From: Azoarcus sp. CIB
GTDB lineage: Bacteria > Pseudomonadota > Gammaproteobacteria > Burkholderiales > Rhodocyclaceae
Direction of reading: 5' to 3'
Assembly: GCF_001190925.1 (NCBI RefSeq)
Contig: NZ_CP011072.1
Location: 1,488,001 to 1,552,000, forward strand
Length of the DNA stretch: 64,000 nucleotides
Below the pieces are notes generated by a model that was not told the DNA's origin, ran no database searches, and saw nothing but the letters and a program-made list of their open reading frames with translations. Position numbers and translations under genes: made by a program. Of the stretch, positions 1-64,000 are shown piece by piece. The stretch's first letter is position 1; each line of letters starts with the position of its first letter.

Positions 1-905
1 GTGAGCGACAGGTGGTCGAGGTCGCGCGCCGCATCGGCGGCGTTCGGGTCGGGGTCGTCGTCTGAAGGCCGGTTGATGCGCAGGAACTCAGCGATCGCGA
101 GCAGGCTTTCCGCGCGGAACATCAGCAGCAGGCCGTTCTTTTCCTTCGGCATGTCGACCTGCTCGGCACGGTGGGCGCGGCGCTCGGATTCGTCGAAGGC
201 CGGCGGGCCACCGTCAGCGGTCTGCTCCGGATCGGCGCCGCTGCGGCGCGTCGCGCCTCCCGTTGCGGCCAGCGATCCGGTGAGCCACAGCAGCACGGGG
301 TGAGCCGGCGGCGTGCCCTGCGCCACGGCCGGGAGCGCGAACACGGTGCCCGGCGCTTCCAGCGCGCGCCGGATCGCGCGTTCGCGCTCGGCCTCCTGCG
401 GCGGCAACTTCTCGGGCTTGGGGCGCTTCGGCAGATAGGCCTCGACCAGCCGCCGGTAGCGCGGCGCAAGCCCGGGCCACGCATGCAGTGCGGCGCAGGT
501 CGCGAACTGGTTGCGGCGGAAGTCCCGGTCGGCTTCGTCGTCGCCTTCGGCGGCGAGGCCTTCGTGCGCGGCGGCGAGCGCAGCGAGCCACAGGTAGAGA
601 TCGCGGTTCAGCGATTTCTCCGGGAAGGCGTCGATCTCCGGCGGCAGCCGCAGCGTAGACGGGTCCATGCGCGCCCGCGCCGCGCGGTCGCCGGCGCCGG
701 CGATGCGGGCGAGCAGGCCGCGCCGCGCACCATGCTCGTCGTTGGTTGCCGCGGCAACGCGCAGGCCCGGATCGCCCCCCAGCGCGCGGAAGAACACGCC
801 CGCCGTGCGTTCGATGTCCTTGAGCCGTACGACCGCGTCGGGGTGGTTGCCGACCGCGGCGCGGGTGATCAGACGGTGCCAGATCTTGCCTACGGCTTCT
901 TCCAT
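1..905 (-). CDS. norD: Nitric oxide reductase activation protein NorD (N-terminal part, runs off the window)
   Basis: The frame opens at an ATG (905-903) two bases after the stop of the polyferredoxin gene and stays open to base 1, giving about 301 residues without a stop. It starts MEEAVGKIWHRLITRAA and is rich in Ala, Arg and Glu like the N-terminal half of NorD. NorD proteins end in a von Willebrand factor A domain and work with the AAA+ protein NorQ to assemble or activate the NorCB reductase. The VWA part would lie left of the window, so it cannot be seen here. Its position as last gene of a norE-F-Q cluster supports the call. Confidence 0.85.
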   Translation of the reverse strand, partial: MEEAVGKIWHRLITRAAVGNHPDAVVRLKDIERTAGVFFRALGGDPGLRVAAATNDEHGARRGLLARIAGAGDRAARARMDPSTLRLPPEIDAFPEKSLNRDLYLWLAALAAAHEGLAAEGDDEADRDFRRNQFATCAALHAWPGLAPRYRRLVEAYLPKRPKPEKLPPQEAERERAIRRALEAPGTVFALPAVAQGTPPAHPVLLWLTGSLAATGGATRRSGADPEQTADGGPPAFDESERRAHRAEQVDMPKEKNGLLLMFRAESLLAIAEFLRINRPSDDDPDPNAADAARDLDHLSL

Positions 906-906
906 G

Positions 907-1947
907 CTAGCGTTCCTTGCCGGAGCGGAATCCGGCCTCGTTCTGGCGTGCGGCTTCGTTGCTGACCCACTGCAACAGCGGGCCCTGCGGGTTGTTGCGC
1001 TGGCTCTGCTCACAAGCCTCGACGCACTGCGCGCACTGCGTGCAGGTGAACATCAGGCGCTTGATGTTGCGCGGCGTGAGCCGCATCGGGCACACGGCAT
1101 CGCAGGCCGACTGCCGGTCCGGCAGGCAGCTCGCACAGTCGGCGGCGCGCTTGCGCTGGAAGCCGACGACCATCGCCTTGCGGTTGCCCATCCACGCCAG
1201 GCTCTGGAACAGGCCGACCGCGCAGGCATAGCGGCAGAACAGGTGCCGTGCGAACAGGAATTCGATCGACAGCGCCGCGGTGCCGGCCGTGAGGAAGATC
1301 CTCTGGTTGCGCGTGAGCTCGCCGCCGAAGAGATTGCCGTAGATCTCCGCCGGCGGCAGCAGATAGGTCAGGAACACCACCGACCACAGGAAGGCGAAGA
1401 ACACCGCCGCCGGCACGACGACCAGCCACCAGCGAGCGTCCGCGCGCCACGGCGTGCCGTCCGCCTTCCAAGGCGGAAGCGGTTCCTTGACCCACACGCT
1501 GGGCTTGCCCGAGGCCTTCTGCATCAGCTTGTTGATCGTCTCGACGACCGAGAAGTGCGGGCACAGCCAGCCGCAGTACAGGCGCCCCCATTTCCACGAC
1601 ACCCACAGGAAGGCCGCTGCGCCGACGAGGATGGGGACGAACAGCCGCAACATGACGTTCGCACCCGCTTCGAACGCGCCGATGCGCCCGGCGAGGAAGT
1701 CGTCCATGCCCAGCCGCCATTCCATGCCGAGCAGCCATGCGTGGCCCGCGTCGAGGTCATAGCGGAGGATGTCGAACACCGGGGCGAGGATGAACAGCGT
1801 GAAGAAGGCGACCTGGAAGGCGATGCGCTTCTTCTGCGTGCGGTTATGGCCCATCGGCTTCGCGCTCGCGATGGGGATCACGCGCCGGGCGGGTTTCGCC
1901 TCGACGTCGGGATTCGCGGACAGCAGGGAGGGAAGCGGGGCGTTCAT
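907..1947 (-). CDS. Membrane polyferredoxin (NapH/CcoG-like 4Fe-4S protein) of the nor cluster
   Basis: A 346-residue protein with about four membrane segments (for example FQVAFFTLFILAPVFDIL, and a long one containing VVVPAAVFFAFLW). Four Cys-rich stretches are visible: CGWLCPHFS, CRYACAVG, CASCLPDRQSACDAVCP and CTQCAQCVEACEQ. The last two are ferredoxin-like 4Fe-4S ligands; the first two resemble the conserved Cys motifs of NapH and CcoG/RdxA. Proteins of this kind pass electrons across the inner membrane or take part in copper and metal handling during oxidase assembly. It lies 4 bp after the preceding membrane-protein gene and 1 bp before norD, so it is almost certainly cotranscribed and probably serves NO reductase maturation or electron supply. 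The exact role is inferred. Confidence 0.8.
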   Translation of the reverse strand: MNAPLPSLLSANPDVEAKPARRVIPIASAKPMGHNRTQKKRIAFQVAFFTLFILAPVFDILRYDLDAGHAWLLGMEWRLGMDDFLAGRIGAFEAGANVMLRLFVPILVGAAAFLWVSWKWGRLYCGWLCPHFSVVETINKLMQKASGKPSVWVKEPLPPWKADGTPWRADARWWLVVVPAAVFFAFLWSVVFLTYLLPPAEIYGNLFGGELTRNQRIFLTAGTAALSIEFLFARHLFCRYACAVGLFQSLAWMGNRKAMVVGFQRKRAADCASCLPDRQSACDAVCPMRLTPRNIKRLMFTCTQCAQCVEACEQSQRNNPQGPLLQWVSNEAARQNEAGFRSGKER

Positions 1948-1951
1948 GGAC

Positions 1952-2359
1952 TTACTCGTAGAGATCCGGGCCGATGAAGGGGTACTGCCAGCTGCGGCCG
2001 AGAATCGCGTGATTCAGTCCGACGACGCCGAAGATCACCAGCGTGGCGTGAAACGAAACGAAGTAGAGAATGCCGAGCACCCACGACCACGGATCGTCGA
2101 ATCCCCCGAGCAGGAAGATCCCGACGCTGACGCCGACCAGCATCGCGCCGCCGTAGATGCTCGCGACGACCGTCTGCTGCAGGTGGTTGCGCACCACCAG
2201 CGGCGCGCTGTCGCGATGGCGGCGCCACAGCACCAGCAACGCGAGGAAGGCCAGTCCGGGCGCGATCAGCAGGTTCGCAAGGAACAGCGCCTCGGCGAGG
2301 ATCGCAAGGCGCGGGCCGGGCATCTGCTCCTTGAGGAGATCGGGTTCCTGGTCGGACAT
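1952..2359 (-). CDS. Small multi-pass membrane protein of the nor cluster (DUF4870-like)
   Basis: A 135-residue hydrophobic protein starting MSDQEPDLLKEQ, with about three membrane segments and the C-terminal motif SWQYPFIG that resembles DUF4870-type membrane proteins. Start chosen at 2359, 32 bp after the norQ stop. The ORF can be extended upstream, but only by reading antisense to norQ's own frame. It sits between norQ and the polyferredoxin gene on the same strand. No catalytic residues are apparent, and its function in denitrification is unknown. Confidence 0.75.
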   Translation of the reverse strand: MSDQEPDLLKEQMPGPRLAILAEALFLANLLIAPGLAFLALLVLWRRHRDSAPLVVRNHLQQTVVASIYGGAMLVGVSVGIFLLGGFDDPWSWVLGILYFVSFHATLVIFGVVGLNHAILGRSWQYPFIGPDLYE

Positions 2360-2391
2360 GGGTCTTTGGGCCGAATGACCTGGGGAGGGTG

Positions 2392-3192
2392 TCAGCGCCC
2401 GAAGGTGGCTGACACAACCTCCATCAGGGCGTCGGCGACTTCGGGGTCGTCGGTCAGGCTCTCGACGATCGCCGCGCGGCAGGCGGTCACCGGGTCCATG
2501 CCGTCGCGCACGAGCAGTGCCGCATACACCAGCAGGCGCGTGCTCGCGGCTTCTTCGAGGTCCTGGTCCTTGAGCGTGCGCAGCGCATGCGCGATCGACA
2601 CGAGGCGTTTCGCGAGATCCGGGGCGCAGCGCGATTCGCCGACGAGGATGGCTTCCTCGCGCTCGGTGGCGGGGAAATCGAAGCGCAGGCTCACGAAGCG
2701 CTGCCGCGTCGATGGCTTCATGCCCTTCAGCAGGTTCTGGTAGCCCGGGTTGTACGACACCACCAGCATGAAGGAGGGCGGCGCGGCGAGCAGTTCGCCG
2801 GTGCGGTCGATCGGGAGGATGCGGCGGTCGTCGGCGAGCGGGTGCAGCACCACGGTCGTGTCCTTGCGCGCCTCGACGACCTCGTCGAGGTAGCAGATAC
2901 CGCCCTCGCGCACCGCGCGGGTCAGCGGGCCGTCGCACCACACGGTCTGGCCGTCGCCGATCAGATGGCGGCCGACGAGGTCGGCCGCGGTCAGGTCATC
3001 GTGGCAGGCCACCGTGTACAGCGGCAGACCCAGGCGCGCGGCCATGTGCGCGATGAAGCGCGTCTTGCCGCAGCCCGTCGGGCCCTTGATGAGCAGCGGC
3101 AGGCGGTTCTTCCACGCATGCTCGAAGACGTCGATTTCGTCGCCGGCGGGCTGGTAGAAGGGAACGTCGAGGTGGGGCGTATCGAGCATCAT
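2392..3192 (-). CDS. norQ: NorQ, MoxR-type AAA+ ATPase for NO reductase activation
   Basis: 266 residues when started at the ATG that overlaps the norF stop (ATGATG, with TGA of norF inside); a GGAAAGGA ribosome site lies about 8 bases upstream. Walker A is GPTGCGKT at residues 37-44 and Walker B is GGICYLDEV. The sequence belongs to the CbbQ/NirQ/NorQ/GpvN family, usually 260-270 residues. NorQ forms a hexameric ATPase that, with the VWA protein NorD, inserts or activates the non-haem iron of NorCB. Overlap with norF shows translational coupling. Confidence 0.93.
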   Translation of the reverse strand: MMLDTPHLDVPFYQPAGDEIDVFEHAWKNRLPLLIKGPTGCGKTRFIAHMAARLGLPLYTVACHDDLTAADLVGRHLIGDGQTVWCDGPLTRAVREGGICYLDEVVEARKDTTVVLHPLADDRRILPIDRTGELLAAPPSFMLVVSYNPGYQNLLKGMKPSTRQRFVSLRFDFPATEREEAILVGESRCAPDLAKRLVSIAHALRTLKDQDLEEAASTRLLVYAALLVRDGMDPVTACRAAIVESLTDDPEVADALMEVVSATFGR

Positions 3193-3500
3193 GCGGCGAG
3201 TCCTTTCCAGTAGGCAATGCCGATCAGGGCGCAGACGAGCGTCATCCAGCCGAGCGCGAGCACCGGCCACATCAGCGGGGCGCGGCGCAGCGCCATGTAG
3301 TCGAGGATGATCAGGGCGCCCTTGCCGAACGCGATCGCGAACAGCAGGCCGACGACGGCGGGGCCGGAACCTCCGTTCTCGCCCACGCTCCAGGTCACGA
3401 TGGTTGCCGCGATGAGCACGACCCAGATCACAGTGGCGCGCAACGGCGTGCCGTGATCGGAGTGTTGTAGGGCGCGGGCGGAAGATTCTTGGGTTTGCAT
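3189..3500 (-). CDS. norF: NorF-like protein (cytochrome c oxidase subunit IV family)
   Basis: A 103-residue protein with about three membrane segments, matching the small prokaryotic COX4/NorF family. It follows norE by 13 bp and its stop codon overlaps the start of norQ. NorF is a small membrane protein needed for full NO reductase activity in some denitrifiers. The short length, lack of cofactor ligands and the norE-norF-norQ order support the name. Confidence 0.8.
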   Translation of the reverse strand: MQTQESSARALQHSDHGTPLRATVIWVVLIAATIVTWSVGENGGSGPAVVGLLFAIAFGKGALIILDYMALRRAPLMWPVLALGWMTLVCALIGIAYWKGLAA

Positions 3501-3513
3501 CGTCTCGTACCTC

Positions 3514-4134
3514 TCAGCGCATCACATAGACCAGCGGAAACAGGATCAACCACACCAGATCCACCATGTGCCAGTACGCAGCACCCGTCTCGATTCCGTT
3601 CATGTTGTCCGGGCCGTAGCGCCCCCTGCGCGCGTTGTTCCACAGGGCCGCCAGGATCACCAGCCCCAGGATCACGTGCATGAAATGGAAGAAGGTCAGC
3701 ACCAGGTAAAACATGTGGAAGGTGCTCGACGACAGGCTCACGCCGGCCTCGAACTTTGCCGCGTATTCGAACAGCTTCACGACGACGAAGCCCGCGCCGC
3801 ACGCGAAGCCCCCGGCGATCCACGTCGCCGCGCGGCGCCCCTGTCCGGCTTCCGCCGCCTGCACCGCGCGCACCACGAGGTAGCTCGAAGTCAGCAGCAG
3901 GATCGTGTTGATCGCCCCGGCATTGCGGTCCAGCGCCATCTGTTGCTCGTTGAACAGCTCGACGTTGTTCGCACGCGCGAACGCATAGACGATGAAGAAA
4001 GCGCCGAAGGCGAGCAGTTCGGCGAGGATGAAGAACCAGATCGCCAGGTCGCCGGGCAGGCGCCGGGCGGGGCTGTCGGAAGTGACGGCCGGGAGGGCAG
4101 ACGGGCTCACGAGTGTTTGGACGCATGTATTCAT
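3514..4134 (-). CDS. norE: NorE-like haem-copper oxidase subunit III family protein
   Basis: A 206-residue, five- to six-pass membrane protein of the cytochrome c oxidase subunit III family (motifs LAIWFFILAELLAFGAFF and FHFMHVILGL). NorE is an accessory to the NorCB reductase and lacks redox centres. The start at 4134 gives the N-terminus MNTCVQTLVSPS; a GTG at 4110 is a possible alternative. It begins a second transcription unit: a terminator lies upstream, after norB, and an FNR-type half-palindrome sits at 4170-4183. Confidence 0.88.
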   Translation of the reverse strand: MNTCVQTLVSPSALPAVTSDSPARRLPGDLAIWFFILAELLAFGAFFIVYAFARANNVELFNEQQMALDRNAGAINTILLLTSSYLVVRAVQAAEAGQGRRAATWIAGGFACGAGFVVVKLFEYAAKFEAGVSLSSSTFHMFYLVLTFFHFMHVILGLVILAALWNNARRGRYGPDNMNGIETGAAYWHMVDLVWLILFPLVYVMR

Positions 4135-4169
4135 GTGTCCCAGTCTACGAAGGGGAGGTGCGCCGAACC

Positions 4170-4183
4170 TTGATTCCGGTTAA
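4170..4183. promoter_or_regulatory. Candidate FNR/DNR-type box upstream of norE
   Basis: TTGATTCCGGTTAA matches the TTGAT-N4-ATCAA consensus in the first half and imperfectly in the second (GTTAA). Its centre is only about 42 bases from the norE ATG, so an activator here would give an almost leaderless transcript unless norE starts further downstream. The position after the norB terminator makes it plausible that norEFQ-norD are separately induced. Confidence 0.4.
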
Positions 4184-4241
4184 CTCCCGGACTTGGCGCC
4201 ACAAAGAGGTGGGGAAAAAAGCCCAAGTGCCCCGCAACAAT

Positions 4242-4267
4242 AAAAAAGGGGCGGCCGAAGCCGCCCC
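4242..4267 (-). terminator. Rho-independent terminator after norB
   Basis: On the minus strand an 8-bp GC stem (GGGGCGGC/GCCGCCCC) closes a TTCG tetraloop in the very stable c(UUCG)g context and is followed by TTTTTT. It begins 47 bases after the norB stop codon, so norCB can end here and separate from norE. Confidence 0.9.
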
Positions 4268-4313
4268 GGAATCGCTTCACCAGCCCCGCGGAGGGCCGGA
4301 AGCGAGTGATCCA

Positions 4314-6159
<1,846 letters not shown>

Positions 6160-6251
6160 GGTTTGTCCCTCATTGTTTTGTCATGCATCCGAGTGATTGA
6201 GAAATAACCCGAAGGTTGGACGCATTCTGGGCAGCGCGCGGTGGTTGCTCC

Positions 6252-6265
6252 ATGATTTGAATCAA
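6252..6265 (-). promoter_or_regulatory. FNR/DNR box of the norCB promoter
   Basis: On the minus strand TTGATTCAAATCAT fits TTGAT-N4-ATCAA at 9 of 10 positions. A -10-like CAGAAT lies at 6229-6224, about 31 bases from the box centre, the geometry of a class II activator site centred near -41.5. Predicted start of transcription is near 6217, giving a leader of about 58 bases before norC. An FNR/DNR-family regulator responding to low oxygen or NO is the expected activator. Confidence 0.75.
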
Positions 6266-6297
6266 TTTCGGGAATTGGGCCGACTTACTCTCTCAAG

Positions 6298-6357
6298 GAA
6301 AAGAAAACGGGGCCGGAATCGGAAGGGAGGAGATCTCCTCTCGCGATTCCGGCCCCG
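6298..6357 (-). terminator. Terminator after the outer-membrane protein gene
   Basis: A 14-bp perfect stem (6308-6321 with 6344-6357) encloses a second 14-base palindrome (6327-6340), followed on the minus strand by GTTTTCTTTT. It lies 26 bases past the stop of the gene ending at 6383. Confidence 0.8.
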
Positions 6358-6382
6358 CGGGCCGATCCAAACCGAAGAACGG

Positions 6383-7123
6383 TCAGTACGTGTAGCCGAC
6401 CATCACGCCGCCGCCCCAGTCCGGGCTGTTGTCGGAAAACCCTTTCACGCCATACACCTGCAGCTTCCACTGGGTGCTCAGTTTCTGGCTCAGGAACAGC
6501 GAGGCCTCGCGGATCGGGTCGCCGGAGGATCGCAGCCGCGCGCGCCAGTCGTAGGCTGCGCCGACGGTGGTCGTCGGCCCGAGCTTGGTGCCGATGCCGA
6601 GGGAAGCGTAGAAAGGATTGCGCAGCTCCGAATTGCCCATGTCTTTCCACCCGACGGTGCCGAAGGCGGTTACAGGACCGAAGGCCTTCGCGGCGTCGAA
6701 CTGCAGCGCGTAGTCGGTCTTGTTGTTGCCCAGGCACTTGCTTTCCGCGGTCGGCATCTTCAACTTTGCCACCGCGTCGAGCAGCAGGCCGTTCGCACTG
6801 CCGTCCAGCAGGTTGTAACCGGCGCTCGCCGTGATGTCGCCGAGCCCGGTCTCGGTGCCGGAGCAGTCGGTGCCCTGGATCGGGTCGCCGTCCGGGCTCA
6901 CCACCGCGTTCGAGACGCGCAGGTACGGAATGGTCGCCTTGTAGGTCATGCGGCCGGTTTCGTACTTCACCGCGATCGGCACATACCAGGTTTCGCTCGT
7001 CGTGCTCGTGCCGTAGTCGCCGGTCGAATAATCCAGTCCGGTCGTGACATTCAATTCTCCGGTGCCGGCGGCGAGGGCGCTGCCGGACAGCAGCAGGGCC
7101 GGCAGGATGCGCTTATGCTTCAT
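6383..7123 (-). CDS. Outer-membrane beta-barrel protein with signal peptide (phenol/meta-pathway transporter-like)
   Basis: 246 residues from the ATG at 7123, which has a GGAGGAAG ribosome site 7 bases upstream; longer frames upstream lack one. A signal peptide MKHKRILPALLLSGSALAA is followed by alternating-polarity strands (LNVTTGLDYSTGDYG, WYVPIAVKYETGRMTYKATIPY), ending in Tyr as outer-membrane barrels often do. It resembles the family of putative outer-membrane transporters of hydrophobic substrates. Substrate and role are unknown; it is not obviously linked to denitrification. Confidence 0.7.
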   Translation of the reverse strand: MKHKRILPALLLSGSALAAGTGELNVTTGLDYSTGDYGTSTTSETWYVPIAVKYETGRMTYKATIPYLRVSNAVVSPDGDPIQGTDCSGTETGLGDITASAGYNLLDGSANGLLLDAVAKLKMPTAESKCLGNNKTDYALQFDAAKAFGPVTAFGTVGWKDMGNSELRNPFYASLGIGTKLGPTTTVGAAYDWRARLRSSGDPIREASLFLSQKLSTQWKLQVYGVKGFSDNSPDWGGGVMVGYTY

Positions 7124-7166
7124 TCGACTCTTCCTCCGCGTTGGGGTGTCGTGTCCCGGTAGTGCT

Positions 7167-8723
7167 TCAGTCATGTTCGGGGCGTTCGATGCGTTCCGGT
7201 CTTTCAAGCTTCTCGGGCCGTTCCAGGCGCTCGATGCGTTCCGGCCGTTCGATTCGTTCGGTGCGTTCGATACGCTCGATCCGGCCGCTGCCGTCGAAGC
7301 GCTCGATGCGTTGGCGGGTTTCGATGCGGTCGCCCGAGGTACGCGTCTCGATGCGTTCGCGCAACAGCAGGTCGCCGCTCGGGCTCACCTCCGTGCGTTC
7401 GATCCGCTCGCGTTCAACTTCGCCCGTGGGCGACAGCTCGCGCTCGATGCGCTCGCGTCCCGATCCGTCGTCGGTTTCGATGCGGATCCGTTTGTCGTCG
7501 ATCTCCGTCCGCGTCTTGCCAGAACCGTGTTCCTTTTCGCCCTCGCCCTCGCCCTCGCCCTCGCCCTCGTCCTCGCCGTTGCCGGATTTCTTTCCGGATC
7601 GCGAACCGTCGTGGCCTTCGCCGGCCCCGAAGCCGTCGCGCACGACCTCGATGCGGGCAGCCTTGACCTTGCGCTCGCCGGTGAAGCTGCCTTGCACCCG
7701 GACACGCATGTCCTTTTCCAGCGTGCCAGCCGCGCCCTCCGAGAATTCGGTGGCTTCCGCCAGTTCCACTTCGAAACCGCTGATATCCATCCGGTTGCCG
7801 CTGCGCTCGAACACCAAGCCTTCCACGATCGCGTTGCGCACGCGCCCGGCGAAGGGAATCGTCGGATTAGTCCTTGCCTGCGTCACCGCCAGCGCACGTC
7901 CTGTCCATGTGCCGCGTACCAGCGACTCCGCATTGCCCCGGGCGTCGCCGCTCAGCGCCATTCCGTGCAGCGTTCCGTCGCCGCCGCGCGTTCCGATCGC
8001 GCTCGCCTCGCGCAACTGTGGTGCCCGTTCGACGCGGGTTGCAACGACCTCGCCGGACGCATTGCGGAATCCGCTCACCCGCACCATCTCGCCGGCGCGC
8101 AGGCCCGCCTCGACCTTCGCCCCTGACGCAAGCTGCACCGGCTGACCCATCACGCGCAGCGGCTCGGCGCCCTTGCGCGCAGCGGTCACGGGGCCTTCGT
8201 AGGCGTGAACGATCGCGATGCTGCGTGCTTCCAGTCCGCGCGGCGAAGTACCGGCCTCCACGGCGACGACCTGTCCCACGGCAAGGCGCGACACGGTGCC
8301 GCCGATGCCGTTTTCGGTCACCGGAACGGCCTCGTCGTAATGCACCTCCACACCGTTCACGCAAATCGACGCGAAGCCGGTGATCGTCCCGACGATGCCC
8401 GTGCCACCGGTTCCGCCTTCGCGGGCAGGGGCTCCCGTGCCGCCGATCCCTCCCTGCGCGAGCGGCGCGCCCGTGCCTCCGATTCCCGATGCCACCGGCG
8501 CGCCCGTGCCGCCGATGCCCGATGCGGCAGGTGCGCCGGTCCCGCCGATGCCGGACGCCGGCGACCCGGTGCCGCCGATCCCGCCCTCGCGCCGGGGCGC
8601 GCCCGTACCACCGATGCCGCCCGGGTCCACGCACACCGGTGCGGCAACCGCCGGGACAACGCCGCACAGCGCGAGCGCGAGGCCCGCCACTAGCCGGCTC
8701 AGTGGGTGGAAGCGATTACTCAT
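7167..8723 (-). CDS. Secreted DUF5666 protein with GGIGGTG and Arg-Ile-Glu repeats
   Basis: 518 residues. A signal peptide (about residues 1-27) is followed by about eight copies of GGIGGTG(A/S)P at residues 35-110. Next come DUF5666-like beta modules (for example MVRVSGFRNASGEVVATRVE and MRVRVQGSFTGERKVKAARIEVV), a Glu-Gly run encoded by a hexanucleotide repeat, and a C-terminal third made of (R/P)ERIER units with many Arg/Glu. Its ATG overlaps the stop of the DUF6502 gene (ATGA), so the two are coupled. Export is likely; the function is unknown. The charged tail may be disordered or a helical rod. Confidence 0.8.
   Translation of the reverse strand: MSNRFHPLSRLVAGLALALCGVVPAVAAPVCVDPGGIGGTGAPRREGGIGGTGSPASGIGGTGAPAASGIGGTGAPVASGIGGTGAPLAQGGIGGTGAPAREGGTGGTGIVGTITGFASICVNGVEVHYDEAVPVTENGIGGTVSRLAVGQVVAVEAGTSPRGLEARSIAIVHAYEGPVTAARKGAEPLRVMGQPVQLASGAKVEAGLRAGEMVRVSGFRNASGEVVATRVERAPQLREASAIGTRGGDGTLHGMALSGDARGNAESLVRGTWTGRALAVTQARTNPTIPFAGRVRNAIVEGLVFERSGNRMDISGFEVELAEATEFSEGAAGTLEKDMRVRVQGSFTGERKVKAARIEVVRDGFGAGEGHDGSRSGKKSGNGEDEGEGEGEGEGEKEHGSGKTRTEIDDKRIRIETDDGSGRERIERELSPTGEVERERIERTEVSPSGDLLLRERIETRTSGDRIETRQRIERFDGSGRIERIERTERIERPERIERLERPEKLERPERIERPEHD
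7170..7400. repeat. Degenerate tandem repeat encoding Arg-Ile-Glu-Arg units
   Basis: The 3' end of the DUF5666 gene is built from short degenerate units of the form CGCTCGATGCGTTC / CGTTCGATACGC, each encoding IER or ERIER. Units differ by synonymous changes, so the peptide repeat is better conserved than the DNA. Confidence 0.75.
7538..7573. repeat. Hexanucleotide microsatellite (CGCCCT)5 plus one variant unit
   Basis: Five exact CGCCCT units and one CGTCCT unit in tandem inside the DUF5666 gene, encoding alternating Gly-Glu. The 6-bp unit keeps the frame, so copy-number change would lengthen or shorten the acidic run without breaking the protein. Confidence 0.85.
8396..8621. repeat. GGIGGTG-coding repeat block
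   Basis: About eight imperfect copies of a 21- to 30-bp unit encoding GGIGGTGAP or SGIGGTGAP, just after the signal peptide region of the DUF5666 protein. Spacer residues vary (AA, VA, LAQ, ARE). Confidence 0.85.
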
Positions 8724-9580
8724 GACGGGGATGTTGGCGAGGCGTTGCCGGACGGGCCGGTGCCCGAATTCGCCTCGCTGTAGAAATACAGGCCGATCGT
8801 GACCCGCTGTCGTGCATCGGGGGCTTGAGCGTCCTGTGCTTCGAGGTCCGAGGCCAGCGTATTGAACGCGAGCAGCGCCTGCATCCCTTCGCTTGCGACC
8901 GCGTCGCGCAGGTGTGCGATGCTGGCCAAGGACAAGGCGTCGTAATGTACGCTGCGTTCGAAATACGGCGGGCCGTCGGCAGTCAGGTTATGCACTGCCG
9001 CACAGGCATGGTCATGTACGTTGTGGCCGAAATAGGCCGCCTTCTCGTCGAAGCCCTTCTGCGGAATGAAGGCCGTAGTCTCAAGATGCACGCGGTCATG
9101 ATCATCCATGCGCGCGATTCCGAGCCGCAGCCATTCGTCGAGCACCACGCGCGCCCGGATGTCCTTGCTGACGCGCGCGACGAGCGCATCGAAGGAGCAT
9201 TCTCCGCCGGTGCTGGCGAGCCGCGGCAAGGGCGCGGGCTCGCCCGGCCGCGTGCAGAACGGCGCGGTGGTCTGCCAGGTGCTCACGAGGTGGGCTCCCA
9301 AGGATATGGCTGCGGGCAGGTCGTCCGCCACATCCTCACGCTGGCCGCGCAGACGCTTGACGTCCTTGCGATGCACACCGGTCAGGAGGCTGATCCTGCT
9401 GTCGCTCGGCGCGTTGGCGTCGAGGCGGAACTCCTGCTCCGCCACCTCCACGAAAACGCCCTTGAGCATGTCCGAAAAATAAGTATAGGTCACCCCCTTG
9501 CGCAGCATCAGCCGCACCAGCGGCCGCATCACGCGTCGGAGCGCGTGCAGCAGCGAAGTCGGCGGGGCGGGGGAATGCAT
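8720..9580 (-). CDS. DUF6502 family protein
   Basis: A 286-residue soluble protein starting MHSPAPPTSLLHALRRVMRPLVRLMLRKGVTYTYFSDMLK. The N-terminal 100 residues look like a DNA-binding winged-helix region (RISLLTGVHRKDVKRLRG fits a recognition-helix pattern). This matches proteins annotated DUF6502 in Rhodocyclales, whose function is not established. It is coupled by a 4-base overlap to the secreted repeat protein, so it may regulate or assist it; that is inference. Confidence 0.75.
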   Translation of the reverse strand: MHSPAPPTSLLHALRRVMRPLVRLMLRKGVTYTYFSDMLKGVFVEVAEQEFRLDANAPSDSRISLLTGVHRKDVKRLRGQREDVADDLPAAISLGAHLVSTWQTTAPFCTRPGEPAPLPRLASTGGECSFDALVARVSKDIRARVVLDEWLRLGIARMDDHDRVHLETTAFIPQKGFDEKAAYFGHNVHDHACAAVHNLTADGPPYFERSVHYDALSLASIAHLRDAVASEGMQALLAFNTLASDLEAQDAQAPDARQRVTIGLYFYSEANSGTGPSGNASPTSPS

Positions 9581-9783
9581 GAGGGTGTTTCTTCCGGGGG
9601 CAGTAGCTCACATTCTAACTAGACGTGGGAAAAAATTCCATGCAATCCGCCGGGACCTGCTCAGTCGTGCTCGCGACGTTCCATCCGCTTAGGTGATGGT
9701 CCTGAGGCGTCGGCGCCCTTGAAGGTCAAGCGTGTGAGGGCGCGCAGCCATTGCGGGAGGTGCGTCGTGCGGATCCCGCGGGC

Positions 9784-9816
9784 GAAAAAAAGCCCGGCCG
9801 GGTAAACGGCCGGGCT
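9784..9816 (-). terminator. Rho-independent terminator after fumarase
   Basis: On the minus strand a 9-bp stem GCCCGGCCG/CGGCCGGGC with a 6-base loop is followed by a run of seven T. It starts 26 bases after the fumarase stop codon. Confidence 0.9.
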
Positions 9817-9841
9817 TGCGGTGCCTCTGCCTGCGCGCGGA

Positions 9842-11374
9842 TCAGGCGGTGGCGAGCGGGATCTTGCCGATCTTCACCTGCCACTCCTTCGGGCCGGTGT
9901 TGTGCACGCTGGTGCCGTTCGAGTCGACCGCGACCGTCACCGGCATGTCCTGCACGTCGAACTCGTAGATCGCCTCCATGCCCAGATCGGCGAAACCGAC
10001 GACCTTCGCGCTCTTGATCGCCTTCGCGACAAGGTATGCGGCACCGCCGACCGCCATCAGGTAGGCCGACTTGTTGTCGCGGATCGCGTCGATCGCCGTG
10101 GGGCCGCGCTCGGCCTTGCCGACCATGGAGATCAGGCCGGTCTGTTCGAGCATCATGCGCGTGAACTTGTCCATCCGCGTCGCAGTGGTCGGGCCGGCGG
10201 GGCCGACGACTTCATCGCGCACCGGATCGACCGGGCCGACGTAGTAGATCACGCGGTTGGTGAAGTCGACCGGCAGCTTTTCGCCCTTCGCCAGCATGTC
10301 CTGGATGCGCTTGTGCGCAGCGTCGCGGCCCGTCAGCATCTTGCCGTTGAGCAGCAGCACCTGGCCCGGCTTCCACGACGCGACTTCTTCCTTCGTCAGC
10401 GTATCGAGGTTCACGCGCGTGGCGACCTTGGTATCGGCCTGCCAGGTCACGTCCGGCCAGTCTTCCAGCTTCGGCGCTTCCAGCTTCGCCGGACCCGAGC
10501 CGTCCAGCTCGAAGTGCACGTGGCGGGTCGCCGCACAGTTCGGGATCATCGCCACCGGCAGGCTCGCCGCGTGCGTCGGGTAGTCGAGGATCTTGACGTC
10601 CAGCACGGTCGTCAGGCCGCCCAGGCCCTGCGCGCCGATGCCCAGCGCGTTGACCTTCTCGAACAGTTCGAGACGCAGCTCTTCGGCGCGCGTGAGCGTT
10701 GCCCCGGAAGCGGCCTTGTCCTTCAATTCGTGGATGTCGACCGGCGCCATCAGCGATTCCTTCGCCAGCAGCATCGCCTTTTCCGGCGTGCCGCCGATGC
10801 CGATGCCGAGGATGCCCGGCGGACACCAGCCGGCGCCCATCGTCGGCACGGTCTTCAGCACCCAGTCGACGATCGAATCGGACGGGTTCAGCGCGTAGAA
10901 CTTGGTCTTGTTCTCCGAGCCGCCGCCCTTGGCCGCACAGATCACTTCGACGTGATCGCCCGGGACGATCTCGTAATGCACCACCGCGGGGGTGTTGTCC
11001 TTGCTGTTCTGGCGCTTGCCGGCCGGATCGAGCAGCACGGAGGCGCGCAGCTTGTTGTCGACGTTGGTGTAGGCGCGGCGCACGCCCTCGTTGACCATTT
11101 CCTGGACGCTCATCTTCGCGTCCCACTGCACGTTCATGCCCACCTTGAGGAAGACCACGGCGATGCCGGTATCCTGGCAGATCGGGCGATGGCCTTCGGC
11201 ACACATACGCGAATTGGTCAGGATCTGCGCGATCGCGTCCTTCGCCGCGGGGCTCTCCTCACGCTTCCAGGCCTCGCCGAGGGCCTTGATGTAGTCGAGC
11301 GGGTGGTAGTAGCTGATGTACTGGAAGGCATCCGCGACGGACTGGATCAGGTCTTCTTCGCGAATCACGGTCAT
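9842..11374 (-). CDS. fumA: Fumarate hydratase class I (iron-sulfur fumarase)
   Basis: 510 residues, the size of class I, 4Fe-4S-dependent fumarases, which interconvert fumarate and L-malate in the TCA cycle. Cluster-ligand contexts are visible: HRPICQDTG, MGAGWCPPGILGIGIGG and IPNCAATRHVHF. The C-terminal beta domain follows (IYYVGPVDPV, GPAGPTTATRMDKF, MVGKAERG). It stands alone, diverges from acsA and has its own terminator. The oxygen-sensitive cluster fits an organism living at low oxygen. Confidence 0.95.
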   Translation of the reverse strand: MTVIREEDLIQSVADAFQYISYYHPLDYIKALGEAWKREESPAAKDAIAQILTNSRMCAEGHRPICQDTGIAVVFLKVGMNVQWDAKMSVQEMVNEGVRRAYTNVDNKLRASVLLDPAGKRQNSKDNTPAVVHYEIVPGDHVEVICAAKGGGSENKTKFYALNPSDSIVDWVLKTVPTMGAGWCPPGILGIGIGGTPEKAMLLAKESLMAPVDIHELKDKAASGATLTRAEELRLELFEKVNALGIGAQGLGGLTTVLDVKILDYPTHAASLPVAMIPNCAATRHVHFELDGSGPAKLEAPKLEDWPDVTWQADTKVATRVNLDTLTKEEVASWKPGQVLLLNGKMLTGRDAAHKRIQDMLAKGEKLPVDFTNRVIYYVGPVDPVRDEVVGPAGPTTATRMDKFTRMMLEQTGLISMVGKAERGPTAIDAIRDNKSAYLMAVGGAAYLVAKAIKSAKVVGFADLGMEAIYEFDVQDMPVTVAVDSNGTSVHNTGPKEWQVKIGKIPLATA

Positions 11375-11622
11375 GGCGCATCTCCTGGTAAGGCCGGGTC
11401 ATTCGGTAGGGCCGCAATTCTAGCAGTCCGCGGCCGGCGACGTCCCACCGGAATGGGCAGTGTTCCACGGTATGGGGGTGTAAGTCCTGTGTAAGATACA
11501 AAGCCTTAAATGCCGACCAGATCGCGAAGGCAGCATTTTCAGCGAACGATAAATAAGACCGGCTCGACCGGTCGGCCCAGCAGGGCGCTTCAATTACTTT
11601 GAATAGTTGAGGAGAGGTCAGT
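11375..11622. other. Divergent promoter region between fumarase and acsA
   Basis: These 248 bases hold no plausible gene. The acsA side ends in TTGAGGAGAGGTCAGT, a good ribosome site for the ATG at 11623. I could not assign confident promoter hexamers or an operator to either gene. Confidence 0.5.
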
Positions 11623-13596
<1,974 letters not shown>

Positions 13597-13687
13597 CCCA
13601 GCATGACGGGAGACCGGTCCGCAAGAGGCCGGCCCCGCATAAGAATAATTGAGGCAAGCCGGCGCGAGCCGGCAGGGGGAGGAGGAG

Positions 13688-13715
13688 AAGGCGCGCGCAA
13701 GCGCGCCTTTTTTTT
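13688..13715 (+). terminator. Rho-independent terminator after acsA
   Basis: A 9-bp stem AAGGCGCGC/GCGCGCCTT closes a GCAA tetraloop and runs into eight T. It ends the acsA transcript about 90 bases after the stop codon. Confidence 0.92.
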
Positions 13716-13795
13716 CCCGTCCGGAGGGACTGCGTCCCGGGGCCCCGGGCGGGCAACGGTATACTTCGGGTAGCCATCGTCATCATGAGGGAGAC

Positions 13796-13996
13796 ATGAT
13801 GCGCAGAGGTCTGGCTGGTCAGAGGCTCGTTGCGACGTTCCTGGGTGGGGCGTTGCTGTTCAACTATCCCGTGCTGTCCCTGCTCGACAGGTCGGAGCCC
13901 TTCTTCGGCATGCCGATGCTGTGGGCGTGCCTGTTCATCATATGGGCGGCGCTGATCGCCGTGGTCGCGTGGATCGCGGAACGTGGCGCGCGTTGA
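13796..13996 (+). CDS. Small two-helix membrane protein upstream of the symporter-kinase
   Basis: 66 residues from ATGATG at 13796 with a GAGGGAGAC ribosome site. Two membrane helices are clear (LVATFLGGALLFNYPVLSLL and LWACLFIIWAALIAVVAWIA). It lies 10 bp before the SLC5-kinase gene. Small membrane proteins beside SLC5 symporters are common (DUF485, DUF4212), and this may be a partner subunit, though it does not clearly match either family. Confidence 0.75.
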   Translation: MMRRGLAGQRLVATFLGGALLFNYPVLSLLDRSEPFFGMPMLWACLFIIWAALIAVVAWIAERGAR

Positions 13997-14006
13997 GGAG
14001 GCGGGG

Positions 14007-16766
14007 ATGCTGTCGGGCACCGTCGTAGTCGCCGCATCGTTCGCGTACCTGCTGGTGCTGTTCGCGGTGGCCTGGTACGGCGACCGGCGGGCGGAGCAGG
14101 GGCGCTCGATCATCGCGAATCCGTGGACCTACGCGATGTCGCTCGCCGTGTACTGCACGGCGTGGACCTATTTCGGCAGTGTCGGGCGCGCGGCATCCGG
14201 CGGGGTGTGGTTCCTGCCGATCTATCTCGGACCGACGCTCGCGATGAGCCTGTCGTGGGTGGTGCTGCTGAAGATGATCCGCATCTCGCGCACCTACCGC
14301 ATCACGTCGATCGCCGACTTCATCGCCAGCCGCTACGGCAAGAGCCACCTGCTGGGCGGCCTGGTGACCATCATCGCCGTGGTCGGCATGGTGCCGTACA
14401 TCGCCCTGCAGCTGAAGGCGATCTCCAGCGGCTATTCGGTACTCACCGGCAGCGACGACAGCGGCGTATTCCCCTTCGCGACGGCGAGCTGGTTCAACGA
14501 CGGCACACTGTATGTCGCATTGACGCTCGCGCTGTTCACGGTGCTGTTCGGTGCGCGCCACCTCGACGCCGCGGAGCGCCACGAGGGCATGGTCGCCGCG
14601 ATCGCTTTCGAATCGGTCGTCAAGCTGCTGGCTTTCCTCGTCATCGGCGGATTCGTCACCTGGAGCGTGTATGAGGGATTCGACGACATCTTTACGCGTG
14701 CCTTCGCGGACCCCGAGCTCGCCGCGCTGCTGAGCCTGAAGACCGCAAGCAGCGCCGGCTACGGCGGCTGGTTCGCGCTGACGCTGCTGGCGATGCTGTC
14801 TGTGATCTTCCTGCCGCGCCAGTTCCAGGTGACGGTCGTGGAAAACGTGAACGAGCAGCACCTGCGCCGCGCGACCTGGCTCTTTCCGGGCTACCTGTTG
14901 CTGATCAACATCTTCGTGCTGCCGATTGCGTTGGGCGGCCTGTTGTATTTCGGCCGGGGCACGGTCGACCCGGATACCTTCGTGCTTTCGCTGCCGCTCG
15001 CGCACGGCGAGCGGGCGCTTGCGCTGCTGGCCTTTGTCGGCGGCTTCTCCGCGGCGACGGGGATGGTCATCGTCGAGACGATCGCCGTATCCACGATGGT
15101 CTGCAATGACCTCGTGATGCCCCTGCTGTTGGGCACCGAGCGCTTCAAGCGCAGCAATCATCCCGATCTGACCGGCTTGCTGCTGGGCATCCGGCGCGGC
15201 GCGATCGTCGTTGTGCTGCTGCTGGGTTACCTGTATTTCCGTCTTGCCGGCGAGGCCTATGCGCTGGTCAGCATCGGCTTGATCAGCTTCGCCGCGGTCG
15301 CGCAGTTCGCCCCGGCGATGCTGGGCGGCATGTACTGGCGCGGTGGCACGCGCGAGGGGGCGTTCGCGGGACTGCTGGCGGGCTTCGTGGTGTGGGCCTA
15401 CACGTTGATGCTTCCCTCGGTGGCGAAGTCCGGTTGGCTGGACCGGACTTTTCTCGACTACGGGCTCTTCGGGCTGGAATACCTGAGACCGGAGCAGCTC
15501 TTCGGGCTGGGCGGACTCGACAGCATCAGCCATGCGCTGTTCTGGAGCCTGACGGCGAATGTCGCGTGCTATGTGATCGTGTCGCTGGCACGCGTTCCGA
15601 CCGGGCAGGAGGCCACTCAGGCGACCCTGTTCGTCGATGTCTTCAGCCGCGGCCAGGACACGCCTGCGACGTTCTGGCGCGGCAGTGCGCAGATTCAGGA
15701 TCTGCAGCCCCTCGTCGCGCGTTTTCTCGGCGCCGAGCGGGCGCGGCGGATGTTCGAGTCCTACGCGCGCGAGCGCGGCGTTGCGCGTATCGACGACCTG
15801 AAGCCGGATGCCGGACTCGTGCAGTTCGCAGAAACCCAGCTCGCAGGCGCAATCGGCAGCGCATCGGCGCGCGTGATGGTGTCCTCGGTGGTGCAGGAAG
15901 AACCGCTGGGGCTAGACGAGGTAATGGACATCCTCGACGAGGCCTCGCAGGTGCGCGCGTATTCGCACGAGCTGGAGGAGAAGTCGCAGGCGCTGGAAGC
16001 GGCGACGGCCGAGCTGCGGGCCGCCAACGAGCGCTTGAAGGAGCTTGACCGCCTCAAGGACGATTTCATGTCCTCCGTCACCCACGAACTGCGCACGCCG
16101 CTGACCTCGATCCGCGCGTTTTCCGAGATGCTGCTGGACGATCCCGAGATCGATCTCAAGGACCGTACGCGCTTCCTCGGAATCATCGTGTCAGAGACCG
16201 AGCGTCTGACCCGGCTGGTGAATCAGGTGCTGGACATGGCCAAGATCGAGTCGGGCCATGCCGAATGGCACAACACCGACATCGACATGTGCGAACTGGT
16301 GGGGCATGCGGTGGAAACCACCGAACAGCTCTTCCGCGACCGCGCTGCGATGCTCGAACTCGACCTTCCCGACCGGGCGCCGCACCTGCGCGCCGATCGC
16401 GACCGCCTGCTGCAGGTAATGCTGAACCTGATCTCGAACGCGGCGAAGTTCGTGCCGGGCGACTCCGGCGTGGTGCGTGTCCGCCTGACGTGCCAAGCCG
16501 GACAGCTTCGCGTCGATGTCACCGACAACGGTCCGGGGATTCCGCCCGAGCAGCTCGGGGTGATCTTCGAAAAATTCCGCCAGGGTGGCGACGAGCATTC
16601 GCGCCCCCAGGGGACCGGGCTCGGATTGCCGATCAGCCGGCAGATCGTCGAGCACTTCGGCGGCAGGCTGTGGGTGCAGTCAAGGCCGGGCGAAGGCGCG
16701 ACGTTCAGCTTCGTCCTGCCGCTACCGCCCGAGGCCGGCGACGGCCCGGATCGCGCAATGACTTAG
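14007..16766 (+). CDS. SLC5 symporter-sensor histidine kinase (CrbS/CbrA-like)
   Basis: 919 residues from ATG 14007, which has GAGGAGG about 6 bases upstream; the frame is open slightly earlier but without a ribosome site. Residues 1-530 form a sodium/solute symporter-like domain of about 13 helices. A STAC-like linker (near FWRGSAQIQDLQPLVARFLG), a coiled coil and a HisKA domain follow (H-box SSVTHELRTPL, His693). The ATPase domain has NLISNAAKF, DNGPGIP and GTGLGLPISRQI. The architecture is that of CrbS and CbrA; CrbS with CrbR controls acs expression in Vibrio and Pseudomonas. Location beside acsA and a second SLC5 gene supports acetate or short-chain acid sensing. Confidence 0.9.
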   Translation: MLSGTVVVAASFAYLLVLFAVAWYGDRRAEQGRSIIANPWTYAMSLAVYCTAWTYFGSVGRAASGGVWFLPIYLGPTLAMSLSWVVLLKMIRISRTYRITSIADFIASRYGKSHLLGGLVTIIAVVGMVPYIALQLKAISSGYSVLTGSDDSGVFPFATASWFNDGTLYVALTLALFTVLFGARHLDAAERHEGMVAAIAFESVVKLLAFLVIGGFVTWSVYEGFDDIFTRAFADPELAALLSLKTASSAGYGGWFALTLLAMLSVIFLPRQFQVTVVENVNEQHLRRATWLFPGYLLLINIFVLPIALGGLLYFGRGTVDPDTFVLSLPLAHGERALALLAFVGGFSAATGMVIVETIAVSTMVCNDLVMPLLLGTERFKRSNHPDLTGLLLGIRRGAIVVVLLLGYLYFRLAGEAYALVSIGLISFAAVAQFAPAMLGGMYWRGGTREGAFAGLLAGFVVWAYTLMLPSVAKSGWLDRTFLDYGLFGLEYLRPEQLFGLGGLDSISHALFWSLTANVACYVIVSLARVPTGQEATQATLFVDVFSRGQDTPATFWRGSAQIQDLQPLVARFLGAERARRMFESYARERGVARIDDLKPDAGLVQFAETQLAGAIGSASARVMVSSVVQEEPLGLDEVMDILDEASQVRAYSHELEEKSQALEAATAELRAANERLKELDRLKDDFMSSVTHELRTPLTSIRAFSEMLLDDPEIDLKDRTRFLGIIVSETERLTRLVNQVLDMAKIESGHAEWHNTDIDMCELVGHAVETTEQLFRDRAAMLELDLPDRAPHLRADRDRLLQVMLNLISNAAKFVPGDSGVVRVRLTCQAGQLRVDVTDNGPGIPPEQLGVIFEKFRQGGDEHSRPQGTGLGLPISRQIVEHFGGRLWVQSRPGEGATFSFVLPLPPEAGDGPDRAMT

Positions 16767-16791
16767 AATATAAAGAAGGAAAGGGGAGAGC

Positions 16792-17163
16792 ATGGCCAAA
16801 AAAATACTGATTGCCGACGACGAACAGAACATTGTCATTTCACTCGAGTTTCTCATGAAGCGTGAGGGCTACGAGGTGAGCGTCGCCAACGACGGTGATG
16901 AGGCGGCGCGGCGTATCCGCGCCGAAAAACCCGATCTCGTGCTGCTCGATGTGATGATGCCTAAGAAGAGCGGCTTCGAGGTCTGCCAGGAGGTGAAGTC
17001 CAACCCCGAGCTGCAGTCGGTGCGCATCCTGATGCTTACGGCCAAGGGGCGCGACACCGAGGTTGCGAAGGGGCTCGCCCTCGGCGCCGACGCCTACATG
17101 ACCAAACCGTTCTCGACCAAGGAACTCGTGGAGCGCGTACGCAGCATGCTCGCGGAGCGCTGA
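16792..17163 (+). CDS. CheY-like single-domain response regulator
   Basis: 123 residues, only a receiver domain. The acidic pocket is DD at 9-10, the phosphorylation site D53 lies in VLLDVMMPKKSG, and T83 and K105 (MTKPF) are in place. There is no output domain. It lies 25 bp after the kinase and 3 bp before the exonuclease gene. It is the obvious partner of the upstream kinase, but unlike CrbR it lacks a LuxR-type DNA-binding domain, so it must act through another protein, possibly the next gene product. Confidence 0.93.
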   Translation: MAKKILIADDEQNIVISLEFLMKREGYEVSVANDGDEAARRIRAEKPDLVLLDVMMPKKSGFEVCQEVKSNPELQSVRILMLTAKGRDTEVAKGLALGADAYMTKPFSTKELVERVRSMLAER

Positions 17164-17166
17164 CGG

Positions 17167-19335
17167 ATGACCGCTCGTGCGCGCTTCATCCTCGCAGTCT
17201 GCATTCTTGCGTTGCTGATGACCGGCCCCTTCGTCGTGACGACGGGGCTGGTGTGGCTGGAGGCGGGCGAGGCCGACCGGGCGCGGCTCATCGACGTGGT
17301 CGTGCCGCACCTGCCGCTGGGGGCGCTGATGACCATCGTCGGTTTCGCGCTCGGCATGGCCGTCGTGCGCAACCTGTTCCGGCACTACGTGCAGGGACTG
17401 CTGCGCATGGAGGAACACCTCAAGCTGATGCTCGGCGCCAACCGCGAATTCCGCGTCAAGCTCGAGGGTCCGCCCGAGGTGCAGGCGCTGGCGCACGCGG
17501 TCAACGTCCTCGCGCAGCAGCGAGACGAGCTGCTGCAGGACGTCGAGGCGCAGATCGCCCAGGCGAAGCACTCCGTGGAGGAGGAAAAGAACCGCCTCGC
17601 CGCGCTGATGTCGGAACTCACGCAGAGCGTCGTCGTGTGCAACCTCGACGGCCGTATCCTGCTCTACAACCACCGCGCGCGACAGCAGTTCCGCGCCTTG
17701 TCGGATACCCCGGCGGTTGCCGGCGGCGGCGAGCTGATCGGGCTCGGACGCTCGATCTACGCGGTCTTCGAGCGCAATCTCGTCAATCATGCGCTGGAGA
17801 GCATCCAGCACCGGCTGCGGCGCAGCGCGGCACAGCCCGTCGCCAATTTCGTTACGACGACGCGCGCGGGCCAGCTCCTGCGCGCGCAGATGGCGCCGGT
17901 GCTGTCGGTCGAGCAGGAGGAGGGCGGCGAGCGGGCCATCACCGGCTTCATCCTGATGCTCGACAACATCACGCGCACCTTCGAGACCGAATCGAAGCGC
18001 GACCAGATGCTGCACACGCTTACCGAAGGCAACCGCGCGGCGCTCGCCAATGTGCGTGCCGCGGCCGACATGCTCGAATACCCGGATCTGCAGGAAGAGC
18101 TGCGCGAGCGCTTCCGCACCGTGATCCGTGACGAGGTTCGGGCGATGAGTACGCGCCTCGACGACACCGCCAATGAATTTGCTGACTCCCTCAAGGTGCG
18201 CTGGCCGCTCGAGGAGATGCTCGGCGCCGACCTGATCGCCGCGGCGCAGCGACGCATCGAGAATGTCGTCAAGCTGCCGACGAAACTGGAGGAGGTCGAT
18301 GAGACGCTGTGGGTCAAGGTCGACAGCTTCTCGTTGCTGCAGGCCCTGACCTACCTAGCGAATCGCCTGTCGGACGAGTTCGAGGTGCGCGAGGTGCGTT
18401 TCCGCCTGAGCGCAGCGGGCCGGCTGGTCCACCTCGATCTGATCTGGTCGGGCCAGGCGATGAGCACCGAGACGGTGATGAGCTGGGAGCTCGAGCCGAT
18501 GCGCTTCGCCGACGAGAACAGCCCCCTGACGGTGCGCGACGTGATCGAGCGTCACGACGGCGAGATGTGGCTGGAGCGCGAGAAGGTCCGCCACCGCGCG
18601 TTTTTCCGCATCCTGCTGCCGGCCGCCATGCCGCAGGAACAGCTCGACGAGGCGACCATCCTGAAGGGCGAAAGCCGGCCGGAATACTACGACTTCGACC
18701 TCTTCAACTGGTCCGACAAGTCGCGCGCGTTGGACGACCGCCTGCTCAGCGAGCTGACCTACACCGTGTTCGACACCGAGACGACCGGGCTCAACCCCTC
18801 GCAGGGCGACGAAATCATCCAGATTGGCGCGACCCGCATCGTGAACGGCAAGCTGCTGCGTCAGGAGTCGTTCGAGCAGCTCGTCGATCCCTGCCGCTAC
18901 CTGTCGCCCGAATCGGTGCAGATCCACGGCATCACGCAGGAGATGGTCAAGAATCAACCGACCATCGAGGCGGTGCTGCCGGCCTTCCATGCGTTTGCCG
19001 AGGATACCGTGCTGATCGCGCACAACGCGGCATTCGACATGCGCTTCCTGCAGCTGAAGGAAGAGGCGACCGGCATCCGCTTCGATCAGCCCGTGCTCGA
19101 CACGCTGCTGCTGTCCGCCGTCATTCATCCGAACCAGGAATCGCACCGCCTCGAGGCGATCGCCGAACGGCTCAACCTGCCCATCCTCGGACGCCATACC
19201 GCGCTGGGCGACGCGATCGTCACCGCCGAGGTCTTCCTGAAGATGATTCCGCTGCTCGCGGCGATGGGCATTCGCACGCTGCGCCAGGCGCGCGAGGCGG
19301 CCGAGAAGTCGTATTACGCGAGGGTCAAGTATTGA
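17167..19335 (+). CDS. Membrane sensor fused to a DnaQ-type 3'-5' exonuclease
   Basis: 722 residues. Two N-terminal membrane helices (about 7-30 and 48-66) are followed by a HAMP-like linker and coiled coil, a PAS-like domain (145-270), and a degenerate histidine-kinase-like region (280-485) with no H-box and a weak ATPase fold. A complete DEDDh exonuclease domain covers 525-700: ExoI FDTETTGL (D536, E538), ExoII LIAHNAAFD (H619, D624) and ExoIII RHTALGDA (H677, D682). The nuclease residues look intact. Its place in a two-component and acetate-transport cluster suggests signal-linked nuclease or nucleotide cleavage. Nuclease genes near acetate symporters occur in other proteobacteria, but the sensor fusion is striking. 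Confidence 0.88.
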   Translation: MTARARFILAVCILALLMTGPFVVTTGLVWLEAGEADRARLIDVVVPHLPLGALMTIVGFALGMAVVRNLFRHYVQGLLRMEEHLKLMLGANREFRVKLEGPPEVQALAHAVNVLAQQRDELLQDVEAQIAQAKHSVEEEKNRLAALMSELTQSVVVCNLDGRILLYNHRARQQFRALSDTPAVAGGGELIGLGRSIYAVFERNLVNHALESIQHRLRRSAAQPVANFVTTTRAGQLLRAQMAPVLSVEQEEGGERAITGFILMLDNITRTFETESKRDQMLHTLTEGNRAALANVRAAADMLEYPDLQEELRERFRTVIRDEVRAMSTRLDDTANEFADSLKVRWPLEEMLGADLIAAAQRRIENVVKLPTKLEEVDETLWVKVDSFSLLQALTYLANRLSDEFEVREVRFRLSAAGRLVHLDLIWSGQAMSTETVMSWELEPMRFADENSPLTVRDVIERHDGEMWLEREKVRHRAFFRILLPAAMPQEQLDEATILKGESRPEYYDFDLFNWSDKSRALDDRLLSELTYTVFDTETTGLNPSQGDEIIQIGATRIVNGKLLRQESFEQLVDPCRYLSPESVQIHGITQEMVKNQPTIEAVLPAFHAFAEDTVLIAHNAAFDMRFLQLKEEATGIRFDQPVLDTLLLSAVIHPNQESHRLEAIAERLNLPILGRHTALGDAIVTAEVFLKMIPLLAAMGIRTLRQAREAAEKSYYARVKY

Positions 19336-19399
19336 ACGCTGATCCCTTGCGGTGCGCACCGGCGTCGCCCGTGCGCCGCTTGACCGGACGGCTGCCCGC

Positions 19400-21457
19400 A
19401 TGACCGGGCCGTCTCCTTTCGCACGCCGTCTGCGCCGGTACTACCTCTGGTATACGATCAGCTTCATCTGCTTCGTCGGGCTCCTGGCGGTCGGCGAAAA
19501 GATGGGCATGTCGCAAGGCGTGATCGGCCACGTCTTCCTGTTCGCGACCATCGCGATTTACGCGGGCATCGGCGTCATGAGTCGCACCGCCGATGTGACC
19601 GAATACTACGTCGCCGGGCGCCGCGTCCCCGCCATGTTCAATGGCATGGCGACGGCGGCGGACTGGATGAGCGCCGCCTCGTATATCGGTCTTGCCGGCA
19701 CGCTGTATTTCACCGGCTTCGAGGGGCTCGCTTTCGTCACCGGCTGGACGGGTGGCTTCGTGCTCGTCGCGCTGCTGCTCGCTCCCTACCTGCGCAAATT
19801 CGGGCAATACACGATTCCCGACTTCCTCGGCGCGCGCTACCAAGGCAACGTCGCCCGCGTCGTCGGGCTGATCGCCGCGGTCATCGCCAGCTTTGTTTAC
19901 CTGGTCGCGCAGATCTACGGGGTAGGGCTGATCACCAGCCGCTTCGTCAGCGTCGAGTTCGAGATCGGGCTCTTCGTCGGTCTGGCGGGTATCCTGGTAT
20001 GTTCCTTCCTCGGCGGCATGCGCGCGGTGACCTGGACGCAGGTCGCGCAGTACGTGATCCTGATCGTCGCCTACCTCGTGCCGGTCACGATCCTTTCATA
20101 CAAGGTCACCGGTGTGCCCGTCGCGCCGGTGATGTACGGTACGGTGCTCGGCAAACTCTCCGAAAAGGAGAGCGAACTGCTTACCGACAGCGCCGAAGTG
20201 GCCGTGCGCAAGCAGTTCGCCAAACGAGCTGGCGACTATGAAGCCAAGATTGCCTACCTGCCGGATTCGCTCGATGCGGAGCGCCGCGAGCTCATCGAGC
20301 ACCTCAACCAGCTGCGCCTGAACAACGCTCCCGCGCGCGACATTGCACACACCGAACGAGCCCTGCGCGATCTGCCACGCACGCCGGATCAGGCGCGTCA
20401 GCAATGGGAGCGCGCGCGTGTCGAGGCGATCGAGCGCTCGCGTCCGCCGCCGCGGCACGCCCAGGCCCACCCCGGCGACACGCCCGAACAGCGTGAGGTC
20501 GCACGCAACAACTTCCTCGCGCTGGTGTTCGTGCTGATGGTCGGGACCGCTGCGCTGCCGCACGTCCTGATGCGCTACTACACGACCCCCGGGGTTGTCG
20601 AGGCACGCAAGTCGGTGTTCTGGGGCCTGTTCTTCATCTTCCTCCTATATGTCACGGCGCCGGCTTATGCAGTGTTCGCGAAGTGGGAGGTGTACAACAA
20701 CCTCATCGGCACCAGCATTTCAATGCTGCCAAACTGGATCGTCTCGTGGGGCAAGGTGGGCATGGTCAATATCGAGGACATCAACGGCGACGGCATCCTG
20801 CAGCTCGCCGAACTGAGCCTCAACACCGACGTGATCCTGCTCGCGACGCCCGAGATCGCCGGTCTGCCCTACGTGATCTCGGGGCTTGTTGCCGCCGGCG
20901 GCCTGGCCGCCGCGCTATCGACCGCCGACGGACTCCTGCTGACGATATCCAACGCGTTGTCACACGATCTTTACTACAAGGTCATCAACCCGAGCGCCAG
21001 CACCCAACGCCGCCTGGTCATCTCCAAGTCGCAGCTGCTGGTCGTCGCCGTCGTCGCCGCGTGGGTCGCCTCGATGCGCCCGGACAACATCCTGTTCATG
21101 GTCGGCCTCGCGTTCTCCATCGCCGCAGCGGCCTTCTTCCCCGCGCTGGTGCTGGGCATCTTCTGGAAGCGCGCTAACCGGCCCGGTGCGGTCGCCGGCA
21201 TGCTCGCCGGGCCTGCCGTGACGCTCTACTACTTCGTCAGCACCCACGCATTCTTCGGCGGATCGATGGACAACGCCTGGTTCGACATCAACCCGATCTC
21301 CAGCGGCGTGTTCGGCGTGCCGCTGGGCTTCCTCACCATCGTCGTCGTCAGCCTGCTCACCCCGCCGCCGCCGCCGGAAGTGCGGGCGCTGGTCGATTAC
21401 GTGCGCTACCCGCGGCTGCCGGCCGATGATCCGGGCATCTTCACCGAATCGAAGTAG
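19400..21457 (+). CDS. Sodium:solute symporter, VC_2705-type subfamily (acetate/short-chain acid)
   Basis: 685 residues from ATG 19400; a longer GTG start is possible but has no ribosome site. It is an SLC5 transporter (RTADVTEYYVAGRRVPAMFNGMATAADWMSAASYIGLAGTLYFTG, RYQGNVARVVGL, AALSTADGLLLTISNALSHDL). A charged, Arg-rich soluble insertion sits at roughly residues 240-370 between helices, the hallmark of the VC_2705 subfamily. It closes the acetate cluster. Likely imports acetate or a related acid with Na+; substrate is inferred from context. Confidence 0.85.
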   Translation: MTGPSPFARRLRRYYLWYTISFICFVGLLAVGEKMGMSQGVIGHVFLFATIAIYAGIGVMSRTADVTEYYVAGRRVPAMFNGMATAADWMSAASYIGLAGTLYFTGFEGLAFVTGWTGGFVLVALLLAPYLRKFGQYTIPDFLGARYQGNVARVVGLIAAVIASFVYLVAQIYGVGLITSRFVSVEFEIGLFVGLAGILVCSFLGGMRAVTWTQVAQYVILIVAYLVPVTILSYKVTGVPVAPVMYGTVLGKLSEKESELLTDSAEVAVRKQFAKRAGDYEAKIAYLPDSLDAERRELIEHLNQLRLNNAPARDIAHTERALRDLPRTPDQARQQWERARVEAIERSRPPPRHAQAHPGDTPEQREVARNNFLALVFVLMVGTAALPHVLMRYYTTPGVVEARKSVFWGLFFIFLLYVTAPAYAVFAKWEVYNNLIGTSISMLPNWIVSWGKVGMVNIEDINGDGILQLAELSLNTDVILLATPEIAGLPYVISGLVAAGGLAAALSTADGLLLTISNALSHDLYYKVINPSASTQRRLVISKSQLLVVAVVAAWVASMRPDNILFMVGLAFSIAAAAFFPALVLGIFWKRANRPGAVAGMLAGPAVTLYYFVSTHAFFGGSMDNAWFDINPISSGVFGVPLGFLTIVVVSLLTPPPPPEVRALVDYVRYPRLPADDPGIFTESK

Positions 21458-21540
21458 GCGGGAGGTATCTGCGCCTTGGCGGGCGCGCCGGAATTCTCCG
21501 CGGAGCGCGAAAATGGGGTTCCGTATCGCGAGTGTTCTGC

Positions 21541-21546
21541 TACAAT
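21541..21546 (+). promoter_or_regulatory. -10 element of the tRNA-Ser promoter
   Basis: TACAAT lies 13 bases before the tRNA 5' end, a good sigma-70 -10 match and the usual distance for tRNA genes. The -35 is weak (near 21518-21524). Confidence 0.6.
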
Positions 21547-21559
21547 GCGCGCCTTCCAC

Positions 21560-21650
21560 GGAGAGATGGATGAGTGGTTTAAGTCGCACGCCTGGAAAGC
21601 GTGTTTGGGATAACATCCCAACGCGGGTTCGAATCCCGCTCTCTCCGCCA
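21560..21650 (+). tRNA. tRNA-Ser (anticodon GGA), CCA encoded
   Basis: 91 bases that fold as a serine tRNA with a long variable arm. The acceptor stem is GGAGAGA/TCTCTCC, the anticodon arm CACGC-CTGGAAA-GCGTG with anticodon GGA, the variable arm TTGGGAT-AACATCCCAA and the T arm GCGGGTTCGAATCCCGC. The 3' CCA is encoded. An integrase gene starts 91 bases downstream, so the 3' end is the likely attachment site of the island. Confidence 0.98.
21620..21650 (+). other. Probable integration site (att) at the 3' end of tRNA-Ser
   Basis: Tyrosine integrases of genomic islands commonly target the T-arm and acceptor 3' end of tRNA genes, and this tRNA is followed at once by such an integrase. The intact tRNA shows the island restored the 3' end on insertion. 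I did not find the expected second copy of GAATCCCGCTCTCTCCGCCA in the window. Confidence 0.55.
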
Positions 21651-21741
21651 GAACTTCTAAGTGGCTGAATTGTAAAGGTCTTTTTTCAGCCATTCTGACG
21701 CAAGCGCTCCACTTAAGTGCTCCACTTATAAGGAGCCGCAC

Positions 21742-23262
21742 ATGCGTCTTGCCGCCCGAAATCTTCGACTCCGTCACGGGATCTGGCACCTCAGGGTCTG
21801 CGTCCCGAAGCACCTGCGGCCTCATTTCCAAAAGAACGAGATCTCGCGCTCGTTGCATACTTCGGATCGTCGGCAGGCCAGCGTTCTGCGCCATGGCTAC
21901 CTGTCTCAGGTGATGGAGCTATTCAGTCGTGTTGAAAAACTCCTCGCGACCCGGCACCATCCGCTGGACTTGAGTTGCTTGGGTTTGGAGATGCCGGATT
22001 TTCGTTTTCCGCAGTGGCGTATACAGATTACGCAGGATGACAAGACCGTCGAACTCTCGACGGAGCCTGGAAACTTGGAGGACCATCGTCTAGGTCTGGA
22101 CGCCCTGTCGGTCCTGCTCTCCAAGGGTGACGTGACTGTTGCGCACGGCGTCGGACGGGCGCCTTCCGTGCACGGGAATCGCAAGCGGCTGTCGGAACTG
22201 GTCGAGACCGTCTTCAATGAGGAAAAAAACCGGTGGTCGAAAGCGACAATGATCGACTACCGCGGCGCCTTGAACGATTTCGTCAAGCGACTTGGCGACA
22301 AGTACGCCGATGAAGTCTCCAGTCAGTCCATCGCGAGCTACACGCAGGCCTTGCGCGACTGCGGGACTGCGCAGCGGACAATTGACAAACGCCTGAATCC
22401 GATCGCCGCGCTCTTCAAACTCGCGCAGCGAGACGGTTACTATCCGCCAGGAATTCCGCTTCCTACGACCGGCCACTTCAAGTTCAGGAAGGTCACCAAT
22501 GCGAAGACCAAGGGGCGCGGAGGCTTCGAGTTCTTTGATGCCGCGGATTTGAAGAAGATTTTCGATCCAGCGAACTTGTCTGCAGCGCGGACGCCGCATG
22601 AGTTCTTCCTGCCGTTGCTCGGCTTACTCACCGGCGCACGCATCAATGAGCTCTGTCAGTTGGCCTTGACGGACGTGCGTGTGGACGACGACATCGGTGT
22701 TGCCTATCTCGACATCAATGGCGACCGCGAGGATGCCAGTGTGAAAACCGATTCTTCGCCCCGATGGGTCCCTTTGCACCCAAAACTTGTTGCTACCGGG
22801 TTCCTTGAGTATGTCGCTGCCGTTCGCAAGTCGCCCGGCGCAACACTCGTATTTCCCTATCTTCGATATTCCGAAAAAAATGGCTATGCGGGGGCTCCCA
22901 GCAAAGCATTTGGCCGCTACCTCGACAAGATCGGTGTTGTTGGTGCGGGGAAAGTATTTCACTCGCTTCGCAAGACGTGTAACCAGCGACTTCTCGAGGG
23001 GGGCGTTTCCGTGGAGATCCGCTCTGACTACTTGGGACATGAGAACGAAAATGTGAATAGCGTTGTTTACACGCGCGGCTTGCAGCTCAAGAAGCTGGGC
23101 GAGGTTGTGCACCCGCACCTTGATTTTCCCGAGATTGACGCCGCGAAATTGCGACCAGCGTGCGATCGTCTGATTCAGACGATTGATCAGCTCATGTCCA
23201 AAGCCAAACGCGATGCTGCGCACGAAGCAGCGATGAAAACTCGAGTGAAGACGAGGGGCTAG
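21742..23262 (+). CDS. Tyrosine recombinase/integrase of the island
   Basis: 506 residues. The N-terminus (LRHGIWHLRVCVPKHLRPHF) resembles DUF6538-type integrase N-domains. A SAM-like core-binding domain spans about 145-235 and the catalytic domain about 265-470. Catalytic residues are in place: R300 (LTGARINEL), K335, H407 and R410 (HSLRKT), H433 (LGHENE) and Y443 (VVYTRG). AAGGAGCC precedes the ATG. It reads away from tRNA-Ser and would integrate or excise the island. Base composition is less GC-rich than the core genes before it. Confidence 0.95.
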   Translation: MRLAARNLRLRHGIWHLRVCVPKHLRPHFQKNEISRSLHTSDRRQASVLRHGYLSQVMELFSRVEKLLATRHHPLDLSCLGLEMPDFRFPQWRIQITQDDKTVELSTEPGNLEDHRLGLDALSVLLSKGDVTVAHGVGRAPSVHGNRKRLSELVETVFNEEKNRWSKATMIDYRGALNDFVKRLGDKYADEVSSQSIASYTQALRDCGTAQRTIDKRLNPIAALFKLAQRDGYYPPGIPLPTTGHFKFRKVTNAKTKGRGGFEFFDAADLKKIFDPANLSAARTPHEFFLPLLGLLTGARINELCQLALTDVRVDDDIGVAYLDINGDREDASVKTDSSPRWVPLHPKLVATGFLEYVAAVRKSPGATLVFPYLRYSEKNGYAGAPSKAFGRYLDKIGVVGAGKVFHSLRKTCNQRLLEGGVSVEIRSDYLGHENENVNSVVYTRGLQLKKLGEVVHPHLDFPEIDAAKLRPACDRLIQTIDQLMSKAKRDAAHEAAMKTRVKTRG

Positions 23263-23290
23263 CGGGCGCCCTTGTCGCGAGGCCCAAGCG

Positions 23291-23319
23291 CGGTTCATCC
23301 CCACGCACGTGGGGAATGC
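23291..23319. repeat. Orphan type I-E-like CRISPR repeat (single copy)
   Basis: A 29-bp unit with the core TCCCCACGCACGTGGGGA and a CGGTT end matches the length, hairpin and ends of type I-E repeats (compare ATAAACCG / CGGTTTAT in E. coli). I saw no second copy at about 61 bases on either side, and no leader or cas gene in the window. It is a relic or a solitary repeat, not an array. Confidence 0.7.
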
Positions 23320-23446
23320 TAGTGCATGCGGAAGCGCTCACTCCTCGCTTAGAAGTTTGCGTTTGCACGAAAAACGGTGAACTAGGTGGCACACGCTCTT
23401 ACAGAGAGAGCCAACAAAGCGGCATGAAGCGGCGCACCCAGAAACA

Positions 23447-23498
23447 TAGTGTATTTTCAGCTACAAGGTCGATCGACCTTGTAGCTGAAAATACACTA
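23447..23498. repeat. 52-bp perfect palindrome
   Basis: Two 26-bp arms meet without a spacer, centred at CGATCG between 23472 and 23473; the outer ends read TAGTGTATTTTCAG and its complement. There is no T-run beyond either arm, so it is not a standard terminator. It could extrude as a cruciform or bind a dimeric protein. Confidence 0.9.
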
Positions 23499-23622
23499 AT
23501 GAAGTAGTTTGATCGCTGTGGATAACTTTATACGGCGACGGTGAGTTGCGGCGGCTGACATGGACCATTGTGGTGGCCGATGAGCCGCCTAGCACTTCCA
23601 CATTGCAAATTTGATAACTCTG

Positions 23623-24534
23623 CTATGCGGGTACGGCGCTGCGTTCCTCAAGCTCTGGGGCAACTTCGTAACTGACTGTGGATGTACTCTTGATGATTTC
23701 TTTACCGCACGGCAGGATGATATAGATTCGCGTTCCCGAAAAATATAGTGTCGCCAGATCGGCGGAATGCGTGACCACGTGGCTTGTACCTCGGTGCTTT
23801 ACCCATTCCTTCCACTGCACTTTGATGGCTTTAACTGATGGCAACTGGACGAGTCGTTTTTGATGGTCCTCGGCCAATCGGTTGATGCGCGCTTTTTGCT
23901 CCGACATCATTAGACGTACGCGCTCGTCGGCGAGAGCTCTTTCCGCAGTTCGCGTCTCTTCGCGTTGACGACGGATTGCGGCGGCATGCTCCTCCTCAGT
24001 TCTAAGCTGTTCCAACTTCGGCGCGAAGATTTCGGTCCACATGCGTTCGTGTTCGAGCCAGATGCCCTTTCCGGGAATGGCAGGCCAACAGGAGGTTTCG
24101 GGAAACAATTCGCGGACCCTATTGCGGGCAAGCCACCGTGGTATGTACAGTTTCTTGTCAATCTCGAGGACCTGAGCCTTGGGGACCGTGATTTCGTATT
24201 CAGGACCCTCTCGTGGCACAAATCGTCGCGAATCGAACAGGGCCTTCACAATGACCTTTCGGGCGCTTGCAGCGGAGGTACGTCTCCCTCGCTGGACCTC
24301 AATCAAGGCGCTGCTACCCATTTCTACGGCCTTGCGTAAGTCTTCGAAGGTCTTGCGATGATCAATACCAAATGCACCAAGCCGAGATGCAAGCGGGCGG
24401 TATGCAGTCGTGTCGATCGAAATCACGGCGCCCCAAGGCAATTCAATCGATGTCTCAAAGGTGTTCTGGCGCTTGATCTTCATGTCAACATGTGGCAACT
24501 GGTGCGATTCAGAACGGCCGAAAACGATTCGCAT
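23623..24534 (-). CDS. Hypothetical coiled-coil protein in the island
   Basis: 303 residues from ATG 24534, which has AGGAGAAGAGAA immediately upstream; the frame is open 36 bases earlier without such a site. The N-terminal half is beta-rich and begins MRIVFGRSESHQLPHVDMKI. A charged helix, probably coiled coil, spans about 185-250 (KLEQLRTEEEHAAAIRRQRE onward). The C-terminus is another beta segment (ATLYFSGTRIYIIL). I do not recognise the family. It is the first minus-strand gene of the island and may be cargo of unknown function. Confidence 0.65.
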   Translation of the reverse strand: MRIVFGRSESHQLPHVDMKIKRQNTFETSIELPWGAVISIDTTAYRPLASRLGAFGIDHRKTFEDLRKAVEMGSSALIEVQRGRRTSAASARKVIVKALFDSRRFVPREGPEYEITVPKAQVLEIDKKLYIPRWLARNRVRELFPETSCWPAIPGKGIWLEHERMWTEIFAPKLEQLRTEEEHAAAIRRQREETRTAERALADERVRLMMSEQKARINRLAEDHQKRLVQLPSVKAIKVQWKEWVKHRGTSHVVTHSADLATLYFSGTRIYIILPCGKEIIKSTSTVSYEVAPELEERSAVPA

Positions 24535-25076
24535 TTCTCTTCTCCTTAACGAATAGATACCCCATGGCAATCGGGTTTCTATATCTGAGACGACTGTAAT
24601 TAAATATAGTTCATGTCAGATGAGAGAAAATTTGGGGATCAACAGTACTACATGGCGGATGAAGCCTGCGTCCATGATTGAGACGCGCGTGCCAGAGAAT
24701 ATCCACTGAGCGGGCAAACAGATGCCGGGCGGCTTGCTGCTGACCCGTCGCCCATGGCACTCCGAAGCAATTGTGGTGTACCTGACCAGCAACGGCGCTG
24801 AGCTGTCATGGAAATCGAGTTGATGTCAGTCAAATGATGTCATGTGGCTGCGAATAAGAGGATCGGTTTTCGTTATGACGATATGCATACATCCGTAGAC
24901 GGAGGCGTGTGAATAGCGTTGAGCTTCGTGCCGAACCCGATGCGTGCGGCAGCACTTACGTCCGAGTCGCGCGAAAACGCCAGCAAGGTTCCCGAGACTG
25001 TGTTGTCGGCCGCGTGCAGGTGAGCCTTGCGAGCCGTCGAGTACTGTACGAAAATATAGTCTTAGGAGCCTCAGCC
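24535..25076. other. Intergenic, AT-richer stretch
   Basis: About 540 bases with no convincing gene. AATTAAATATAGTTC near 24600 could hold a promoter for the minus-strand gene starting at 24534. AAAATATAGTC just before 25066 could serve the plus-strand gene at 25077. The rest shows nothing I can name and may be decayed DNA. Confidence 0.5.
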
Positions 25077-25496
25077 ATGAAGACATCTCTCCCGCACGTC
25101 CCATACGCGGTGTGCCCGCACTGCCACACGTCGGTTCCCCTCGCACGCTTTGAAGACGCGGTCTGCGGTGCCGTGATCTACCGCGTGTGCCCCGAATGCG
25201 ACCATACGGTCGTCGCGCGCTCACCTCGTCCGCGGTCGCACAGGTCGAGCCGGAGCAACGCACATGTTCGACGTCCGCGTGATGCGCCGCGAAGGGGTCC
25301 GTATTCCGAAAGAGGAACTCGTGAGGCAGAGCGAGTTTATCGGGGACTTCGCGCTGGACCAGGCGAACGGTGCAAAGCGGCTGCGACTGAAGAGCCCTTG
25401 GACCGGCGACTATGCGCCAGTCGAGTTGTACGACCCCGTCCTCGTGAGTGCCCGCGGCGGCACGCAGTTATGGCGCGGTTACGAGCGTGCCGGTGA
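25077..25496 (+). CDS. Small zinc-ribbon-like protein, possibly frameshifted
   Basis: A start at ATG 25077 with AGGAG 7 bases upstream gives MKTSLPHVPYAVCPHCHTSV and later RVCPECDHTVVARS: two CPxC pairs, as in a rubredoxin-like zinc ribbon. Past about residue 62 the frame turns Arg-rich and overlaps the next gene by more than 230 bases, which looks like out-of-frame reading. A one-base shift near 25220-25260 would give a normal end (TSSAVAQVEPEQ...) near 25280. The true end is therefore uncertain. Confidence 0.45.
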   Translation: MKTSLPHVPYAVCPHCHTSVPLARFEDAVCGAVIYRVCPECDHTVVARSPRPRSHRSSRSNAHVRRPRDAPRRGPYSERGTREAERVYRGLRAGPGERCKAAATEEPLDRRLCASRVVRPRPRECPRRHAVMARLRACR

Positions 25497-25539
25497 CCGT
25501 GGGGTGGTCCAGGAATGGCTTGTGCGCGCGCGGCGTTGA
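25264..25539 (+). CDS. Hypothetical protein, 91 residues
   Basis: Starts MFDVRVMRREGVRIPKEELV with GGAG about 9 bases upstream. Composition is balanced and protein-like (SPWTGDYAPVELYDPVLVS), better than the overlapping frame. No motif is recognised. It follows the zinc-ribbon gene and probably shares its transcript; together they may be remnants of mobile or plasmid-derived cargo. Confidence 0.55.
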   Translation: MFDVRVMRREGVRIPKEELVRQSEFIGDFALDQANGAKRLRLKSPWTGDYAPVELYDPVLVSARGGTQLWRGYERAGDRGVVQEWLVRARR

Positions 25540-25731
25540 TGGGAATTCCTGACGGGAAATCGTTGTCCGTGCACGCTCAATATTGACTCCCCCTGCGTGC
25601 ACTGAATTCTGATCCTGGATGTTTAGCCCTTGAGCATCGATCGGCTGTGGGTATGCATAGCCCGCAGCTGCTTCCTCCCGCGGGACGCTCAGAACGGTGC
25701 TACAGGTGAAGCCGGAGGAGGGGGCACAGTA

Positions 25732-27891
25732 TCAAATGTCCAGCTTCCTCCAGATCACCTCATCTGTGATGGCTTTCGCAAAGGCGGCAGCGGTGAAACC
25801 GTTCGGATAGAGGGTGCCATCCACATCCTCGCCGTCGAGCCAGTTTGCCTCGTCGCGCAGCGCTATCAAAAACTCGGTCATGCCGACCTTTGGATGTCCA
25901 GAGAAGCGCTCTCGATCGAAATCCGGTGATGTGTCGATGATCCAGGCGTGCACTTGCGGCTGGGCTGGTAGTGAATCGAGCTCGAGGTCGCGTTTCAGTG
26001 ACTCGGGAAGATCCGCCTGAAGGCTGCCGAGCTTTCGCTGCAGTTGTCGTCCTGCCATACGCAGCGTACTCGTTCGATGATGCCAGGCGGCCTCGAGCGT
26101 CTGGCGGACATATCCTGACTTGATCTCGAACACGAACAGGTGTCCATCGCGGCTGGCGATCAGATCTATCTCGCCGGGGGGTTCGCCATCGCCATCGGAA
26201 GGCTCAAAGCCGACGACGGTTCGGAAGCCCTGTTCCTCCATTTGCTCGGCCAAGCGCTTTTCGATGCGAAAGGTTTCGTCCCTCGCATCGGGTCGGAGCG
26301 GACGAACTCGCCGGAGATTGTTCACCACCGCTGTCGGCACGTCCTGTGTCGTCAGTACCCAAGGTAGGGTGAAGACGTAGTCGCCGAGCTTCAGATACGG
26401 CAACTCGGCGAAGCTGCCCTTCAATTGACGTTGATCGCGATGGATCAAATCCGGGCTCGTGGCGAGATCGTTGCCCCAGAAGGCTAGCAACGCGGAAGCT
26501 GCCTCATCGCTACCCGAGGGCTGTTCTTCTGTCGCCGTGAATTGGCGCAGCATGCTCAGCTTTTCGTCGTGGCGAGCAAATAGAAGGGGGTACCGTTGTT
26601 GCAGGCCGTCGAGCATTCCATGCTCGATGATCTCGCGCAACGCAGGAGCCCAATTCCCATGCGTTTGGAAGGCCTGTGCGAACGGCATTAACAAGGTCGT
26701 CCGATAGTGCTCGCGTGCCATCTCAATCGCCAGGCAGGCTTGATCGATGCGGACCCGCGTGCCTTTGCCCAGATCGACCTCATCCTCAATCCCGAAGAGG
26801 CTGTGTAGCACCGCAAGATCCGAAAACGCACGAACGGTGGCTTCGTCGCCTTCGCGGGCAGGGATCTTGTCGTCGTTCGCGCCCTCTTGCGAAGCCAAGG
26901 CGGCATAGGCAATTGCTTGCCAGTAATTCGACAGCACTTGGCCTCGTACCTGCCCGGTTACCCACGCTTTGAAGCTGTTCCCGGGTGAGATTGCATGGTC
27001 GAGCCGTTCCGGCGTATGCCCATCGTGGTACCCGTGGTCGAAACAAAATTGACTGATCTCCCGTTGCCGGAAAGCATCGAGCCGCAGTTGTGCGTCGATG
27101 TATTGCTCGAAGCGAGCAAGGGTTCGTGCGCAGGCGCCGCCGTCCGCGTAGTGTGGAAGAAGCAGCGGATACAGACGTTGTTGAAAGGTCACCCGGAGCT
27201 TCTCCTCCGTGACGATGAGCTCGTCCTCTGTGCAGTGGGTGAGCCTGCGCGCGAGAAGCCGGCTAACCGCTTCGTTGAACGCGGGATAGCGGAACTCGGG
27301 GAGTGGAATAACAGCATTGGGTCGCGACAGACCGAGCAGGGGCGGCAGCTCGGTCTTGAATGCGGAAACGCTCGCGGTAACCAGCAGGTCGAGCAGTGGC
27401 AGATCGGCCAGCTTGTCGTAAGCCTGGTCAGCGTCGCGGCGCAAGTGCTCGTAACGTTGCCATAGCCCTCGACATTCCTTTACGAAGCCGCGATAGCCCT
27501 TCTGCTCGGAGGTCAGCAGGCTCTGCAGGGCCTTCCAGCGTGAAGACTCCGGGTCGAGAAAAGCCCGCGAGTAGCGGATTGCTCGCTTGCAGGCTGCGGG
27601 TGCCACGGTCAATGCTCGTTGCAGTTCTGCGAAGCTGTAATCGCCGGCGCGGGTGAAATATCTCGCCAGCGAGAGTGAAAACCCTTCAGTGTGGAATACC
27701 GAGTCGGGACAGCTTGACCAGAAGGCGCTCGTCCACAGTGCGGCATCCTTTCCAGCAGGGGTTGTGCCCGTGGAGGACTTCCCGTCCAGATAGCGGTGGA
27801 TGACTGCGACCGCGGCTTCCTCGTGAGAGGCGCCTTGCCCTGTGAGCTTTAAGAACCACTTGTCGTAGTGGGAAAGCGCGTCGAACATCAT
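25732..27891 (-). CDS. PD-(D/E)XK nuclease-domain protein coupled to Wadjet
   Basis: 719 residues; the ATGATG start overlaps the jetD stop (ATGA). The first 500 residues are helix-rich and unrecognised. A C-terminal endonuclease-like domain follows: a helix with E544 (FRIEKRLAEQM), then GEIDLIA (D576), then LFVFEIKSG (E589, K591). This is the D...ExK order of PD-(D/E)XK nucleases. It is the fifth and last gene of the jetABCD operon, although Wadjet is described with four components. Most likely an accessory effector or DNA-processing partner; function is inferred. Confidence 0.82.
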   Translation of the reverse strand: MMFDALSHYDKWFLKLTGQGASHEEAAVAVIHRYLDGKSSTGTTPAGKDAALWTSAFWSSCPDSVFHTEGFSLSLARYFTRAGDYSFAELQRALTVAPAACKRAIRYSRAFLDPESSRWKALQSLLTSEQKGYRGFVKECRGLWQRYEHLRRDADQAYDKLADLPLLDLLVTASVSAFKTELPPLLGLSRPNAVIPLPEFRYPAFNEAVSRLLARRLTHCTEDELIVTEEKLRVTFQQRLYPLLLPHYADGGACARTLARFEQYIDAQLRLDAFRQREISQFCFDHGYHDGHTPERLDHAISPGNSFKAWVTGQVRGQVLSNYWQAIAYAALASQEGANDDKIPAREGDEATVRAFSDLAVLHSLFGIEDEVDLGKGTRVRIDQACLAIEMAREHYRTTLLMPFAQAFQTHGNWAPALREIIEHGMLDGLQQRYPLLFARHDEKLSMLRQFTATEEQPSGSDEAASALLAFWGNDLATSPDLIHRDQRQLKGSFAELPYLKLGDYVFTLPWVLTTQDVPTAVVNNLRRVRPLRPDARDETFRIEKRLAEQMEEQGFRTVVGFEPSDGDGEPPGEIDLIASRDGHLFVFEIKSGYVRQTLEAAWHHRTSTLRMAGRQLQRKLGSLQADLPESLKRDLELDSLPAQPQVHAWIIDTSPDFDRERFSGHPKVGMTEFLIALRDEANWLDGEDVDGTLYPNGFTAAAFAKAITDEVIWRKLDI

Positions 27892-28775
27892 TCAGCCTCA
27901 CTTCCGCGCAGCCATACCGCTTCGTGCTCCAGTGCTAACCCTTCGCGACTCATGGCAGCACAGAGCTCCAGAAGGTCGGCGGGGGGGCGGAGTGCGGCGA
28001 GCCGCGTCGTAGCTGCGACGAACTCTTGATGGGTGTTATGCCAGATCCGGTTGCTGCCGTACTTGCGCAGGAGATCGTGCCAGTTCGGCATCAGCCAGAA
28101 CGAACAGGATGTCGTCAGTTGCTCTCTCAGTCGAACGAAGTTCTGCAGACCGATACCGTCGTAATCCGCAAAGAGGATGACTTCCGGCACGCGCGAGCGC
28201 TGCGCAAGCCATGTCACGAGGCGGCTCGGGATCTGTCCCGCGTAGTAGCCGATGCTTGCCCGCGTGTGTTGAGGCAACCAACTCGTGTCATCGAAGATGG
28301 CCTGGTTTTCGACCAGCCATAGCGGGCAGTCCGATTGCCAGGCGTCACTTTCCTGGATCGCCAGTACGCCGGCACCTGCGGATTTCGTTGCGGCAGAAAG
28401 GTCAAGTACGCGATCGTCGCTGTGCGTCCAACAGACGCCGTTGCCGACCGCCTTCAGCAAAAAATAATGGAATGAGTGGGTTGCCAGGCCTGCCTTGCTG
28501 TCACGATGGGTCGCGATGTTGGCTGCGCGTTGCGGGATATCTCGCGGCACCGTGGCAGGGGTTTCAGGCCGCAGGGTGCGCAAGTGGGCTTCAAGTCCGG
28601 CACGGTTGCCGATGCGGTACGCCACGCCGCGCCCTTGGGGGCGGGCGATGAGGAATCCAGTCCCGCGTGCGAGGACGTCGAGGGCCGCTCGTTGGGCGGG
28701 CGTGAACAGACTCGCCGGCGCTTCATCCCCTTGGGTCAGCAGTTTTTCCAAGGCGTCGGCGAGGGCTCGGCTCAT
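27888..28775 (-). CDS. jetD: Wadjet JetD-like nuclease (Toprim/topoisomerase VI-A-like)
   Basis: 295 residues. The N-terminal half looks like a winged-helix DNA-binding region (PAQRAALDVLARGTGFLIARPQGRGVAYRIGN). The C-terminal half carries a Toprim-type core EVILFADYDGIGLQNF. An upstream glutamate-containing strand (WLVENQAIFDDTSWL) fits the family's first acidic residue. JetD cleaves circular DNA that the JetABC condensin-like motor has looped. Its start overlaps the jetC stop by 4 bases. Assignment rests on both sequence and gene order. Confidence 0.87.
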   Translation of the reverse strand: MSRALADALEKLLTQGDEAPASLFTPAQRAALDVLARGTGFLIARPQGRGVAYRIGNRAGLEAHLRTLRPETPATVPRDIPQRAANIATHRDSKAGLATHSFHYFLLKAVGNGVCWTHSDDRVLDLSAATKSAGAGVLAIQESDAWQSDCPLWLVENQAIFDDTSWLPQHTRASIGYYAGQIPSRLVTWLAQRSRVPEVILFADYDGIGLQNFVRLREQLTTSCSFWLMPNWHDLLRKYGSNRIWHNTHQEFVAATTRLAALRPPADLLELCAAMSREGLALEHEAVWLRGSEAE

Positions 28776-31546
28776 GCCTGTGCCGCGCTCGCTTCGAGCG
28801 ATTCGATGATCTGCCAGCTTTGCCGGCTGACTAGGTTATGGCCACTGCGACTGGTGATCGGCACGCAGTAGCGGGCCGTGATCAGCGGGGCAGGGGAGGC
28901 GAAGATCAGCGCAAAGCCGAAGTCTTCTGCGGTCTCGATCAGGCTGCGCTGGTTGCGTTGATCCAGTGCCGAGGCCTCGTCGAGGTAACAGACAGCCTGC
29001 ACGTCGTGGCGCTTGTCCTTCATCTGGTGCAGCAGCGCAAGTCCAGTCACGAGCTTGGCCATCAGCACCGTCCCGTTCGAGGCCGCGCTATCGATATCGG
29101 TGAATGACTCGGGTTTGCGCCCGGTCTTGCCGACAATGAACTCCAATCGGAAAAAATGCTCGACCTTCAGGCAGCCGCGTACGGCGCCTTCGTCGATCAG
29201 CAAGGTCTTGGCGCGGTTGAGCGTTGCGTCGTCCAGTACGCTCTGATGATTGAAGAGCTCGAAAGTCTCACCGCTGCCAGCCTGTTCGGCCGTGCTGATG
29301 AGCTGCGCCATCGCCTCGACCAGCGGTGTCTCCTCGACCGGTTCGATCTTGAAGACCTCCAGGTCGGACAACTGTCGTCGGTTCACCAGGCGGTTGAATT
29401 CGCGCATTTTCCCCTGAAAGCGAAGCAGGCCGTCACGTAATTCACGCAGGCATGCGGTGACGTTGACCACCGCCGTTCGGGCCTTGCGCTCGAGTGCTTC
29501 GGCCTCCTGGGGTAGGTGCGCGGCAAAGCGGACGATCTGGTCGAGCTCCGTTTCCGGGTTGTCGGAGAACAGATACTTCGTCAGGCCGCCTGCATGCAGA
29601 ACTGCCAGGTGGTTGCCAATGCGGTCATCGAGGTGGAGGAGCGTGCCGCAATCACGTTGATAGGTCTGCAAGTCTTCGGCCAGCGTGGCGAGCGCGATTT
29701 CATCGCTGCCGAGCCAGGGCTGATGTGGCAGATCGCCAAGCAGATCGAAGACGGGAGCGTCATCGCCGCGTCGATTGCGCAGGCTCACGATTTGCCTGTG
29801 CTGGTCTTCGAGGCGGGTGATGCGAGCCTGAACATCCTTGTGAGCGTTGCGCAGTCGGGAGGCGTCATCCTTTGAGTGCTCGAGCAGGCGTTCGATCTCC
29901 TCGACTCGGGCCTTCAGTACCCCCATCTCCTGTGTGCGTGCTTCCTGGCCAGCCCTTAGTTGCAGCAGTTCGTCGTAGTCGGTCAGCTCTTGGGTAATGC
30001 GGGCCAGATCGCGTTCCAACTTTGCCTTGTGCGCCCGGGCGGCATCAATTGCCTGTGCGGCTTCAAGCTGCTGTTGAAGTTGGGGCGCAAGGGCGCGCAG
30101 TTCTGCAAGCTGCCCCTGGATCTGATCACGCGAGCGTTGCTCGTGTTGCGCTGTCAGGCCGCGCAGATCGAACGCCAGTCCGGGCAGGGCGATTGCCGTG
30201 TCGCTCGAGCCCTGCAGCCAGGTCTTTAACCGTGCATGATCGACCTCGAAGGCGGTCGGCGACAAGGTCATCACCGGTGCCGCAAGGGCGCGGTTGAGCC
30301 GCTCCAGTTCGTCGTCATCAAGCTGCGCTCGCAAGCGCAGATAGAGGTTGTCGGCGAGAGTTTCGAGTTCGTTTCCGCAACGTTGTTGGTCGCGCTCGTT
30401 TGCTGCGATATCGCGCTGGATGTTCGCCACACTGCGATTGTCGGCCTGATGCACCAGAACGATCTGCGCTTCGAGCTGGTCACGGATCTCGCTATGCCGC
30501 TGCTCCAGCACCTCGCGCCCGGCAATCAGTTCGAAGCTGCGTGACAAGGAGGTGAGGCGGGTTTCCTGCTTCTGCAGTTCAACGAGCTTGCCGCTGGTCT
30601 GGCTCTGTTGCTTGACGAGATCACGGTCCCGCGTGGTGAGACCCTCTTCCTCTGCCTCGACGCGCGCCTGCTCGACCTGCAGCCGCGTCTTCTCTTCCCG
30701 CTGGTAGGCGTCCCATTCGCCGAGTCGCGCATCGATCAGGGGCCGAAAGTGCAGCACCTTGCCGCGCACCACACGGCGCGCATCGTGATCCCGCTCCAGC
30801 GTCGCGATCAGGGAGCGCTGCTTCATCGCGGCGTCGTACTGCGCCCGGTCGGCGTTGACCTCCGCAAAGGCCTTGTCCCATTCCGCCTTGAAGTCGATGC
30901 TCGCATCCGGAAGGTCATTGCGGAAAATCTCGAGCAGATAGGTCTTCACCTCTGCCGAGTTCAACCGGTCCAACCGCAACGTGCGGGTGAGCACGCGCTG
31001 GAAGATGGCCGCGTTGCTGACCTGTTCGAGCTTGAAGACGGTGAAATCCGGCTCATTGTCCTGGCGCTTGTGGCGCCGTCCGCCATAAAGTGCGTCGGCG
31101 AATTCGGGCGGGCTGTAGGCGTACACCAGTTGCCCGAACTGAAGCATGTGATCCCGCAGTTCGGGTTGCGGCACGGTGCTGCCATCGGGCAGTCGATAGT
31201 GTTCGAGGTCGAGCTCGCCCTTGTAGGCGAAGTATTCGTAATCGTGGCTTACCCCCTTTCCGACGCAGCCGAGCACCACAGTGCCGGTCGTTGGCAGGGC
31301 CACTTCCAGCAGGATGTAGGCGCTGTTATGGGGGAAGTAGAAGCGCCGGCTGGTGTCGACCTCGTGCGCACCGAAATCCATGCGCCGCTTATCGATGATC
31401 AGCAGGAATTGAAGCGCATTGATCAGGCTGGTCTTGCCGGTGTTGTTCGGCGCGATCAGAGACACCGCCGCATCGAGCGGAAGTTCGGCACGCTGGTAGC
31501 CCGCGCTGTTGAGCAGGGCGAGGCGCTGGAAACCATAGCGGATCAC
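28772..31546 (-). CDS. jetC: Wadjet JetC, SMC/MukB-like ATPase
   Basis: 924 residues from a GTG that overlaps the jetB stop (GTGA). Walker A is APNNTGKTSLINALQFLL near residue 33. A long coiled coil fills the middle. The C-terminal head has an ABC-signature-like segment (SNGTVLMAKLVTGLALL) and Walker B with catalytic Glu (AVCYLDEASALDQRNQ), then FALIFASPAP. This is the MukB/MksB-type motor that extrudes DNA loops and licenses cutting of small circular plasmids. It is shorter than MukB, as Wadjet ATPases often are. Confidence 0.92.
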   Translation of the reverse strand: MIRYGFQRLALLNSAGYQRAELPLDAAVSLIAPNNTGKTSLINALQFLLIIDKRRMDFGAHEVDTSRRFYFPHNSAYILLEVALPTTGTVVLGCVGKGVSHDYEYFAYKGELDLEHYRLPDGSTVPQPELRDHMLQFGQLVYAYSPPEFADALYGGRRHKRQDNEPDFTVFKLEQVSNAAIFQRVLTRTLRLDRLNSAEVKTYLLEIFRNDLPDASIDFKAEWDKAFAEVNADRAQYDAAMKQRSLIATLERDHDARRVVRGKVLHFRPLIDARLGEWDAYQREEKTRLQVEQARVEAEEEGLTTRDRDLVKQQSQTSGKLVELQKQETRLTSLSRSFELIAGREVLEQRHSEIRDQLEAQIVLVHQADNRSVANIQRDIAANERDQQRCGNELETLADNLYLRLRAQLDDDELERLNRALAAPVMTLSPTAFEVDHARLKTWLQGSSDTAIALPGLAFDLRGLTAQHEQRSRDQIQGQLAELRALAPQLQQQLEAAQAIDAARAHKAKLERDLARITQELTDYDELLQLRAGQEARTQEMGVLKARVEEIERLLEHSKDDASRLRNAHKDVQARITRLEDQHRQIVSLRNRRGDDAPVFDLLGDLPHQPWLGSDEIALATLAEDLQTYQRDCGTLLHLDDRIGNHLAVLHAGGLTKYLFSDNPETELDQIVRFAAHLPQEAEALERKARTAVVNVTACLRELRDGLLRFQGKMREFNRLVNRRQLSDLEVFKIEPVEETPLVEAMAQLISTAEQAGSGETFELFNHQSVLDDATLNRAKTLLIDEGAVRGCLKVEHFFRLEFIVGKTGRKPESFTDIDSAASNGTVLMAKLVTGLALLHQMKDKRHDVQAVCYLDEASALDQRNQRSLIETAEDFGFALIFASPAPLITARYCVPITSRSGHNLVSRQSWQIIESLEASAAQA

Positions 31547-32145
31547 GCGTCGTCCTCCTCGACAGCAATGTCGTCGCCCAGCTCAGCGTCGCTCGCATCC
31601 GCTTCGCCGGTCGCATCACGATGAGCCAGTTCCTCGAAACGATCCAGATACCGGAACACCGCGGGCAGCAGTCGCCAACCCGCGCCATCGGCGATTGCGA
31701 AGCCGTAATTGGCGGCTGTGCGCATCAACTGCGTCAGTTGGTCCACTTCCGCCAGGTGCTCGGCCTTCAACAGCAGATTGTTTTTTTCGATGAGTGCCAG
31801 CAGAAGACCCTGGTCGATCGGCCATTCGGTGAAACGCGCCAGATGGACGCCCATGTCGGCCTTGAACTCGAAGATCAACATGAAGAGCAGCGCGAGCTGA
31901 CGGGTGGTCTTGGTGACGTTGCTCGTGCCCTCGTCGGAATGGAACCAGGCGAAGCCCCTCCCATCGATGCGCAGCGCGTAGCCGAGTGCCGCGAACAGGG
32001 TTTCATACTGACCCTGCTCACGTTCCAGTTCCGCCCACAGGCGCTGCTGGGTCATGCGGTTCAGATGCTTACCGGCGTTGAGATGTTCGAACAGCTCGCG
32101 CAAGAACGGCAGGCGCTGCAGGTCTATGGATGAAGGCGCACTCAT
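31543..32145 (-). CDS. jetB: Wadjet JetB, MukE-like subunit
   Basis: 200 residues from the ATG at 32145, which overlaps the jetA stop (ATGA). Winged-helix-like sequence, starting MSAPSSIDLQRLPFLRELFEHL, with an acidic C-terminus (ASDAELGDDIAVEEDDA). MukE-type subunits bridge the kleisin and DNA. The small size, place between jetA and jetC and 4-base overlaps on both sides support the call. Confidence 0.88.
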   Translation of the reverse strand: MSAPSSIDLQRLPFLRELFEHLNAGKHLNRMTQQRLWAELEREQGQYETLFAALGYALRIDGRGFAWFHSDEGTSNVTKTTRQLALLFMLIFEFKADMGVHLARFTEWPIDQGLLLALIEKNNLLLKAEHLAEVDQLTQLMRTAANYGFAIADGAGWRLLPAVFRYLDRFEELAHRDATGEADASDAELGDDIAVEEDDA

Positions 32146-33398
32146 GAGGGATTGGTCGACAAGATGATTCGATGCGGGTGAAGCGTCACCCGAACGCTGT
32201 TCAGGGGCAGGGAGCAGGCGAACGCGGCTTGGATCGCTTGCCATTCGGGGCGCTGCGCGAGCTCGTGGTACAGCCGCAGCGTGGTGGCATCGCTCCAGGC
32301 GGGTTCGTAGCGATGCAGCCAGTCGAGCAGATTATCGATCGGCGCATCCCGGCGCAGCGCAGCCAGGAGGGCGTGCTCGTCGACGAGATCGACCATCGGT
32401 TCAGCAACCACACCATCGTCCTCCGGAAAACGGACTGCGGCCGGTGTGTAGCACAGCGCTTCACTCATCACTGACAACACCTCGCTTCCCACCGAGACCC
32501 GCCGCTGGAAGTCGCGCTGCCACAGCGGTAACTCGGCACCCCGGAGGGCGCGACGCAGCCCGCGTTTACGAATCTGCCCAAGCAAGTTGCTGATCGCGGA
32601 AGACAGGGCGTTGTGCTGCCGAAGCTCCTCGCGCAAAGGCAGCAAGGTGTCACTACACTGTTTCAGTACCTCGCGGCCAAGGCGGCGCAGTTCCTTGGCC
32701 TGGAACGCCACCTGCCGCATGGACAGGCGGTGCGAATACAGTGCGCCGCGCACCTCGAGCGTCTCCACCACGTGGTCGAGCGTTTGCTCTGCTTGTTCGA
32801 GGTAACGATAGAAAGAGCCCTCTGGGCCGCTGTCCATCATCTCGGCCATGGGTTCGACATAGTTGTCGTAGGCCTCCAGCACATCGGTGTAGCGTCGCGA
32901 AAGCGGGAGATTCGCGTCGGCAGCCTTGGCCCGTTCGGCCAGTTCCAGGATCGCGTGACGGTCCTGATCGAGCTGCTGGCTTATCTGGCGGAAGAGCTCA
33001 GCCAATTTGACCGCAGCACTGCGCATGCCGTCCGCCTGGTTCAGGGCGAGCGCATCGGCGAGCTGTGCGGTGGCGTCCTTGATTGCATCGACTCGCGCGC
33101 GCAGCACCTGCGATAGGCCGAGTTCGTGCTCGCGCGTCAGCCCGCGCACGAACTCGAGCACCTGGGGGTGAAGTTCGAGCGCATTGCCGCGTGGCAGCAG
33201 GCGCAGCAGATCCGCATTGACCAGCTGGCGCAGGGTGTCTTCCCGTTGTGCAGGCTCGAGTGTCGGGCAGGCACGGGCGATCACGGCCAAGGCCTGCTCG
33301 GGGTCGAAGGCCGGAAAATCACGCGTCAGCGGCACCACGGATTCAATGATTTCCCAGTGCGTGTAGAGGGCGAAGGTGAGGCTGCGGGGGGAGGGCAT
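32142..33398 (-). CDS. jetA: Wadjet JetA, MukF-like kleisin
   Basis: 418 residues. A winged-helix N-terminus (FDPEQALAVIARACPTLEPAQREDTLRQLVNADLLRLL) is followed by a long helical middle and a C-terminal winged-helix-like region, as in kleisins of the MukF/MksF type. It is first in the four-gene JetABCD order and couples directly to jetB. There is no obvious ribosome site; the promoter must lie in the 165 bases before it. Confidence 0.87.
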   Translation of the reverse strand: MPSPRSLTFALYTHWEIIESVVPLTRDFPAFDPEQALAVIARACPTLEPAQREDTLRQLVNADLLRLLPRGNALELHPQVLEFVRGLTREHELGLSQVLRARVDAIKDATAQLADALALNQADGMRSAAVKLAELFRQISQQLDQDRHAILELAERAKAADANLPLSRRYTDVLEAYDNYVEPMAEMMDSGPEGSFYRYLEQAEQTLDHVVETLEVRGALYSHRLSMRQVAFQAKELRRLGREVLKQCSDTLLPLREELRQHNALSSAISNLLGQIRKRGLRRALRGAELPLWQRDFQRRVSVGSEVLSVMSEALCYTPAAVRFPEDDGVVAEPMVDLVDEHALLAALRRDAPIDNLLDWLHRYEPAWSDATTLRLYHELAQRPEWQAIQAAFACSLPLNSVRVTLHPHRIILSTNPS

Positions 33399-33406
33399 TC
33401 TGGTAC

Positions 33407-33446
33407 GCAGACCTGTAGGGACTATTGACTAACCATGCTGGTCTGC
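33407..33446. promoter_or_regulatory. Inverted repeat in front of jetA
   Basis: GCAGACC (33407-33413) and GGTCTGC (33440-33446) are exact 7-base inverted copies 26 bases apart, just before the jetA ATG. TTGACG and TTGCAG further upstream on the minus strand are possible -35 elements, but no clear -10 is seen. It could be an operator; evidence is modest. Confidence 0.35.
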
Positions 33447-33563
33447 AATCAGGTCGTCAAGGTCAGGTGGCAGGGGTATCGGCCGATGGCGGATTGTCAG
33501 CTATCAGTGTGGAGATGGGCTGCCTCTAGTTGGGCGCACAGGCTCGTGTACCGAGTTGGAGTC

Positions 33564-34289
33564 TCATAGCGCACTGCGCAGCGCGACAAACTGATTGCTG
33601 GGGCCTTCGGATCGCACCTCCAGCGTCTGGCTATTCGACATCACATAGCCAAGCGGCTGGTCGAGTACGAACGGGTAGATGACTGCCAACGATTGCAGTG
33701 TCGCCAATGAGATGGCCTTCTGCTGGTAGCGCAGTGCGGACTCAACCAACCATGCCACCATCTTGTCGTTCTTCAGTCTTCTGGCCTGCAACCGGACTAG
33801 TCGTTTGCCATTCTCCACACGCTCGATCGCCCCCCAATTCGCTTGCGTCTGAATCACGGCTTGTGTGGCGCGCTTTGTCACCTCGCGGTCACCGTACACC
33901 TCACTGATGCGGCGGTGGATTTCGGACACCGCGCAATCACCCTGGATCGACGTTAACCGCCCAGTGAACTCGGCGACCTTTCCGAAGTACGGGTAGGTGG
34001 CGATTGCCGCACCCCATGCGAAAACAGCAAGCTCCCCGGGATCTTCGGTGCCTTTGAAGATTTGCGCGCCACGGTCGATGAGGTCAACCAGATCGGCCCT
34101 CGGTTCAAGCGCGAGCGCGTTCAATTTCGTGCGTGTCTTTGCCTTTGCCTCTTTCCCAAGGCCGGCGACATCCAGCAGCTCATTCAGCTTATCGAGACTG
34201 GCCATACCTGCGCGCACCTTAAGCGCAGCAGTCACCCAATCCAGCTGTATGAACCGGTCGAAGCCGATTTGAGGGGCTGTCGGAATCAT
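33564..34289 (-). CDS. brxA: BREX BrxA (DUF1819-type)
   Basis: 241 residues, starting 5 bp after the pglZ stop. The sequence is mainly helical with no catalytic motif. Its size and place last, after pglZ, fit BrxA of BREX type 3, a small DNA-binding protein of unknown detailed role. The name depends mostly on gene order, since motifs for this family are weak. Confidence 0.7.
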   Translation of the reverse strand: MIPTAPQIGFDRFIQLDWVTAALKVRAGMASLDKLNELLDVAGLGKEAKAKTRTKLNALALEPRADLVDLIDRGAQIFKGTEDPGELAVFAWGAAIATYPYFGKVAEFTGRLTSIQGDCAVSEIHRRISEVYGDREVTKRATQAVIQTQANWGAIERVENGKRLVRLQARRLKNDKMVAWLVESALRYQQKAISLATLQSLAVIYPFVLDQPLGYVMSNSQTLEVRSEGPSNQFVALRSAL

Positions 34290-34294
34290 TCAGT

Positions 34295-36289
34295 TCAACT
34301 CACATAACTAATCTTGACGAAAGGCACCAACAGCTCTTCGACCGAGATGCCGCCGTGGACGACGGCTGGTTCTCCTTGTTGCATAAAGGCAGCGCGTCCG
34401 CCCGCGAATAAGGTCATGAAGTTCGCCGGTAGTCCAGCGACATCAAGACGGTAGGTGTTCGGATTCGCAGCCGCCGACTCGGACACCAGGGTCTCACTGC
34501 GGTAAGTCCGAACGCGCTCACCACGCAGCTCTGGTGCCACCCCTTGGTTGGGCCGTCCTTGGCCAACCGCTTCCACATTTCCGTGGTCGGCGGTCAGGTA
34601 GACGTGGAAGCCTTTGTCGAGCAGCAGCGAGAACAGTTGGTCGACGAAGCCGCTCTCACACCAGCTTTCGATTTGGGTGGCGATGCCGCGCTTACCCAAC
34701 ACGGCGCCGTGCACGATCTCATCGATCGTGTCGACCACAATGCCAGCGGCCCTGATCGATGGCGCTGAAATGGCCGCGCCCAGTTCCGCCAACTGATCCG
34801 TTCGCTTGATGCCCTTGCGGTACATGACCTCATTGGCGCGCAGCCCTTGGTCTTGCCAAAACCGCGACCACTGCGTCGGCTCCGGCGAGGTGGACTCGAT
34901 CGTGTCGGCGAACTCTCGTGGTTTGAGTCCCGAGAACAACGCCTGCCGGGATACCGATGTCAGCGTCGGAAGCCAGGCAAAGCACGCGCTTTCCTCGAAC
35001 CCGAGCTTGGGCGCTCGCTTAGCCAGAGCCTCGCGGATCTGAACCCACTGGTCCACGGCAAGTCCATCGAACACCAGCAGGGCAATCTTGGCCTCGCCGG
35101 CACCGCGCCGCATTGAAAGAAAGCGCGGCACGTGATGCACCATGACCGGTCCTTTGGCTACAGGCAGCGAAGGCAGGTCGGCATAGTGCTTTGTCACCCA
35201 TTGCCGCAGACGCTCGTCAGTGGAGGCTTGCAGCTCTGCGATCGCGGCTTTCAGCCCTTCGGCGCGCACCGTGTCCAAGGCATGAAACCGGGCAAGCACC
35301 TCGCCGAACCGGCGAGACAAGTTGGCCCAATCGCGGAAGGAAGACTCCAGCGTTGGCAGCGACTGAAGAATGCCTTTGATGCCCTCGGCGACCAGGTTCC
35401 TCAGTGCGAGCGGATCTTGGACGATGCCCACCTTCGCCCACTCAGGGATGCTGACAGCAGCGCCCTGAACGGCGAGCGGGTGAAGCAGGCCGTCGAGGAA
35501 CATCGAGTCGACCAGCACCCGAACATCCGGATGCTCAAACGGCACGTCGGCCTTGGCTAGGAAATCCGCCGGCGTGGGTTCCCCGGTACGTGTACCCGTC
35601 AACCCAAGGCGTGACAGGTAGCGGTACCAAGCGTCCTGCACGACCCGTAGCAATGTGCTCTTCGAGGCGAACAGCTCGCTGATCGGCAGATCCTTGAACG
35701 CCGCGTGATCGCCAAGCACGTGCGCAACGTGGCCTGCCAGAACCAGCGGCAGACCGGAATCGCGGTAGTGCAACCGCAGCAACTCCCGCCACAGGTCCTC
35801 GGGGCGCGAAATTAGGTGCGGACTGATCTTGAAGATGTGGGTCAGGACGAACTCTTTGGTCGCAGACTCGCCCAAGGCCTGCGACGCATGCTTCGATTGC
35901 GCAGCGAACAGCGCTTCATGGTTTTCTGCGCCGATCTGTCGAACGACGGGATAGCTGAGCCTGGAGAACAGGTTGGCAAGGCTCAGGCTGACCCGGCGTG
36001 CTTGCCTCAGGTAGTCCCAGGGCAAATCGCTGACGTTGGTGCCACGCAGGTGCAACACCAGGGCCTTGGCAGGCGCCGCTTCACCACGGTCCCAAGCGCT
36101 GCGGTACCGATCCTCATACTCGGCGCGGAACGCGACCGAGTCCTCAAACGGCAGCACCTCGAAACCACGTTCTCGCAAGCCTGACAGCACCTGCTCATCC
36201 AGGAGCACATCGTCGGGGTCGGCAGCAATCCACAGACGGGACAGGTCTGCCGGAAACTCCTTGAGGATGCGTTCAATCCATGGGCTCAT
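34295..36289 (-). CDS. pglZ: BREX PglZ, alkaline-phosphatase-superfamily protein
   Basis: 664 residues. The PglZ domain is in the second half: KIALLVFDGLAVDQW (metal-binding Asp), YLTADHGN, and the ending VVHGGISVEELLVPFV shared by PglZ proteins. The N-terminal half is helical. PglZ is the hallmark of all BREX systems; its hydrolase target is not settled. Its start overlaps the helicase stop (ATGA). Confidence 0.93.
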   Translation of the reverse strand: MSPWIERILKEFPADLSRLWIAADPDDVLLDEQVLSGLRERGFEVLPFEDSVAFRAEYEDRYRSAWDRGEAAPAKALVLHLRGTNVSDLPWDYLRQARRVSLSLANLFSRLSYPVVRQIGAENHEALFAAQSKHASQALGESATKEFVLTHIFKISPHLISRPEDLWRELLRLHYRDSGLPLVLAGHVAHVLGDHAAFKDLPISELFASKSTLLRVVQDAWYRYLSRLGLTGTRTGEPTPADFLAKADVPFEHPDVRVLVDSMFLDGLLHPLAVQGAAVSIPEWAKVGIVQDPLALRNLVAEGIKGILQSLPTLESSFRDWANLSRRFGEVLARFHALDTVRAEGLKAAIAELQASTDERLRQWVTKHYADLPSLPVAKGPVMVHHVPRFLSMRRGAGEAKIALLVFDGLAVDQWVQIREALAKRAPKLGFEESACFAWLPTLTSVSRQALFSGLKPREFADTIESTSPEPTQWSRFWQDQGLRANEVMYRKGIKRTDQLAELGAAISAPSIRAAGIVVDTIDEIVHGAVLGKRGIATQIESWCESGFVDQLFSLLLDKGFHVYLTADHGNVEAVGQGRPNQGVAPELRGERVRTYRSETLVSESAAANPNTYRLDVAGLPANFMTLFAGGRAAFMQQGEPAVVHGGISVEELLVPFVKISYVS

Positions 36290-39093
36290 ACGGCCCCCAC
36301 CCGAAGCATCATCACTGCGTTGAGGTCCGGCACGCTCGCCTCTGCGTCATCCAACGAGGCCATCCGCACCTGGTGTTCGGCATCCAGCCGTTTGCGGCGA
36401 TGCTCGCGAACAGCAGGCAAGCCGATTCGACCAATGGCCTGGTAGCGTGCCTCGTAGGCGTACTTGGCGCGCTCCCGTTCTTCCTTCAGCCGTGAACGGT
36501 GCTCCCCGAGCAGTTCTGAGAACAGCCGCTCACCTTGGGTCTTGGCAGCCGTCATGGAGGCTTCGAACCACTGCACCGCCTGCTCGGTGGTGGTGGCGCC
36601 CTTGATTTCGATGGCTTCCGTCAACAGCAGGTCCCAGATGCGCTTGGCCGTGGGCACAAAGGTCCGCCCGTCGTCTGTTGCGAAGACGGGCAGGAAGCGC
36701 TTTCGGCTGAGACCTTCAGCGGACAGGCTGATCTCCCACAGTGACCAGACACCCTGCACAGCCTCAGGCAGGCCGGTGATCTTGACCACCGGCAGGGGCT
36801 GACCAGCAACGCAACGGGACAGCTCGCTGATCACCGCTCTGGCGCGCGGGTCCTCCAACGTGACCCATTCCAGATCCGGGTTCTGTTCCGCCGTCCTGGC
36901 GTCAAAGCAAACCCTGGTGGACTCGCTGCCGTCCACCCACTTCACGCGCCATGCGTCACCCGTTTTCAGGGCACTGCCGCCACGTGCCGGCAAACCGGAG
37001 GTGATGGCGCGCTCCAGCCAAAACTGCGCCGGGTGGTCGCGCCACTTGCGGGCATCGTCGGCGTCCAGCGCATGGGCATCCGTCAACAGGTCGCTGTTCT
37101 TGCGTTCGTCGGCGACCTTATCTCGAACCTGATTGATCACGGCGTCACACGCCTTGTCGATCGAACCAGGGTCTTGCAGGCCCTGCACGAACACCTCATC
37201 GAACATCGCCTCCGCCTCGACTGAGTCCATCACGTCCGAGGCCTTGTCCACCCCGAATTCCTGGGCAATGACTTCGAGCTTGGTCTCCAGCACCTGGCGG
37301 ACGCGGTGCTCCACCGTGTCTTCGAGAACGAAGTTGATGGCCCGCACCACATGGCGCTGGCCGATACGGTCCACGCGGCCAATGCGCTGCTCGATGCGCA
37401 TCGGGTTCCACGGCATGTCGAAGTTGACGATGACATGGCAGAACTGCAGGTTCAGGCCCTCGCCGCCAGCGTCGGTGGAGACCAGAACCCGAACATCCTG
37501 CGAGAAGGCCTGCTGCGCCTTGGTGCGCGTATCCAGGTCCATGCTGCCGTTGAGCAGGGCCACAGAGAAGCCACGGCTTTCGAGGAAGCCTGCCAGCATG
37601 GCCTGCGTCGGCACGAACTCCGTGAAGATCAGGACCTTCATGGTCGGGTCGTTCTCTTCCTGCTGCAGCTTGTAGATCAGCTCGAGCAAGGCTTCGGCCT
37701 TCGCGTCTGTGCCTTGGGCCTCCGTTTCCCGGGCCAAGGTCAGCAGCAGGTCCACCTCGGCCTTCTCCTGTACCCAGCCTGAGGTCTGCACCGCGATGTC
37801 CACCTGGCTCTGGCCGTCCAGCTCGGCCCACTCGTCCATCTCGGTCGAATCGAACAGCGATGCCTGCGGTTGGGGGTCATTGAGCAACGCCTGCCGCTTC
37901 TCCAGCGTGGTGCGAATCGCCGCTGTGCTGGACGTCACCAGCCGCTGCATCAAGATCATCAAGAACCCGATGTGCCGCTGCTTAGCCGCCAGTGCCTGGT
38001 TGTAGCCATGGCGAACGTAGTCGGTGACCGCCTCGTACAGGCGCTGCTGGGCGCCGTGCCGGTCTTGCCACGCCACGGCCTGGAGACGGGTGACGCGAGG
38101 CTTGAACAGCGGCTGGCCCTCCGCATCGATCGCATTGCGCTTCTCGGTGCGAATGACGAACGGCCGCACGCGATCTCGGCTGACGCTGCCTTCATCCGGG
38201 AACGATTCCCGGTCAATCAACTGCATCAGGCGCAGGAACTGGTCGGTCTTGCCCTGGTGCGGCGTGGCCGACAGCAGCAGCAGGTAGGGCGCCGCTTCGG
38301 CCAACGCTGCGCCCAGCTTGTAGCGTGCCACCTGGTCGGTGCTGCCACCCATGCGGTGCGACTCGTCGATGATCACCAGATCCCAAGACGCCGAAATCAA
38401 GTCCTCGAAGCGTTCGCGGTTGTAGTTGTTCAGCTGCTCCAGGCTCCAACCCTTGCGGCCCTCGATCGGCTTGACCGAGTCCAGTGAGCAGATCACCTGG
38501 TCGTGCAGCCGCCAGAGGTTTTCTTCGTCGTTGCGCCACTGCCGGAAGGCGGCCAGTTCGGCCGGGTCGACGAACTGCAACTTCTCCCCGAAGTGCAGGC
38601 GCATCTCGGCCTGCCACTGGCGCACCAGCCCCTTGGGCGCCACCACCAGCACCCGCTTGGCCATGCCGCGCAACTTCAGTTCGCGCAGGATCAGTCCGGC
38701 CTCAATGGTCTTGCCCAGGCCTACCTCGTCCGCCAACAGGTACCGAATGCGGTGCTGGCTCATCGCGCGGTTCAGCGCATAGAGCTGGTGCGGCAACGGG
38801 ACCACGCTGGACTGGATAGGGGCCAGCAGCAGGTTGTCCTCCAGGGCATCCAGCAGCTTGGCCGCCGCTGCGGTGTGGAGGATGTGCTCGACCGTCGGCT
38901 GGATGCTGTCGAGCTGGGCCAGGTCCTGCGAGCGCGCGCGCACCACCGCGTCTTTGGTGGGCAGCCACACGCGGTAGGCGGTTTCCCCCCACATGTCCTG
39001 CCTGTCCACCACGCGGCAAGGCGCTGCGTGGCGCGCGTGCCAGCACCACGCGCCGACGGCGTGCCCATCTGCGGTTTGGCCGCTCTCCGCCAT
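36286..39093 (-). CDS. brxHII: BREX type 3 SNF2/DEAD-like helicase BrxHII
   Basis: 935 residues from the ATG at 39093, which shares one base with the pglX stop (TGATG). Walker A is ADEVGLGKT (residues 121-129) and motif II is IIDESH. Helicase C-terminal motifs are VLVSTDAGGEGLNLQ and PMRIEQRIGRVDRIGQRH. This is the SNF2-like helicase of type 3 BREX. It likely moves along DNA to help distinguish or process invading phage DNA. Confidence 0.92.
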   Translation of the reverse strand: MAESGQTADGHAVGAWCWHARHAAPCRVVDRQDMWGETAYRVWLPTKDAVVRARSQDLAQLDSIQPTVEHILHTAAAAKLLDALEDNLLLAPIQSSVVPLPHQLYALNRAMSQHRIRYLLADEVGLGKTIEAGLILRELKLRGMAKRVLVVAPKGLVRQWQAEMRLHFGEKLQFVDPAELAAFRQWRNDEENLWRLHDQVICSLDSVKPIEGRKGWSLEQLNNYNRERFEDLISASWDLVIIDESHRMGGSTDQVARYKLGAALAEAAPYLLLLSATPHQGKTDQFLRLMQLIDRESFPDEGSVSRDRVRPFVIRTEKRNAIDAEGQPLFKPRVTRLQAVAWQDRHGAQQRLYEAVTDYVRHGYNQALAAKQRHIGFLMILMQRLVTSSTAAIRTTLEKRQALLNDPQPQASLFDSTEMDEWAELDGQSQVDIAVQTSGWVQEKAEVDLLLTLARETEAQGTDAKAEALLELIYKLQQEENDPTMKVLIFTEFVPTQAMLAGFLESRGFSVALLNGSMDLDTRTKAQQAFSQDVRVLVSTDAGGEGLNLQFCHVIVNFDMPWNPMRIEQRIGRVDRIGQRHVVRAINFVLEDTVEHRVRQVLETKLEVIAQEFGVDKASDVMDSVEAEAMFDEVFVQGLQDPGSIDKACDAVINQVRDKVADERKNSDLLTDAHALDADDARKWRDHPAQFWLERAITSGLPARGGSALKTGDAWRVKWVDGSESTRVCFDARTAEQNPDLEWVTLEDPRARAVISELSRCVAGQPLPVVKITGLPEAVQGVWSLWEISLSAEGLSRKRFLPVFATDDGRTFVPTAKRIWDLLLTEAIEIKGATTTEQAVQWFEASMTAAKTQGERLFSELLGEHRSRLKEERERAKYAYEARYQAIGRIGLPAVREHRRKRLDAEHQVRMASLDDAEASVPDLNAVMMLRVGAV

Positions 39094-41879
39094 CAGGCCC
39101 CAGCCTCCGTTCGCGTGAGCGCCTGGTCGTACCAGAGCAGCAGTTTCTCGTCTTCTTGCAGCGCCTCTTCGGGGATCTTCTGGGCGATCGCGATGATGGC
39201 CCCGTAGTTCTTGGCGGCCCAAGCTGCCTTGAACCCAGCTCGCAACACCTCCAGGCGGAATTCCTTCAGCTTGCGACCAGTCGCTGATTGGTACCCCTCG
39301 AACTCCTTCAGAAGCGCCTTCTCGCGCCTCTTCTCCAAGTCATGGGCCTTGTTCGGGTCAGGTACATACCAGCGTTCCTGGGCCTTTGCCTTTAAGCGAG
39401 GATCGACTTTGTCCAGGCCTCTGTAGTCATGGAAGTTCTTCGATAAGTAGTTCGATATCTGGGAAGGAACTTCGCTGGTACCGTCGTACTGTAGGAAGTT
39501 GTTCTCCAGCAATGCCGACAGCTCCGGTTTTGCCTCGTGCTTCTTCCAGCCAGCACCCAACTGGGTGATGAACTCGGGGTGGATCTCTTGGTAGGTGGAT
39601 GGACGCGACTTTAGGAAGTCGGCAAGCCAGTCAATGGCGCTGCGCTCGTCGCTGACAAACAATTCCATCTGTGGTGCTTGCGCCACCAAAGCACGCTTTT
39701 TGTCGTACGCGGCCACTTGGTCTGACAAGAAGACCATGCCATCACGCTCGGGGAAGCGACTGCGAAGGCCGTCTAAGAACTCGTCGCTTGACAGCGGAAC
39801 CGGAGCGTCGTGGCGCACGAACCATGCGACCAAGCGATCGTAGATACGCCGTGGATCTCGCTCAACAATAAACTCCAGACCACCGTCTTTCACTTTGACC
39901 ACCGACAACTGCCTTAAGTGCGTCTGCACAAAGTCCCAGGCTGAGTCGGGAGTAGGACCACGTTGGGCGAAGCGCTGCTCAAGCCCACCGTTTGGCTTAT
40001 AGGCTGAGATCACCAGATCCTGCTTCACGGCAGTAGTGGAGGTGACCTGCCGATAGCTGCCTTGCAGCTTGTCCAGCGCAGTGACCTCGGCGACTACGAA
40101 GCCCGCTTGCTGCAAAGCTACCTGGATCGCGTTCCATACTGAGGCCCTGCTGTTTGAAAAGACAACCGTCATCCAGCGTCCGGGCTTGAGCACGCGGTGA
40201 TACTCCAAGAAACACCGCTGCATCAAGCGCTGATACTCGGGAAGCGCTTTTTTCTTAAATCGGTCAATGATCGCTTCGGGTTGGGCGTCAGTGATGACGC
40301 CGTGCCACGCTTCGACTAGGAAATTTAGGTCTGCGTAGTAGATGTTTTCGCCGAAGGGTGGGTCTGTGAAGATGTAGTCGACGCTTTCGTCGGGCAAGCC
40401 AAGCCTCGCTGCCGTACCTGTCGTGACGAATGTGTTGTCAGCCTTCGTCCATGAGCCACTGAAGGCAGCGACTAGTCTTCCTAGCTTTCCTTCGAACTGA
40501 TACCACGGACTGACCTCACTCGAGATCGAAGACACGTAGTAGACGCCAGGCATATCGAGGCCGACCTGAGACCCCCCAATCTTTCCGTATTGGATTGGTT
40601 TATATCGGTTCAGCACCGACATTCCACGGATTCCCTGCTCCACCATAAACAGCAGAAATGCTCGAACCCGTTTGTCGGGGTGTGTGTGCACCCTTTCCCA
40701 CAGTTTGCCCATGGCCTGTGCGGCCCTTGCGAGGAAGAAGTGGTGAATGTGCGTGATACCGGAATAGTCCATCCGCGCACGCTCATGCGTCATGTGCATT
40801 GGTGGAAGGTCGCGGGTGGGCACTTCCTTTGGTAGATCAAGCAACTCGATGCGAGCTAGCAGTGCCAGATCGGCGGCATCTGGCTTCTTCTCGTACTTGA
40901 CTTTCCCAACCTGGTAGGAAATCAAGGTTGGCGCCCGCTTAGGAACCTTGATGGTCTTTCCTGTCGCGGCATCGACTTTGGCCGTATACAGCCGTTCGAG
41001 ACGCTGTTTGGTAAGACCGGAACCACAATGCGGGCACGGAAAGTCATCTCTAACGCGCTTAGTTTCTGCATCGAGCGCTTCCTCAGTGAAGTTCACTTCG
41101 CCTGAGCACTCTGGGCAGCTGTAAAGCTGGCTCCACACCGTGTAATCGATCCGCCCCTTGGTTTTGCCATCTGTGTGCAAGGTCTCGTACATCCAGCCTA
41201 TTTCGTGTTCGAGGTCCCTAAGCAACTGCTTACCAGCCCGGGCGAAGGCGTCAGCATCGAACGGGAGGTTGTAGTTAGCAGCGATGAACGTAGCGGCCGG
41301 CGACAGGTCGTTCAACACCACACGGCGTGTGCCCCACTGAGGGGTAGGTTTGCCTTCCTTTTTCCAGGCCAATTCCACTTCGTGGCGGTAGACGGCCGGT
41401 GCGCGGTCGCACCACTGCGCCGCCACGCCGGTCATGCCGGAGCCAGCAAAGCCGTCAAGCACTACATCGCCGGGTTGTGTGTAGTGCAGGATGGAAGGCA
41501 CGATGGCCAAGTGCGGCACTTTGGTGTGGTACGAGTGCGCCTTGTAGAGGGCGTCAGTCTTTCCCTCGGAAACGTCAATGGCCAACGGTTCGCGGGAGTA
41601 CTTGGCGTCTGGGTCGTATGGTCTGCCGTAATGCTTTACAAAGTCGCACAGCCACGGATTTGGGCATGCCGTGTAGTACGGTGGGTCCGACATCGCCAGG
41701 ATGGCTTCATCGGTGCCCTGCGGGAACCCTTCGGTCTTCCGGAACGCCGGGTCCTTCAGCTTCTCGGCCAGCAGTTCCGAGAAGTGTTCGCGACGGGCCT
41801 GCTCACTTGGGAACTTGATGCCCAAGCATTCGACTGGGCCTGATGCTGCCTTTTGATGGTCTTTGTATAGGTCGTTCAT
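39093..41879 (-). CDS. pglX: BREX type 3 adenine methyltransferase PglX (DUF1156)
   Basis: 928 residues from ATG 41879, 17 bp after the previous gene. An N-terminal SDPPYY (near residue 65) precedes the SAM-binding motif DGFAGSGMT (142-150). A second motif TDPPFGENIYY lies near the middle. Paired Cys (SCPECSG and FPCPHCG) form a likely zinc ribbon. This is the DUF1156 methylase of BREX type 3, which marks host DNA at a non-palindromic site so that it is not attacked. Confidence 0.92.
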   Translation of the reverse strand: MNDLYKDHQKAASGPVECLGIKFPSEQARREHFSELLAEKLKDPAFRKTEGFPQGTDEAILAMSDPPYYTACPNPWLCDFVKHYGRPYDPDAKYSREPLAIDVSEGKTDALYKAHSYHTKVPHLAIVPSILHYTQPGDVVLDGFAGSGMTGVAAQWCDRAPAVYRHEVELAWKKEGKPTPQWGTRRVVLNDLSPAATFIAANYNLPFDADAFARAGKQLLRDLEHEIGWMYETLHTDGKTKGRIDYTVWSQLYSCPECSGEVNFTEEALDAETKRVRDDFPCPHCGSGLTKQRLERLYTAKVDAATGKTIKVPKRAPTLISYQVGKVKYEKKPDAADLALLARIELLDLPKEVPTRDLPPMHMTHERARMDYSGITHIHHFFLARAAQAMGKLWERVHTHPDKRVRAFLLFMVEQGIRGMSVLNRYKPIQYGKIGGSQVGLDMPGVYYVSSISSEVSPWYQFEGKLGRLVAAFSGSWTKADNTFVTTGTAARLGLPDESVDYIFTDPPFGENIYYADLNFLVEAWHGVITDAQPEAIIDRFKKKALPEYQRLMQRCFLEYHRVLKPGRWMTVVFSNSRASVWNAIQVALQQAGFVVAEVTALDKLQGSYRQVTSTTAVKQDLVISAYKPNGGLEQRFAQRGPTPDSAWDFVQTHLRQLSVVKVKDGGLEFIVERDPRRIYDRLVAWFVRHDAPVPLSSDEFLDGLRSRFPERDGMVFLSDQVAAYDKKRALVAQAPQMELFVSDERSAIDWLADFLKSRPSTYQEIHPEFITQLGAGWKKHEAKPELSALLENNFLQYDGTSEVPSQISNYLSKNFHDYRGLDKVDPRLKAKAQERWYVPDPNKAHDLEKRREKALLKEFEGYQSATGRKLKEFRLEVLRAGFKAAWAAKNYGAIIAIAQKIPEEALQEDEKLLLWYDQALTRTEAGA

Positions 41880-41896
41880 AACGTCAGCTTCGGATT

Positions 41897-43834
41897 TCAG
41901 AGGTTGGGTCGCACTTGGCGCACGTAGGTGGCCTTGTCGATGCCCACGTGGTGTAGGAATGTCTTGAAGACGCCAGGGCTCACCGGGTCTCGCGTGGGAA
42001 GAATGAAGGCACGTTGGTCCGGCCCCGTCCACTTCTGGTGGCCGCCTTTGCCGCCCGATGCGTCCAGGCTGTGGCGGAAGTGTTTGAGCGCCCGCTCAAG
42101 CTCGCGACGCGGCGGCACGTTGAACGTGGCCGGGTGGCTTTGCAGACGGTCAGCGATGACGCCCGGGCCCACGAAACGCAAAGGGATGTCGGCGGGCTGG
42201 AAGTCGTACGGCAGCGGGCCGGTCAGCGCGCTTTCAAGTGGCAGGCCGATGCTGGTGGCGTTGATCTTGGCGTTACCCGTGCTGAGCTGGTTGGCAAAGG
42301 TGCGCCACGTGGCAGCCTGATGCCCCAGGCGCCATTCCTGATACCCGGGTGGTGCGAGGTCGAGAGATCCTTCGACGACGCGGTCCAGGCCCTCAGCGTT
42401 CGACGCCATGCGTGTGACCAACGACTGGATGCCGGGTGCTTTGAACCAGTCCCATGCTGACCAGTTGGCCAGGGCTTCTTCGAGCCAATCGGGCGTTTCG
42501 CGCAGCGCCTGGTAGACGCGGTACTTGTAGCGCAGGTGTCGCGGCTGCTGGGCGTTGATCTCGGCCCAGGAGAGTGCGGCCTCGACCCGGGCGTGGAACA
42601 GCTCGTGGGCGTAGGTCAGGCCAAAGGCCAGCAGCGCAGCAAGGCTGTGCGACCCATGAACACGCGCCGACTTGAAGTCGTCCAAAAAGCTGAGCGCCAG
42701 GTCGTCCAGCTTACGGGCGTCGAAGTAGATCCCCCAGGTCTCCTCGGTCCAGACGTGATACGGCTGGAACCAGGCGATGGCCTCGAAGCCCTGTCCTTTG
42801 ACGTCCTTGCGAACGTCGTCCACGCGGTCGCGGTAATCGTCTTGGTCGAGCTGCAGATCGTCCAGCGCATCCTTGAGGTCGTTCGACGTCGGATCAAAGC
42901 CCTGGACCTGAACCGAGTCCTGTACGGGCTGTGTGCCCGTGTCGAACTTGGGCTTGCCCATCTGCTCGATGCGCGGCTTGCGCAACGCCGCAGGCAGGCG
43001 CTTCTGAACAGCCCAGCGGACCTCGGGGTACGAGGGTAGGCCTGTGTGGGGCACCCATGAGGCGAGGCCTTGAGTGCGGCGCCCAGCAGCGCCAGGAAGA
43101 ATGCCGGCGTAGTTTCCATCGCGGGATGGCGGCCAGCCAGATGCGGCGATCCCGGCCAGGGCAGCGCGTGCGAGCTTTTCAAGGTCGCCCGATGTGGGCT
43201 GTGGGAACTTCGCGGCGCGCGGCATGGAAGGAAGTAGCCGTTCGGCAGTCAACACCGGACGCTGAAAGTGGCTCTCCATCGCCACCTGCGCTTCTGCATA
43301 CCCTTCGAACCTCTTCATGTCGCTGTTGCGAGCGTAGAAGTCCTCGTTGTCCTTCTTCTTGCGGTCGATTGCCTCGTCAAACTCGGCGACTTTGGATTGG
43401 TGCTCCAGCAGCAGCGCGTCGGCGTCTGCCTTCAGCCCTGCCGAGATCCAAGCATCCGGAGCAACAGGCTTCGACCGCCCCACCACCAGGCACAAAGTCT
43501 TCCCGTCCGGCAGCAAGAACACGCCGTGGCAATGAGCGACAACCTTGGTGCCGACCTTGATGCGTGCGTCGGTTGGCTTGAGCTTGGCTGGCGCCCAAAT
43601 GGCCTCTCGCAGCTGCCGGCGAAGAGACTTTTCGTCTAGCAACAACGCCATCAGCCGCGCCGTTCTCTGGGCCCCAAGAACTTCAATCTCCCATTCGCCG
43701 GTTGCAAGGAACTCAACAAGATCAGGGTCAGAAGCGGGTACGTCGATGCAGAACACATCAGGCGCGGTCGTCCACGCGAAGCTGGGGGGAATCCAGCTTT
43801 GCAGGCGCAGGGGTCTGCTGCTTGGGCCGCTCAC
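41897..43834 (-). CDS. Zincin metallopeptidase-HicA-like fusion within the BREX operon
   Basis: 645 residues from a GTG at 43834, 4 bp after the brxC stop, with GGAG 8 bases upstream. The middle carries a zinc-peptidase motif, AHELFH (HExxH, about residues 410-414). WLEEALANW follows about 40 residues later, a good third-ligand Glu for a gluzincin. The last 70 residues (RALKHFRHSLDASGGKGGHQKW ... FILPTRDPVSPGVFKTFLHHVGI) match the HicA toxin fold, with the catalytic His in GGHQ. The N-terminal 350 residues are unknown. It is not one of the six canonical type 3 genes. Possible roles are a protease activated on infection, an RNase, or both. Confidence 0.78.
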   Translation of the reverse strand: MSGPSSRPLRLQSWIPPSFAWTTAPDVFCIDVPASDPDLVEFLATGEWEIEVLGAQRTARLMALLLDEKSLRRQLREAIWAPAKLKPTDARIKVGTKVVAHCHGVFLLPDGKTLCLVVGRSKPVAPDAWISAGLKADADALLLEHQSKVAEFDEAIDRKKKDNEDFYARNSDMKRFEGYAEAQVAMESHFQRPVLTAERLLPSMPRAAKFPQPTSGDLEKLARAALAGIAASGWPPSRDGNYAGILPGAAGRRTQGLASWVPHTGLPSYPEVRWAVQKRLPAALRKPRIEQMGKPKFDTGTQPVQDSVQVQGFDPTSNDLKDALDDLQLDQDDYRDRVDDVRKDVKGQGFEAIAWFQPYHVWTEETWGIYFDARKLDDLALSFLDDFKSARVHGSHSLAALLAFGLTYAHELFHARVEAALSWAEINAQQPRHLRYKYRVYQALRETPDWLEEALANWSAWDWFKAPGIQSLVTRMASNAEGLDRVVEGSLDLAPPGYQEWRLGHQAATWRTFANQLSTGNAKINATSIGLPLESALTGPLPYDFQPADIPLRFVGPGVIADRLQSHPATFNVPPRRELERALKHFRHSLDASGGKGGHQKWTGPDQRAFILPTRDPVSPGVFKTFLHHVGIDKATYVRQVRPNL

Positions 43835-43838
43835 GAGA

Positions 43839-46800
43839 TCACTCCACCACGAACCGGAGCTTGCTGGCGTCCTTGCCCTTGCAGCGGTCATTCAGGAAGG
43901 TCTCGAACCGCTTGCGCAGGTCGTCCGGCGTGGCTGGCGATCCGCCTTGCAGCAGGGCCTTCTTGATGTCGTCGCCGCTGACGCCGATCTTCTCCAGTCC
44001 TGACAGTGCCTCTTGCACAGCGCTGACAAAGTCCGGGGTGACGGGGTCGGCCAGCTTCTTCGACGCGACGAACTTCTTGATCAGCTCGCGGGCGGACGCC
44101 TTCAGCAGGTCAAGGTTGGCCTGAATGATCGGGTCGTCCAGGTTGTCGAGCAGCGTTTGTTGCCAGCCGTCGAGCAACTTGTCCAGTTCCTCGTCCAGTT
44201 GCTTGAGCACGTTGGCGGCGGGCAGGAAGTCGCCTTGCTCGTTGGCCGGGCGGAAGCTGCAGTGCGGGCAATAGGGGCTGGCCGACAGTTCCGACTCGAC
44301 CAGCGACGCGCAACTCTTGAGCTTGTCGAGCTTGTCGTCGAAGGTGGTGAGCTGGCTGGTGGGCATCAGCGAGATGCCGGCCAGGGCACGCATGGCCACC
44401 AGGCGCGAGTCTTTGCGCAACGCGGACTTGGTCTTGTCCTCCGCCACGCCCAGGCGAGCTTTGCTGTGCTGGGCGATGTAGGCGGTGAGATAGTCCTTCT
44501 TGAGCTGGGCCAGGGTCTGCCGGTATTCGGCGGCATGCTGGGCGTTGCGGTCCAGCGCGAGCTTGTCCAGGATGTCCTTGCGTGCGCTCTGCGCCTGCTT
44601 GACCCATGCGTGATCGCTGGACAGCACCATCTCAGCTTGCGACAAGTAGGCTGCCGTGCTGCCCAACTCCGTCACCAGCTCCAGCAGCTTTTCGACGGCA
44701 GCCAGGACCTCGAGGTTCTTCTTCTGAGCATCGATGTCGTCGGACCCGATGCGCAGGTTCTTCAGCTTGCCGACCGTGTTGTACGGCGTCAGCCCCTCAG
44801 TGAAGGTCTTGAGCGCTTCCAGCCGGGTGCGCCAGTCGCGGATTTCGTCGTCCGTGAGCAGCGGCTTGCCCCAGAAGGTGAGCTTGCCTTGCAGATCAGT
44901 GCCCGCCGTCAGCACGCGGCCGACCAGCTTGGAGACGGCTTCGAGAAGCTGCTTGACGGGTTCTTCCGACCCTTGCGTGGCCAGTTGTGCCAAGCCGGGC
45001 GACAGGCCGAGCAGTTCGAACAAGGATCGCAGAACGGAGACGTTGATTTCCTTCGGCGCTTCGACATGCTTGAACTGCTTGAGCTCTTCGAGTCCGCGCT
45101 CGGCCAGCAGCGTGATCTTGCCGGAGTCGATCTTGTCGCCTGTGATGGCCAGGACGATGTCGCCGGAGTAGACGAGGCCCCCCAGCACGGCCACCAGCAG
45201 GTCCGGCTCCAAGCGGAATTTCACCGGGTGGAAGTACTCCACGTCCGTCTGTCCGTTCAGCAGCTCGCTGCGGTTCAGCACCTGGCCATGCCCCTTGGCC
45301 TTCAGGCGGCTCAGCACTTCTTGCGAGTAACGCGAGCGCCCCGGCTCGATGCGGTCGCCATCCAGCATCTCCAACGCGTCGAGGATGGCATTGGCGTCCT
45401 TGGTGCGGGTGCCGCCGGCCAGTGCCTTCAGCGCATTGCCCACCAACTGCTTGCGGTTGGACTCGGTGACCAGCACCGGGAAGGTCGGGTACTCGGGCGA
45501 GACCTCGGCAAACTGCTGGTTGAGCGCCAGGCCGGAGACGACGTTGACGATGTCGCGGAAGTTGGCGCGCTCATCAGATCCCAGACGGAGCCTGTCACGG
45601 ATGTTGACGCCCGTGGCCCAGCCCTGGAGGGTCTTGGTCTTGCCTTGGTAGGTGACCTCGAATGCGGTCATCTGCTTTTCCTGGAGCCACTTGCTCATGT
45701 CGCGCAGCGCGTCTTTGGCTTTGTCCAGGTAGACGGCCTTCGCGCCGCCGCTGGCGGTGGAGGCAAGGTCCTGTGCCGCCGCGTAGAAGGCCAGGTGGCG
45801 CTTGATGGCGTCGTCCAGGCCCTTGAGCCGGATGAACACCTCATCGGACTTGTTCTCGTCACGGAAACGCGGCGGCTCGAAGGGCTGAATGAAGTAGACG
45901 TAGAAATCGCGCTCGGGCTGGGCGGTGGGCCGGTCGTTCGGGGCCCCGAAGAACAGGTAGCCGTTGCGGTCGACGCGGCGGTCTTGCCACTCGATCTGGT
46001 ACTGCCAGATCTGATGGCCCGTCACGTAGGTGCTCTCGTCCGTGCGCTCCATCAGCTGCTTGATGGCGCCGTAGTAGGCGCGGTCCAGCGCGTCATCCGA
46101 CAGCGCCTCGGCACGCTTTTCGATCTGCGCGTCGTAGTCGACGTCCTTCTTGAGGTCGAGGAAGTACTGCTCGGTGTCCGGCGCCTTGGAGATGAACTGG
46201 CCGTTGACCGTCTTGACGATCTCCCGCAGGGTGGTTTGAACAGCGGTGAGCAGGTCGTCGGCCGGGTCGCCACCCATGTCCTCGATGCCGGGCTGGTAAA
46301 GGCACAGCGTGTCGCGCAGTTCGGCAGCGGTTGGACCGACCGGCACGTAGATGTCGCCGCCTGTGGTCAGCCGATGCACCGACAGGCCGGCAATCACGCG
46401 CTGCGCCATGAGCTTGTACGCTGGGCGGGTGAAGGCCTTCAGCACGCGTTCGGCGAGGACCTCAGACACCTTCAGGACGGGGCCAATACTGGGGTCTGAG
46501 CGCAGCACCGAGTTGGAGGTTACGGTGTCCCAAAACTTATCGTAGCCGATCAGTCCTGGGCGGTCGTCGGGAACCTCGTCATTCAGGACGGCCTGGATCT
46601 GGTCGCGCAGGGTGACCAGGGCTCCGCGCTTTTCGGTGAAGATCAGACGCTCGAAGGTGCCGATGTACTCCGGGTGAACCGGAAACAGCCGCACGTACTC
46701 GTCCATGCGCTCGTTCATCGAGCTGTAGAACTTGGCGAACTTGGTGAGGTAGGCCCGTATCTTGTTCTGCTGGTCAGCGGTCTTCTTCAGCAGGCGCTCG

Positions 46801-47564
46801 GCGACAACGAAGCTGACGTCTTGCCGAGCCAGCAGCACTTGCGTGAAGCGGTCTTTCACGCGGCGCAGGCTGTCGGCGACGTGCTGGAAACGGTTGCTGT
46901 CGAAGATGGCTTCCTGCACGCCGGCCACGAAGCGGAAACGCAGGTGCTTGGTGACTTCACCGATCTCACGCAGGAACGACAGGTCCAGCACCAGGTCGTG
47001 ATCTTTGCGGGACCGCAGGTAGTCGAGAAACTCGTCGACCACCAAGAGCACGCCGTGGTTGGGGTGGACCTCGGCGAACGCGGCCATCATTTCCTCGAAC
47101 GCCGCCTTGTTGTTGACCACCTTGTCGGCAGCAGGGAACGAGTAGCTGACACCGTTCTTTTCAAGGAAGAGCTCAAGCTCCTGGGTGATGATGTCCCGCA
47201 GCGACATCTGGCTGGAGATCTCGATGCGGTGGACCTTGAATTTGCCCGCGATTTTCCCCGCCGCTTCTGCAACCTTGGTGTGACGGATCATTGGAACATA
47301 GGACGCATCTTCCGCGACGAGGGATAGCACAGACATTAGGTGTGATTTACCTGTGCCGTAGTTGCCGACGACGAGAAGCCCTTGGTGGTCAATGGACGCA
47401 TCAAAAGACAGTTGTGGGAGAATTCGGTCCACGATCCTCTCTGCCATATCGTCGGAGATTACATACGTCTGGAGAAGCTTCTGTGCCGCGCCAGGTCGGT
47501 CCGCGTTTAGTAGCTCGATCGTTGTCTCGATTTGGTCGAATTGAATGAGGTCGCCGTACCGCAT
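43839..47564 (-). CDS. brxC: BREX BrxC-type large P-loop ATPase (DUF6079)
   Basis: 1241 residues. Walker A is GNYGTGKSH at residues 67-75 and Walker B is GVLLVVDEFLDYL. A long helical body contains FYVYFIQPFEPPRF, and a Cys pair near the C-terminus (SPYCPHCSFRP) suggests a zinc site. BrxC/PglY ATPases are the largest BREX component and probably scaffold the complex. It lies 15 bp after brxF. Confidence 0.92.
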   Translation of the reverse strand: MRYGDLIQFDQIETTIELLNADRPGAAQKLLQTYVISDDMAERIVDRILPQLSFDASIDHQGLLVVGNYGTGKSHLMSVLSLVAEDASYVPMIRHTKVAEAAGKIAGKFKVHRIEISSQMSLRDIITQELELFLEKNGVSYSFPAADKVVNNKAAFEEMMAAFAEVHPNHGVLLVVDEFLDYLRSRKDHDLVLDLSFLREIGEVTKHLRFRFVAGVQEAIFDSNRFQHVADSLRRVKDRFTQVLLARQDVSFVVAERLLKKTADQQNKIRAYLTKFAKFYSSMNERMDEYVRLFPVHPEYIGTFERLIFTEKRGALVTLRDQIQAVLNDEVPDDRPGLIGYDKFWDTVTSNSVLRSDPSIGPVLKVSEVLAERVLKAFTRPAYKLMAQRVIAGLSVHRLTTGGDIYVPVGPTAAELRDTLCLYQPGIEDMGGDPADDLLTAVQTTLREIVKTVNGQFISKAPDTEQYFLDLKKDVDYDAQIEKRAEALSDDALDRAYYGAIKQLMERTDESTYVTGHQIWQYQIEWQDRRVDRNGYLFFGAPNDRPTAQPERDFYVYFIQPFEPPRFRDENKSDEVFIRLKGLDDAIKRHLAFYAAAQDLASTASGGAKAVYLDKAKDALRDMSKWLQEKQMTAFEVTYQGKTKTLQGWATGVNIRDRLRLGSDERANFRDIVNVVSGLALNQQFAEVSPEYPTFPVLVTESNRKQLVGNALKALAGGTRTKDANAILDALEMLDGDRIEPGRSRYSQEVLSRLKAKGHGQVLNRSELLNGQTDVEYFHPVKFRLEPDLLVAVLGGLVYSGDIVLAITGDKIDSGKITLLAERGLEELKQFKHVEAPKEINVSVLRSLFELLGLSPGLAQLATQGSEEPVKQLLEAVSKLVGRVLTAGTDLQGKLTFWGKPLLTDDEIRDWRTRLEALKTFTEGLTPYNTVGKLKNLRIGSDDIDAQKKNLEVLAAVEKLLELVTELGSTAAYLSQAEMVLSSDHAWVKQAQSARKDILDKLALDRNAQHAAEYRQTLAQLKKDYLTAYIAQHSKARLGVAEDKTKSALRKDSRLVAMRALAGISLMPTSQLTTFDDKLDKLKSCASLVESELSASPYCPHCSFRPANEQGDFLPAANVLKQLDEELDKLLDGWQQTLLDNLDDPIIQANLDLLKASARELIKKFVASKKLADPVTPDFVSAVQEALSGLEKIGVSGDDIKKALLQGGSPATPDDLRKRFETFLNDRCKGKDASKLRFVVE

Positions 47565-47579
47565 ATTTTTCTCTCTTCC

Positions 47580-48053
47580 CTATTTCTGAATTTCAAATGG
47601 GACCACGCCAGCAAGGCTGTAGTCTTGATGTTCTGGGTGCCCTATGTCGGCGTAAGTCAGCCGGCCCGTTCTTGTGTCGCCCTGCAACTCGCCCGGCCAA
47701 ACCGCCACGACGCGTTTCGCGTGTGCGTGACGCTTCAGCAAATCGAGTGGATCGAGCTGGAGCGATCGGTCGAACAAGAGCTCGATGTTGTCCAGCAGCA
47801 GAAGGTCGCCGGTGGCATGCTGATCGGCCAGCTCACGCAGGATCGTCGTGGTCTGCAGGTGGCGCTGTCTCTGCGGCATGCCCGCGAGACGACCGCCCAA
47901 GTCAGCCCCGACATTCAGCGGGGTGACACCCTTGTCTTTTGCGAGGGAGTGCAGCAATGCCGTCTTGCCTGCATGAGGCGCACCAATGAGCAGGACGAGC
48001 CTGCTCTGCAGTGCCCCGACTTCATCGACTAGACGCTCCAGCTTTTCGATCAT
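47580..48053 (-). CDS. brxF: BREX type 3 P-loop protein BrxF
   Basis: 157 residues from ATG 48053 with AAGGAAG upstream; the frame is open earlier without a ribosome site. Walker A is GAPHAGKT (24-31) and Walker B is DLLLLDNIE. BrxF is a small ATPase specific to type 3 systems and always sits before brxC, as here. Confidence 0.88.
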   Translation of the reverse strand: MIEKLERLVDEVGALQSRLVLLIGAPHAGKTALLHSLAKDKGVTPLNVGADLGGRLAGMPQRQRHLQTTTILRELADQHATGDLLLLDNIELLFDRSLQLDPLDLLKRHAHAKRVVAVWPGELQGDTRTGRLTYADIGHPEHQDYSLAGVVPFEIQK

Positions 48054-48124
48054 CTGCGCTTCCTTCCGGATAGGACCCGGAGATGGCGCCGCAGGTATCC
48101 AAAGGGGTGACGTGTCGGCATGAA

Positions 48125-49528
48125 TCACTCGAAAAGGCTGGACTGCTTGACGATGTAGCCCGCTGGCTTCTTCTGTTTCTCGATCACGCCTTCGTCGACG
48201 AGACGCTGAAGCCACGTCTTGGCTTGGGCGGTGGAGACGCCCAGCGCAGCGGCAACTTCGGCGTCCTTCATCGGGGCCTTCAGCAGCAACTGGATCACTT
48301 CCCGGACAGCCGCAAACAGCGTATCCGCAGGTGTGGACGCCGTTGTCGCCACAGGGCTGGCTGCTTCGGAGGTGGTCTCAGATGCCAGTGCAGCCGATGA
48401 GGCGGGCTCTGGCGTCAGCTCAACCTGTTCGTCGATGGGTGCAGCGGCGGATGGCGGCATTGGCTCGCTCGGCGCTTCGATCGCGGGCGTTGTCTCCGGG
48501 AACGAGGGGGTCGTGGGTGCAACGCCCGACGTTCCGTCTCCGGAAATCAGTGCAAGGCCTGACTGCGGAGATGGCACTGGAGTTGGTGCAGCGACATCGA
48601 ACACACCTTCAAACGCGTCAGCGTCTTGCGGGTTCGGCCAAGGTATCGCCCCCTTGCTGCGCAGGGCTTCGAGTCCGGGAGACGACTCGCCCGTGGATCG
48701 AACGTACACGGGCACGAACTTGAGCTTGGCCAGTTGTTCGACGGCACCAGCCCAGGTGCCGCCTTTGTTGAGATCAGAGCTGACGACCAAGGATGCGTCG
48801 GCCAGCGCATAGATCAGCTTGTTGCGCTGCATGGCGTTTCCAACGTTGAATCCTGCGCTCGGGTCGTAGGGCGAAATCAGCACCAGTTGGCCATCGAGAA
48901 GCAGGTTGCGGTGCTCGCGGTTCATGGTCGTTTTTTCCAGACTGTCTGCGAGGACGCCACTGACCTTGCCGCCAGCTTCAAGCGCACCGCGCATGGCGGC
49001 CTGATCGATGCCTTTCGCCCCACCCGATACGAGTGTTCTTCCCGCCCGCGCCGCTAGCCGGCCAACAGCCATCGTGTAGTCGATCAACGAATCGTCCACG
49101 TGACGAGATCCGACTACGGCGAGGCCACCCGACTCCAGCAAGCCCATTTCGCCGCAGCCGTAGATCACTGCTGGGGCGTCTTCGCGCAGGCGCGCCTTCA
49201 AGCGGCGGGGGTACTCGGCATCAGCGCGGCTGACCACCCAGATGGCGCGCGCCTGCCATCGCTCGATGACTTGGCTCAGGAGGAAGCCACGCCCTAACAA
49301 GCGCTGCAGACGGGCTTCATCAATTACCGGCTGGCAGGCACGCAGTAGATCTGCCGCATCGGGCGACACGAGGTCCGCAGGCTGGCGTTGTATCTCCCGC
49401 AGGTGGCGGGCGAGGCGCTTGTATTCGCCGGGCGACAGAAGCTCCGATGACGATGTACCTCGCCCAGCGATCAGCGGCGCCGTCAGTAGCAGGATCGCCT
49501 GGGTGTTGGGGGACAAGGTGGGCGTCAT
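48125..49528 (-). CDS. DprA-like Rossmann protein with winged-helix tail
   Basis: 467 residues from ATG 49528, overlapping the RecQ stop (ATGA). The centre is a DprA/Smf Rossmann domain ([10 protein letters not shown] ... [20 protein letters not shown]). A Pro/Ala/Ser-rich linker of about 110 residues and a C-terminal winged helix follow ([33 protein letters not shown]). DprA normally loads RecA on incoming single-stranded DNA. Here, between a RecQ-like helicase and brxF, it more likely senses or handles foreign DNA for the BREX locus. The long linker is unusual for housekeeping DprA. Confidence 0.82.
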
Positions 49529-51603
49529 TCGTCGTGCCCCGTTTGAGAGAGTGCCATCGGCCAGACCTCGCCACTTCCGCTCTTGCGTAGCAGCCACGCA
49601 GCCACGGTCAGCGTCCAGCGTGAGTCCACCATGTCGTCGACCAAGATCACCGGCCCATGCGGGACCGGCTGACCGGTGAGTGCCAACGAGCCGTCGATGT
49701 TGCGCGCTTGCTGTGTACTGTTTGCCATCGTTTTCTGTTCGGGCCTATCGTCTGTTTTCGCAATGACGATATGAAACGGCAGACCCAGAGCCGCAGCCAA
49801 GCGTTTCGCAAAATTGGGGACGAGATCGGGGTGACGCAGCGATGGAACGCACGTCACCCAGGTCGGTTTGGGGTGGGGGTTCCATTCGCGAACCATCTTC
49901 AAGCACGCCGCAACCAGGTCATCGGCAAACTTGCCGTCGTGATACTTGCCTTGCCGGACCAGGCCGCCCCAACCAGCGTCACCCCATACACACAGCGCCT
50001 TGCCAGGCTGCGATTGGTGGTCAGCGGCAATGAATCCCTTGGCGCCGTACTGGGGCATTCCCCCATCAGGCCATTTTTTGCGAGGATCGATGGGCAGGCT
50101 AGTGCGCTGAAGAAATGCGATGGCGTCCCGAACCAAGGCCTCATTCACACCTGTTGGCAGTGGGGGAAGTGCAGGCTGCGTGACAACACTAGGATCACCG
50201 TCGAGCGCGCTGATCAGGAAGCCCATGTGATCACCGAAGGGCAGACTGACATACTCCTGCATCTGCTGATGTTCGTCACGCCGCAGGGCCGTGAGTCGTT
50301 CGGCTCGCGCCCAGAACCCCTCGCTCAGCGTGGCTGCTGTGAGCTGCCACTTGGTGCCCTGTTTGGCGATGGGCGCTGGTGCTTCGAGGGACAGCAGCGC
50401 GATCGTCTTGTCGACGCGCCCCTTGCTCAGGTTGACGCGACTGAGCAGTTCGGGGACAGACAGGCCGTTTTCTTCTTCCTCAAGTGCGCCCAAGACGTCG
50501 GCGACTTCCTGGCGGGTCGGAAAGGCGCTGCGGATAAACCAGTCGGTGATGTCCGACTCTTCCTGGCCGCTGAGCAGCACACCGTAGGCGGAGTTCAGCG
50601 CGCGCCCCGCACGTCCAACTTGCTGGTAATACGCGACGACGGAGCCTGGCATTTGGTAATGGATGACGAACGCCAGATCGGGCTTGTCGTAGCCCATGCC
50701 CAACGCCGTCGTTGCGACCAGCGCCTTGACCTCGTTGTTGAGGAGGGCCTGCTCCAGCGCTTCTCGACGGTCGCCCGTTTCGCCCGTGTAGGCCTCGACA
50801 TTGAAGCCCCGGGTCTTGAGCCAATCGGCGACTTGGTTGGCGTCGCGCACCGTCAGCGTGTAAATGATGCCGTGGCCTTGCAGCGTGGCGAGTTGCTCTG
50901 CCAGCCAGGCAAGGCGCTCTGCCTGGCTGGGCAGGCGGATCGTTTGCAGGGAAAGAGAGGTCCGATTCAAGTCGCCGCGTGAGACGTCCAGCTTTGGACC
51001 GAGCACGGCAGCAAGGTCCTCCATCACGCGGTTGTTCGCCGTCGCTGTGGTGGCGAGGAGCCGAAGATTCGGCGGCAGCGTTTTGACAATCCGTTCCAAC
51101 AGGCGGTAGTGAGGACGGAAGTCGTGACCCCAGTCGGAAATGCAATGAGCCTCGTCGATGACCAGCATCGAAATCTGAGCGGCGATCCCTGCCAGGACCT
51201 GCGTGCGGAAGCGCTCGTTCGCCAGGCGCTCGGGTGAGATCAAGAGGATGTCGACTTGCCCACGGGCAAGTTTGGCCTCGACTTGGGTCCAGTCATCAAC
51301 GTTGTCGGAGTTGATCGTGGCGGCGCGAACGCCCATCCGTTCCGCTGCGGCGATCTGATTTCGCATCAGCGCGAGCAGCGGCGAGATCAGTAGCGCGGGG
51401 CCATTGCCGCTGTCGCGCAGCAGCTTTGTCGCGATGAAGTAGACGAAGCTCTTCCCCCAACCTGTCTTCTGAACGACCAGCAAGCGGCCTCGTCCGTCGA
51501 CGATGTGGCGAATCGCATCTTCTTGGCCGTCACGGAATGTGGCGTCGGCGCGTCCCGAACCGATTCGGAGAAGTTCCAGTGCGCGTGTTGGATCATAAAC
51601 CAC
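49525..51603 (-). CDS. RecQ-like helicase fused to a phosphoribosyltransferase-like domain
   Basis: 692 residues from a GTG at 51603, just after the WYL gene stop, with AAGGGAG about 10 bases upstream. RecQ helicase motifs are KTGWGKS (46-52), [33 protein letters not shown] and [10 protein letters not shown]. The end resembles a type I phosphoribosyltransferase ([24 protein letters not shown] ... [15 protein letters not shown]). It is coupled to the DprA-like gene. It probably unwinds DNA in a DNA-sensing step; the transferase domain may bind nucleotides rather than catalyse. Confidence 0.88.
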
Positions 51604-51604
51604 G

Positions 51605-52510
51605 TTATTGCTCTCCCTTATCTTGGTCAGGGGAGCGGTACCCCGGCGCCAACACAGCATTCTTGACGCCGTATAGCGCCAGGTGATCTTTCAGCCAGAG
51701 CCTGAATTCGTAGCCGCGCAGGCTGTGGTCGGGCGAGCAGTCCACGCTCCATTTGCGCAGGATGTATCCGGCCGTGGCGGCACGCAGCTTCATCCGCAGT
51801 ACGCCGTCGCGCATGCCGTAATCCATTTCGGTGATCTCCGGCCGGGGTTGATCCGGGTGCGGCACCAACTCCAGCTCGACGATCCGGGTCCACTGAATGT
51901 CTTGATCGCTCAGCTCGTGGGGCGCCACTGGCTGGCCCTTTAGCACGACGGGGCGTCTGATCCGGGTGATGACGAAATCCCGGAACTCCTGGGACTTCCG
52001 GTCGAAGCCGCGGACGTGCCACCGGAGGCCGTTGTCGATCAGCGCGAACGGGACGATCTCCCGCTCAGTGCGGCCACTGGAGATGGAGTGGTACTCGATG
52101 CCGAGCGGACATTCCTGATGGATCGCCCGGGTCACGCTCGCGAGCACATCCAGATCCGGGTGTGTGAGCCGTGAAGGGCTTTCGCTGGCCACCCACGCCT
52201 TGAGCCGCATCGGCTCGCCATCCCCAAAACCCTGGGTCAGCCACGACAGCACGCGCTCCGCAGGGAAGTCGAAAACTGGCTGAAAGTCCGGCCCAAGGAC
52301 GTAGGACTTACCCTTGGGATCGTAGTCGATGTTGCCGGGTGCCAAGTCCTTGTACAGCGCCAGATCCCTGGATGCTGCGGCGGACTGAATGCCAAACCGC
52401 GTCACCAAGTCCTGGCGGCGTATCTCCCCGACGAAGCGCACGCGCAACTCCACGAACGCGAGGCGGTCGCGTTGTGGCTGGGTTAGATCTGCAAGCTGCT
52501 CGTTCCACAT
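51605..52510 (-). CDS. brxR: BrxR-like WYL-domain regulator, first gene of the BREX operon
   Basis: 301 residues: an N-terminal winged helix (RLAFVELRVRFVGEIRRQDLVTRFGIQSAAASRDLALYKDL), a WYL domain (PLGIEYHSISSGRTEREIVPFALIDNGLRWHVRGFDRKSQEFRDFVITRI) and a WCX-type end. BrxR proteins of this architecture sit first in many defence operons and repress their own promoter. A strong promoter lies upstream. Likely autoregulates the nine genes behind it. Confidence 0.88.
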   Translation of the reverse strand: MWNEQLADLTQPQRDRLAFVELRVRFVGEIRRQDLVTRFGIQSAAASRDLALYKDLAPGNIDYDPKGKSYVLGPDFQPVFDFPAERVLSWLTQGFGDGEPMRLKAWVASESPSRLTHPDLDVLASVTRAIHQECPLGIEYHSISSGRTEREIVPFALIDNGLRWHVRGFDRKSQEFRDFVITRIRRPVVLKGQPVAPHELSDQDIQWTRIVELELVPHPDQPRPEITEMDYGMRDGVLRMKLRAATAGYILRKWSVDCSPDHSLRGYEFRLWLKDHLALYGVKNAVLAPGYRSPDQDKGEQ

Positions 52511-52560
52511 CCTGGCTGGTTCTTTCGGATTACCGAGTATGTGTATGTGATATTGCGGAG

Positions 52561-52589
52561 AGTATATGGTCCGCCCTAGAATCTGTCGA
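52561..52589 (-). promoter_or_regulatory. Sigma-70 promoter of the brxR-BREX operon
   Basis: On the minus strand TCGACA (52589-52584) and TATACT (52566-52561) are separated by exactly 17 bases, each one mismatch from consensus. Transcription would start near 52554. The leader holds ATCACATACACATACTCGG, a direct repeat that could be a BrxR operator, though this is speculative. Confidence 0.8.
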
Positions 52590-52791
52590 TGAGTCTATTG
52601 CGATTTGTATATCAGGCGTATTTTGATAACCATTGGCGCGCGGCGATAAGAGGAACAATACGGACGCCATGGTGAATTTTGCAGAGCTTCGCCTCAAGCA
52701 AGGGACGTGAATCGGTCGCTCGCTGGACGCCAAGTCCGGTAGTGGCAGCCCCTCGGAAACGTGCGTCTGCGTCCCGCGCGTAGTCGTAACG

Positions 52792-53757
52792 TCACAGCGT
52801 TTCCAGCCCACGCTTGAGCTGGTCGCGGACCTGGGACTTTAGTGGATCGGGGCCAAGCACCTTGACGTCCGGTACGTGACGCAGGATGTCCATAGCGAGT
52901 TCGGTCGGGTTGCTATAAGGCACCCGCAGCCTGAAGCTGCCGTCCGGCAGAAATCGTCCTTCCTGGTCCGGATGCCAGACCTCCCGGCTGACCCAGCGTG
53001 CCCGCTCGGCCGTGAATTCCAGTTCGGCCCACTCCACATCTCTACCCGCGAAGATGCCGTAGCCTCCGTCGAGCGTGGCCCGTATCTCTTCGTCCGGAAT
53101 TTCGAGCGAGATGTCGCTGTCGAGCGAGACCTCGATGATTGCATCGAGCGCGAAACTGCGCAGTTCCTCCCTCAGGTGGCACCACGCGTCGAGATACCAG
53201 GCTTCGCGGTAGAAGGTGAGGCGTTGCGGCGACACTTCGCGACGGATGGTCTCGTCGCGTGAACGGACGTAGTGGTCGATGACGAGGCGGCGGCGCTGTA
53301 GGACTCCCGCTGCAATCGGGGCGAAGTGTTTCGGGTCGTGCCGGCGTGCGGCTTGGTGGTGAAAGCGGATGCGTTTTTCGACGGTGTCCGCCCGGATGTC
53401 GCCCTTGTCGAGCAGCGCACGCAGCCGTGCGAGGAGCGGTTCGACGTGCGGTGCAAGAAGGCCGGGCTCGAGATCCTTGAGCAGCTGTTGCATGGTGAGC
53501 AGCGCATAGACCTCGGAGGCGTTAAACCACAGGCCGGGCAGCTCATAGCGGGGCCCCGTCTGAACCTTGTCGAAGCGATAGCCGCCGGCCTCCCGATCCC
53601 ACACGATGGGAGCGTTGAACCGCTCGCGGAGGTATTCGAGATCGCGCTTGAAGGTCGCGAGCGAAACCTCGAGTTCGTCCAGGAATGTCTGCAGCGGAAC
53701 AACCTGATGCTCATGAAGCAGCCGGTCGATATGATAAAAGCGTTCAGTGCGATCCAT
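52792..53757 (-). CDS. HTH-WYL regulator beside the MoxR/MetK-like operon
   Basis: 321 residues from ATG 53757 with AGGA about 10 bases upstream; the frame is open 27 bases earlier. A DeoR-type helix-turn-helix (PLQTFLDELEVSLATFKRDLEYLRERF) precedes a YafY-like WYL domain (RRRLVIDHYVRSRDETIRREVSPQRLTFYREAWYLDAWCHLREELRSFALDAI) and a WCX tail. It is different in sequence from the BREX regulator 280 bases away. It follows the MetK-like gene on the same strand, separated by a gene remnant, and probably controls that operon. Confidence 0.85.
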   Translation of the reverse strand: MDRTERFYHIDRLLHEHQVVPLQTFLDELEVSLATFKRDLEYLRERFNAPIVWDREAGGYRFDKVQTGPRYELPGLWFNASEVYALLTMQQLLKDLEPGLLAPHVEPLLARLRALLDKGDIRADTVEKRIRFHHQAARRHDPKHFAPIAAGVLQRRRLVIDHYVRSRDETIRREVSPQRLTFYREAWYLDAWCHLREELRSFALDAIIEVSLDSDISLEIPDEEIRATLDGGYGIFAGRDVEWAELEFTAERARWVSREVWHPDQEGRFLPDGSFRLRVPYSNPTELAMDILRHVPDVKVLGPDPLKSQVRDQLKRGLETL

Positions 53758-53829
53758 CGGGCCTATCCTAAGGCATACCGTCATAGCATAGCGTCTTCAT
53801 CACGAGGACGTTACCTGAAGTGCGTGATG

Positions 53830-53967
53830 CTAGTCGACGCGCTCGCGTCGCTTAAATGCGACCAGCACGGCCTGACCGGGCAGGTCGGCGCGCAGTCGTA
53901 CGTTCACGTTTTTGCCACAGCGGTCCAGCGTCTTGAGGTAGCCCAACGGCCAGTCCTGCTCGATCAC
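53830..53967 (-). pseudogene. Remnant of an XRE-type (HTH_37-like) antitoxin C-terminus
   Basis: A 45-codon frame ending at TAG 53830 reads QDWPLGYLKTLDRCGKNVNV and then VRLRADLPGQAVLVAF. This is the layout of the C-terminal end of HigA-type antitoxins. A stop codon precedes it and the helix-turn-helix part is missing. It looks like a leftover toxin-antitoxin fragment on the minus strand. Confidence 0.4.
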
Positions 53968-53983
53968 TCATCCCTAGGCAAGG

Positions 53984-54994
53984 TCAGATCGAACCATAAC
54001 GTTTCCGCATCACGTCATGCCTGAAGAACTCTGCGGGAACCCGCTCGCCCCGCCCGGACGTCTCGTAAGCAACATCTAGTGGCACAACGGTGTTGGGCGC
54101 ATAGGCGAGCCGTACCAGGCACTCATTGGCTCCGGTCCTCACCATATGAAGGGCCGCTTCGCGTGCCGCTTTGGCACCTATACGGTCGATATGCGTCGGG
54201 TGCTTTCCTGCCAGGGCTCCGCCCCCGATGGGCACGCGGGGCCCATAGAAATCCATAACGAGCTTGCGACCAGTCTGCCCATTGTCGCCGTCGCTGCCCG
54301 CTTCGATCATTGGGCCATTGGGGTTGAGCAGCAATTCGACATCATCCCAGCGGGTCCTCCAACGAGGATCGGCCCTCCGGGCCGCCTCATAGGCGTCCCT
54401 CAGGACACTAGCCAGCTCCTCACACACTGAAGTGAAGTCAGCTCCTGACGACTGTTGTAGCGTGACGAGTAGATGTTCCATCCGCCATTCATCGCCTTCC
54501 TCACGTATGCGGACCATCAGCTTGCCGTCGGGCCCCTGACCGGAAAGCGTTCCGCTCATGCAGGACTCGAACAATATCTGCGCGAAATGATGTGCCAGGA
54601 AATGCTCGGGTGGGAGCCACTTGGTCTTCTGGTCGTAACCTGCCCATCCAATGACGATACTTTGGTCGTTCACGTGGTGCGACCACTGTCTCGGGTCCGC
54701 AATGCGTTGGCATACCGCGTCGGTAACGTGATATCGAGTGGCGTCAATGTGATTCCCCGGTTGATACCCGATCGCGAGCCCAGTGCTGACAACGATTTCG
54801 TCCAGCTGACGAGCAAGCGGCGTGCGCGTGCAAAGTCCGCCGGAAAGCCAAACCTGATCGGACCAGACAGAGACCTCGACCTGGCAGTACGCATCCGAGT
54901 CGGCTCTCAGGGATTCAGCGACGACCGCATCGGCCACGCGGTCGCAAAACTTGTCCGGGTGGCCGGGAAGGACCACCTCGCTAATTCGAATCAT
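53984..54994 (-). CDS. Truncated S-adenosylmethionine-synthetase-like protein
   Basis: 336 residues against about 384 for housekeeping MetK. Landmarks remain: GHPDK (11-15), ND-Q (109-111), K158, TGRK (241-244), GGGALAGK (257-264) and ID-R near 270. The position equal to E. coli K269 is His268 (PTHID instead of PSKVD), and the C-terminal 45 residues are missing. Its start overlaps the zincin/VWA stop (ATGA). It may make SAM, a SAM analogue, or hydrolyse ATP/PPi for the system rather than for general metabolism. Confidence 0.85.
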   Translation of the reverse strand: MIRISEVVLPGHPDKFCDRVADAVVAESLRADSDAYCQVEVSVWSDQVWLSGGLCTRTPLARQLDEIVVSTGLAIGYQPGNHIDATRYHVTDAVCQRIADPRQWSHHVNDQSIVIGWAGYDQKTKWLPPEHFLAHHFAQILFESCMSGTLSGQGPDGKLMVRIREEGDEWRMEHLLVTLQQSSGADFTSVCEELASVLRDAYEAARRADPRWRTRWDDVELLLNPNGPMIEAGSDGDNGQTGRKLVMDFYGPRVPIGGGALAGKHPTHIDRIGAKAAREAALHMVRTGANECLVRLAYAPNTVVPLDVAYETSGRGERVPAEFFRHDVMRKRYGSI

Positions 54995-56376
54995 GCTGGC
55001 AACCTGTCGAGTTGGGTGTAAGGCAGTCCCGCTCTCTCGAGCTCTGCACCATTGCCGTCTCGTGTGAGCAGGACATGAAGCCTCGTGCCGGCAAGTTTTC
55101 CGACGATAGCCCGATCAAGGCGCTCGATGTAGCCGTCAGTGACTACGATTGCCGCACTTGGCCTGGTCTTGAGGACGTGCGCCAGCACGCAAGTCATGGA
55201 AGTGCCGCCAGTCGTTTCGGTTTTGAGCTGGCCGCTTTCGATCCGGGCTGGCGCGACCACGTCGCTGAAGGCCCAGAGCGGGCGCCGGATGTAACGTGAC
55301 AGGCACTGTAGCAAGGCGATGATTTCAGGCATCTCTGCATACATCGACCCGGAAACGTCGAGATAAATTTGGGCGGATCCATCTGGTCGCAGCCGCTCCA
55401 TCGACCAGGTGACATCCGGGAGGAACCTAGACCACCTACAGCGAAGGAACGCGCGCCGATCTGTCGGCGACAGAATCGGGAGGCGAGCTTCGTCAAGGTG
55501 GGGGGAGTGCGCCCGTGAGCGATGGTCAGGTGTGAGGTGGCGCTTGAGCACTGCGAGCGTCTTTCGCCGCCAGCGTGCCGTGGGCTCGTTCCTGGCAACG
55601 AACAAAGCTTCGTAGGGATTCGTTCCCACTCTTCGCGACGAAGGCGCACGCCATATTCCTCCGCCATTCATTTGGCGCAGTGCCTGATCGAGAACTCTGG
55701 CGAGCGCATCGGGGAGCGGACCGGCGAGCCCGTCGTGATTTCCGAAGAGATCCGGAATGATCTCGGAGCGAAGCACCTCGTCCAGACTGAACGGCGCCGC
55801 ACCCGCATTTGGCTTGCGACGGGAGACGGTGTTCGCGAGGCTTTCGGCCAGTTCGGCAATGTCATCGGCAACGAGGCATCCCTCGTAGAGAGAGGCCCAT
55901 GCCCGGACCCATCCCGGAACTGCATTTTCGCCACCTTGCAGTGATTGCGAGGCGAGGGCGGCGAGCTCCTTCTTGTTCATTGGGCGCAGGAGCTTGCGCA
56001 GGTCCCGCACATCGCTGTAATAGCGAGACATGAGAGACGACCACTTTGGCCCGAAGCTGCGATGAATGATGGCGTTGATCACTGCATCGAACGCGAGATG
56101 ACGTGCCGGCGTGATGAGGTCGATGTGCTCGGTATGGCGCAGGAGCACATGAAGGAACTCGTGACAGATGACCGCCTTCACCTCGGTGTCGCTTCGGCAG
56201 TGCAGTTTGACGAAGTCGAGATTGACCAGGAGGACGGGCTTTTCCTCGCAGGTCACCGCGAGCGTGGAAACCTTGTCGGTGAAGCGCACCTCGCAAAGTT
56301 TCAGAACCGCGCGCACCGCCAAGGGGTTTTCCTCGACGAGTTCCTCTGTGAGGTGACGAAACTGCAGCGGCGTCAT
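54991..56376 (-). CDS. Zincin-like and VWA-like protein (DUF2201 type)
   Basis: 461 residues. The N-terminal region holds CHEFLHVLLRH (HExxHxxxRH, residues 71-81), a metallopeptidase signature. The C-terminus is a VWA-like domain with MIDAS-type YLDVSGSMY (D340, S342, S344) and GGTS near 391. Proteins of this kind pair with MoxR AAA+ ATPases, as here. It is coupled to genes on both sides by 4-base overlaps. Confidence 0.86.
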   Translation of the reverse strand: MTPLQFRHLTEELVEENPLAVRAVLKLCEVRFTDKVSTLAVTCEEKPVLLVNLDFVKLHCRSDTEVKAVICHEFLHVLLRHTEHIDLITPARHLAFDAVINAIIHRSFGPKWSSLMSRYYSDVRDLRKLLRPMNKKELAALASQSLQGGENAVPGWVRAWASLYEGCLVADDIAELAESLANTVSRRKPNAGAAPFSLDEVLRSEIIPDLFGNHDGLAGPLPDALARVLDQALRQMNGGGIWRAPSSRRVGTNPYEALFVARNEPTARWRRKTLAVLKRHLTPDHRSRAHSPHLDEARLPILSPTDRRAFLRCRWSRFLPDVTWSMERLRPDGSAQIYLDVSGSMYAEMPEIIALLQCLSRYIRRPLWAFSDVVAPARIESGQLKTETTGGTSMTCVLAHVLKTRPSAAIVVTDGYIERLDRAIVGKLAGTRLHVLLTRDGNGAELERAGLPYTQLDRLPA

Positions 56377-56840
56377 GCATAGAACTCGGCCGGATCGTAG
56401 AGCTCGAGCCCGCGTGTGAGGCTCGCCTGCGTCCAGATGACCGCGCGGGACGGGTCGTAGCGAAAGGCTGTACAGAGGCCGAGCAGCAGCGCTTGTTGGA
56501 GCACCTTCTCGCGAAGCGCTTCCGCGACCTTGAGCCGCTGGTGATCATCCGCAAGTGCGCGACAGAGGTAGGGCCGATCAGGCGGAGGGAAGCGCTCGCG
56601 TAACGCCTCCGGAGTCGTGAGGCCCTCGGTGGCGAGCATCTGGTGAAGATGCTTGACCGGGTCGACGCCCTTCCGAAACTCAAGCCCAAGTCTGATGATC
56701 ATCGGGCAGCGGATATGCCCCGTGTCCCGGCCGAGCAGCGAGGATGCGATGCGCACACTGCGCGTGCGGCTCATCGGTCCGCCGATGTTCGCATGAAGCG
56801 GATGAATGGCGCCGAGGTCTGCGGAATGCTGGCAGAACAT
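56373..56840 (-). CDS. Hypothetical protein of the MoxR/MetK-like operon
   Basis: 155 residues from ATG 56840, whose first base is shared with the MoxR stop (a GTG three bases upstream is the alternative start). Sequence starts MFCQHSADLGAIHPLHANIGGPMSRTRSVRIASSLLG and ends ELYDPAEFYA. No known motif is recognised. The obligate overlap on both ends shows it is a stable part of this operon. Confidence 0.65.
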   Translation of the reverse strand: MFCQHSADLGAIHPLHANIGGPMSRTRSVRIASSLLGRDTGHIRCPMIIRLGLEFRKGVDPVKHLHQMLATEGLTTPEALRERFPPPDRPYLCRALADDHQRLKVAEALREKVLQQALLLGLCTAFRYDPSRAVIWTQASLTRGLELYDPAEFYA

Positions 56841-58231
56841 CACGCAAGCCCTCTTCGGCGAATTTCCTGCACGCAGCCTTCAATCTCCTTCTCTAGCGCG
56901 CCGGGCTCACCGACGACCAAGTGCTGGACAACGCATGCGTTGAAAAACTGCTGCGCCCGCTCGTACCGGGCGCCCTGGAGATCGCTCAGAATGCGGACGT
57001 AACGGGAGAGGTCGCCATGCTCACTGTTCTGCTGGTTCAGTCGCTCCTGCCACGACACCAGGCCCTCGGTGGTCAGCAAAGGGCTCGCGAGGCGAGCCAG
57101 ATCATTGACGCCTTCTGGACCGATCGGAAGCTTTCCCATGGCAGCCGCGGGATAGACCGCGAAGGCGAAGGCGGCACTTTGCTCACGCGGCGCAACGGCA
57201 ATGAGTTGCGAGACGGCCTGGGTGCCTGCATCCGGATCCCTGCATTCGTCAAGCAGGATTGAAAGCTTTCGGGGAAGACTACGCTCGGCAAGAAAGCGAT
57301 GGATCCAGTGTGTTTCGCCGGGTGTGGCACTTTCCCAGGCAACACGGTGCGCCGCTGCAAGGACTTCCTCAGCAACGGCCACGCCCCAGCACGGTTGTGG
57401 CAGCGAGGCGCGGAGGATGGTGCGGAAGATTCCTTCCGTGGCATCGCCGACAACGATCGTCGCCGCGAAGAGGCTGCGCGCGATAAGACGTGCGCGGCGA
57501 GGTGAAATCCGAACGCTGGCACCGTTGAGCGCCGTGGTGGCGGCGGCGGCATAGCGCACGATGAATTCGGGGCAGCTGTCGACGCCGGTGACAAAGGCGC
57601 TCCGCCATGTCTCGATCCGCTCCTTTAGGACGCCTCCATCATCGGCGATACGACCTTCGCCGCCGGGCAACGTGATGCTGCGACGGTCGTCCTCCGACAG
57701 ATCGTCCCAGTCCGCGGCGGAGACGAGGAGCGCGAACCGGTCGGCGAGCGCGGGATCGAGCGGTTCCGAGCCCGCATACTCCTCGATGGCGTCTTGGTCA
57801 CCAGAGCATGGGTTCATTGCAGCCCATCGGTAACGAAGCTTCGGAAGCGCAATGCCTTGGATGCGCCGCTCATGCACCAGGGAAAAAAGGCGGTTCTGGT
57901 GCTCGGGTTTGCATCGGCTGATTTCGTCGATAAGGACTGATTCTGCGCCCCACACCGTCGCGGGCGTTTCAAGAAACCGCACGCCGCCCGACGCCTCGTC
58001 TGGATAGGGGAAACCCACCAGATCGTCGAAGGAAATGAGGCTAGCGTTGTAGTGTCGATGATTGAGCCCGAGCGCTTCGGACAACGAGTTCAAGAGGTAT
58101 GTCTTGCCCGTGCCGGAGCGGCCGATGAGGATCATCGGGTCCTCGGTGACCAGCGCGGCCAGGATCACCGTCTCAACCGGTTCGAAGCCGAAGACGCCAA
58201 GCGAGGCGAGACAGCTTTTGGCTGCGCTCAT
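56840..58231 (-). CDS. MoxR-type AAA+ ATPase
   Basis: 463 residues. Walker A is GRSGTGKT (37-44). Walker B is ESVLIDEISRCKPEHQNRLFSLVHERRIQG, then WAAMNPCSGDQDAIEEYAGSEPLDPALADRFALLV, the MoxR sensor and arginine-finger region. The rest is helical. MoxR ATPases remodel or load partners that carry VWA domains; the VWA protein is two genes downstream. Start overlaps the upstream gene (ATGA). Confidence 0.9.
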   Translation of the reverse strand: MSAAKSCLASLGVFGFEPVETVILAALVTEDPMILIGRSGTGKTYLLNSLSEALGLNHRHYNASLISFDDLVGFPYPDEASGGVRFLETPATVWGAESVLIDEISRCKPEHQNRLFSLVHERRIQGIALPKLRYRWAAMNPCSGDQDAIEEYAGSEPLDPALADRFALLVSAADWDDLSEDDRRSITLPGGEGRIADDGGVLKERIETWRSAFVTGVDSCPEFIVRYAAAATTALNGASVRISPRRARLIARSLFAATIVVGDATEGIFRTILRASLPQPCWGVAVAEEVLAAAHRVAWESATPGETHWIHRFLAERSLPRKLSILLDECRDPDAGTQAVSQLIAVAPREQSAAFAFAVYPAAAMGKLPIGPEGVNDLARLASPLLTTEGLVSWQERLNQQNSEHGDLSRYVRILSDLQGARYERAQQFFNACVVQHLVVGEPGALEKEIEGCVQEIRRRGLA

Positions 58232-58659
58232 CGGTGTTTTTCCTGAACGGTGTTGTATTGAGCCGGCACGTCGAACTCGAATCCGCGGGCCATAAGCCAG
58301 CGGACGATACTTTCGCCCTCACGGGCCATCTCGAGGGGGTCGTCACGCACGAGCCGCGCCTCCAGGCCCGGAAAATCTACCGGTCCGCTACGCTCGAACA
58401 TGATGTCGGGGTGCTGCGCAATCACTCCGCCATGACGGTCGGCAATCGCACAGCAGCGTTGCGTGTCTATCCCGGCCGCCCGTAGTTCGGCCAGATACTC
58501 CTCCAGATCCTGGCCCGACATGCTGCCCAGACCGAAGAGATAGCGATCCTCCGCTGCATACGGGTAACGGGCGCGAAACCCGGCCTCGCCGCCGGGAAAA
58601 TGATGTCGCACGGCGCTCTTCTTGAGCACGATCATCAGGAATACGACGGGAAGAGTCAT
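58228..58659 (-). CDS. Hypothetical protein, first gene of the MoxR/MetK-like operon
   Basis: 143 residues from ATG 58659: MTLPVVFLMIVLKKSAVRHHFPGGEAGFRARYPYA. A hydrophobic N-terminus could be a membrane anchor or signal. The rest is soluble and unrecognised (MSGQDLEEYLAELRAAGIDTQRCCAIADRHGGVI). Its stop overlaps the MoxR start. A longer GTG start at 58722 is possible but lies within the ribosome site of the short upstream frame. Confidence 0.65.
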   Translation of the reverse strand: MTLPVVFLMIVLKKSAVRHHFPGGEAGFRARYPYAAEDRYLFGLGSMSGQDLEEYLAELRAAGIDTQRCCAIADRHGGVIAQHPDIMFERSGPVDFPGLEARLVRDDPLEMAREGESIVRWLMARGFEFDVPAQYNTVQEKHR

Positions 58660-58715
58660 CGCACACATCCCCAGCCCCGGATGTCGGGCGGCGAAAATGG
58701 GACGAAAGGCAACAT
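58656..58715 (-). CDS. Possible 19-residue leader peptide
   Basis: ATG 58715 follows AAGGAG by 6 bases and reads MLPFVPFSPPDIRGWGCVR, stopping in an ATGA overlap with the next start at 58659. The ribosome site belongs to this frame and not to the larger gene, whose translation would be coupled to it. Too short to be sure it is a real peptide. Confidence 0.4.
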   Translation of the reverse strand: MLPFVPFSPPDIRGWGCVR

Positions 58716-58807
58716 GGCGCACTCCTTTTTAGCGGCTTCGCCGAACTCGCAGGGCCGCGAGCTGGATCGACTCCCCTCGCCCGTCAGGTGGGCGAACCAT
58801 TGTGTGT

Positions 58808-58838
58808 ACTATAAAAGAATGACATGCGCATTTGTCTA
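58808..58838 (-). promoter_or_regulatory. Candidate promoter of the MoxR/MetK-like operon
   Basis: On the minus strand TAGACA (58838-58833) and TATAGT (58813-58808) are one mismatch each from consensus but 19 bases apart. Between them lies the palindrome ATGCGCAT. Transcription would start near 58800, about 85 bases before the leader frame. Confidence 0.5.
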
Positions 58839-58912
58839 TGCTCAGCCAGAGTGTGTTAATCCGGGTCATGACAGAAGAACTCCGTGCGATCCACGCGATC
58901 TCCTCCCGTTGA

Positions 58913-59692
58913 TCACACGAGCATACCGGCTTCCTGATAGAGATGGGTAAGCACCTCACGCATGTCATGGGGCAGACGCGCCCATCCCTGATCGGCGATG
59001 TCATCGGGAATGCCGAAGAGGGCTTCGGCGACGCCTCCGGCAATCGCCGCCACCGTGTCGCTGTCGCCACCAATCGAGATGGAATTGCGGATCGCATCCT
59101 CGAAGCCGGTGGCGGTCAGCGCGCAAACCAGCGCCTGCGGGACGGTCTCCTGGCACGTTTCATTGAAACGGTAATCCGGGCGGATCTCATCGACGCTGCG
59201 CTCGAGGTCGTAGCCGAAACGTTCGGTGACCGCGATGCGAATGTTGTGTGGCGTCACCCGCTGGCGTGCGAGAAAGATTGCCAAGGAGGTGGCCTGCGCA
59301 CCCTTGATCCCCTCCGGGTGGTTGTGCGTTGCGGCGGTGACCTTGTGCGCCAGAGCGAGCGCCGACTCCACGCTGTCGGCGAGCAGTCCGGCCGGGGCCA
59401 CCCGCATAGCCGCGCCATTGCCGTAGCTGCCGTAGGGCGCCATGTCGTCGGAGGCGAGCCAGAGCGCGAAGCGTTGCCCCCATCCGCCATTCTCCCAATA
59501 GCGGCGCCCCCAGTCCTTCAGCGCTTCGGCGGGATCACGGTCGTGGATGAGGGCGTCGGCCACCGCAATCGTGCACACCGTGTCGTCGGTGTAGAAGGCG
59601 TTCTCATGAAAGAGGGGCTGGAAGTTCTTTGCGCGGAAATTATGGAACTCGAATACCGAGCCCACGATGTCGCCGATGATGGCACCGAGCAT
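58913..59692 (-). CDS. ADP-ribosylglycohydrolase family protein
   Basis: 259 residues starting MLGAIIGDIVGSVFEF. The family's magnesium sites are present: YTDDTV (residues 34-39) and near the C-terminus SIGGDSDTVAAIAGG. Enzymes of this DraG/ARH fold remove ADP-ribose from proteins, nucleic acids or small molecules. It lies upstream of the MoxR/MetK-like operon on the same strand, 250 bases before it, and may reverse an ADP-ribosyl mark used by an adjacent system. No ADP-ribosyltransferase is visible in the window. Confidence 0.9.
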   Translation of the reverse strand: MLGAIIGDIVGSVFEFHNFRAKNFQPLFHENAFYTDDTVCTIAVADALIHDRDPAEALKDWGRRYWENGGWGQRFALWLASDDMAPYGSYGNGAAMRVAPAGLLADSVESALALAHKVTAATHNHPEGIKGAQATSLAIFLARQRVTPHNIRIAVTERFGYDLERSVDEIRPDYRFNETCQETVPQALVCALTATGFEDAIRNSISIGGDSDTVAAIAGGVAEALFGIPDDIADQGWARLPHDMREVLTHLYQEAGMLV

Positions 59693-59818
59693 GTCGGATT
59701 CCTCTCAGTTGCGGTTGATGCGTTGTGTGCGATGACCCACCGTGGCCGCGGTTCGCCGGTGGCGAACACGACGTTGATGTCGAGGGCGCGCGTCGTCCGG
59801 GCGCATTGACAGCATTAT

Positions 59819-59857
59819 CCTGCTGTAATGGCTCAATGGATGAGCCGCTACAGCAGG
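59819..59857 (-). repeat. Hairpin between the VWA gene and the ADP-ribosylglycohydrolase gene
   Basis: CCTGCTGTA pairs with TACAGCAGG, and after a two-base mismatch an inner GGCTC pairs with GAGCC around a 7-base loop. It lies just past the stop of the VWA gene but lacks a T-run, so it may slow or process the transcript rather than end it. Confidence 0.5.
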
Positions 59858-59904
59858 GACGGGGCGAATCGCCGGGCGCGGATGGCGATGCGTCGATTCA
59901 ATTC

Positions 59905-61266
59905 CTACATTTGGTCGTCCTCGGGACGCTGTTCGAACTGTGCCTTGCCCTGTGCACGCTTGCGCCGCAGGAAACTCGGCGCCGCCGCCTCGGTGGCCAT
60001 GTCGAAATGCAGTTCGTCCTTGGCTGAGACCCGCGCTGCCATCCTGCGGCTCGAGTACATCGCCTCCTTGCGGAAGCGTGCGATGTCCATCTCGCTGGCG
60101 AGATCGGCGATCGCGTCGAGGACCTCCATGACCCACGGATGGTCGGCGAAGCGCTTGCGGCCTTCGGCAAGCATCTTGTGGATCGTCTCCCAGTCGCCAC
60201 GCTCGGCGGCCGCCCGCGCTTCGGCCAGGAACTCGCCCGCCTCAAGTTCGGTGAGCCGCGCGACGACCCGCGGATCGGTGAGCAGCGTGTCCCAGGCCTG
60301 CGGCGACAGCACCTTGCTCACCAACGTAGCGTCCGCCATGGCGATCGGCAGCCCGTCCGGTGTGCTCGCCGTGACACCGGCCTGCAGGAGGACATTGCCG
60401 GACTCGAGCGCCAGTGCGGCCGGAATCTCGAGTTCGACCAGCGCCCACGCTTCCGCACCATACGGCACGTCGGGTAGACGGATGAGCGGGAAGCCTTCGC
60501 GCTCATCCACCATGTAGTCGTTGAGCAGCCGGATGCCCACCCCGGTCGGCGCCGACAAGGCGAGGCGCACGTGACGCGCGTACAGGCTGGAGATGAAATC
60601 GAACTCCTCGGTGAAGGGCTCGAAAAGATCCGCTGCGGTGTCGCCGTAGTAGTGATTGCCCCCACCGCGCCGGCCCATCTCGACCATCAGGTCCTCGTTG
60701 AAGTCGCTGCCCAGTCCGTACGTAGAGGTGGTCACGCCCTTTTCGGCGGCTTGGGCGCAGAACGCGGCGATTTCTGCGGACGCCAGAATTTCGCCGGCAT
60801 TGGCGTTGCCGTCCGAGAGGAGGATCACCCGGGCCAGGGCAGCGCTTGCGGCGGTGTCGAGAAGCGTGGTGACGCCGGCCCTCCAGCCGCCGTAGAGGTC
60901 GGTCGTGCCGCCGGAACGGATCTGAGCGAGGGCTGTGTGGAGCGCGCTTCGATTGCCCACCGGTTTGGCCGGCACCAGGGTTTTGACCTTGTCATCAAAG
61001 ATGACGAGTGAGGCGATGTCCGTCGGGTCGAGGCGATCGATGATGTGGCGCGCGCAGCGCACCGCCTGCATGAGCGGTTCGCCCGACATCGATCCGGAGC
61101 GGTCGATCACGAGCGACAGGTGATAGGGCTTACGGGGTGCCGAGCGGGTCGGATCGGCGTCGGGCGCCTGCACGCGCACCAGCACGGGCAGCTTCTGCGC
61201 CATGCCATTGATGAGGGCCGGCTTGAGAGGGGTGATCAGAATCTGCGGAATGGTGTTATTTGTCAT
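59905..61266 (-). CDS. VWA-domain protein
   Basis: 453 residues from ATG 61266, preceded by GGGAG; the frame is open 69 bases earlier. A VWA domain occupies about 45-220 with the MIDAS motif VIDRSGSMSG and RSGGTTDLYGG. A beta-rich region follows (LALSAPTGVGIRLLNDYMV), then a helical C-terminus with a charged end. No signal peptide or membrane segment is seen, so it is cytosolic. It resembles metal-dependent adhesion VWA proteins that act with ATPases; the MoxR protein downstream is a possible partner. Confidence 0.83.
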   Translation of the reverse strand: MTNNTIPQILITPLKPALINGMAQKLPVLVRVQAPDADPTRSAPRKPYHLSLVIDRSGSMSGEPLMQAVRCARHIIDRLDPTDIASLVIFDDKVKTLVPAKPVGNRSALHTALAQIRSGGTTDLYGGWRAGVTTLLDTAASAALARVILLSDGNANAGEILASAEIAAFCAQAAEKGVTTSTYGLGSDFNEDLMVEMGRRGGGNHYYGDTAADLFEPFTEEFDFISSLYARHVRLALSAPTGVGIRLLNDYMVDEREGFPLIRLPDVPYGAEAWALVELEIPAALALESGNVLLQAGVTASTPDGLPIAMADATLVSKVLSPQAWDTLLTDPRVVARLTELEAGEFLAEARAAAERGDWETIHKMLAEGRKRFADHPWVMEVLDAIADLASEMDIARFRKEAMYSSRRMAARVSAKDELHFDMATEAAAPSFLRRKRAQGKAQFEQRPEDDQM

Positions 61267-61326
61267 TTCGTCATCTCCCATTCTGCCGGCGCCATCGCCA
61301 GCACTGGGTGGGACGATAGCGGGCGG

Positions 61327-61347
61327 CAGGCTCATAGGGTGAGCCTG
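61327..61347. repeat. Palindromic repeat, copy 1 (CAGGCTCA...TGAGCCTG)
   Basis: An 8-base arm CAGGCTCA and its complement TGAGCCTG around a 5-base centre. A near-identical palindrome lies 129 bases further on. Both are in the divergent region between the VWA gene and the plus-strand gene at 61577, so they may be a pair of operators. Confidence 0.6.
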
Positions 61348-61455
61348 GCGATACGAGTACCGCTAAACCGAGCGCCCCCCGTTCGCGGTGACGGCGATTC
61401 ACTCCGCCATCCTTTCCGCTCCAGCCCGAGCGTCCGCGGTGCGACGGTGTCAGTA

Positions 61456-61476
61456 CAGGCTCATCCCATGAGCCTG
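61456..61476. repeat. Palindromic repeat, copy 2 (CAGGCTCAT...ATGAGCCTG)
   Basis: A 9-base arm CAGGCTCAT and its complement ATGAGCCTG around CCC. Same arms as copy 1. The rest of this 310-base intergenic region (61267-61576) shows no gene. Confidence 0.6.
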
Positions 61477-61576
61477 TCGCTGGTCACAATGGATTTGCCT
61501 ACCCACGGGCGAGGGGGATTTGATCCGGATGGCGTCCCCTGCCATGTCGGCAAAGACGCTAAAGAGGAGAAGCCAG

Positions 61577-61969
61577 ATGCTGCGCGAAGAATGGAAATTC
61601 GATTACACCACTGACCAACTGGGGGAGGCCGCGCAGGGCAAGCTGCGCTTTCACGAGGAGCGCCTCGCTTTCTGGCAGCAGAAGCGCAAGTCGGTGATGG
61701 ACACCATCCGCGCCGAGGGGCTCGAGGTTGATGAGAAGATTGCCACCGCCTACAACAATCCCAAGGCGCGCGACTGGCATCGGGGTGCGCAGGTGATGGT
61801 GCGCAACGACCTGCAGAAGGATCTCGACGAGTGCCTGGAGAAGCTCGAATGGCACACCGCGCGGCGAGATGAGTACGACGGCTGGCACCAGTTTCTGCGC
61901 GCCCAGACGGGCAAGGTGCAGCAGCTCGACATCAACGACTGGCTGTTCTTCTTTGGGCGAAGCAACTGA
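61577..61969 (+). CDS. Hypothetical helical protein
   Basis: 130 residues from ATG 61577 with GAGGAG about 9 bases upstream. Starts MLREEWKFDYTTDQLGEAAQGKLRFHEERLAFWQQKRKSVMD and is almost entirely charged helix, probably coiled coil, ending WLFFFGRSN. No family is recognised. It is the first plus-strand gene after the long minus-strand defence block and shares its strand with the small gene and GTPase that follow. Confidence 0.7.
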   Translation: MLREEWKFDYTTDQLGEAAQGKLRFHEERLAFWQQKRKSVMDTIRAEGLEVDEKIATAYNNPKARDWHRGAQVMVRNDLQKDLDECLEKLEWHTARRDEYDGWHQFLRAQTGKVQQLDINDWLFFFGRSN

Positions 61970-62018
61970 CGTGGGCCGGCGCAGCCTATGACGTCTCCTG
62001 CGCGAGGATCGGGACATC

Positions 62019-62180
62019 ATGGCGGCACTCCGCACCGTGATCATCGAGGGGGATTGTCCCGGCAGTTCCTACCTCGCCGCCGAGCTTCACCTGCCGATGC
62101 ATGAAGCCAACCAGATTGCGGCCGGGCGCGGCTGGGCCATGCGCTTCATCGATGAAGGCGCGCTCCTGCCGAACAGTTAG
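62019..62180 (+). CDS. Small hypothetical protein, 53 residues
   Basis: ATG 62019 with a GAGGATCGGGA ribosome-site-like stretch gives MAALRTVIIEGDCPGSSYLA and ends WAMRFIDEGALLPNS. Composition is protein-like (acidic, with a plausible beta start). It lies 49 bp after the helical protein and may be cotranscribed with it. No known family. Confidence 0.5.
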   Translation: MAALRTVIIEGDCPGSSYLAAELHLPMHEANQIAAGRGWAMRFIDEGALLPNS

Positions 62181-62404
62181 CCGCTGCTTTAGCGGCGACA
62201 TCAATGGCCCAATTTTTAGGGGCCTGAGTTAATACGCCACGGCTGGCAATCCGCGGAAGTGTAATATCCGAAATGCAAGAACGGCGAACAATGCTGGCGC
62301 AGATGCAGGGCTCCTTTCGCCAACCGCCCTGCCGTCAATGTCATCTTGTACAAGTGCGCTACGACTCGCAGACAAACATGGAAACTCGTGACGGGAAACA
62401 GAAC

Positions 62405-64000
62405 ATGGATACGCGTGAACGTATTGCGAAAATCCTCGAGCACCGACGAGCTCGGCTGCCGGCAGTGCAAGCAGCGATTGGTCATTGGGAGGAAGTGAAC
62501 CAGGGGATCCGGCAGCTAAGCGCCGCCGTGGAAGAACTGCAGGCTCATCCGCGCACGTCCGATGAGATCCGCTCGTCGCTCCAGTCTTTTGACGCGACCG
62601 CGTTGCACACGCGCGTGACGGAAGCGATCAGGCAGCTACACTTGCTAGCCGGGCGTTTTTCGCGAGACACCATTAATATTGGGGTCAGCGGGCGAGCCCG
62701 GGTGGGTAAGAGCACGCTGCTGCAAAAGTTGTCTGGCCTCACTGACCAGCAGATCCCGACTGGGTCAGGCCTGCCGGTTACAGCGGTGCGCAGCCGCATT
62801 GTGCACTCCAGCGCGAATGCGCACGCCCGCCTGACGCTGCACAGCTTCGAGTCGTTTCGCGACGAGGTGATCGCGCCGTACCATGCTGAACTCGGCATCG
62901 CCCAGTTGCCGCAGAGCATCTCCGATTTCAGATCCTTTTCCTATCCGCGTTCGGAAAGGGAGCTCGCATCGGAACTGCAAGAGCGTCACAGCAGCATCAC
63001 CGTTCTCCGTCGCTTGCGCGAAATGCAGCAGTCGCTGTGGTCCTACGAAAAGGACCTTTCGGGTGGCGAGCGTACGATCGGACTCGACGAACTGCGCCCC
63101 TATGTTGCCTATCCACGCAGGGAGGAGGCGGGCTCGTCCGACTGTTCCCGCCCCTACCTGGCGGTGCGGGACGTGCGCATCGAATGTCGATTCCCTCATA
63201 CGCAGGTCGAGCATCTGGGCATCATTGACCTTCCAGGCTTGGGCGAGGTAGCAGCCAATGCGGAAGAACACCACCTTAACGGTCTGAAGAACGACGTGGA
63301 TGCCGTGGTGATGGTCAAGCGCCCGGTGGAGGGCATGGCGTACTGGACGCGGGAGGACGCGAATGCCGTGAATCTGCTGGATCGGGCGCGCGGCTATGTG
63401 AGCCAACGTCGCGACTTCGTGGCGCTGCTCATCAACCACGGATCTGAGGATGCCCCTAGGGTGGATGCTCTACGCGACGACATTCTGCGCCAGGTCAACG
63501 ATGGCAAAGATGGAGCGCACTTTCGCGTACTGGAGGCTGACGCGACGGATGCTAAGGCCGTCGCCGACAGGGTACTGGAACCGCTGTTGGCGCACTTGGC
63601 CGAACGGCTGCCGGCGATGGACGAGGAGATCCTGGTTGGTACGCGGAAGGCGTGCCTCACTGAATCGCAAAGTATCCGTGGCGTGCTCAACGGACTGCAA
63701 GCTCCTTTGGCGGCAAAGAGGTTGGGCGACATCAGCGGGATTGAGGATTTGCAACGCCGGAGCGAGGAACTGCGCAAGGACCTGGCGGCGGCGCTGCAAG
63801 GTTTGGTGTGCGATCTTCGCGACGCATCCCGATCCGGCGAAGAGGATCCGGAATTCATGACGGCATTGGAGACTGCCTACCAGGAGACCCTCTGCTGGAT
63901 CGAAGATGGGTTCGGTCTAAACCGGGAGAACTGGTGCAATATTGCGCTGCGGCAAATGCGAGTGGACCGATTCAGTCAGGCATTCGCAGGGCATGAGCTC
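62405..64000 (+). CDS. Dynamin-like large GTPase (N-terminal part, runs off the window)
   Basis: 532 residues are visible from ATG 62405 and the frame continues. A helical lead-in (residues 1-88) precedes the G1 P-loop GRARVGKST (96-104). A candidate G2 threonine follows and G3 is IIDLPGLGE (D275). A G4-like LLINHGSED and a helical bundle come after. The spacing and helical flanks suit a dynamin-superfamily or similar large GTPase rather than a small Ras-like one. Bacterial dynamins act on membranes and some protect against phage. The role here is inferred from the island. Confidence 0.75.
   Translation, partial: MDTRERIAKILEHRRARLPAVQAAIGHWEEVNQGIRQLSAAVEELQAHPRTSDEIRSSLQSFDATALHTRVTEAIRQLHLLAGRFSRDTINIGVSGRARVGKSTLLQKLSGLTDQQIPTGSGLPVTAVRSRIVHSSANAHARLTLHSFESFRDEVIAPYHAELGIAQLPQSISDFRSFSYPRSERELASELQERHSSITVLRRLREMQQSLWSYEKDLSGGERTIGLDELRPYVAYPRREEAGSSDCSRPYLAVRDVRIECRFPHTQVEHLGIIDLPGLGEVAANAEEHHLNGLKNDVDAVVMVKRPVEGMAYWTREDANAVNLLDRARGYVSQRRDFVALLINHGSEDAPRVDALRDDILRQVNDGKDGAHFRVLEADATDAKAVADRVLEPLLAHLAERLPAMDEEILVGTRKACLTESQSIRGVLNGLQAPLAAKRLGDISGIEDLQRRSEELRKDLAAALQGLVCDLRDASRSGEEDPEFMTALETAYQETLCWIEDGFGLNRENWCNIALRQMRVDRFSQAFAGHEL

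Follow-up and report, generated by a model that had tools for sequence, protein, structure and literature searches.

A conserved four-gene cassette joining a MoxR ATPase and a zincin/VWA protein to a divergent MetK-like enzyme, found in a defence island of Azoarcus sp. CIB

What might an enzyme resembling SAM synthetase be doing in an operon with a MoxR ATPase and a metallopeptidase-like protein, in the middle of a defence island? The question is raised by a stretch of 64,000 nucleotides of Azoarcus sp. CIB (the window), in which a sequence-only reading had seen a five-gene operon and proposed an undescribed defence system. The operon is real. It lies on the minus strand, as do all features located below, and comprises, in order of transcription, U143, a reading frame at 58228..58659 (ATG; alternative GTG start at 58722); a 463 aa MoxR-clade AAA+ ATPase (56840..58231), recognised by its AAA_5 match and by PDB profile matches; the small protein U156 (56373..56840 from an ATG or ..56843 from a GTG), defined by a 46-member alignment; a 461 aa zincin metallopeptidase-like and VWA protein (DUF2201_N plus DUF2201; 54991..56376), assigned from the Pfam matches of its family and conserved metal-site residues; and a 336 aa MetK-like protein of the SAM-synthetase family (53984..54994), assigned to the divergent D1 type from its Pfam S-AdoMet_synt C and N matches, residue table, and clade. 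Each gene, from U143 on, overlaps the next by 4 bases; counted from the ATG at 56840, the overlap between MoxR and U156 is 1 base. Of the operon's supposed own promoter, what stands is a suggestive candidate found by eye, TAGACA-19-TATAGT at 58838-58808, but a consensus scan (spacers 16-18) lists none upstream of the operon on its strand, and a promoter and terminator scan gave nothing above chance. Also by eye, a putative 19-codon leader frame (58656..58715) is preceded by AAGGAG and ends in a stop overlapping the U143 ATG. The neighbouring HTH-WYL-WCX protein (52792..53757 or ..53784; Pfam), downstream of the operon and possibly its regulator, was correctly read, and so was the defence island: PADLOC identifies BREX PglZ, BrxH, and PglX and both PsyrTA genes near the operon, Pfam identifies DUF6079 in the same island, and an integrase starts 91 bases past a tRNA-Ser. 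A search of the host genome for a repeat of the tRNA-Ser end, such as might mark an attachment site, gave nothing convincing.

The conserved core of this operon consists of four genes, MoxR – small protein U – zincin/VWA (DUF2201) – MetK-like, which recur in the same order in many phyla. Relatives were sought with no query but the MoxR profile, which found 194 in the genome collection; 80 of the 194 were examined together with one viral-collection contig, and synteny was counted at the 53 of these 81 loci whose sequence runs on for 3.5 kb or more past MoxR, the 28 shorter loci being left out. Among the matches listed for this set, and counting profile matches on six-frame reading frames rather than called genes, U is present at 53/53 loci, zincin/VWA at 52/53, and MetK at 49/53, no MetK being in reach at L031, L055, L085, and L099; in the short loci that were left out, a MetK match occurs in 13 of 28, two of these only a fragment or fused piece. 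Start and stop overlap at 44 of 55 MoxR-U junctions, 51 of 54 U-zincin/VWA junctions, and 38 of 52 zincin/VWA-MetK junctions, as called by a home-made gene caller that misjudged the strand at some loci of high GC content (L022, L043). Members have been lost at some loci, such as L031, and at L060 MoxR is fused to a MetK end in one frame. U143, considered as a fifth member, has no relatives in 87 loci, 299 other genomes of the order, or the plasmid collection, and the five-gene set of the original proposal was therefore cut to four. No PADLOC-DB 2.0.0 model specifically matches the four proteins (MoxR draws only generic ATPase matches and MetK one weak Cas6 match), and no paper describing or naming the set was found in the literature searched. 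The sequence-only reading had named three outcomes that would count against it, namely genes scattered in other genomes, a MetK-like protein serving as the host's only SAM synthetase, and a match to a named system; none appeared within our searches, because the operon is conserved, it matches no PADLOC model, and the host has a separate housekeeping MetK elsewhere in its genome. Another MetK was likewise present in all 18 cassette genomes tested.

The four genes have evolved together. Their evolutionary distances correlate at 0.77–0.93 over 40 loci, against 0.36 for MoxR and housekeeping MetK in 18 genomes, and dN/dS is 0.09-0.42 over four pairs (0.12-0.14 for MetK), indicating purifying selection. 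The cassette is horizontally transferred and patchy: within the genus 1 of 17 genomes has it and within the order 6 of 399, and across the phylum the zincin/VWA profile finds 1 of 398 genomes with at most 4 candidates scored per genome. Some inheritance is nevertheless vertical, since even the correlation of MoxR with housekeeping MetK is reached by no more than 2 of 2000 shuffles, although one of the 18 points is not independent (the 'housekeeping' MetK of L084, also L146, is its upstream copy). Plasmids and phages as vehicles were considered and rejected: zincin/VWA has no match in the plasmids or phages searched; plasmid matches to MoxR are distant and partial, none covering 80%; and scans of the viral collection yielded a single contig (L099/L179) with MoxR-U-zincin/VWA, which may be bacterial because its downstream genes are common to a Rhodospirillaceae genome. 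On two further viral contigs (L180, L181) the match is limited to a MoxR-DUF2201 pair, itself distant.

The MetK-like protein of the window scores above the Pfam cut-offs for S-AdoMet_synt_C (67 bits) and S-AdoMet_synt_N (53 bits), just below it for S-AdoMet_synt_M (27 bits), and well under the equivalog cut-off of NCBIfam TIGR01034 (141.5 against 309.4 bits). Divergent proteins of this kind form one clade far from housekeeping MetK. In E. coli MetK, H14, D16, K165, R244, K245, K265, and D271 serve triphosphate and metal binding, and E55, Q98, K269, and I302 belong to the methionine site. All seven of the former are present in the window's protein, and H14, D16, E42, D118, and K165 are retained in 58/58 divergent MetKs (counts here and below are without three MetK fragments and 5 of 31 housekeeping MetKs whose motif the script missed); R244 becomes K in the D2 type. 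At the methionine site, E55 is retained in 0/58; I302 is P in all 54 proteins with a letter at the site; Q98 survives in 6/58, all six among the 45 of D1 type; and K269 is H in 40/42 D1 proteins but K in 12/12 of D2, which also retains F230 (13/13). The D1 type has in addition near-fixed residues of its own, Q40 and W178 (each 44/45) and N227 (43/45). The gating-loop region is 22 residues long, as against 29-31 in MetK, and the C-terminus is short. The divergent majority shares with MetK its three-domain homology and intact triphosphate and metal residues, whereas the methionine pocket appears to have been rebuilt. A minority of loci differ: at seven, a canonical-type MetK lies upstream with no divergent one, and at four both types occur. 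These canonical-type proteins keep E55 and I302 in 11/11 and Q98 in 10/11, and seven of the proteins group apart from the housekeeping MetKs of their hosts.

The other three proteins are recognisable to different degrees. The window's MoxR matches AAA_5 at 35 bits (cut-off 22), and its profile reaches midasin and RavA in PDB. Taken alone, the window's zincin/VWA protein matches only DUF2201, at 21 bits and below the cut-off; among 60 aligned members, 45 match DUF2201_N, a putative metallopeptidase family, and 32 match DUF2201, a VWA family (E 0.01). H72, H76, and H81 are invariant and E73 nearly so (HExxH...H), as are D340, S342, S344, T392, and D414 of the VWA metal site without exception; all 60 members share one architecture, with a single DUF7123 match beyond the zincin and VWA families and no solved relative in the PDB copy searched. 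Searches of Pfam, NCBIfam, and PADLOC gave no match to either U156 or U143 at the thresholds applied, nor did the PDB copy give one to U156. The U156 profile does match the type-2 middle protein (E 8e-7, 92% probability), and among the four proteins U evolves fastest, with the greatest median distance.

Several known systems resemble parts of the cassette. RavA-ViaA likewise combines a MoxR with a VWA protein, and RavA matches the MoxR profile (E ~9e-4), but only over the AAA core, and RavA-ViaA has no MetK; ViaA is not known to carry a zincin. Closer is a two-gene module in which MoxR adjoins a DUF2201 metallopeptidase/VWA protein, seen without U or MetK matches alongside at L149 and L150 (~3.7 kb each), at two annotated plasmid loci (Streptomyces, Mycolicibacterium), and on the viral contigs L180 and L181. 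The MoxR-vWA ternary conflict systems (VMAP, iSTAND, FtsH, and beta-propeller classes; Kaur et al. 2020, PMC7159879), as described in the main text of that paper, share with the cassette i) the MoxR and vWA core; ii) a third, fast-evolving partner and a patchy distribution; and iii) in some of them, a vWA protein that carries a fused peptidase. They differ in that no VMAP, FtsH, or beta-propeller partner is recognisable in the cassette; that its zincin is N-terminal and fixed, whereas their vWA proteins bear swapped, hypervariable C-terminal effectors; and that it has a fourth part, a MetK-family enzyme, MetK and SAM synthetase being terms absent from the main text of PMC7159879. At the sequence level U matches no Pfam family, and at 155 aa it is, in our judgement, short for an iSTAND NTPase. 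What appears to be new, to judge from its residues, is a MetK-like protein with intact triphosphate and metal residues and replaced methionine-site residues inside a MoxR-protease operon.

We tentatively propose, granting the idea somewhat less than an even chance, that the cassette is a horizontally transferred MoxR-protease machine with a SAM-type adenosyl product of its own, probably serving a stress or anti-invader response. MoxR would assemble into a ring driven by ATP, and the zincin/VWA protein would serve it in two ways, its VWA half as adaptor (VWA proteins capture substrates for MoxR according to PMC7159879) and its zincin half as protease. U, as the fastest-evolving part, may be the subunit that recognises the target or is itself the substrate. 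For its part, the MetK-like protein would still bind ATP, Mg, and K, cut out the triphosphate as SAM synthetase does, and make an adenosyl product solely for the machine, a product that would permit or set off remodelling and proteolysis by MoxR. Because the pocket for the free amino acid appears rebuilt in the divergent majority, something other than free L-methionine probably acts there as the nucleophile; we would guess at a peptide-bound methionine or a different thioether. A sharper version, in which the divergent MetK is an adenosyl-transferring enzyme of a new kind that turns SAM-synthetase triphosphate chemistry on a target other than free methionine (perhaps a methionine in U or in a target protein, or another thioether), and the resulting adenosylated signal or tag switches on the MoxR-zincin protease of a mobile immune or stress system spread over many phyla, strikes us as unlikely. 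Three observations sit awkwardly with a machine rebuilt around a new substrate: the 4 of 53 loci without MetK, the retention of K269 and F230 in D2, and the Q98 kept by 6 of the 45 D1 proteins.

The canonical-type MetKs, alone at seven loci and with the divergent type at four, argue instead that SAM itself is what is needed. The cassette MetK would then supply ordinary SAM, locally or in the face of an inhibitor, to defence or metabolic enzymes, for example under attack by a phage SAM lyase or a block of the housekeeping MetK; that the canonical-type proteins have their methionine-site residues and, in seven cases, stand apart from their hosts' own MetKs fits this, as does the adjoining BREX, a methyltransferase user, in the window. 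We nonetheless consider it improbable that SAM supply explains the cassette, since the divergent majority has lost those residues, no enzyme that uses SAM is a recurrent neighbour of the cassette, and PglZ was found in 8 of 21 cassette genomes. Similarly doubtful is a maturation machine outside defence, in which MoxR and VWA would insert a cofactor into a host enzyme or repair it, as CbbQ/O, NorQ/D, and magnesium chelatase reportedly do, and the MetK-like protein would make an adenosylated cofactor. The fixed architecture, without the swapped effectors of the conflict systems, and the many metabolic genes in the flanks speak for it, and known MoxR-VWA pairs act in assembly according to the main text of PMC7159879; against it, no client enzyme recurs beside the cassette, whose distribution is patchy within both genus and order. 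Less probable still is a decoy role, in which phage proteins directed against SAM synthetase would bind the MetK paralogue and thereby unleash MoxR and the zincin: every host genome tested has another MetK, a divergent or a canonical-type protein can fill the slot as a bait could, and phage inhibition of SAM synthesis has been reported, but near-fixed new pocket residues and retained catalytic ones suggest a ligand or reaction and not bait alone. A chance neighbourhood or decaying island remnant, which the losses at L031 and the joined MoxR-MetK frame at L060 might suggest, is very improbable given that 49 of 53 loci across many phyla have all parts, together with correlated trees, and dN/dS well under 1.

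Should the adenosyl-product machine prove correct, a SAM-synthetase-type enzyme would be added to the chemistry of MoxR-VWA machines, ATP-to-adenosyl chemistry would be linked with regulated proteolysis, and the MoxR relatives, which number at least 194, would provide a family in which a core metabolic enzyme has apparently been re-tooled.

A defence role for the cassette is plausible, BREX and PsyrTA being its neighbours in the window. At other loci the flanks are a mix of defence-type and ordinary metabolic genes (a Pfam survey covering cassette loci only). BREX linkage as a rule was rejected: the window's BREX and PsyrTA proteins do not recur at 87 loci, save for a generic helicase match in 3, and PglZ is found in the minority of cassette genomes given above. 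Among the matches listed at E 1e-15, 137 of 155 genes flanking the cassette in 18 genomes match 65 PADLOC families, compared with 149 of 238 genes and 27 families in the flanks of housekeeping MetK; because the families overlap among these matches, defence-type neighbours are only weakly commoner at the cassette. Of the 87 loci, 4 have a relative of the WYL regulator close to the cassette.

Five reading frames on the minus strand, joined by 1- or 4-base overlaps, were confirmed where the sequence-only reading had placed them: U143 (58228-58659), a MoxR-type AAA+ ATPase (56840-58231), the small protein U (copy U156, 56373-56843), a zincin/VWA protein (54991-56376), and a SAM-synthetase (MetK) relative (53984-54994). 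Pfam recognises the MoxR ATPase, the SAM-synthetase relative, and a weak DUF2201 VWA domain; the identity of the zincin/VWA protein is clear because, in an alignment of 60 relatives, 45 match DUF2201_N (a putative metallopeptidase) and 32 match DUF2201, and the family has an HExxH-type motif together with a VWA domain whose metal site is intact. Neither U156 nor U143 matches Pfam, NCBIfam, or PADLOC at the limits used. U143 has no relatives anywhere we searched, so that the conserved set is one of four genes and not of five as first proposed. A 19-codon frame at 58656-58715, with AAGGAG upstream and its end in the U143 start codon, is possibly a leader peptide.

The four families occur in one order across many phyla, bearing out the co-occurrence that the sequence-only reading had proposed to check. 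The zincin/VWA protein was matched in 6 of 399 genomes of the taxonomic order, Azoarcus sp. CIB among them, and the gene order in these six is MoxR, middle protein, zincin/VWA, and MetK (one locus is split across two contigs, and another is ended by a contig end before MetK). A profile for MoxR alone found at least 194 relatives in one genome per species from 84,980 species, a lower bound because the search used two short peptide patterns; 80 of these were obtained, and a viral collection yielded one contig with a match. Among the 81 loci compared, the 53 with at least 3.5 kb past MoxR were used to count membership: U is present in 53, zincin/VWA in 52, and MetK in 49. MetK lies downstream in 43 of the 49 (four of which also have one upstream) and upstream alone in six; a seventh locus with MetK upstream only, L061, falls slightly under the 3.5-kb limit. 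No MetK was within reach in L031, L055, L085, and L099. By record title the relatives span Pseudomonadota, Acidobacteriota, Verrucomicrobiota, Bacteroidota, Armatimonadota, Myxococcota, Gemmatimonadota, Planctomycetota, and others; most are metagenome bins, for which errors of title and of binning are possible. Two irregular loci were seen: at L060:9974-11500 the ATPase part of MoxR and the MetK C-terminal domain share one reading frame, either the remnant of an in-frame deletion or a fusion; and in Cnuella takakiae (L077:13143-14365) the MetK-like gene runs across two frames, and is broken or reflects a sequencing error.

A quick MoxR tree divides the family into type 1 (67 rows, including the window) and type 2 (16 rows). 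By eye the middle proteins of the two types look unrelated, yet their profiles match each other (13% identity, probability 92%, E 8e-7), and therefore all four genes are common to both types. As controls, i) 18 housekeeping MetK loci of cassette genomes have no MoxR, U, or zincin/VWA of the cassette kind; ii) two MoxR-DUF2201 pairs outside the family (L149 and L150, with short flanks) lack U and MetK; and iii) in Streptomyces and Mycolicibacterium, annotated plasmid loci carry the pair without U and MetK. Thus the four genes belong together, and MetK is no general companion of the MoxR-DUF2201 pair. An Azospirillum plasmid locus has MoxR alone, and two contigs of the viral collection, 178 and 112 kb long (L180:7836-10963 and L181:5827-8387), carry a distant MoxR-DUF2201 pair with the gene order reversed and have neither U nor MetK.

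We compared 58 divergent cassette MetKs (45 type 1, 13 type 2) in E. coli MetK numbering, with residue roles taken from the E. coli enzyme. H14, D16, E42, D118, and K165 are kept in 58 of 58; D238, K245, and K265 in every sequence with a letter there; and D271 in 53 of 54. E55 is found in none of the 58 and Q98 in six, and proline replaces I302 in 54 of 54. At position K269, 40 of 42 type 1 sequences have histidine, but 12 of 12 of type 2 have lysine. Type 1 has near-fixed new residues (Q40 44/45, N117 41/45, W178 44/45, N227 43/45, P229 41/45), and the stretch with the gating loop measures 22 residues in type 1 and 24-25 in type 2, as against 29-31 in housekeeping MetK. From these alignments the pocket looks rebuilt rather than decayed. 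In the MetK tree the 42 rows of type 1 and the 12 of type 2 each occupy one side of a branch within a joint, fully supported clade, which is separated from the housekeeping and upstream MetKs by about 2.4 changes per column; the window protein scores 141.5 bits with the NCBIfam functional MetK model, whose cut-off is 309.4.

In eleven loci a MetK of canonical type lies upstream, with E55 and I302 in all eleven, and in seven of these it is the sole MetK at the cassette. The seven cluster together, away from the housekeeping MetKs of their hosts (the placement of L086 is unsure), those of L019 and L043, from different phyla, fall in a second such group, and those of L026 and L084 group with, or are, an ordinary MetK of their own genome. 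Each of 18 cassette genomes tested has at least two MetK matches. The seven cassettes speak against a new substrate: if a canonical-type enzyme is able to stand in, the product may be plain SAM.

Pairwise distances of the four cassette proteins correlate at 0.77 to 0.93 (40 loci), whereas cassette MoxR and housekeeping MetK correlate at 0.36 (18 genomes; 2 of 2000 shuffles as high), so that the four genes move together, though in part they are inherited vertically. Among the four, U has diverged most (median distance 1.5, versus 0.8 to 1.0 for the others). Across all genes of four close pairs dN/dS is 0.09 to 0.42; for MetK, which is therefore maintained, it is 0.12 to 0.14.

The 5.26-Mb genome of Azoarcus sp. 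CIB is a single contig and has a separate housekeeping MetK elsewhere, disposing of the concern that the cassette enzyme might be the host's only SAM synthetase; the MetK C-terminal domain model scores 240 bits for the housekeeping copy and 69 for the cassette copy. The defence-island setting described earlier also stands: BREX genes (PglZ, BrxH, PglX, DUF6079), PsyrTA, and two WYL regulators lie within the window. The PsyrTA pair and the second WYL regulator are at 48125-52510, where in gene order the regulator begins one base past the end of PsyrT. A tRNA-Ser is followed 91 bases on by the start of an integrase (the two at 21560-23262). The left flank is matched in 17 of 17 genus genomes searched. 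For four of these relatives the DNA further on was compared: similarity ends at 21652-21654, directly past the tRNA, and their next 18.7-19.2 kb has no match to the next ~100 kb of Azoarcus sp. CIB. Cassette MoxR is present in only one of the 17, Azoarcus sp. CIB itself. Together these results place the cassette within a tRNA-borne island of this strain. Each of the four relatives has other DNA behind the same tRNA-Ser, and the site, judging from these comparisons, is an island hotspot.

According to PMC7159879 and PMC12839542, MoxR-VWA pairs spend ATP on remodelling proteins that the VWA domain holds, and there are MoxR-vWA-centric conflict systems that have a third component and, in some cases, a fused peptidase as well. 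The cassette resembles these systems but differs in having a fixed, N-terminal zincin and an additional enzyme of the MetK family. Among 60 members the zincin/VWA protein showed no variable effectors. Our best reading of the sequences is that MoxR drives a zincin-bearing machine that has an adenosyl-making enzyme of its own: the MetK-like protein would make an adenosyl product for the machine, which would act in a stress or anti-invader role. Defence is suggested by the island here, by how patchily the cassette is distributed, and by defence-type families being weakly commoner near other copies (at least 65 families for 137 cassette-flank genes versus at least 27 for 149 genes beside housekeeping MetK); metabolic genes are also present near other copies. 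We found no description of the four-gene set in the open-licence papers searched; an earlier one may exist elsewhere.

Flanking genes are not common to the loci: beyond the four, recurrence is limited to small groups. A family near MoxR in nine loci (upstream in L019, L021, L053, L096, L097, L040, and L044; inverted in L033 and L035) is a possible accessory gene; its two scanned members (L019, L053) are DUF3293. Nine loci (L057, L058, L061, L063, L066, L067, L069, L070, and L072), all Verrucomicrobiota or their families by title, share a small protein of ~85 residues just upstream of the cassette; the one member scanned had a weak DUF6538 match only. In the window, a VWA protein at 59905-61281 adjoins an ADP-ribosylglycohydrolase; relatives lie close to the cassette in five loci (L015, L093, L097, L048, and L052), adjoined in L052 and L093 by a MerR regulator.
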